Below, in pieces: positions 1 through 26,935 of a DNA stretch of 26,935 bases. Made by a program: the position numbers and the translations under genes. The stretch is from a virus: IMG/VR virus record IMGVR_UViG_3300030101_002272, positions 1 through 26,935 of that record; one strand, 5' to 3'. Under the pieces are notes generated by a model. The model was not told the origin of the DNA. It saw only the letters and a list, made by a program, of their open reading frames with translations, and ran no database searches. How positions within the stretch are numbered: the stretch's first letter is position 1; each line of letters starts with the position of its first letter.

Positions 1-171
1 ACTTCCCTCGCCAAACTTTGTCATAGCTTCATCATAAATAAGGTCATACATATCATCAAAATCATCTTCATCAACTGGTATTTTTCCATCATTTTCCTCT
101 TTTACCAATTTTAAATAATCTTCTAAATAGTGTGTGTTGCCTTCCAACTTTTTTAAATTATAATTTCTCAT
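1..171 (-). CDS. Hypothetical acidic protein, 3' end cut by window edge
   Basis: An ATG at 169-171 opens a frame that runs without a stop to base 1, giving 57 codons; the C-terminus lies outside the window. The product starts MRNYNLKKLEGNTHYLEDYL and becomes very acidic around residues 35-50 (VDEDDFDDMYD), with no domain I recognise. It follows the 129-residue gene by 17 A/T-rich bases and so belongs to the transcription unit that starts at the promoter near 1.3 kb. The family is unknown to me. The call rests on an open frame from an ATG with an A-rich leader and on codon use like its neighbours. Confidence 0.65.
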   Translation of the reverse strand, partial: MRNYNLKKLEGNTHYLEDYLKLVKEENDGKIPVDEDDFDDMYDLIYDEAMTKFGEGS

Positions 172-188
172 ATTTTATGTTTATTAAT

Positions 189-578
189 TTAATTATTATT
201 TCTTTTAAAATCCTCTGCTTCATCTTCACCAAAAACACCTAGTTCATAAAACCCTGTCATTTTTAAAACAGCCCTAGACATGGCACGTTTTTCAGCCATT
301 TCTAAAACATACCATGACATTGTATTGCCGTTTTTAAAATCACCTTTTAAAGCTGATCCAAACGTTTCAAGTGTATTACCTTCTTTTGTTGCTGTAGCTT
401 TAACACCTGCGAAGTCTTTTTCGCATTTAACGACTTCATACCATATATTAATTTTTTCTATTGCTTGTATTTTTTCTATACCGCTCCGTGTTATGATTAA
501 GTAATGTTGATGTTTAAATATATCATCTGGCGTTAAACCATATTTTTTATATTTTTCTTTTATTAATTCTTTTTTCAT
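189..578 (-). CDS. Conserved phage protein, possibly recombination-associated
   Basis: A 129-residue soluble protein. The N-terminal part contains TPDDIFKHQHYLIITRSGIEKI, followed by a stretch rich in beta-type residues. The C-terminal part has a basic helix with AEKRAMSRAVLKMTGF and then an acidic tail (GEDEAEDF). Regularly spaced Arg/Ala helices of this sort occur in phage single-strand annealing and recombination-linked proteins, but I see no diagnostic RecT, ERF or Rad52 signature, so this role is only inferred. Its start ATG overlaps the stop of the upstream gene by four bases (ATGA), which suggests translational coupling. The next gene begins 17 bases downstream. It sits in the early-type unit driven from the 1.3 kb promoter. 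Confidence 0.8.
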   Translation of the reverse strand: MKKELIKEKYKKYGLTPDDIFKHQHYLIITRSGIEKIQAIEKINIWYEVVKCEKDFAGVKATATKEGNTLETFGSALKGDFKNGNTMSWYVLEMAEKRAMSRAVLKMTGFYELGVFGEDEAEDFKRNNN

Positions 579-805
579 TTATTGTTTATATATTTAGTTA
601 ATGTTTCTTTTATGTGTTCACAATCACACCACTGTAAAAATTCGTAACTATCAAACCATACAGTTATTTGTTCACCATTTTCATCTGTACCTGCAAAGCA
701 CAATTCGTTTTCATGTGCCATAAAAGTATTTATATTTACTCTTTTGTGTGTATCTTGTTTTGGTTCTGATGTTTCAAATGTGTGGTTAATTATTTGTTTA
801 TTCAT
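575..805 (-). CDS. Hypothetical protein, 76 aa
   Basis: A small soluble protein whose second half carries FAGTDENGEQITVWFDSYEF, then a Cys/His patch (WCDCEH) and a short C-terminal helix. I recognise no enzyme motif. The part around VWFDSYEFLQW looks like a compact beta-hairpin plus helix, as in many small phage early proteins. It is coupled on both sides: its start overlaps the stop of the 77-residue gene by four bases, and its stop overlaps the start of the 129-residue gene by four bases. This places it firmly in the early-type operon. Function is unknown. Confidence 0.78.
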   Translation of the reverse strand: MNKQIINHTFETSEPKQDTHKRVNINTFMAHENELCFAGTDENGEQITVWFDSYEFLQWCDCEHIKETLTKYINNK

Positions 806-1035
806 AATATTATAGTTTTTTTATTGTTTTTTATATATAATTTTTTTAATTTTTGTAGTTTTTCTGGCTCAACTTCTATATTATATGTTTCATCAACATT
901 GTAACCTGTATCATTAGAATATTTAGTTCTAGCTTGACTAACTTGTTTTTCAGTACCAAAAAATGTAACACTTGGTGGTTGATCTTCATAAATATTTTTA
1001 CGATAAAAAGTGCAATTTATGCATTTGTATTCCAT
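802..1035 (-). CDS. Hypothetical protein with N-terminal Cys pair, 77 aa
   Basis: The protein begins MEYKCINCTFYRKN, so a CxxC pair lies at residues 5-8. With only one pair visible, a zinc site could form only by dimerisation or with other ligands. The C-terminal third is a basic helix (EKLQKLKKLYIKNNKK). The start lies 19 bases inside the 3' end of the upstream gene in another frame, and no later in-frame ATG would keep the Cys pair, so I keep this start. No family is recognised. It is the second gene of the operon from the 1.3 kb promoter. Confidence 0.7.
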   Translation of the reverse strand: MEYKCINCTFYRKNIYEDQPPSVTFFGTEKQVSQARTKYSNDTGYNVDETYNIEVEPEKLQKLKKLYIKNNKKTIIL

Positions 1036-1277
1036 CTTGTGTTATCTTTATAGTTATAATATTGTGTTTTAAGTTCTACAAACAAATCTAGTATATCTTG
1101 ATTAGTCAAATTTTGTAAATAATTTTCTCTTAAATCTTCATTTAGTTGTTTTGTAGCTAATAAAAAATAACTTTCACATTGATGTAACCATACTGCATTG
1201 TGTTTTACTGCATCTAATATAGATGTAATTGCTTCGTTTTTGTTAGTTGCCTCTAACATTTTGTAATTGTTTTGCAT
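1017..1277 (-). CDS. Hypothetical protein, first gene of left operon, 86 aa
   Basis: A predicted all-helical soluble protein (MQNNYKMLEATNKNEAITS at the start, then HNAVWLHQCESYFLLATKQL). I recognise no domain. Its ATG follows the -7 element at 1303-1310 by about 25 bases, with the usual A-rich leader, so it is the promoter-proximal gene of the unit running toward base 1. Proteins placed first in phage early units are often host-takeover factors, but nothing in this sequence shows that. Confidence 0.75.
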   Translation of the reverse strand: MQNNYKMLEATNKNEAITSILDAVKHNAVWLHQCESYFLLATKQLNEDLRENYLQNLTNQDILDLFVELKTQYYNYKDNTRWNTNA

Positions 1278-1302
1278 TTTTATAATTTTAGTTAATATGA
1301 AA

Positions 1303-1334
1303 CAAAACTAAATAAAATAAATGATATACACAAA
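1303..1334 (-). promoter_or_regulatory. Bacteroidota-type sigma promoter for the left operon
   Basis: On the minus strand, TTTG at 1334-1331 is followed by 20 bases and then TAGTTTTG at 1310-1303. This fits the known Bacteroidota primary-sigma consensus (TTTG or TTG at -33, TAnnTTTG at -7). The expected transcription start is a few bases after 1303, roughly 15-20 bases before the ATG at 1277. It is the only site I found in a gap with both elements at proper spacing. It separates the late genes from the left unit. Confidence 0.72.
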
Positions 1335-1342
1335 TATTTGTG
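1329..1342. promoter_or_regulatory. 14-bp perfect palindrome over the -33 box, operator candidate
   Basis: CACAAATATTTGTG is a perfect inverted repeat. It contains the TTTG of the -33 element of the left-operon promoter, so a protein bound here would block or contact RNA polymerase. Palindromes this long over a promoter box are typical of dimeric helix-turn-helix regulators. AT-rich DNA does produce chance palindromes, which lowers confidence. No regulator gene lies next to it; the candidates in the window are the HTH protein near 26.2 kb and the sigma-like protein near 25 kb. Confidence 0.45.
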
Positions 1343-1372
1343 AATAAATATTAATATTACTATAGAGGGGTT

Positions 1373-1504
1373 TTATATGTTGTATAGTATATAACTATTA
1401 AAAAGTTGTGAAAATGCTTTAAAAAGCATTAGGGTGAGTAATATAACATATATAATTGATAGTAAAGCAAGTGTATAAATTATTAATGATTTTATAAACT
1501 TCAT
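1373..1504 (-). CDS. Small single-span membrane protein, holin/lysis candidate
   Basis: I start this 43-residue protein (MKFIKSLIIYTLALLSIIYV...) at the ATG at 1504-1502. That ATG overlaps the TAA of the metallophosphoesterase gene as TAATG. A longer reading to 1561 would push 19 residues into the upstream gene in another frame and is less likely. Residues 6-30 form one hydrophobic span with two lysines before it, followed by a short polar tail. Its position at the end of a cassette with other tiny membrane proteins and a DUF5675 protein suggests a holin or accessory lysis protein. This is inference from topology and context only. It is the last late gene before the 1.3 kb promoter. Confidence 0.6.
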   Translation of the reverse strand: MKFIKSLIIYTLALLSIIYVILLTLMLFKAFSQLFNSYILYNI

Positions 1505-2220
1505 TACAAAGACATTAATAGATTTATTGGCGTTTGCCCATTGTTCATAATGACCGCACAACCCACTGCAGGGCGTTTGCCATATTTTGCGTATGCCATG
1601 GCGTATGATTTATGATTTATACCACAACCAACCTGTGTGCCAAAAACTCTAAAACGTTTTCCAACATAATGTTCAGTGTATGCTTGTGTGTGTAAATGCC
1701 CTTGTACAGTGTTCATCATATCAGCCCTGCATTTGGTTCTGGCTGTTCCGCCTTCGCCATGTATGTATTGCACATTATCTTGTTCATAACGTTCAACAAA
1801 ATTCCAATTTGGTGTTTCTAACACTTCTTTGTATGATTTTATCCATTTGCTAGGTATTGCACTTGTTTGTGCTTTACGCATAATTATTCTGTCATGGTTA
1901 CCAATGACTACAGTTGCAAGTGGAAATGCATTACGCCATCGAGCAATACGTTTTATTGCAAACTCTAGTTCATCTGCACCACCCATACCATCTGCCGATG
2001 TTTCATGATAGCTGCTAAAATGGTTGTCCACAATGTCGCCAATAAATACAACTTCTGTACATGCATATTCATAATATTTATCAATACAAAATTGCAAATA
2101 ATTATCTAAACAAAAGGGTTCATGCAGATCACCAATAACTAGAACGTTTCTAGTATTGGTATCACGCATTTTTTTTAGTGCCACTATTTCGTGTGGCTTT
2201 AACCTGTAACGGTTATTCAT
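1504..2220 (-). CDS. Calcineurin-like metallophosphoesterase
   Basis: A 238-residue protein with the full set of metallophosphatase metal-binding motifs in order: GDLH at about 30-33, GDIVD at 61-65, GNHD at 107-110, a single His in YIHGEG near 154, and GHLHT at 174-178. The family uses a di-metal centre to cleave phosphomono- or phosphodiesters. Phage members may act on nucleotides or nucleic acids, and the substrate here cannot be read from sequence. No signal peptide is visible, so it should act in the cytoplasm. Its start overlaps the stop of the 47-residue gene (TAATG), and its own stop overlaps the following membrane gene in the same way. This tight coupling puts it among late/lysis genes. 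Confidence 0.9.
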   Translation of the reverse strand: MNNRYRLKPHEIVALKKMRDTNTRNVLVIGDLHEPFCLDNYLQFCIDKYYEYACTEVVFIGDIVDNHFSSYHETSADGMGGADELEFAIKRIARWRNAFPLATVVIGNHDRIIMRKAQTSAIPSKWIKSYKEVLETPNWNFVERYEQDNVQYIHGEGGTARTKCRADMMNTVQGHLHTQAYTEHYVGKRFRVFGTQVGCGINHKSYAMAYAKYGKRPAVGCAVIMNNGQTPINLLMSL

Positions 2221-2363
2221 TATTTTTTTAACTTGTTAGGTATTAATTTGTCAACAACCCACATAATTTTGTTTAATATTGAATTGTCTTTTTCTGTTGG
2301 TGTTAATCTAACGATTATTTCAGCAATACCTAGAATTGCTAATAAAATTTCTGTCCATTCCAT
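2220..2363 (-). CDS. 47-aa protein with N-terminal hydrophobic helix
   Basis: Found by reading the gap between the DUF5675 and phosphoesterase genes. The ATG at 2363-2361 gives MEWTEILLAILGIAEIIVRL, then a charged hinge (TPTEKDN) and an amphipathic basic C-terminus ending in NKLKK. The stop TAA overlaps the next ATG (TAATG), and the start lies two bases after the preceding stop, so the gap is filled exactly. Short proteins of this pattern, one N-terminal hydrophobic helix and a basic tail, are frequent beside lysis genes of Bacteroidota phages. A membrane-associated or holin-like role is possible but not shown. Confidence 0.7.
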   Translation of the reverse strand: MEWTEILLAILGIAEIIVRLTPTEKDNSILNKIMWVVDKLIPNKLKK

Positions 2364-2365
2364 AG

Positions 2366-2800
2366 TTATCTGTTTTTAATTATTAATTTAATATTTTCAC
2401 CGCCTAAATTTATTATTTCTTTCATCAATAAATTCATAGCAAGTGTTGAGTTTCCAACAAAGTCTTGTTGGCGACTTTGCCCCACTAAAATACAACCACG
2501 TGTATGTGATGGTTTATTGCCTCTATGAAACAATATATATGATCTATTAGGCACATCCAAAACAATCATGTGCAAATAATCTCTAGTAGCACTTTGTCTG
2601 GCAGGTCTTAAATTTACTTTGTATTCACCATGTGGTATGCATGATATGCTCCTCTGATTGTCACGCCATGGTAATTCTAATGTATCACAAAACAATTCAC
2701 CATTTATATATAATTTACCAATAGTAGATAAATCAGTAAATGTATCACGTATTATTAGTAAATTAACGCCCTTGTCCTCTATAGTGTTTTTTGTAGGCAT
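2366..2800 (-). CDS. DUF5675-family protein, possible peptidoglycan-active enzyme
   Basis: I start at the ATG at 2800, giving 144 residues (MPTKNTIEDKGVNLLIIRD...), the usual size of DUF5675 proteins. An upstream TTG at 2905 would add 35 residues but would run through two other small genes. Family features seen: a beta-rich start (GKLYINGELFCDTLELPW), SCIPHGEYKV near residues 53-62, and ILFHRGNKPSHTRGCILVGQ near 89-108. The last stretch, with His followed by an (S/T)xGC-type cysteine, resembles the active-site layout of YkuD L,D-transpeptidases. That is my inference; the family function is not established. No classical endolysin occurs in the window, and neighbouring tiny membrane proteins make this the best lysis-enzyme candidate. 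Confidence 0.75.
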   Translation of the reverse strand: MPTKNTIEDKGVNLLIIRDTFTDLSTIGKLYINGELFCDTLELPWRDNQRSISCIPHGEYKVNLRPARQSATRDYLHMIVLDVPNRSYILFHRGNKPSHTRGCILVGQSRQQDFVGNSTLAMNLLMKEIINLGGENIKLIIKNR

Positions 2801-2888
2801 TTTGTCCTTTACTTGCGTTTTTAGAGTGTGTTCCTTTTCTTTTTCTTCTAGTAGATTTAAAAGCACTAATAGCAAATTTTTTAGCCAT
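2763..2888 (-). CDS. Very basic 41-aa protein ending YRGQGR
   Basis: The ATG at 2888-2886 opens MAKKFAISAFKSTRRKRKG and the frame ends KKHYRGQGR before a TAA at 2763. About a third of its residues are Lys/Arg. Tiny basic proteins with a C-terminal YxKxYRGQGx signature recur, as I recall, near lysis/late genes of Bacteroidota phages, and this supports the frame over the alternative N-terminal extension of the DUF5675 gene. It starts three bases after the stop of the 51-residue gene and overlaps the chosen DUF5675 start by 38 bases. Function is unknown; nucleic-acid or membrane binding would fit the charge. Confidence 0.65.
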   Translation of the reverse strand: MAKKFAISAFKSTRRKRKGTHSKNASKGQNAYKKHYRGQGR

Positions 2889-2891
2889 TTT

Positions 2892-3047
2892 TTAATTTTT
2901 GTCAAATTTTATAAATTTATATATTGTAAATGCAATTGCAAGAATTAATGATACTAATGTCAAAACTTCATTGCAATCAGTTATACTAAAACCTATTGCT
3001 GAACCATTAGCTATTCCTACCTGTACTGTATCTTTTAAATCGTTCAT
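2892..3047 (-). CDS. 51-aa single-span membrane protein, holin candidate
   Basis: The ATG at 3047-3045 gives MNDLKDTVQVGIANGSAIGF, then SITDCNEVLTLV, and a hydrophobic span at about residues 27-45 (LTLVSLILAIAFTIYKF), ending with a basic tail (KFIKFDKN). Small phage proteins that begin with a short helix, a GxANGSAIG-type turn and one membrane span are common next to lysis genes, so a holin-like role is a reasonable inference. Its start lies inside the 3' end of the 39-residue gene (41-base overlap, different frame), and its stop is three bases before the next ATG. Confidence 0.65.
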   Translation of the reverse strand: MNDLKDTVQVGIANGSAIGFSITDCNEVLTLVSLILAIAFTIYKFIKFDKN

Positions 3048-3126
3048 TTTTTTTAGGTTTCAATTTATCTAAATAAATTTTTAGCTTTGTTATGTTTATT
3101 GTTTTTGTTTTATAATGTTTTTTCAT
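3007..3126 (-). CDS. Basic 39-aa hypothetical protein
   Basis: The ATG overlaps the stop of the neck-protein gene as TAATG at 3128-3124, giving MKKHYKTKTINITKLKIYLD and ending RYSTGRNS. It is lysine-rich, with a likely beta-strand and helix, and matches no family I know. The coupled start supports expression. The 41-base overlap with the following membrane gene is large for so short a protein, so it could also serve as a leader that feeds ribosomes to the next start. Confidence 0.5.
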   Translation of the reverse strand: MKKHYKTKTINITKLKIYLDKLKPKKNERFKRYSTGRNS

Positions 3127-3704
3127 TATGGTGCAATATCAGGCGTTAAAAAGTTGCGTAATGTTAATTTTGTGCCTTGCTGTTTAGGTCTTTCAAGGTT
3201 CATTCCTGCATAATACGCATTACGATCTGGTGATATGTCCGCACCACTGTTTGTACTGTATTCAGGAAACAATGATAAATTATTTACAATGTATTCGATC
3301 ATTCTTTCTGTATAATATTCGGCTGTATTTCTTATTTCCTCACGTAAATGTTGTGCTTCATCAGTACTTAAGGAATTGCCATTCTCGCTTGTTTTAGAAA
3401 AAATATTTCCATTCTCGATTTTAAAACGCAAAAAAGGAATAGCGTGGAAAAATGCCCATTGCGGCAACATATCGCCAATAAAATCATCTAATAATGTTTT
3501 ATATGCTTCATTGCCTACGTTGCCAATTGTATTGTTTGTTATTAGTGTTTTTATTTTTTCAAATAATGTTGTGCCTAGTTTAGGTTCAACATAAATTTTT
3601 TGTGCCTGTCGCACATAAGGCAACAACAAATCAGTATCAACCTGTAGGTTGATTGCTGTACTTTCTTTTAATTTACTTTCCGATATAAATAAAACGTAAC
3701 TCAT
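3126..3704 (-). CDS. Head-tail connector (neck) protein, DUF6712-like
   Basis: A 192-residue, mainly helical protein immediately after the portal gene. Its first half has an acidic/polar helix followed by LLPYVRQAQKIYVEPKLGTTLFEKI, which matches the pattern of DUF6712 proteins of Bacteroidota phages (a helix, then 'I.P.LG..L...L'). These are analogous to gp6/gp15-type connectors that bind under the portal ring. The central part (DMLPQWAFFHAIPFLRFKI) and later helices (EEIRNTAEYYTERMIEYI) fit the same helical-bundle fold. Position next to the portal supports a neck role. The exact family name is from memory of the pattern and not from a search. Confidence 0.62.
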   Translation of the reverse strand: MSYVLFISESKLKESTAINLQVDTDLLLPYVRQAQKIYVEPKLGTTLFEKIKTLITNNTIGNVGNEAYKTLLDDFIGDMLPQWAFFHAIPFLRFKIENGNIFSKTSENGNSLSTDEAQHLREEIRNTAEYYTERMIEYIVNNLSLFPEYSTNSGADISPDRNAYYAGMNLERPKQQGTKLTLRNFLTPDIAP

Positions 3705-3710
3705 ATTATA

Positions 3711-5852
3711 TTATTTTAAAAATCCCTGATTAGGCATGTTAATAGGTGCTGTTTCTACTAAATTATCTAATTTTTCTAATGTAAACCCATCACTTTTTGC
3801 TTTCGTATTGCTAATTAATTTATCTGCATCAATATTATCTGGATAATAAACAAAATTATCATCTGTTGGATCAGCTTGATAAATTAATCTAGTCCACTTA
3901 TGATAACATGCTCCGCCGCCTTTGTAAAACCAGATAGAGTACGTATTTGCGCCTTTGGGACCAAAACCAGGGTTTACAGCTTTTGTACCCATATTTATAA
4001 TATCACGTTTTCTATATAATTTATTTGCCGACATCATAGCATTGCAAAAATCACGTGAGCTGCTTTTTGGGTTTTTAGATATTTTAGTATATCTGTATCT
4101 TACTTTGAAAAATGCATTACCCTGTCTATTCAAACCATCCTCATCATCACGTGCATTAGGGTTAGCTCTACCTGTACTAATAAAATTATATTTTTCATTT
4201 ACACTATCATTTAATTTTTGTTCGAAATCAAACTCTTCATGTTCATCACCTACTAGTTCTTCATCTAACAAAACATAACCTTCTGGTGCATCTTCACCAA
4301 ATTCATTTATAAAATTGTGTAATTCTAAATTTTGTTTACTAGCTTTAATTGGAACACAATTAGGCACTTCTCTACCATCTTTTATTTTAGTACCAATAGC
4401 TTCATAACCTTTTTCACATGGATTGGGTGTAATAAATTCTTCTTTACAATCACATTTATTTAGGTTCATTATTTGTTCATGGTCTTCACATGGCATATAA
4501 TATGTTTTTCCGTCTTGCGTATGCTCATGATGTCCAGTGCAACCTAATTTTTCTGCCTCTGCCTCTGCCTCTTCTATTGTTTCATACAATGGCATTTCTA
4601 TACCATCTGTTATCATTGTGCCAACTTTGCTTAACTCTTCCTTTACTTGTATTTCTTCATCTATTGGTGCTAAACCTAACTCTTCACGTATTTCATTAGT
4701 TTGCATAACAGCTTTTAAATCTTCATTTGTAAACTCTAATGTAATAGGTTTTAACTGTACAAAACCAACTTCCAAATCAATATTATTTACACTAAATATA
4801 GTTTGTAAAGTATCTAATATGTGATTTTGAAAACCTTTTACAACACTGTTTAAATAAAAATTTGCAGCACTGTTTAATTCGTTAGCATTGTTTCCTAAAC
4901 CTGTATTTGACTTTATACCCATCAGCATAGGTGATGTAACCCTATGCCCAGTTAGAATATTTTGTACAAGTAATTCCTGTAATGCTAGATATTGTTTGTC
5001 TGCATCACTTACACTTATTGGTGTGATTTCAGGTGTTCTAGTTTTATCATCAGAAAAAGTTAATACCATTTTATGACCTCTAGCCCCTGTGAATTTATCT
5101 GTTAAGCTACGTTCAATTTGCAAACGTTCTTCTTGTGTTGGCACACCATTGGCAAAACTTATAAAATACGATCCAGAAAAACCATTTTCTATATTATTTA
5201 AATGAAATTCTGCAACCTTTTGATCACATAACGCCCAATTACAACACGCTAAATAATCTGGTGTGTGATAAATATCCATATTAGGCGAATAAGCACCAGT
5301 ATAAAGTAATTGACTAGGTGCTGTTCTATCTTTAGTGTTAAATGCAGCTATAGGTGATGGTTTATGCACTCTAGTGTTGCTCCAATCTGCACTAATGTAA
5401 TATGTATCAATAACACCCATTTCATTAGGTTTACCTGCCCTAACACGTTCTACAGGAACATGGTGTATTTCTGCAATAGCTGTTTTTTCTACGTTCCATA
5501 TTATGTGTAATGCGTATGCTCCTTGTAGTTTAAAATCAAATGCAACTTTTTTTATTATTTGATGTAATGTTTCCTTGCCATTTGCATGTCGCATAAATTT
5601 TTTAAGTTTCACATATACATCTAAATTTGTTTCATCATCTTCAATAACTAGTTCTTCACCTGCAATCATTTCCGCTGTGGCGTTTATTATGGCTGCATGG
5701 GTACTGGAATTGTAATATAAGTCTATTAGGAATTGTGGATAAAGATTTTTCCAATCTTCTGTACCATACTCTATATAATCACGCCCACGTACTTCTTGCA
5801 CAATAGGTGCTGTTTGTGTTTCTAAATTTATTGATAGTATTTTGTCATTCAT
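3711..5852 (-). CDS. Portal protein with multi-module C-terminal extension
   Basis: A 713-residue protein. Residues about 30-400 resemble phage portals of the HK97/PBSX type: an N-terminal wing region (YPQFLIDLYYNSSTHAAII), a central part, and a long stem/clip region with HRVTSPMLMGI and ANELNSAANFYLNSVV. Portals form the dodecameric DNA gate and are normally 400-550 residues. Here the rest holds added pieces: at about 423-458 a Cys/His segment (GCTGHHEHTQ ... YYMPCEDH); at 479-502 CEKGYEAIGTKIKDGR followed by VPNCVPIK; an acidic linker; and at 580-660 a domain with SRDFCNAM, GFGPKG and GGGACYHKW. Similar short modules occur attached to portal, protease or other virion proteins of many phages. 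It lies after the capsid genes, not before them, which is unusual. Confidence 0.85.
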   Translation of the reverse strand: MNDKILSINLETQTAPIVQEVRGRDYIEYGTEDWKNLYPQFLIDLYYNSSTHAAIINATAEMIAGEELVIEDDETNLDVYVKLKKFMRHANGKETLHQIIKKVAFDFKLQGAYALHIIWNVEKTAIAEIHHVPVERVRAGKPNEMGVIDTYYISADWSNTRVHKPSPIAAFNTKDRTAPSQLLYTGAYSPNMDIYHTPDYLACCNWALCDQKVAEFHLNNIENGFSGSYFISFANGVPTQEERLQIERSLTDKFTGARGHKMVLTFSDDKTRTPEITPISVSDADKQYLALQELLVQNILTGHRVTSPMLMGIKSNTGLGNNANELNSAANFYLNSVVKGFQNHILDTLQTIFSVNNIDLEVGFVQLKPITLEFTNEDLKAVMQTNEIREELGLAPIDEEIQVKEELSKVGTMITDGIEMPLYETIEEAEAEAEKLGCTGHHEHTQDGKTYYMPCEDHEQIMNLNKCDCKEEFITPNPCEKGYEAIGTKIKDGREVPNCVPIKASKQNLELHNFINEFGEDAPEGYVLLDEELVGDEHEEFDFEQKLNDSVNEKYNFISTGRANPNARDDEDGLNRQGNAFFKVRYRYTKISKNPKSSSRDFCNAMMSANKLYRKRDIINMGTKAVNPGFGPKGANTYSIWFYKGGGACYHKWTRLIYQADPTDDNFVYYPDNIDADKLISNTKAKSDGFTLEKLDNLVETAPINMPNQGFLK

Positions 5853-5853
5853 A

Positions 5854-6072
5854 TTATTCGTTTTTGTACCATTCTGATGAACTCATAATAGCAAGTATTT
5901 CATCATAATTATATTGTTGCAAACCTACTAAAAATGCAGGTGTTTCACCTTTAAATTTTAATACACATTTAGTTGTATCGATTGATAATCTTAACGTTTG
6001 TAAACTTGTTTGTTCTACTAGATTAAAATCTATTAAATTTGCATTTGTCATTTCAAATATAACGTATTTCAT
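5854..6072 (-). CDS. Hypothetical virion-region protein, 72 aa
   Basis: A small protein that begins MKYVIFEMTNANLIDFNLVE and continues with beta-strand-like segments (TLRLSIDTTKCVLKFKGETP) and a short helix (YNYDEILAIM). I recognise no family. It lies one base before the portal gene and ten bases after the LamG gene. Short proteins in such a place are usually minor virion or assembly factors, but nothing in the sequence proves it. Confidence 0.72.
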   Translation of the reverse strand: MKYVIFEMTNANLIDFNLVEQTSLQTLRLSIDTTKCVLKFKGETPAFLVGLQQYNYDEILAIMSSSEWYKNE

Positions 6073-6082
6073 ATTTTATTTT

Positions 6083-6802
6083 TTAAGGTACATCTGTACT
6101 AAAAGTTGTTCCATTTATTAATGTTCCTGTATTTCCTTGTCCTGATTGATCTGCTAATTTTATGCCTGTTCCATCTTCCATTCTCCAGTAACCAATTAAC
6201 CCACTTTCTCCTGACAAATCAGTAGGTGTACCGCTATTATAAATATTTGCTATATCTGCGTCCGTTTTAGATTGGTTAAATACTGCAAACTCATCAATAT
6301 TGCCTTTCCAGAAATCACTGCCAGACAAAGCATTGTGACCTATGTGAAAAACAGATGGTGTGCCTACAAAAGTTCCAAAATTTATTGCTGTTGACAAAAA
6401 TTGTACGCCATCAATGTATGCTTTTAATGTGTTAGCTGAAACTTTCCAAGACAATGCTATATGATGGAAATTACCATCTGCCTCTATACTAGTTGCGCCT
6501 TGTACCTGTGTGTTTACGCCACCACCTTTATACATAAATTTAATTTGATTTGATGAATGTAAATATATTATAGTGATTTGGTTATTAGCATTTGCATAAC
6601 ATTTAAAAATAGGTGCATTAATACTTGTAGTATCTAATTTTACCCAAGCTGAAAAACAACCTTTCGATATATCTACTGCTGATGCTGCATTACTAATATC
6701 CGCATAATCATCTACACCATCAAAACTCAAAGAGAATTTATTAGTAAATGTTACAGGGTTATTACCTGCCCCAATACTTTGTCCTAGTCTCAATGCTAAC
6801 AT
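6083..6802 (-). CDS. LamG/concanavalin-like domain virion protein
   Basis: A 239-residue protein that is almost entirely one LamG-like (Laminin_G_3) beta-sandwich. Typical strand signatures are FSLSFDGVDDYADI at about 23-36, GCFSAWVKLDT at about 48-58, HHIALSWK with KAYIDGVQ in the middle, then GNIDEFAVFN near 166-175 and GLIGYWRMEDGTG near 201-213. This fold binds carbohydrates or proteins. In a phage head region it could be a capsid decoration protein binding host or mucus glycans, or part of an adhesion device. A short N-terminal piece (LALRLGQSIGAGNN) may anchor it. It overlaps the preceding stop by one base. No catalytic residues of a lyase are evident. Confidence 0.82.
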   Translation of the reverse strand: MLALRLGQSIGAGNNPVTFTNKFSLSFDGVDDYADISNAASAVDISKGCFSAWVKLDTTSINAPIFKCYANANNQITIIYLHSSNQIKFMYKGGGVNTQVQGATSIEADGNFHHIALSWKVSANTLKAYIDGVQFLSTAINFGTFVGTPSVFHIGHNALSGSDFWKGNIDEFAVFNQSKTDADIANIYNSGTPTDLSGESGLIGYWRMEDGTGIKLADQSGQGNTGTLINGTTFSTDVP

Positions 6803-7074
6803 TATGGTATGTCGTCTCTATAACCTATCCCAATACCACTTGTGAGTTGTATTTGGGTTATATTCATGAAAAGGGTAGTCCCTGCTGGTAAAGTTGTCTG
6901 CAATGCCGCCTCACCTGTTGCATCTGCAACTGTTATTGATGCGACAACACTTTCAACAGGAAAATGAACACAATAAAAATTTTTACTTGTTTGTGATGCT
7001 GTTGTAAATATTTCTGTATTTCCGTTTTTACCTAATTGTTCAGTTAATAATTGTTGTACGTTTTCAATTGCCAT
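6802..7074 (-). CDS. Small probable virion protein, 90 aa
   Basis: A 90-residue, beta-rich protein that starts MAIENVQQLLTEQLGKNGNT and contains SVVASITVADATGEAALQTT and a Gly-rich end (GIGIGYRDDIP). The alternating hydrophobic/small residues, absence of charge clusters and location between two structural genes suggest a virion component such as a decoration or spike base protein. No family is recognised. The start follows an A-rich leader, and the stop overlaps the LamG start by one base (TAATG), so the two are probably made together. Confidence 0.72.
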   Translation of the reverse strand: MAIENVQQLLTEQLGKNGNTEIFTTASQTSKNFYCVHFPVESVVASITVADATGEAALQTTLPAGTTLFMNITQIQLTSGIGIGYRDDIP

Positions 7075-7085
7075 TTTTTATTTTT

Positions 7086-7565
7086 TTATTGTCCGTAATA
7101 TATATAATTGTTACCACTTGTTTGCGTATGTTGATTATATGTAATTTGTTGTGTTGTGCTTTTGTCACTTACATACATTTTGCCTTTTGTTACTAATCCT
7201 TGCACAACTCCGTGTGTTGCACCTACTGGTAAAACATCATTTTCGTTAACAGGTGCATTACCTGCACTGATTGCAACTGCTCCTGTCCAACTAACTTCAT
7301 AAACTTCATATTTGTAATAACCTGATGGTATGAAATTAACTTTACCCTCATAAACATCAGGTGTTGCATTATACGTAAAACTTAATTGTGTGTATCTATC
7401 AAAAACTAAATGCACATTACTATATGCATATTGCACTGATTTGTTCATGTCATTAGTAAATTTAACTAAATATCTGATTTTACTTGATGCAACACTTGTA
7501 TCTATTCTGTTATCTTCTGTTTGTATAAAAGTTGTTAGATCTGTTTCTGTTATTGCTTGTATCAT
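7086..7565 (-). CDS. Virion structural protein of unknown role, 159 aa
   Basis: A beta-rich protein of 159 residues. It begins with a short helix and TFIQTEDNRIDTSVASSKIRY and continues with several Tyr-rich strands (LVFDRYTQLSFTYN, YYKYEVYEVSWTG). The C-terminal part (KGKMYVSDKSTT, then a Gln/Thr/Tyr-rich tail) looks flexible. The pattern is known to me from structural regions of marine flavophages, without an assigned function. It is the first gene after the hairpin/U-tract terminator at 7601-7629 and may be expressed less than the genes before it. Confidence 0.75.
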   Translation of the reverse strand: MIQAITETDLTTFIQTEDNRIDTSVASSKIRYLVKFTNDMNKSVQYAYSNVHLVFDRYTQLSFTYNATPDVYEGKVNFIPSGYYKYEVYEVSWTGAVAISAGNAPVNENDVLPVGATHGVVQGLVTKGKMYVSDKSTTQQITYNQHTQTSGNNYIYYGQ

Positions 7566-7600
7566 ACTATATAATAGAAAAAGTGCAAATTTATTTGGTT

Positions 7601-7629
7601 AAATAGAAAAAGAGGGCGTGAACCCTCTT
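7601..7629 (-). terminator. Rho-independent terminator after the tube-like gene
   Basis: Read on the minus strand, AAGAGGG at 7629-7623, a six-base loop (TTCACG) and CCCTCTT at 7616-7610 form a perfect 7-bp stem, followed by TTTCTATTT. With the stem's last two T's this gives a run of five T's. It starts 31 bases after the stop of the gene at 7661. It is the clearest intrinsic terminator in the window. Confidence 0.78.
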
Positions 7630-7660
7630 AATCAAAAATATAATGAAACTACTAACTAAA

Positions 7661-8248
7661 TTACGTTGATACTACAAATGGTGTTCCTTTATTTGTAAAA
7701 CCACTATTATCAAATATACTTGTTGTATAATCTTCTAGGAACGCCATAGGTCTACTTTCCATTCCAGTGAAGGTTAAAGTGTATCCATTTCTATCTCCAA
7801 AGGCAGCTCCGCTATCCATGGTTCCTGTATTTAAATCCATTCCATTTTCAAAACCTAACGCTAGTATTGCATCATGACCTGATGCTAATTTTGCATTTAA
7901 TTCAACTAATATTCTAACTTTTGTTTGTCCTAATAGTTTAATCTGATTTTGATCCTCTTTTGTTAATTTGTTAAGCATAATATTTACAGTAGGTGTGTAA
8001 AATATTGTGCCATTTTCCGTAGAACCAGTCAATGTATCCGTTACAGATGCAACACCAGTAGGCATCACATATTTATAAATACTTTTACTGTTAAAATCAA
8101 TTGTATCAATTTCTTGTGGGTGTGTGCTATCATACGCAAAATCAGTACTTCCAAAATCAGAAAATACTGAAAAATAAACGTTCTTAACTCCACCTGCAAT
8201 CCTGTTACAGTCGAGCCCTCTACCTTTTGTTAATGCTGTACATGCCAT
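7661..8248 (-). CDS. Probable major tail (tube) protein
   Basis: A 195-residue protein beginning MACTALTKGRGLDCNRIAGG, a start I associate with major tail-tube-like proteins of Bacteroidota siphoviruses. It contains beta-strand segments (VKNVYFSVFSDFG, SIYKYVMPTG, TIFYTPTVNIMLNKL) and, near the end, NGYTLTFTGMESRPMAFLED. Alternation of strands with one helix fits the tube/HK97 gpV-like fold. It is flanked by a hairpin before it (8271-8297) and a strong terminator after it, the layout expected for a highly expressed structural gene. A head decoration protein is the main alternative because the neighbour is the capsid gene. Confidence 0.6.
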   Translation of the reverse strand: MACTALTKGRGLDCNRIAGGVKNVYFSVFSDFGSTDFAYDSTHPQEIDTIDFNSKSIYKYVMPTGVASVTDTLTGSTENGTIFYTPTVNIMLNKLTKEDQNQIKLLGQTKVRILVELNAKLASGHDAILALGFENGMDLNTGTMDSGAAFGDRNGYTLTFTGMESRPMAFLEDYTTSIFDNSGFTNKGTPFVVST

Positions 8249-8270
8249 TTTATTTATTTTTTAAGGTTAA

Positions 8271-8297
8271 AGGAGTAGGGGCATAGCCCCCACTTCT
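8271..8297 (-). terminator. Hairpin between capsid and tube-like genes
   Basis: On the minus strand GGGGC, loop TAT, GCCCC (8290-8278) is extended outward by G-U, U-A, G-C and A-U pairs and, past one mismatch, two more pairs. The T-tract after it is short (TTT, then AACC), so it may be a partial terminator or an RNA-stabilising 3' structure for the capsid message. It begins 12 bases after the capsid stop codon and ends 23 bases before the next ATG. Confidence 0.62.
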
Positions 8298-8308
8298 GTT
8301 TAATTTAT

Positions 8309-9229
8309 TTACGATTGTCTAACAATATCTGCACCAACTCCAGTTTGTACGCCGCCACTGTATCTAGCAACGCATCTAATGTTATCTGATCCATCAAGAT
8401 TAGCCATGTCTAGTAAAGTGATTCTTGTGGCATCACTTAATAGGTCTGTGCCATAAAATAAGTTAGATTTAGTTGCAGCAACTAATTGGTTGTCTACCAT
8501 TCCTGGGCAAACTGCAATCTTGTATCCTTCAAAAACTGGCTCATAATCACCATTCATGTTGTATGCATTTACATATCCTAATGTAGAAACCGCAGATATA
8601 TAGAATGCGTATGTTTTAGGGTTCATGTAAATATGTAAATCTTCTCTATTTAATATTGGTGATACATTAGCTGCTAAATCAGCTGTTAATGTTTGCAAAT
8701 TAGCTATAATGTTACCTGCTGTATATGCACCAGATGCAGAAGATTGTATTACTGTAGCGTCAACACCAGGTAATAAGAAACCTGTTGCTGTACCTAAAAA
8801 TCCTGCAAATTCTCCATTGTTAGCTGCAACACCACTCCATATTGATGTTTCAGTAGCATTTGCTATTACTTCACCCATGTATGAAATCACATAATCTTCA
8901 AAAGATGGTGGAGGTGGTGCACCTGCTCCTGCTCTCATGTCCATTGCCTCCCATGATTGTAACAATGTTTTTTTACATAAATCAATGTTAATCTGTAGGT
9001 TCTTTGGTTCCAAAACTTTTTCCGTTAATGCCAAAGTACCATGATCTGTAAAATCACATGATGCATCTCTCACAACATCTGAAGATGCTGCTTGTTGTTG
9101 TATATTGCTTTTAAATTTAATGTTTTCTATCATTGTTAAAAAATCCAATGATGTAGCTTGTTTTAGGGCTGCCGATATATAAAATCCTGCCGCCTTTCCA
9201 GAGTAATTACTCGTTACGTTAAATGCCAT
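8309..9229 (-). CDS. Major capsid protein (HK97 fold)
   Basis: A 306-residue protein with the pattern of Bacteroidota-phage major capsid proteins: an N-terminal helical start, DVVRDASCDFTDHGTLALTE near residues 51-70, LCKKTLLQSWEAMD, a Gly/Ala/Pro linker (AGAGAPPPP), SFEDYVISYMGEVIANATE with SIWSG (E-loop/spine helix region), and a C-terminal A-domain with AFYISAVSTLGYVNAY, VFEGYKIAVCPGM and NLFYGTDLLSD. It follows the scaffold and protease genes, the standard order. There is no long cleavable delta domain at its own N-terminus, which fits the separate scaffold gene. The A-rich leader before the ATG is very long, as expected for strong translation in this group. Confidence 0.88.
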   Translation of the reverse strand: MAFNVTSNYSGKAAGFYISAALKQATSLDFLTMIENIKFKSNIQQQAASSDVVRDASCDFTDHGTLALTEKVLEPKNLQINIDLCKKTLLQSWEAMDMRAGAGAPPPPSFEDYVISYMGEVIANATETSIWSGVAANNGEFAGFLGTATGFLLPGVDATVIQSSASGAYTAGNIIANLQTLTADLAANVSPILNREDLHIYMNPKTYAFYISAVSTLGYVNAYNMNGDYEPVFEGYKIAVCPGMVDNQLVAATKSNLFYGTDLLSDATRITLLDMANLDGSDNIRCVARYSGGVQTGVGADIVRQS

Positions 9230-9248
9230 TTTTTTTTGTTTTTTATTA

Positions 9249-10070
9249 TTATTTATTTAAATTATATAAAAATTTATCTCGACTAGATAATTTTCTGTAT
9301 TCTTTGCTTGATAATCTGTATCTATCACTAGAAAATCTATTTGTATTAATAGGATTATCTGCAGGTGTACTGTTTAATTTTTCTTTTAATTCTTTGTTTT
9401 CTTTTTCAAGTTTAGAAAGTTTACTGTATTTTCTTTTTTTCTTCATATCTTCATCATCTTTTTTCTTTTTTCTCATATCAGTACCTTCTGCCTCTTCTGC
9501 AACCTCTTCTGCTTTTTCTTGCATAACTTCGACTGCAACTTCTGCCGCTTTTGCAGCTAATTCTGGTGTTACCTCTTCTGGTGTTGCATCATCAATAGCC
9601 GCAGCTATTTCATCAACAGCTTTTTCTACTTCCTCAACAACTTCTGTAACAACTTCTTCTGTAGCCTCTTCATCTGCCATTTCAACTGATTCACTGTCAT
9701 CACCCATTTTAGCTTTAATGTCTGCAATTGCATCTTCTAAATTTTTAACCCTTTCTTCCATATCTTCTAAATTTACAGTTTCTGATAGTTGTTCCTCTTC
9801 TGTAACAACCTCTTCTGTTTCAGTTTCCATAACTTCTGCAACAACACCTTCAGATTCTACCCTAAAAGTAACTCCTGTTTCTAGTTTATATGTTCCAATT
9901 GGTAATGGTATTGTAGTGCCATCTTCCGTTAATACGCTAATATCAACACCTGCCTGTAATTCATCAGCTGTAGAAACAAAAATTGTACCATCTTCACCTT
10001 TAGCTTGAAAAGATAGTTTGATGTCTTTGCTTAAACCTAATGCTTTTATTATTTGTTCTTTAATGTCCAT
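9249..10070 (-). CDS. Capsid scaffolding protein
   Basis: A 273-residue protein in three parts. Residues 1-80 are beta-rich (DIKLSFQAKGEDGT, ELQAGVDISVLTEDG, IPLPIGTYKLETGVTFRVE), a small N-terminal domain often seen in scaffold/core proteins of this phage type. Residues about 80-200 are extremely acidic and helical (runs of Glu with Val, e.g. EEATEEVVTEVVEEVEKAVDE), a typical scaffold coiled coil. Residues 199-273 switch to a strongly basic stretch (MRKKKKDDEDMKKKRKY) followed by a Ser/Arg-rich tail that may bind the capsid shell. It lies between protease and major capsid genes, the usual position, and should be degraded by the protease during maturation. Confidence 0.82.
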   Translation of the reverse strand: MDIKEQIIKALGLSKDIKLSFQAKGEDGTIFVSTADELQAGVDISVLTEDGTTIPLPIGTYKLETGVTFRVESEGVVAEVMETETEEVVTEEEQLSETVNLEDMEERVKNLEDAIADIKAKMGDDSESVEMADEEATEEVVTEVVEEVEKAVDEIAAAIDDATPEEVTPELAAKAAEVAVEVMQEKAEEVAEEAEGTDMRKKKKDDEDMKKKRKYSKLSKLEKENKELKEKLNSTPADNPINTNRFSSDRYRLSSKEYRKLSSRDKFLYNLNK

Positions 10071-10095
10071 AGTTCTTTTTTTTTATTAAATAGAT

Positions 10096-10818
10096 TTATT
10101 TTGATTTTGTTTGATTTTGTATTATTTCGTTAAGTGCTTTAAGTATTTCTTCATCTGTTGGTTTGCGTTGTTGCATAGCTTCAAATTTATCTGCAAAATA
10201 ACCTTCTATACTTAAACCACGCAATTCGCCACTTTTTATTCTTGACCACAAATCATCATTAGTTATTTTCATTTTTACAAACCATGTTCCATTAGGTAAA
10301 TCATAACCATAAAGTTTAGATTTGTCACTGTCACCCTCTTTTATCCAACTTTCTACTGTTAATACACCACCAACTCTATCTTGATGCTCGTATGTAGCTT
10401 TATGATGATTGTTGTGTTTTAAATATAACTCACTAGCTTTACGCACTGTTTCTGGACTAAAATAAACATAGTATTCAGAATCCGTGTTGGGATCGTATCT
10501 AAAAATTTGTTTGTTAGGAATTAATGCAGGGCTTACTAACATACGTTTTTCTTCATCTACTTTTGCAAATGTTAAATTGTTTTTTTCTTTGCCAAAATAC
10601 ACAAAGTCCTGTTCTATTGCAGGGCTATTAACTAAACTAATGGCATCTATTGCCAACTCTTCATTATCATTTTCTATAATCAACTCTACTATACGTGTAT
10701 TTTTTAAGTTTGCATAGTAATCTTTATTAGCGTTTTCACATTCTGCTTTAGTCTTGTATTGACATTTGCCTGTGTCACCAAATTTATAGTTTCCGTTTTC
10801 GCATTTTTTACATGGCAT
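10096..10818 (-). CDS. Prohead protease, XkdF/S78_2-like
   Basis: A 240-residue protein. The protease domain spans about 40-210: RMLVSPALIPNKQIFRYDP, then YYVYFSPETVRKA, TYEHQDRVGG (His145), VESWIKEGD, and GELRGLSIEGYF with the probable nucleophile Ser203. This matches the XkdF-like putative serine protease family (Peptidase_S78_2), which matures phage heads. Residues 1-31 form an extra module, MPCKKCENGNYKFGDTGKCQ plus a further Cys in KAECENAN, with four cysteines that could bind zinc or form disulfides; such pieces recur on virion proteins. The gene precedes scaffold and capsid as expected. The catalytic assignment is by motif and was not tested. Confidence 0.83.
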   Translation of the reverse strand: MPCKKCENGNYKFGDTGKCQYKTKAECENANKDYYANLKNTRIVELIIENDNEELAIDAISLVNSPAIEQDFVYFGKEKNNLTFAKVDEEKRMLVSPALIPNKQIFRYDPNTDSEYYVYFSPETVRKASELYLKHNNHHKATYEHQDRVGGVLTVESWIKEGDSDKSKLYGYDLPNGTWFVKMKITNDDLWSRIKSGELRGLSIEGYFADKFEAMQQRKPTDEEILKALNEIIQNQTKSK

Positions 10819-10854
10819 AATATATAATAGATTTAATTAATATTTATTTGATTT

Positions 10855-12708
10855 TTATATTGTTGATCTTCTCCTAATGTTCGCAAGTTGGTTTTGGCTA
10901 TTAGTCATCTCATCGGTTATTACAAACGCTTTTGTAGGTTCTGGTGTCATACCTTGCCCTAACTCAAAATTACCAGACATCATTTGTGGTGCAGGTGTTG
11001 TTTCCATACTAGGTGCAGAACCACCTGTGCCGCCACCATCTGCTCCTGTATCAGTATCAAAAATTGCTTGTACACTTTTAAAACCTGCTGCAATAACACT
11101 AGCTGCCATTATATAACTTAATGGCGTACCCTTACCTTCTCTTAATGCACCTGCTGCGGCTGCATAAGTATCTATAATTGCTGCACCAACCGCCATAGCT
11201 TTGTTATCTTCTGCAAACTCACTAGCACCTTTCAATAATTTGCTACTAGCACTTAATGATGTAGCAACAAGTTCTTGATTAGCTAGTTTATCATTTTTTA
11301 TACGTTCATCTGTTAATTCTTTTACTTGCCTGTTATACTTTATATCTATTTGTTCTTTTAATTTTATATAATCTTTATGATCTTCTAAATCTTTTAATTG
11401 TCTTGTCCTTTCACGTGTTAATGCATCAATTGCTCTTTTTGTTTCATCTTTTTCTAATGCATTTTCATTTTCATCAATCATTGCACGTAATGTTTCTAAT
11501 CTTGTTTTTTCTTCTTCTTCTGCTTCATCATCAAATTTCTTTTTTATTGCTTTTAGCTCACGTTGCAATTGATCTTCTAGTTGTTTTAGCATTTCCGCTT
11601 TTACTTTAGGACCTGCTTTGCTTTTTTCTAGTTCTTTTTTTTGTGCTTCAAATTGTATTTCAGCTTTTTTGTTTTCACGTTCCCTATCATCATCTATTGA
11701 AGCTAATGTTGCTTCATCTTCTAATTTACGTATTTGTGCTAAAAAATTAACATTAGCATTGAATCTATCACGCCTTGCCTTTTCTTGCCTAGCAACCCTT
11801 TTACGTTCATTTTCCTTTTCTTTCTCTTGTCGCTTTCTTTCATTGTCTGCATCACGCATTGCTACATCTGCTTGGAAATCACGTTTTAATTTTATGACTT
11901 CTTTGTTAATGTCTTTTAGGTTTGCTGTTGCTTTGTCTCTTTCTTCTACTAGACCTCTAATCTGTGCTTTTTGATTTTCAATAATTGCACTTTCTTCATC
12001 ATTATTTTTTCTTAATTGTTCTAATGTTTCTTTTGCTTTTTTTATTTCATCTTTTGCCTCTGTTTGTAGTGCTTTTTGTTTTACCCTAGCTGTTTCCTGT
12101 ATTGCAATAGCCTCATCATAATATTGCTTTATAGTCATGCCCTTTATTTTCTGCATTCGCAATTCATGAGCTTCACGTTCAGTGTCTTTGTCTATTTCTT
12201 TACTTTTTGCACCTAAATTAGCTAAAACAGCTTTGTTGTTTTCTTTTAACGCCTCTGTTTCCTCTTTTGTAGCTGCGGCACTATTTTTAAAAAATTTAAC
12301 AATAGCTGAACCTAAACCAACTAATGCTGTAACACCTGCTATAATTAAACCAATAGGGTTTGCAGCCATTATAATATTTAATGCTTTTTGACCAGCTGCT
12401 AAAACTTTTGTTGCACCAGTCCATTTTCCTATTACTGATGCAATACCTACTATTGCTTTACGTTGTGCTAATAATGACTGTACACCTTGATTAAGTGACA
12501 TTGCAGCCTGTACCTGTAATATTGCTTTGTTTACTTTGTCGCTTTCTGTACCTAGTAGCTTCATTGCACCTTGCACTGTTGCAATTGCACCTGTTGCAAT
12601 ACCAAAACCTTGTGCTAACCCATTAACACTTGTTTCAGCTTGTTGTAATGATTGTTCTAACTGCCCTACATCTGCTTTTATTTCTGCATCTACTATTATA
12701 TCTGCCAT
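10855..12708 (-). CDS. Tail tape measure protein
   Basis: A 617-residue protein with the organisation of tape measures. It has an N-terminal helical part starting MADIIVDAEIKADVGQLEQSL, a hydrophobic region at about 109-140 (IIMAANPIGLIIAGVTALVG), and a very long charged coiled coil rich in Lys, Glu and Arg at about 145-475. A second Ala-rich hydrophobic region follows (MAVGAAIIDTYAAAAGALRE, then IMAASVIAAGFKSVQAIF), then a Gly/Pro-rich tail. Tape measures set tail length and pass through the host envelope. At the family's rule of roughly 1.5 angstrom per residue, the tail would be on the order of 90 nm. The gene lies between the fibre gene and the protease, so the tail module borders the head module here. 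Confidence 0.9.
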   Translation of the reverse strand: MADIIVDAEIKADVGQLEQSLQQAETSVNGLAQGFGIATGAIATVQGAMKLLGTESDKVNKAILQVQAAMSLNQGVQSLLAQRKAIVGIASVIGKWTGATKVLAAGQKALNIIMAANPIGLIIAGVTALVGLGSAIVKFFKNSAAATKEETEALKENNKAVLANLGAKSKEIDKDTEREAHELRMQKIKGMTIKQYYDEAIAIQETARVKQKALQTEAKDEIKKAKETLEQLRKNNDEESAIIENQKAQIRGLVEERDKATANLKDINKEVIKLKRDFQADVAMRDADNERKRQEKEKENERKRVARQEKARRDRFNANVNFLAQIRKLEDEATLASIDDDRERENKKAEIQFEAQKKELEKSKAGPKVKAEMLKQLEDQLQRELKAIKKKFDDEAEEEEKTRLETLRAMIDENENALEKDETKRAIDALTRERTRQLKDLEDHKDYIKLKEQIDIKYNRQVKELTDERIKNDKLANQELVATSLSASSKLLKGASEFAEDNKAMAVGAAIIDTYAAAAGALREGKGTPLSYIMAASVIAAGFKSVQAIFDTDTGADGGGTGGSAPSMETTPAPQMMSGNFELGQGMTPEPTKAFVITDEMTNSQNQLANIRRRSTI

Positions 12709-12720
12709 AATTTATTTTTT

Positions 12721-13578
12721 TTAAGGAATACTTACCCCAGTGAATAATTGAACAAAACGTATATGGCTAACCCACTCTATTGTCATATTTGCCTTGCCTG
12801 TTACTGTTTGCCTAAAATTTACACCATCAACTGCATTGATTGGCGACCAACCACTTGTGCCTAAACCATTACTAGCTGGGCTAGTACGACTTCTGCTTAT
12901 AGTTCCAACACCACTACTATCAACTAAAACAACGCCACGTTCTACAAACGCTTTAAAATCACCAACAGCACCAGTACCGCTTGAACCACCAACACGTATA
13001 GCCATTGTTTCTGATTGAAAATAATAACCCCTGTTAACTTCTAATATTACGTTTTCATACAAACCATTGTTAGGTAAACTATCTTTTAGAACATTGTCTG
13101 TAGTTTGACAACCATAAATAACGTTAAATACTTGCCTAACACCTGCTTTATCTTTTAAATTATTACCACCCATAAACATTGCACCAGTATGTAATGCGTT
13201 TGCACCAATACCAAATGTTGCTGTATTTTGCACTTTGTTATCTACGTTATGGTTTATACCAACAACAATATTGTTTCTACTGCCTGTATTAAGTATGTTT
13301 TTTTCACCCATAACATAGGTATTATTAGCACCTTGTACTATTGTGTTATCATCACCTTGTACGTTGTTATTTGCAAATTTATTTTTTATGTTTATATCTC
13401 TAGTATATGTAAATGCTTTGCACACTCTAGAAACGTTGTCATAAGTATAACCATAACGTTCACATTGTATCTGGTTAGGTGTTATTTCATTTACACCATC
13501 TGTAAATGTTACAATGCCATTTGCATTAATTTTGCTGGGTTTTATTTCAAAACCTTTTATATAAGATATATTTGTCAT
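12721..13578 (-). CDS. Tail fibre with YadA-like beta-roll repeats
   Basis: A 285-residue protein. Residues 1-60 form a head-binding part with a Cys pair (QIQCERYGYTYDNVSRVCKA). Residues about 62-130 show short repeats of Asn/Gly with hydrophobic residues (NNVQGDDNTIVQGANNTYVMGEKN, read across, continuing TGSRNNIVVG), as in the left-handed beta-roll heads of trimeric autotransporter adhesins such as YadA. The C-terminal half (GYYFQSETMAIRVGG, WSPINAVDGVNFRQTVTG, FVQLFTGVSIP) is a beta-rich tip. This suggests a trimeric receptor-binding fibre. It overlaps the stop of the tail-hub gene by four bases, consistent with a shared adhesion device. The receptor cannot be predicted. Confidence 0.72.
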   Translation of the reverse strand: MTNISYIKGFEIKPSKINANGIVTFTDGVNEITPNQIQCERYGYTYDNVSRVCKAFTYTRDINIKNKFANNNVQGDDNTIVQGANNTYVMGEKNILNTGSRNNIVVGINHNVDNKVQNTATFGIGANALHTGAMFMGGNNLKDKAGVRQVFNVIYGCQTTDNVLKDSLPNNGLYENVILEVNRGYYFQSETMAIRVGGSSGTGAVGDFKAFVERGVVLVDSSGVGTISRSRTSPASNGLGTSGWSPINAVDGVNFRQTVTGKANMTIEWVSHIRFVQLFTGVSIP

Positions 13579-16364
13579 GGTATTAATATAAATTCTACTG
13601 TTGCTAAATCATTAGGTTTATAATCTATTCTGTTTACTCTATATTCCCTGTTTTTTATAAATACAGTATCAAATAAATTGAATGTTGCTATGTCACCTGC
13701 ATTTAAATTAACTTTTATTGTCATTACACGTGTATCACTATTGTACAACTCATTGTAGTATGGTAGCCAATAAATGTTAAACAAGTTTTTTATAGGTGTG
13801 CTGCCGATGCCATTAAAAAATTGACATTCTCCGAAATTAAAATCTAATGTATCTGTTGCTTGTGGCGGTGTACTTACAACTGTACTAATGTCTGACAAAT
13901 GTCCAAATTGTAGAAAATCATCTTCTTGTGCATTACCACTTACACCATTTTGTGCAGGTATTTTGTATGTACAACTAGTTAATGTTTTTAAACCTACATT
14001 GTAACATATTCTAGGTGAATTGTCAAAACCGCTACTTGTTCCATCACTTGCATTGTATGCATATATTGCAGGTGTTATAAAATCAGTAAACTCTGGCATA
14101 ACTTGTTTAAGCACTGTTGCTGCAAAAGGTTCTGCAATTATATCTTTTGTGCCTTCTAATATTGTAAAACCACTTGCATCAAATATTTTGCTGCCGTACT
14201 CATGGCCACTTGTTGCACGTTTATATTTATTAAATACAAAATCATCATCATCAACTACAAAACCAAATTTTGTTATTTTGTTAAGATCAGTTAATGGTGT
14301 TAATTTAATTTCGCTGACATCTATTTTTTCTGTCCAATCATGCTGTATGCTACGTGCTGCTAATGTTAAATTAGATGTAGAACCACTGTTTGTGTTATTT
14401 ATGAATATATCACCATAAGGCTCAATTTGTATATTATTAGGGTTGTCTTTGTCTGGTATTGCAATTAAATTAAACATAGTCATTATACCTTTTAAAAAAT
14501 CATATTGCTTTATATTGCCACGTAGATTTTCTGCAAAAGTATCGTTAGTTATACTTGTATTACCAACTTGTACAATTGTTTCAGGTATTTCGTAACCTAT
14601 TTGTGCTAATGTTTCTGTATTACTTAATTGTGTTAATGTTGTAACTGTAGTTGTCCTTTTAAATTGCGGTATCAAATAATTACCTGATGGTAAAACAACT
14701 GTAAAAGTACCTGCAACTGTAATAGATGCTGTTGTTGCGCCTGTTCCAAACGTATTTAAGTTTGTTAATGAATGTGAGTTTACAAACACATTAGAGCTGT
14801 CATACTCATTAAATGCTAATTGACCTATAGTTGTTGCGGCTGATGGTGTACTGTAACCAGTATAGTTAACTGCAAAATTAAAATCAACTTCAAACCTTTG
14901 GTTGTCAAATTGTGCTACAAATTTACTTGTTGCAGGTTCAAAACCTATCAAATCTTCATCACTAAATGTTTGTTCATCAAATATTAACCTTGTATATGTT
15001 GTTCCTGCGGCATTGCCAGTTGTACTTTGGTTAGTACCCTCACCTGTACCTTGGTTTGTATGTGGTTCAGGTGCGCCACCCCAATTAAAGTCCATATACA
15101 ACCTTTTAAAATCTGTTGTATCAAAAAATGCACTTGTAAAAGTAAATGGGCTGTCATTAAATATACGTTGTATTAAATATTTTAATTGCAACCATGGCCT
15201 AAATGCTGTTCCTAATGTAGTCAATTCTGGGTTGTTGTTAGCATCTTGTATAAATTGATGTGTCCAGTCTACAAAAGGATATTTAACAGTATCGTTTGCA
15301 TCTCTAAAACCACTTGTATTGCTATTTGTATATGTTATACCAGTACCGCTATCATTCCAACTTAATTTGATATTTGTTTTTGTATACTGGTGTTCAAGTT
15401 CAGTAAAGTCAATATCTCTGAATGTTTTTTCTTTTAAAAAATCTGCTAGTGCAATTGCTTCACTGTATAAATTGACATTATAACTTGTTTCACCATCTTT
15501 ATTAGATATGTCTATTAACCTTAAATACCCCTCAAATAGTATAAAACCATCTTGTTTAAGTTCGCATTTAGTTTTAATATAAGGGTTAAACACAATACCT
15601 GTATCTGTTCTTGTTATGTCAAATATATTATCAAATGCTTGGTTGTTTCTTTTCGTTGCAGGTAGGTTAAATGCTTTTGAATATGATTGTACTTTTTCTG
15701 CAACGTTTTTAAAATCATCAACACTCAATGTTAATGGTATATCTTCATCTTCGTACAAATCTAATATAACTTGTCCATTAGCTAGATCAATATCTGCATT
15801 TTGATTAACTACAGGCTGCACTGATATATCTTCTATTAATATATTTTTTGTACCACTAAAACCTACAAACAATATTGTTAGCACATTGTCTGTATTATTT
15901 GCTGTAAATGTAGTTGTTTTTAAACCTGCAGATGCACCAAAAAAATTAGTTGGCGACATACTTAACGTTGTTGTACCATCAAACATTTGTACAACTAAAA
16001 AACCTGTATTGTCACCAGTATCAACATTAATATTTATTTCATAATCTTGACCAACTGCCAGATTAGATAGTTTTTGATAAACACCACTTTTTAATGTTGC
16101 AACTCTATATAGTTTTAATTTATTGCTAACCCTTTCTGGTGCATCTACAGCTGTACCACTTCTGAATTTGTACCACTGATTAGGTATGTTAGGCGGCTGT
16201 GATGTTAATGCACCTACAACAATATTAGGGTTGCTACTTGATACAATTGGTGCTGCATTAATAGTTAGAAAATTTACACCATCAACAACAAATTCTGACA
16301 ACTGACTGTTTAATGGGTTTAAACCATCAAAAGATTGTGGAAATATAATTAGTTGTACTGACAT
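13575..16364 (-). CDS. Large tail-tip/baseplate hub protein
   Basis: A 929-residue protein, the largest in the window. Residues about 60-185 look like a carbohydrate-binding beta-sandwich (YRVATLKSGVYQKLSNLAVG, TGFLVVQMFDGTTTLS, ILIEDISVQP). Residues about 197-330 contain ILDLYEDEDIPLTLSVDDF and AEKVQSYSKAFNLPATKRN followed by strands, a block I know from tail-hub proteins of Bacteroidota phages, comparable in position to gp27/Tal hubs. The rest is beta-rich and ends with FNLFDTVFIKNREYRVNRIDY. It follows the distal-tail-like gene and precedes the fibre, exactly where the tail hub belongs. No lysozyme or peptidase domain is visible. Confidence 0.75.
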   Translation of the reverse strand: MSVQLIIFPQSFDGLNPLNSQLSEFVVDGVNFLTINAAPIVSSSNPNIVVGALTSQPPNIPNQWYKFRSGTAVDAPERVSNKLKLYRVATLKSGVYQKLSNLAVGQDYEININVDTGDNTGFLVVQMFDGTTTLSMSPTNFFGASAGLKTTTFTANNTDNVLTILFVGFSGTKNILIEDISVQPVVNQNADIDLANGQVILDLYEDEDIPLTLSVDDFKNVAEKVQSYSKAFNLPATKRNNQAFDNIFDITRTDTGIVFNPYIKTKCELKQDGFILFEGYLRLIDISNKDGETSYNVNLYSEAIALADFLKEKTFRDIDFTELEHQYTKTNIKLSWNDSGTGITYTNSNTSGFRDANDTVKYPFVDWTHQFIQDANNNPELTTLGTAFRPWLQLKYLIQRIFNDSPFTFTSAFFDTTDFKRLYMDFNWGGAPEPHTNQGTGEGTNQSTTGNAAGTTYTRLIFDEQTFSDEDLIGFEPATSKFVAQFDNQRFEVDFNFAVNYTGYSTPSAATTIGQLAFNEYDSSNVFVNSHSLTNLNTFGTGATTASITVAGTFTVVLPSGNYLIPQFKRTTTVTTLTQLSNTETLAQIGYEIPETIVQVGNTSITNDTFAENLRGNIKQYDFLKGIMTMFNLIAIPDKDNPNNIQIEPYGDIFINNTNSGSTSNLTLAARSIQHDWTEKIDVSEIKLTPLTDLNKITKFGFVVDDDDFVFNKYKRATSGHEYGSKIFDASGFTILEGTKDIIAEPFAATVLKQVMPEFTDFITPAIYAYNASDGTSSGFDNSPRICYNVGLKTLTSCTYKIPAQNGVSGNAQEDDFLQFGHLSDISTVVSTPPQATDTLDFNFGECQFFNGIGSTPIKNLFNIYWLPYYNELYNSDTRVMTIKVNLNAGDIATFNLFDTVFIKNREYRVNRIDYKPNDLATVEFILIP

Positions 16365-17797
16365 TATATTGTTTGTGTTCTTAAAGTTAAACTTTTTTCT
16401 ACTTCAAATGTATATTGTATCAGCTTATCATTTGCTATAGTTTTAGTTATAAATGATGTTGTTTTTAATCTAACAGGTGTAACATATTGGTTTAAAACAG
16501 GGCTGCTAACATCATCTTGGAAACCATCTAACATATAAACTTCTGGGCTATTTATTAACTCTTCGAATGATGTGTTAAAATCTTGGCTGATATAATCAGT
16601 GTTGATTCTTATAGTTTCTGTTGCGTTTCTTCTGAATGTTTTTTTACCACCCCTAAAACCATCAACGTTATAATACCTTTTGTTCCATGTGCCTTCTATT
16701 TGTGTATATGTTGTTTCTGTTGCATTAATAGTTTGACTAGATTTTTTTGTAAATGTAAAATAATCCCATGCCCCCCATTGATTTAACCAACACAAACGTA
16801 TACTATCATATTGCCTTTCATCAGGACAAGTTAAATTAATAGTATATGTTTTGCTAGTTGGTGTATTACTATTATCTAATAATTGCACTGTATAACTACC
16901 ACCCTGTATTGTGTTTGCTGCAACTAAACTTTGAAACGTTGTAGATGTATTTCTTAAATTAGCAGGGTAAATACCATAGTATAATATTTGTTTTCTGCCA
17001 TCAGTTGACCAACCACTAAAAGCACCTGTGCCTTGTGTTTTTGTAATAGTTTCAGTTGTTGTTGAGCCATCAGTTTTATTATAAGTAAACTTTACTTTTT
17101 TTGCGTTATCCCACATATCCTGTTCTGTTTGCAATATAGCTACTGTACCATAATCCTCAATGTTTGCAAATAATGTTGTTGGTAAATTAGTTAAAAATTG
17201 CTTTGTACTATCACTAGGTTTAAATTTAGTTATGTCATAACCAAAACCATGTAAATTATTAGAATTTGTAGAAAACGCCAATACATCAGTATATTTTAAA
17301 TATGCATTAATTATTTTAAATGCACCTGTATTTGCAGCTGTTCCTGCTTGTACACGTACAATGTTATCATCTTGATTTCCTGCACTATCTACAGCACCTA
17401 AAAACTCAACTTTAAATTGTACTGCAAAATATCTTAATACATCAGTTTGTAAAGAAAACTTGTCTATTAGATGTATAGGGTGATTTTTACCATCTGATGA
17501 TGCCCCTTTATATGTACTGTTAACACCTGCTAATTGTTCAGCTTTTACATAATTTTCTACAATATTTCTAAAATCAAATATACCTACACCTGCATTATTA
17601 GGCGTTGTTTTAAAAACACCTATTCTTGTACTAGGGTTGCTTAATGTTATTGCACCATTATTAATATGCACTTCTGCAACAAATTTTACTTTTACTTGAT
17701 TTGCAACTGCATCATCATTAGATACTACAAAAATAACATCTTGACCTACAGGCAATACTGTTTTGCTTGGTTGTTGCTCTATTATTGAATTTGCCAT
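16364..17797 (-). CDS. Distal tail-like structural protein
   Basis: A 477-residue beta-rich protein. The N-terminal half has Ig-like strands (VLPVGQDVIFVVSNDD, VKFVAEVHINNG) and FDFRNIVENYVKAEQ. The second half has DSIRLCWLNQWGAWDYFTFT, then FRGGKKTFRRNATETIRINT and EELINSPEVYMLDG, ending with LIQYTFEVEKSLTLRTQ. The LCWLN..GAWDYF block is, from memory, a hallmark of tail proteins conserved in flavobacterial siphoviruses, and the final third resembles Dit-type distal tail proteins. The gene comes before the hub and overlaps it by one base. The role as the tube-to-tip adaptor is inferred from order and pattern. Confidence 0.65.
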   Translation of the reverse strand: MANSIIEQQPSKTVLPVGQDVIFVVSNDDAVANQVKVKFVAEVHINNGAITLSNPSTRIGVFKTTPNNAGVGIFDFRNIVENYVKAEQLAGVNSTYKGASSDGKNHPIHLIDKFSLQTDVLRYFAVQFKVEFLGAVDSAGNQDDNIVRVQAGTAANTGAFKIINAYLKYTDVLAFSTNSNNLHGFGYDITKFKPSDSTKQFLTNLPTTLFANIEDYGTVAILQTEQDMWDNAKKVKFTYNKTDGSTTTETITKTQGTGAFSGWSTDGRKQILYYGIYPANLRNTSTTFQSLVAANTIQGGSYTVQLLDNSNTPTSKTYTINLTCPDERQYDSIRLCWLNQWGAWDYFTFTKKSSQTINATETTYTQIEGTWNKRYYNVDGFRGGKKTFRRNATETIRINTDYISQDFNTSFEELINSPEVYMLDGFQDDVSSPVLNQYVTPVRLKTTSFITKTIANDKLIQYTFEVEKSLTLRTQTI

Positions 17798-17807
17798 ACT
17801 TTATTTT

Positions 17808-18401
17808 TTATGCCCTTCTTACATTAGGGAATGTAACTAAATTTTCTATTATATCTTCTTTTACTTCTGGTTGTGCCTCTAATTTAAACATTTGCAAACC
17901 TAACATTAATGGTTTTTGAAAAAAACTAATGCCATGAATACCTTTTACCCACAAAACCTTCATTATTGCTATTTTTAAACCTGCTGTCGTTTGAAATCGA
18001 CCACGTTCATCTCTTGGTTGCAAGTTTTTTTTTCGTATAAATGAACCTATGCCACGTGACATGCCGCCTTTTTGTCCGCTACCTGTACCAAATTGATATG
18101 GTGCGTCTTTACGTTCACCCTTATAATTAACAAACCATCTACGACCACCCCATGTGCCTTTGTGCTTACCTGTTTTAATTGTACCACCTGCTCCTTTAAC
18201 GCCTTTGTCAACAAATGTACCATAATCCGCCATGTAGAATTGCACTACAAAATTATCACCCTGTCTGTATACATCAGCACGTAAACTGTTTTCTAAATTA
18301 CCGCCACCTTTGTTTTTTGCACGTAATTCCTCTTTTGCACCCTCTATTATTTCATTGCTCCATGACTGCAAAAAATTATTAAGATTGTCGTATTTTGCCA
18401 T
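17808..18401 (-). CDS. Neck/tail-completion protein, HK97 gp10-like pattern
   Basis: A 197-residue basic protein. It starts with a long helix (NNFLQSWSNEIIEGAKEEL), followed by strands with ADVYRQGDNFVVQFYMADYG and TFVDKGVKGAGG. The phrase 'YG.FVDKGV.G' is typical of gp10/tail-completion family members ('Y..fvdyGt'). A Gly-rich basic loop region (KTGKHKGTWGGRRWF, FGTGSGQKGGMSRG) and a helical C-terminus follow. Such proteins join the tail tube to the head connector. The start overlaps the preceding stop by one base. The call depends on motif pattern and location. Confidence 0.62.
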   Translation of the reverse strand: MAKYDNLNNFLQSWSNEIIEGAKEELRAKNKGGGNLENSLRADVYRQGDNFVVQFYMADYGTFVDKGVKGAGGTIKTGKHKGTWGGRRWFVNYKGERKDAPYQFGTGSGQKGGMSRGIGSFIRKKNLQPRDERGRFQTTAGLKIAIMKVLWVKGIHGISFFQKPLMLGLQMFKLEAQPEVKEDIIENLVTFPNVRRA

Positions 18402-18850
18402 TATATTAAACCAACAAATAATTCAACCTGTACATCTGTTGTAGATCGAGGTCTAACTTGTAATGAAACTATATCTTCTAATGTTGGAAAATTAGGTGTT
18501 GTATCTGCTTCAGCTATTGCTGCGGTATCAGCTTGACAAAGTATATGTGAATTACCTGCGGTAATTACAACCTGATAGTTTGTGTTTTCTGTAACGACTG
18601 CTAAATCCATAGCTTCAGTTGTACTTAAATTTGTCACACGTATATATTTACAATTTTCTAAATCTAATGCACCTGCCGCTCCATGGGGTGTTGAATTGAA
18701 AACTGCTATTGTAGTTGTGTTTGAATGGGCACACGTTAATATACGTTCCATAACATCTACTATGCCTGTTGTTGTTACTGTATTTGTTGAACCACGTAAT
18801 GCACCATTTAGTGTTACGGATTCTGATATTGTTGTTACTAAATCTGCCAT
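18401..18850 (-). CDS. Probable virion protein, 149 aa
   Basis: A beta-rich protein of 149 residues starting MADLVTTISESVTLNGALRG. A central stretch (KYIRVTNLSTTEAMDLAVVT) and NYQVVITAGNSHILC followed by an acidic loop resemble small virion proteins of marine phages that carry 'YIRVTN' and a late 'G.S..L' strand. No family name is secure. It lies between a small Cys-module gene and the neck protein in the neck/tail module, so a minor tail or decoration role is likely. Its leader has the standard A-rich form. Confidence 0.68.
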   Translation of the reverse strand: MADLVTTISESVTLNGALRGSTNTVTTTGIVDVMERILTCAHSNTTTIAVFNSTPHGAAGALDLENCKYIRVTNLSTTEAMDLAVVTENTNYQVVITAGNSHILCQADTAAIAEADTTPNFPTLEDIVSLQVRPRSTTDVQVELFVGLI

Positions 18851-18852
18851 AA

Positions 18853-19209
18853 TTATTTTTTATTTTTATCTATTTGTTTTAATTTACTAATTGCCCAATT
18901 TACACCTGAAGAACCACCCCAAGCATCCCACATAAGACCACCGCAACCTTCTGTATATGGTACATCTTTGTTTTGTTGATGCCTTTTAAATGATGCCATA
19001 CGTGCAATTGTATCACGACTAATCGGTTTTTTATTTGCTAATTGATTTGCACGTGTCCAACCTACTTTTGTACCGCAACTGCTACCATTTTCTTTTTTGT
19101 ATTTAATTGCTCTTTTTGCATTGTTAGATGCACTTTCTGGATAATCTGTATAACTTTTTAATTCTATACTAATTGCCTCTAATTTTTCCAATAAATCATC
19201 ATAATTCAT
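18853..19209 (-). CDS. Stand-alone YPE..NAKRA/Cys virion-associated module
   Basis: A 118-residue protein. After an N-terminal helix it has YPESASNNAKRAIKYKKENG, then SCGTKVGWTRANQLANKKPI, SRDTIARMASFKRHQQ, and EGCGGLMWDAWGGSSGVNWA. This four-part signature with conserved Cys55, Cys89 and Trp residues is, from memory, a widespread phage module usually found fused to portal, protease or other head proteins. Here it forms almost a whole gene. Its function is unsettled; nucleic-acid or metal binding have both been suggested by its pattern. The start overlaps the stop of a 21-codon gene by four bases (ATGA). Confidence 0.7.
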   Translation of the reverse strand: MNYDDLLEKLEAISIELKSYTDYPESASNNAKRAIKYKKENGSSCGTKVGWTRANQLANKKPISRDTIARMASFKRHQQNKDVPYTEGCGGLMWDAWGGSSGVNWAISKLKQIDKNKK

Positions 19210-19271
19210 AATCGTATTGTTATTTTAAAAAAACTTATTTCTATTGTATATTTACCTATTTTAAATTTCAT
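19206..19271 (-). CDS. 21-codon micro-gene coupled to both neighbours
   Basis: The 61-base gap between two virion genes contains a complete frame of 21 codons, MKFKIGKYTIEISFFKITIR plus Leu. Its ATG overlaps the previous stop as TAATG (19273-19269), and its TGA overlaps the next start as ATGA (19209-19206). It therefore has exactly the junctions used throughout this genome. Alternating Lys/Ile/Thr residues suggest a single amphipathic beta-hairpin. It may encode a real micro-protein or act only as a translational bridge to the next gene. No family is recognised. Confidence 0.55.
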   Translation of the reverse strand: MKFKIGKYTIEISFFKITIRL

Positions 19272-19825
19272 TAGTAACCTGCTCCTGCATCTGTAACTGG
19301 TATATCGCAAGTATCAAAATCATCAATAACTTGTATACCTACATTAAACACCCACCCTGTCAATAAATTGTCAAAACGTTCTTGGAAAGGTTCTATAGTA
19401 AATTGCCCATTTGTGAAATACAAAGGAAAATTAATATCATCTACACCTGCTTGTGATTGTCTTGATGAATGCCTAATCATACCTATTATGTCTTTTGTAA
19501 TGTTTAGTGTTTCATTCCACACTTCCTGTTGATTATTTTTTCTGTTTAATAATTTAGGCAGGTTATTTGTATTTGTAACTTCTGTTGTTGTAGGCATGTT
19601 TTCACTAACTATGTCGCATATAAATATTTGAAAATTATATGTCATGCTGCTATCACCTGTTGTTACATTAGTTGGGTTTATATGCATTAATGCAAATTTT
19701 TCTAATTGTTGTAAATTTATATCGAATATATCACCAACGCTTACTGTATGTATTTGTTTATGATACTCACCTAACCTGCACATAAAATTAACTACGTTAT
19801 TATATGTTTTGTTATTTACTGCCAT
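19271..19825 (-). CDS. Probable tail terminator/completion protein
   Basis: A 184-residue protein. The N-terminal helix contains NNVVNFMCRLGEYHKQIHTV and is followed by VGDIFDINLQQLEKFALMHI and TYNFQIFICDIVSEN, with a Thr/Asn-rich loop, a helix (WNETLNITKDIIGMIRHS) and a last strand (GWVFNVGIQVIDDFDTCD). This alpha/beta layout ('G.i..id......fplmhi', then 'f.i.icD') is typical of small tail-completion or tail-terminator proteins in Bacteroidota siphoviruses. It overlaps the chaperone C-terminal frame by 14 bases. The functional name is inferred from pattern and position. Confidence 0.55.
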   Translation of the reverse strand: MAVNNKTYNNVVNFMCRLGEYHKQIHTVSVGDIFDINLQQLEKFALMHINPTNVTTGDSSMTYNFQIFICDIVSENMPTTTEVTNTNNLPKLLNRKNNQQEVWNETLNITKDIIGMIRHSSRQSQAGVDDINFPLYFTNGQFTIEPFQERFDNLLTGWVFNVGIQVIDDFDTCDIPVTDAGAGY

Positions 19826-20072
19826 ATTTTGTTTTTACGCTGTTTTGACTTTCTAAATCTGTTTCATAACTTAACCATGTTAAACATTCAAACAAATTTG
19901 TTTTAGTCACTTTTTCTAAATTAATTATATTACCATTTGCTAATCTGTACATTACACCAAACCAATTCCATTTTTTTGCAAACTCATTATCACCTATTGC
20001 TTTTTCGTTTCCCTTATGTGATTTGTCAAACACGATAGCATAGTCGGTAAAAACACCCCTGCGAAATTGTAA
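19812..20072 (-). CDS. Tail chaperone C-terminal extension read by -1 frameshift
   Basis: This frame lies -1 relative to the upstream 198-residue gene. It is open from the slippery run at 20072 (LQFRRGVFTDYAIVFDKSHK...) to the stop at 19812, about 86 codons. A separate start would have to be GTG at 20033, giving 73 residues. The content (FAKKWNWFGVMYRLANGNII, then NLFECLTWLSYETDL) is of the kind seen in the T part of lambda-like G/GT tail-assembly chaperones. I favour expression as a fusion of about 259 residues, with the GTG start as the alternative. It is followed by the tail-completion gene with a 14-base overlap. Confidence 0.65.
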   Translation of the reverse strand, partial: LQFRRGVFTDYAIVFDKSHKGNEKAIGDNEFAKKWNWFGVMYRLANGNIINLEKVTKTNLFECLTWLSYETDLESQNSVKTKYGSK

Positions 20073-20590
20073 AAAAAAACCAGTGCATCATGCACTTTGT
20101 TTGCTGTAATGTTTCTCATAATTTCGGCTCGTAATTTAATATTACCATCGTATGCTTCAATTTTATAATAATCATTATGTTTATCAATTACAGGTCTAAA
20201 TAGTATTGCCATTATTTCTGGCATTTTGTTTTCTATGTCTGCAACATACGTTTCTAAATCTGCAAACTCGCCTAATGTTATACTATCTAGATCAGGGTGG
20301 AAACCATATTCTACACCATCTATTACTATTATTTCACGCAAACTGCTATCACTATCTTTTTGCATTTTAGATAACTCTTGCATAATTAATGCAATATGTG
20401 TTATTTCTAATTTGTCTAATAACTTGTTAGGTATATCAGACAATGCTAAAATAGTTTCTCTTGCCTCTTTTGTTTTACTTACATTTTTTATTGCAAGTAA
20501 TTTTACCCACCTGTCTAATGTAACATCATTCCAATTATTAATTACATTATATACTTTTTTTTTGCCTTTTTCTTTAATTCGTACTTTCAT
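19994..20590 (-). CDS. Tail assembly chaperone (gpG-like)
   Basis: A 198-residue, mainly helical protein. It starts with MKVRIKEKGKKKVYNVINNW and then DVTLDRWVKLLAIKN, the 'W.d.tl..w..l' start common in tail chaperones of Bacteroidota phages. A middle part has ITLGEFADLETYVADIENKM and PEIMAILFRPVIDK. These proteins coat the tape measure during tail assembly; the shorter form and a frameshifted longer form act together in lambda (G and GT). Here the zero-frame product ends 24 codons after the slippery site (LTNHIRETKKQ). It is the first gene after the TerL hairpin, behind a 131-base leader that contains no gene. Confidence 0.65.
   Translation of the reverse strand: MKVRIKEKGKKKVYNVINNWNDVTLDRWVKLLAIKNVSKTKEARETILALSDIPNKLLDKLEITHIALIMQELSKMQKDSDSSLREIIVIDGVEYGFHPDLDSITLGEFADLETYVADIENKMPEIMAILFRPVIDKHNDYYKIEAYDGNIKLRAEIMRNITANKVHDALVFFYNFAGVFLPTMLSCLTNHIRETKKQ
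20072..20078 (-). promoter_or_regulatory. Slippery heptamer T_TTT_TTT for -1 frameshifting
   Basis: Codons 171-173 of the chaperone gene read GTT TTT TTT and are followed by TAC. The seven T's at 20078-20072 lie in the frame X_XXY_YYZ needed for tandem -1 slippage. After slippage the ribosome reads TTA CAA TTT CGC and enters the open frame to 19812. A second, weaker option, G_TTT_TTA, lies about 20 bases further on and leads to the same frame. No strong downstream pseudoknot is visible; a hairpin lies just upstream. Confidence 0.6.
20082..20096. other. Hairpin immediately upstream of the slippery site
   Basis: AGTGCA, loop of three, TGCACT gives a 6-bp perfect stem whose 3' end (minus strand) lies two bases before the T run at 20079-20071. 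Stems placed 5' of slippery sequences can tune frameshifting. The element is in coding sequence, so codon constraints may explain it. Its role is inferred. Confidence 0.45.
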
Positions 20591-20609
20591 TATTATATAT
20601 ATAGAAAAT

Positions 20610-20645
20610 TTTATTATTTAGTTTATTATTTAGTTTATTATTTTA
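20610..20645. repeat. Three 12-bp AT-rich tandem repeats in the leader
   Basis: TTTATTATTTAG occurs twice, and a third copy ends TTTA instead of TTAG, with a strict 12-bp period. The block lies 20-55 bases upstream of the chaperone start, inside the 131-base stretch (20591-20721) that has no gene. It could be an upstream activating or protein-binding array or simple low-complexity sequence. No TAnnTTTG box lies within it. Confidence 0.6.
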
Positions 20646-20688
20646 TATTTGCGGTGGTTTATATAATTTTTTAGTTAGTAAAAGTGTG

Positions 20689-20721
20689 AGGGGAAAACTG
20701 TAACGTGCGGGGTTTTCCCCT
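20689..20721 (-). terminator. 10-bp-stem hairpin directly after TerL
   Basis: On the minus strand AGGGGAAAAC begins at the base after the TerL stop codon. A 13-base loop follows, and GTTTTCCCCT closes a perfect 10-bp stem. The first arm can instead fold on itself as GGGG-AAAA-CCCC, so two exclusive structures exist. The T-tract after it is weak (CACACTTTTAC). It most likely ends or attenuates the packaging operon. Confidence 0.6.
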
Positions 20722-22032
20722 TTACTGTACATAGTATTTACCAAAATTATTGTCAATTTCATAAAACATACGCATTGCAAGTGCATCTGCATAATCTGGT
20801 GATCTACCTAATATTGCTTTTACATCATCTTTAGGTTTTATTTGCAGCTTATTGTCTTTGTCTGCATCTTTTGTTCTGACTTGTTCTAACTCTTCTATAA
20901 TATAATTTTTTACATTTACATCACTGCAACTTATCCCTATTTGTGCTTTGTTTATTAAATCAGCCAGTTTGTAATAACATTGTGTTTTTAAATTTAAATA
21001 GTTTTCTTTTTTAATTGCTTTTGCATTATTTATAAAACCTTGACACCTTAAATAATCTTTTACTCCACCACCAACACCATCTTCATCAACAATGATGTTT
21101 CTTGTGTTGACTTTGTTTTCTTGTTGTAATTTTTTGACTTGATCAACAACATCATTTATTGCAGATTTTAATATTGTTTTCACATACATAACATGCAAAC
21201 CTGACCATAACATAATTACTGTTTTATCACTACCAAAACGTGCTACATCACAAGTTATATATTTTTCTCCCTCTGTTCCTTTTTGTGTAAATAGATTTAG
21301 TATTGCATTATATTCTATTAAACTATCATTTGTTGCATCATACTCCCAATTACCAAATAATAATCTTTGTTTGCTTAATTCATCAAGTTCAAACAGTTGT
21401 TTTTCATAATGTTTTGATATATATTGATTATCATTTACTAAACTTTGTATAAACTTTCTATATGGTTTTATTGTGTTATCTTTCGCAGGTCTATAATACT
21501 CACTGTACACCCAATTTTTTGCAGGGTTGCAAGTCATCAACATTTTAGGTATTAATTTGTTTTCATCTAGTTTATATCTTAATCTTGATGCAACTACATT
21601 TTTTGCTTTTTCTGTAATTTGGTTTGCTTCATCTATAAATGCACTTGTAATTTCTAATGAACCTAAACTGTCAAAATTTCTATCTGATGGGTACAAAAAC
21701 AAATCTTTCAATATTATTTCACTGCCATTGTAAAACGTTATTATGTTACTTGAACCATTAAATGTGTAATCTTTGTTTGCTTTTAATTGCCATGCTGTAC
21801 AAACTTCAAAAAAAGTATTTAGTGTTGTTTTTTTTAGTGCATCTAGTTTTGATCTACCCATTAAGTATCTAGTTTTTTTATACTTGATACACATTAATAT
21901 TAAATAACTAACACCAACCCATGATTTGCCACCACCTGCTGCTCCACCAAATAATATTTCCTTTGTTTTATTGTCAAACAAATAACGTAAACATTCTTTT
22001 TGTGTTTTGGTAAATTTAGGTTCAATCAGCAA
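20722..22032 (-). CDS. terL: Terminase large subunit
   Basis: A 436-residue packaging motor. The ATPase half has Walker A GGAAGGGKS at 29-37, Walker B ITSAFIDEA at about 128-136 (catalytic Glu135) and a coupling motif TCNP at 167-170. The nuclease half has the acidic residues of an RNase H fold: CDVARFGSDKT (Asp262), VDEDGVGGGV (Asp316 and Asp318) and SPDYADALAM near 411-420. All key residues are present and the length is normal, so the gene should be functional. It binds the portal and cuts concatemeric DNA. Its start overlaps the small-subunit gene by 11 bases. It ends directly at a hairpin, and the tail module follows, not the portal. Confidence 0.97.
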   Translation of the reverse strand: MLIEPKFTKTQKECLRYLFDNKTKEILFGGAAGGGKSWVGVSYLILMCIKYKKTRYLMGRSKLDALKKTTLNTFFEVCTAWQLKANKDYTFNGSSNIITFYNGSEIILKDLFLYPSDRNFDSLGSLEITSAFIDEANQITEKAKNVVASRLRYKLDENKLIPKMLMTCNPAKNWVYSEYYRPAKDNTIKPYRKFIQSLVNDNQYISKHYEKQLFELDELSKQRLLFGNWEYDATNDSLIEYNAILNLFTQKGTEGEKYITCDVARFGSDKTVIMLWSGLHVMYVKTILKSAINDVVDQVKKLQQENKVNTRNIIVDEDGVGGGVKDYLRCQGFINNAKAIKKENYLNLKTQCYYKLADLINKAQIGISCSDVNVKNYIIEELEQVRTKDADKDNKLQIKPKDDVKAILGRSPDYADALAMRMFYEIDNNFGKYYVQ

Positions 22033-22366
22033 GATTAATATTTATTTTTATAGGTTCATTATCTGTTGTTAAATCTAGTTCATTACGTTCAACGTAACCT
22101 CTTTTTTTACCTTTTGTTTTTAAATAGAATATAGTTGCAGGTGTACTGCCATCTTTTATTTGTGTGTGTAACTGACTTTCTGCAAAATCTAATGCAATGT
22201 TTTCTATTTCTTTAACAGCTTTTGCAAACTCTTCATCTTCTTTTAACCACTTATAATATGTGCTACGTGGTACATCTGCTTGTTTACATGCTATTGTAAC
22301 AACGCCTAAACTGTTTTCTAATGCTTGTAATATTGTTTCTTTTTTTATATGTCTACTTTTGTCCAT
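22022..22366 (-). CDS. terS: Terminase small subunit
   Basis: A 114-residue protein with an N-terminal helix-turn-helix typical of phBC6A51-type small terminases. MDKSRHIKKETILQALENSL leads into VVTIACKQADVPRSTYYKWL and EDEEFAKAVKEIENIALDFA; a later helix (SQLHTQIKDGSTPATIFYLK) and KGKKRGYVER complete the family pattern. It recognises packaging DNA and assembles as a ring with the large subunit. It overlaps the glycosyltransferase-like gene by 14 bases and the terL start by 11 bases, so the three are probably translated together. The acidic/isoleucine tail (EPIKININLAD) may contact TerL. Confidence 0.92.
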   Translation of the reverse strand: MDKSRHIKKETILQALENSLGVVTIACKQADVPRSTYYKWLKEDEEFAKAVKEIENIALDFAESQLHTQIKDGSTPATIFYLKTKGKKRGYVERNELDLTTDNEPIKININLAD

Positions 22367-23285
22367 TATATATAATATTTTTTAATTCTTTTAACATCAT
22401 ATCCCTATGTGTTAATTCAGTTATTCTCCATGATTTTTGTATTGCTAAATGTTTCTTAAAATTTTCATTACATATTTTAATTTTGTTTTGCAAATCTGCA
22501 TAACTATTAACAATATAAAATTCTACTTGATCTTTAAAATAATTTAATTCTGATTTATTTATTGTGTTTCTGCAATTACTATCAAAAAAAACTACATTGT
22601 TACAAAAACCTGCCTCATAATATCTATTTGCTAAATTGCAAAATATTTTATTAGTTTTATTATCTTCTATATATAATTGATACTTAAATAAATTTAGTGT
22701 TTCTTTTTTTTCTCGCCAACTTAATTTGCTAATGTATTTAGGGTTGCAACCAATGTGTTTAAACTTTTTAAAGTTTTTAGGTGATGTGCTTAAATATATA
22801 TCATTTTGCAAATATTTTGTGAAATAGTTTTTTCTATCCTTTCTAAATGTGCCATAATAAATGCAATCATATTTTTTATTTGTTATACTATTTGCTTGTT
22901 TTGCTAATAATAAATTTATGTTTAATGTATTAACACTCAATTCTGATTTACTTTTTTCGCATTCATACCCTGCTATTAGATGATATGGTTTAAAACCGCC
23001 TATAGATGATGTGAAATTTACATCATTACTGATTACTATTTTTTTTGCATTAGGATTATTTTGTAATAGTTTTTTAATCAACTGGAAAGGTGCGTAATGA
23101 CTAGCAAATGCTAGTATTAATATGTCGTATTTTTTATTTAATGCATTTATAAAATCTTGTTCAACACATAACAAATCACATTTTAAATATTCACTAATTA
23201 TTATTGCATTACGCAAATGTGCATCTATAGCTTTTTTTTTATCTAATTTTTTATTAGGGTATATTTCTATTAATGCAACGTTCAT
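22353..23285 (-). CDS. Probable GT-B-like glycosyltransferase
   Basis: A 310-residue soluble protein. The first half has a Rossmann-like pattern (MNVALIEIYPNKK, KYDILILAFASHYAP, AKKIVISNDVNF). The second half has YDCIYYGTFRKDRKNYF, then LFKYQLYIEDNK and LANRYYEAGFCNNVVFFDSN. The last block matches the C-terminal part of GT-B transferases, where a 'N R x y E a' motif binds the sugar nucleotide. The substrate is unknown; phage glycosyltransferases modify DNA bases, virion proteins or host surface glycans. It sits between a ParB-like gene (four-base overlap) and terS (14-base overlap), an unusual place that hints at a role linked to DNA before packaging. A different Rossmann-type transferase cannot be excluded. 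Confidence 0.62.
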   Translation of the reverse strand: MNVALIEIYPNKKLDKKKAIDAHLRNAIIISEYLKCDLLCVEQDFINALNKKYDILILAFASHYAPFQLIKKLLQNNPNAKKIVISNDVNFTSSIGGFKPYHLIAGYECEKSKSELSVNTLNINLLLAKQANSITNKKYDCIYYGTFRKDRKNYFTKYLQNDIYLSTSPKNFKKFKHIGCNPKYISKLSWREKKETLNLFKYQLYIEDNKTNKIFCNLANRYYEAGFCNNVVFFDSNCRNTINKSELNYFKDQVEFYIVNSYADLQNKIKICNENFKKHLAIQKSWRITELTHRDMMLKELKNIIYNGQK

Positions 23286-23806
23286 GCTATTTTTTTTATA
23301 AAATCTTCATACGTTAATTTTGTTGCTTTTGTATTTAGTCTATTTTTTAGTATATCTAATTGTTGTAAATTATCACAACGTATTATAAAATTTGCATTTT
23401 CTGTAAATTCTGTTATTTGCTCAATGTCTTCTATTTCTGCATCATCATTATTTTGCCATACATCTAATCCCCAATTAGATAATGCAACACTATCCCAATT
23501 GTTAGCTAATATATCCCATTCCCACTCACCAAAACCAACATTGTCTTTAATAATAAACTCTTGTTTTTGTTCTACTGTTAAACCTTTTGCTACTTTAACA
23601 TGCACTTCTTTTAAACCTGCTTCAATACATGCTTTGTGTCGCATGTTACCCCCTAATATTAAATTGTTTTCATCAACGACAATAGGCCTTAATTCTAACA
23701 TTTCTGGGAATTCTTTTATTGATTGTACAAGTTTTTTAAATTTACTATCTTTTATAAATCTAGGGTTTTTAACATTAGATTGTATTTCGTTTATTTTTAC
23801 TTTCAT
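23282..23806 (-). CDS. ParB-like N-terminal domain protein
   Basis: A 174-residue protein whose first 110 residues follow the ParB/sulfiredoxin-like fold: KINEIQSNVKNPRFIKDSKF, LVQSIKEFPEMLELRPIVVD, the nucleotide-binding box LGGNMRHKACIEAG at about 51-64, and EFIIKDNVGFGEWEWDILAN. Phage proteins of this type bind CTP or act as nucleases or DNA-modification partners. Residues 117-174 form an acidic linker and a small alpha/beta end (ANFIIRCDNLQQLDILKNRL). No DNA-binding HTH of a full ParB is present, so it is unlikely to be a partition protein. It is coupled to the glycosyltransferase gene by a four-base overlap. Confidence 0.85.
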   Translation of the reverse strand: MKVKINEIQSNVKNPRFIKDSKFKKLVQSIKEFPEMLELRPIVVDENNLILGGNMRHKACIEAGLKEVHVKVAKGLTVEQKQEFIIKDNVGFGEWEWDILANNWDSVALSNWGLDVWQNNDDAEIEDIEQITEFTENANFIIRCDNLQQLDILKNRLNTKATKLTYEDFIKKIA

Positions 23807-23831
23807 ATTATTAAATAGAATTTTTTATTAT

Positions 23832-24092
23832 TTATTTAAAATTGTCATTAATACCACGTTCTCCTATTATTTTTTCTTTTGCACTATCCCATAATTTATC
23901 ACGTTTTTTATGTTTACTCAATGATTGTTCAGTGCGTATAATCTGTGGCATACCATCTTGTATTTTGCTTTCCATATATTTACCACATGGGCATTCTGAT
24001 CCCTTTGTTACCCATTTACCTTCACGATAAACAATAACTATTTTTTTTATTTCTTTAGTGTATTCACAACACTCACATTTATATAATGCCAT
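23832..24092 (-). CDS. Zinc-ribbon protein, FmdB-like pattern
   Basis: An 86-residue protein. MALYKCECCEYTKE and ECPCGKYM provide two CxC/CxxC clusters at about residues 6-9 and 34-36, a likely zinc ribbon. The second half (DGMPQIIRTEQSLSKHKKRD, then KLWDSAKEKIIGERG) is a basic helix pattern I know from small regulatory-type phage proteins. It may bind DNA or RNA. It overlaps the DUF3310 gene by 14 bases, and 25 A/T-rich bases separate it from the ParB-like gene. Confidence 0.75.
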   Translation of the reverse strand: MALYKCECCEYTKEIKKIVIVYREGKWVTKGSECPCGKYMESKIQDGMPQIIRTEQSLSKHKKRDKLWDSAKEKIIGERGINDNFK

Positions 24093-24300
24093 CTACTTGT
24101 AATCTGTCTAATTCAAAATGCAAATGATTTATTGCTTTTTTTATATCTTCTATGCCGCCATCTTTATGTTTCTTTTTACTCCTTAACAAGTATGTCACAG
24201 CTGTACCTACGTTATATGTCAAATCAAAATTAGATACAACATCTTTTGCCATGTAGCCATTTTTACCTATATAATATTCTGGTATATCTTTTTTATTCAT
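24079..24300 (-). CDS. DUF3310-family protein
   Basis: A 73-residue helical protein with the DUF3310 pattern: a polar start, DVVSNFDLTYNVGTAVTYLL followed by RSKKKHKDGGIEDIKKAINH and LHFELDRL. Members are widespread in phages, often near nucleotide-metabolism or replication genes, and are sometimes described as SaV-like; the biochemical role is not settled. The start overlaps the preceding stop by four bases. Confidence 0.8.
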   Translation of the reverse strand: MNKKDIPEYYIGKNGYMAKDVVSNFDLTYNVGTAVTYLLRSKKKHKDGGIEDIKKAINHLHFELDRLQVDGII

Positions 24301-24695
24301 AATTTATATTTTTCATAAAGTTTTTTTATTGCATCAAAACATGTGCTTAAACAAGAACCACAATTTGTTGTTGTGCTATAATTTGTATTATAAATTGTAT
24401 TGTATGTTTCTATCATGCGTTTTTTTGCTGCTTGATTTTTTGCTCTACCTGTTTTTAAATCTTTCCACATATCTAATATTTCATAAATTATTTCTTGTGG
24501 TAAATCATCTGGTGTATCAACTTTTGTTGTCTTTTGCCATTTACCCTGACTGCATGACATAGGAGCTAAACGTGCTTTTATTTTCATAAAACAACCACAA
24601 TCGGTGCAAGTTCCTGTAGGTTTGAAATAATAAATACATGATTTGCATATATTTATACGATCTTGGTATATATTATTTGGTACAAAAAATTTCAT
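24297..24695 (-). CDS. Cys-rich zinc-binding protein, 132 aa
   Basis: The protein carries ICKSCIYYFKPTGTCTDCGC at about 16-35 and then FMKIKARLAPMSCSQGKWQK. This four-Cys ribbon followed by a K-A-R-L and a C..GKW element is common in small proteins of marine phages. The middle is helical and basic (WKDLKTGRAKNQAAKKRMIE). A second Cys cluster, NCGSCLSTCFDAIKKLYEKY, closes the protein and also recurs in phages of this type. Two separate metal sites are likely. Its start overlaps the 28-codon gene (ATGA). Confidence 0.72.
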   Translation of the reverse strand: MKFFVPNNIYQDRINICKSCIYYFKPTGTCTDCGCFMKIKARLAPMSCSQGKWQKTTKVDTPDDLPQEIIYEILDMWKDLKTGRAKNQAAKKRMIETYNTIYNTNYSTTTNCGSCLSTCFDAIKKLYEKYKL

Positions 24696-24778
24696 TTGGT
24701 TTTTCTACTTTTTTTTTGTCTTTGTAGATTATCATCGGCACATTTATTCCATGTAGGACTTTGAAAACCAAATTGCAT
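24692..24778 (-). CDS. 28-codon small gene
   Basis: Read from the gap between the sigma-like and zinc-protein genes. The ATG at 24778-24776 gives MQFGFQSPTWNKCADDNLQR plus a short basic end (KKSRKTK). Its TGA overlaps the next ATG as ATGA, and it begins seven bases after the preceding stop, so the gap is filled as expected for a real gene. Trp, Cys and the basic tail are visible, but I recognise no family. Confidence 0.5.
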   Translation of the reverse strand: MQFGFQSPTWNKCADDNLQRQKKSRKTK

Positions 24779-24785
24779 TTGAAAA

Positions 24786-25382
24786 CTATTTTTCTTCCGT
24801 GGATTGTAAAACTTCATTGCATTTGTTTTTTAATATGTTACGCACTTTGTCTATGGTTGTAAACAAACTATTACGACTAATTTTTGTTTTTTTTGCTAAA
24901 CTATCTAATGTGTTATTTTCATAATAATATAATTTAAAAACTTCTGCATCATACCAATTAAGTTTATCCAATTGACTGTCTATTATTTCTAATTTTTGCC
25001 ATTTATTTTGTTCATCTTGTTCTGGCAAATTCTGTATATTCTTATAATAATTAGCAGAAATTGGCAGATCACTATCCACCAAACTGCTAGAACAAACATA
25101 TTTATAGCCATCAAGATTTTTATAATATTTTTCATATTTGTAATAAAAATTTGATCTTTTACTTGTTAATGCCCTACGTAATGCTACAGCACCATATTTT
25201 GTAACACCTTTAATTCCATCTTTTGTATATATATTTTTTAATACTTTTTTATCCATTTGCAAAAAATACAACATTAATTCTTGTACTGCTTCATGTATTT
25301 TGTTTTCATCTTGTGTTATACCATAAGCCATTTTTCTAAAAGTATCTGTTAATTTAGATATTTCATTATAAATATCATTCAT
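24786..25382 (-). CDS. Sigma-like regulator (region 4 helix-turn-helix)
   Basis: A 198-residue protein. The C-terminal part, LNWYDAEVFKLYYYENNTLD at about 141-160 followed by SLAKKTKISRNSLFTTIDKV, has the spacing of sigma-70 region 4: a helix with conserved hydrophobic residues, then the HTH. The N-terminal helices (FRKMAYGITQDENKIHEAVQ, ELMLYFLQM) resemble sigma region 2 only loosely. It may be a phage sigma factor or a helix-turn-helix activator of late genes; Bacteroidota phages often have such genes next to the packaging operon. It overlaps the 115-residue gene by eight bases. Confidence 0.7.
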   Translation of the reverse strand: MNDIYNEISKLTDTFRKMAYGITQDENKIHEAVQELMLYFLQMDKKVLKNIYTKDGIKGVTKYGAVALRRALTSKRSNFYYKYEKYYKNLDGYKYVCSSSLVDSDLPISANYYKNIQNLPEQDEQNKWQKLEIIDSQLDKLNWYDAEVFKLYYYENNTLDSLAKKTKISRNSLFTTIDKVRNILKNKCNEVLQSTEEK

Positions 25383-25722
25383 TTTTAGGTTCTATTAAAT
25401 TAATTTTGTCTACAGTATCATGTACTAACTGTTCTAAAACGACTTTGTATGCTCTAACAACTGTTGCGTTCCTTTTTGTTTCTATACCTGCAAAAAAACC
25501 ATTTGTTGCTACTGATAAGTTAATAGGTATTATCATCAACCAGTCATAATAATTACCATTTTTTCTATAATTATTATGATATTCTATAATAATATCTAAA
25601 ACATCTAAAAAATTATTGTATTTATTTTTTGTGCTAACATCTTGTGCAAATTGTTTACATGCACTAATATAAGTATCTATAGTTATTTGGTGTTGATGAT
25701 TTGCGTATATTGGGATATGCAT
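25375..25722 (-). CDS. Hypothetical protein, 115 aa
   Basis: A soluble, largely helical protein starting MHIPIYANHQHQITIDTYIS, with an aromatic, Asn-rich middle (YHNNYRKNGNYYDWLMIIPI) and a helical C-terminus (VVRAYKVVLEQLVHDTVDKI). No motif of a known family is visible. Its 3' end overlaps the sigma-like start by eight bases, so the two are likely co-expressed. It begins 23 bases after the NinG-like stop with an A-rich leader. Confidence 0.72.
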   Translation of the reverse strand: MHIPIYANHQHQITIDTYISACKQFAQDVSTKNKYNNFLDVLDIIIEYHNNYRKNGNYYDWLMIIPINLSVATNGFFAGIETKRNATVVRAYKVVLEQLVHDTVDKINLIEPKNE

Positions 25723-25745
25723 AACGCAATCATATCAAAAAAAAT

Positions 25746-26153
25746 TTAATCTATTTGTTTTTGATTTTTTAAGTTTTTAACAACTGATTTGTAATAACTT
25801 ATTTTTTCGTTGTATTCTGATCTAGTAAATTTAACACGTTGCATAGCTTTTTGTTGCAAATCTATAGATGTACCATCACCATACTTTGCATCTAATTTTA
25901 TGTGAAATTTAAATTGTTCGCCTTGTTCGAACATATTACACTTTACACATTGTGGTTGACAATTGATATGATCAAAACGTGTGGCTAAATGCCTTCTACT
26001 TTGAAAATGTCCACATTGCATACCTTGTTTGTAATGTTTTTTTACATTACATGTAAAACATTCAACTAAACCATTAGTATCTGCATCACGCAATCTTATA
26101 TATAAACTAAAATATTTGTCTAAATCTTTTTTTAATTTACTTAATGTTTTCAA
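25746..26153 (-). CDS. ninG: NinG/Rap-like recombination HNH protein
   Basis: A 135-residue protein matching the NinG (Rap) family. Cys32 and Cys35 (ECFTCNVKKH) and QCGHFQSRRHLATRFD at about 46-61 are followed by NCQPQCVKCNMFEQG with Cys65, Cys69 and Cys72. The CGHF.SRRHL.TRFD.xN..QC..CN signature is diagnostic. Lambda NinG/Rap is a DNA structure-specific nuclease of the HNH type that cuts recombination junctions during Red-mediated exchange. All the cysteines expected for its zinc site are present. It supports a phage recombination function in this block. Length is shorter than lambda NinG, as in many Bacteroidota phages. Confidence 0.9.
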   Translation of the reverse strand: MKTLSKLKKDLDKYFSLYIRLRDADTNGLVECFTCNVKKHYKQGMQCGHFQSRRHLATRFDHINCQPQCVKCNMFEQGEQFKFHIKLDAKYGDGTSIDLQQKAMQRVKFTRSEYNEKISYYKSVVKNLKNQKQID

Positions 26154-26155
26154 TT

Positions 26156-26371
26156 TTAATTTGCAAATGTATATTTACTGTATGATACTGTTTCATTATA
26201 TCTATTTTTACTACTTATAAACTCACTTTTAATATTATATCCCTCGTTTTTTAACTCGCATATTCTTGATGTTAGCCGCATAATGCCATACTCTTTCATA
26301 GCTTGTAATGCTGTTATTGATCCCTTATCTTTTAAATGTCTAATAATTCTTTGTTTTTGTGTTAGTTTCAT
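26156..26371 (-). CDS. Small winged helix-turn-helix protein (HTH_39-like)
   Basis: A 71-residue protein: MKLTQKQRIIRHLKDKGSIT, then ALQAMKEYGIMRLTSRICEL and KNEGYNIKSEFISSKN. The pattern 'I..hL...gsIT..eA...ygi.RL..RI.eLr..Gy.I' is that of the phage HTH_39 family, a winged helix. It may regulate phage genes. It is a candidate, by inference only, to bind the palindrome near 1.33 kb. Its start overlaps the previous stop by four bases and its stop is two bases from the ninG start. Confidence 0.82.
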   Translation of the reverse strand: MKLTQKQRIIRHLKDKGSITALQAMKEYGIMRLTSRICELKNEGYNIKSEFISSKNRYNETVSYSKYTFAN

Positions 26372-26730
26372 TTTAATAATTTTTGTTTTGGTTGATAATA
26401 TTGTATATTTTTTTGTTGTAATTTTTCTGTTAGATATATTGCGTTATCTATAGTTTTTTTATGTGTATATACCCACTTGTAAAACGTTCTAATATTTAAA
26501 AATGGTTCATCTTTGCCAAAACGTACGCCTTGATGGAAGGCATCTTGTATTTGATTAAATGTTAAATTTTTAAATCTGTTTTCTGTTTGTAAATCTTCTG
26601 CAAAAATTTTACTTAATGTAGCCATTGTTTGTGCATCTGTTTTATGTCCTATTTCTACAGATGTTTTTGCAATTAAATCTAATAATTTTTCTGTTAAATC
26701 TTTTATGTTTTCTTGTGCTAGTGTAATCAT
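26368..26730 (-). CDS. Hypothetical helical protein, replication-side, 120 aa
   Basis: An all-helical protein. The N-terminal half (NIKDLTEKLLDLIAKTSVEI) is followed by TMATLSKIFAEDLQTENRF and by NLTFNQIQDAFHQGVRFGKD, with FLNIRTFYKWVYTHKKTIDN. The last part, with an aromatic-rich helix after a 'G...F.N...F..W' element, is found in small phage proteins beside replication initiator genes. No catalytic motif is visible. It is coupled on both ends by four-base overlaps. A helicase-loader or replication-accessory role is possible but unproven. Confidence 0.72.
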   Translation of the reverse strand: MITLAQENIKDLTEKLLDLIAKTSVEIGHKTDAQTMATLSKIFAEDLQTENRFKNLTFNQIQDAFHQGVRFGKDEPFLNIRTFYKWVYTHKKTIDNAIYLTEKLQQKNIQYYQPKQKLLK

Positions 26731-26935
26731 AATAATTTTTTAGCTTGTTCCCATTCATTTATTTGTGCATGTAATTTAGATGTAGTTGTTGTTTTATTTC
26801 TACGTTCCCATGTGCGTACACACGCTTTCCAATCCTTCATTTTGTTTTTACCAACCATCCAGTTTTTGCTTTCATAAAAATCAAAAAAAGCATGTGCATC
26901 TACATTATTTTTTCTATCTATACAATACAAACCTA
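26727..26935 (-). CDS. C-terminal part of a phage replication-type protein, cut by window edge
   Basis: The frame is open to the window edge, so the 5' part is missing. An internal TTG at 26930 is not a convincing start. The visible 67 residues contain AFFDFYESKNWMVGKNKMKD, then WKACVRTWERRNK, a C-terminal block that I know from phage and Bacteroidota replication-type or DUF6291-like proteins ('FYES.gW.vGkn.mkdWkaavRtWe'). It is a helical DNA/partner-binding tail. Its stop overlaps the next start by four bases. The identity of the full protein cannot be read from this fragment. Confidence 0.65.
   Translation of the reverse strand, partial: GLYCIDRKNNVDAHAFFDFYESKNWMVGKNKMKDWKACVRTWERRNKTTTTSKLHAQINEWEQAKKLL

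Follow-up and report, generated by a model that had tools for sequence, protein, structure and literature searches.

Two overlapping genes directly upstream of the terminase genes of a 28-kb phage probably form a DNA-modification cassette, in which a predicted glycosyltransferase (GT) resembling T4 DNA beta-glucosyltransferase (BGT) would act with a ParB-type partner before or during packaging.

Genome and locus

The window that we analysed, 26,935 bases long, was taken from a virus record of 28,525 bases. The ends of the record repeat each other over 100 bp with one mismatch (99/100 identical) and its junction region is spanned by a relative, so the record, which IMG/VR classes as linear, is essentially one whole genome of ~28.4 kb, bar a few masked N. 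It encodes a DUF3127 protein, and because DUF3127 is found mainly in Bacteroidota, this hints at a host in that group. Pfam scans of the early genes identified an SSB-like protein, a DnaA-like domain, a weak RecT match, NinG and HTH proteins. A calcineurin-like metallophosphoesterase gene was observed at positions 1504-2220 of the window, close to a DUF5675 gene.

The initial annotation had described the ParB-like, GT, TerS and TerL genes as tied by overlaps of 4, 14 and 11 bases, and re-reading coordinates and strand from the sequence gave the same picture (Table 1). The 14-base overlap of GT and TerS spans positions 22353-22366 and the 11-base overlap of TerS and TerL, with a TTG start, spans positions 22022-22032; both are also present in the nearer relatives.

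Table 1. Features of the glycosyltransferase locus, in window coordinates.
Feature	Position	Strand	Basis
ParB-like partner, 174 aa	23282..23806	-	PF02195, AF2 model, structure match, tail HMM
Predicted BGT-like glycosyltransferase (GT), 310 aa, GT-B fold	22353..23285	-	AF2, Foldseek, VIA, hhalign, conservation
TerS, terminase small subunit	22022..22366	-	PF20901 3.6e-5, just below cutoff; phrog_4044 1.1e-8
TerL, terminase large subunit	20722..22032	-	PF04466 (Terminase_3) 7.7e-16; phrog_2 7.5e-35
ATGA start/stop overlap, couples ParB-like and GT genes	23282..23285	-	sequence; kept in most relatives

We counted upstream partners in the 73 related loci whose sequence extends beyond 450 nt upstream of GT. 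A ParB-like or tail-bearing partner lies directly upstream of GT in 54 of them, and the 4-base overlap is the same in most of these. In three further loci (L068, L069 and L080) the partner appears when another start is chosen or is reduced to a tail-only ORF. The arrangement is therefore not due to chance. A survey of phages for the same gene pair had been suggested by the annotation; it found the pair again in dozens of uncultivated phages, and its position before the terminase is real and conserved. The papers that we searched on ParB and glycosyltransferases in phage modification made no mention of this gene pair.

The TerL proteins encoded after the pair fall into at least four classes (Terminase_3, Terminase_6/T7-type, TerL_ATPase and GpA), so that the position of the pair is kept across different packaging machineries. 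In the T4-like phages Cronobacter S13 and Citrobacter Ci1, a related pair of GT and tail-protein genes lies between uvsY and uvsW, off the terminase. A pair specific to one terminase was rejected on both of these counts, and the link with the terminase is one of position, with no functional dependence. Of the earlier proposal that the pair acts around packaging, the conserved position before the terminase was thus upheld and dependence on the terminase was not. Most loci without a partner belong to a distant branch of GTs that lacks ParB; several of these ParB-less GTs (L082, L085, L087-L090 and L095) adjoin a DnaB replicative helicase, and DUF1376 genes are found near some of them.

Predicted fold and conserved residues of the glycosyltransferase

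Sequence searches with GT gave a Pfam match to Glyco_trans_1_2 at E 0.17, below its cutoff, no match among PHROG, NCBIfam and PDB sequences, and no Pfam match to the BGT family (PF09198) at E <= 1. We modelled the protein with AlphaFold2 using 51 sequences in all, with relatives drawn from viral contigs, and obtained a confident two-domain structure (pLDDT 93, pTM 0.90). When the model was compared with the PDB using Foldseek, the top six matches were all T4 BGT (best E 1.1e-10). VIA-align likewise placed T4 BGT first (Z 23.9, 2.8 Å over 291 residues, 19% identity) and T4 DNA alpha-glucosyltransferase (AGT) second (Z 18.9); the remaining GT-B enzymes had Z <= 17.5, mostly with 8-12% identity. 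On this model the protein is a GT-B glycosyltransferase, and both the glycosyltransferase-like call, which had been made from sequence alone, and the fold search against GT-B enzymes proposed with it are borne out by the predicted structure.

Profile comparison by hhalign connected GT with six BGT-family proteins (96.7%, E 3.8e-10) across the C-terminal (donor) domain only; AGT was ruled out as a sequence-level relative (0.5%). The alignment pairs R148 and R151 with BGT R191 and R195, D208 with D258, R221 with R269 and E224 with E272, and all five GT residues are invariant in 51/51 sequences. Position 88, which lies outside the part aligned by hhalign, is aspartate in this GT (D88) and D or E in 51/51 sequences, and MAFFT aligns it with BGT D100. 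In T4 BGT, the donor-site residues paired here bind the UDP-sugar, and D100 is the catalytic base. In short, the donor side of GT appears BGT-like and its acceptor side seems to have diverged further.

GT is most likely homologous to T4 BGT, judging from the modelled structure and the profile match. The two would share the whole-length GT-B fold and the donor-site arginine pair and Arg/Glu, and may share the acid that MAFFT aligns to D100. They differ in that GT does not match PF09198 (b-gt) and has a diverged acceptor domain, in that no thymidylate-synthase-type dCMP hydroxymethylase was found in carriers of GT, and in that GT is paired, before the terminase, with a ParB-like gene. AGT, second in the fold ranking, and the RB69 ORF003c-type arabinosyltransferase (PMC6024577) are also DNA-acting GT-B enzymes, but their phages make hydroxymethylcytosine, and GT lacks profile-level similarity to AGT. 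Because the family model is unmatched and the acceptor route absent, we kept GT out of PF09198 and filed the pair as a BGT-like DNA glycosyltransferase cassette with predicted DNA activity.

The ParB-like partner

The partner has an N-terminal ParB/Srx domain of the CTP-binding type (about residues 1-92) and, at its C-terminus, a small tail (about residues 130-174). It matches PF02195 at E 2.9e-5, just below the cutoff, and its AF2 model has a pLDDT of 86. The best structure for the head is that of Myxococcus xanthus ParB-CTPgammaS (Z 13.2, 1.5 Å, 34% identity). The CTP-binding type domain is therefore common to the partner and to chromosomal and plasmid ParB, but the match is at this N-terminal domain only: the structure aligns confidently up to about residue 92-114, and the 174-residue model lacks, and has no room for, the parS-binding central and dimerisation domains.

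When the 3,980 ORFs of all GT loci were searched with a tail HMM, the matches were essentially GT partners only. These include a 56-aa ORF (L080:5838-6008) that consists of the C-terminal tail alone and overlaps the GT start, as well as the ORFs of S13 and Ci1, which overlap GT by 4 bases and have the tail with no detectable ParB head. Because the profile finds essentially GT partners only, including tail-only and headless ORFs, the tail appears to be the part of the partner that is most tightly tied to GT.

The head has relatives elsewhere. An HMM of it matched the ParB proteins of phages BS-TP3, Javan117, LE3, P596, MismyG and SL25 at ~60-123 bits, and among the 60 records listed for the closest ParB heads in a tblastn search of cultured phages, 25 have the head inside a gene with a DNA methylase or methyltransferase annotation. 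In BS-TP3, the slot between the ParB gene and the terminase is occupied by a methyltransferase. LE3 (L099:3456-5077) and SL25 (L104, about 3500-5200) have an ABC-ATPase/GNAT fusion after the ParB-like gene, and MismyG (L103:3486-5470) has a ParB-like gene, an ABC-ATPase and then GNAT and ASCH genes, in each case upstream of the terminase. The ABC-ATPase/GNAT genes of these three phages are annotated as hypothetical or transport proteins; together with the ParB-like genes they are perhaps a Mom-like DNA-modification cassette. ParBc proteins also neighbour CmoX, a phage DNA cytosine carboxymethyltransferase, and their role there is stated to be unknown (PMC12783734, 2025); one ParB-methylase is credited with nicking activity in an earlier review (PMC5512222). 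The GT pair thus resembles ParB-methylase and other ParB-linked modification genes (including ParB-MTase fusions) in its homologous ParB head and in a location that is often just upstream of the terminase; it differs in that GT fills the enzyme slot and in its tail, which was not detected in the methylase cassettes tested.

The acceptor base

T4 BGT requires a hydroxymethylated base. We searched for the thymidylate-synthase/hydroxymethylase family (PF00303), recovering T4 gp42 as a control, and found no member in this genome or in the 32 other carrier records (33 in total). The initial annotation had seen no hydroxymethylase gene in the window, and for the thymidylate-synthase type this extends to the essentially complete genome and to the other carriers, which leaves the acceptor unexplained. 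Pfam scans found nothing similar to a base hydroxylase among the early genes of this phage. Tet_JBP gave no match in the carriers, but its control was also silent and we do not count the result as evidence. The absence of a hydroxymethylase is firm for the thymidylate-synthase-type family and for those genes of this genome that can be recognised, and only that far, because some carriers are represented by fragments and the Tet_JBP search lacked a working control. S13 and Ci1 each have one thymidylate-synthase-family gene, which in S13 is the annotated thymidylate synthase; T4-Gluco-transf gave no match in either phage, in a search that had no working control.

No DNA polymerase or nucleotide-pool genes were recognised in this genome, so a T4-style route via modified dNTPs seems unlikely in this phage. 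Either an enzyme that we did not recognise would prepare the base, or the sugar would go to a base that carries no modification. The first case could still end as in T4, with a host enzyme or an unrecognised phage enzyme hydroxymethylating the base and GT glucosylating 5hmC or 5hmU. We regard this as possible but somewhat doubtful. Homology to BGT argues for it, and several small ORFs of the genome have no assignment. One locus (L061:3437-6909) carries two ParB-like genes, a radical SAM gene (PF04055), GT, more genes and then TerL; the position of the radical SAM gene between the ParB-like genes and GT implies that other pre-modifying enzymes may exist, and it is a possible base-preparing enzyme that fits a variable preparation step. 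Against T4-style glucosylation stand the small genome and the PF00303 result across the 33 carriers, and, the partner aside, we found no gene with a conserved link to GT that would supply the acceptor.

The pair may instead represent a new class of DNA glycosyltransferase, which we advance tentatively. Such an enzyme would attach the sugar straight to an unmodified base, or to one that the ParB-like partner has prepared, with no hydroxymethylated precursor, and its coupling to the packaging genes would let DNA be tagged just before it enters the capsid.

Discussion

For the DNA substrate, the role of the partner, the timing and the protection, we infer the following model. GT would bind a nucleotide sugar, probably a UDP-sugar, in its C-terminal domain, through the conserved arginine pair and Arg/Glu, and move the sugar onto a base of phage DNA that is already polymerised; the acid at position 88 would probably serve as catalytic base. 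The tail of the partner probably docks on GT, and its CTP-type ParB domain probably loads or positions GT on DNA, as may also happen in the ParB-methylase and other ParB-modification cassettes that occupy this position in other phages. Made together with TerS and TerL, GT would act after replication and up to packaging, and virion DNA would thereby be protected from restriction.

Whether GT acts on DNA or on virion proteins had been left open by the annotation. We favour DNA because, among solved structures, the two T4 DNA glucosyltransferases come nearest to GT, and the ParB-type partner, common to DNA-modifying cassettes, points the same way; structure and gene context together give the DNA reading strong support. 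Counted against DNA are the lack of a thymidylate-synthase-family hydroxymethylase in the 33 carrier records searched, the many acceptors served by GT-B folds, the restriction of the hhalign match to the donor domain and the lack of a match to PF09198. Glycosylation of a virion or packaging protein (capsid, portal or terminase), with the place before the terminase reflecting late expression, would suit a gene that adjoins TerS and TerL, and many GT-B enzymes do act on proteins, GtfA and SdgB among them, lower in the fold list. We nevertheless consider a protein substrate improbable: the DNA glucosyltransferases come clearly first, above all other GT-B enzymes, and the partner is of the ParB type that accompanies DNA-modifying enzymes. 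Moreover, the unrelated terminases, the T4-like pair far from the packaging genes and the distant GTs beside DnaB argue that GT has no fixed virion protein partner. Modification of a host surface polysaccharide or other host target, in seroconversion or superinfection exclusion, is a use to which phage glycosyltransferase genes are often put and is compatible with the fold taken alone, but it is very unlikely given co-translation with ParB-like and terminase genes, a fold ranking that points to DNA enzymes, the near absence of GT from bacterial genomes (two distant matches among 84,980 species genomes) and the typical location of seroconversion genes in prophages.

To our knowledge, known phage DNA glycosylation passes via a hydroxylated base, which in large phages is for the most part produced at the level of nucleotides. 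Finding a BGT-like enzyme both in a phage of 28 kb and in T4-like phages with no recognised hydroxymethylase would suggest that a simpler route exists and that the modified base may be one not yet described. The 174-aa partner and the 310-aa enzyme would offer a tractable two-protein system in which to study the ParB domain that stands beside phage DNA-modifying enzymes. A relative that acts on a different acceptor would also have practical value, since base mapping makes wide use of T4 BGT as a reagent.
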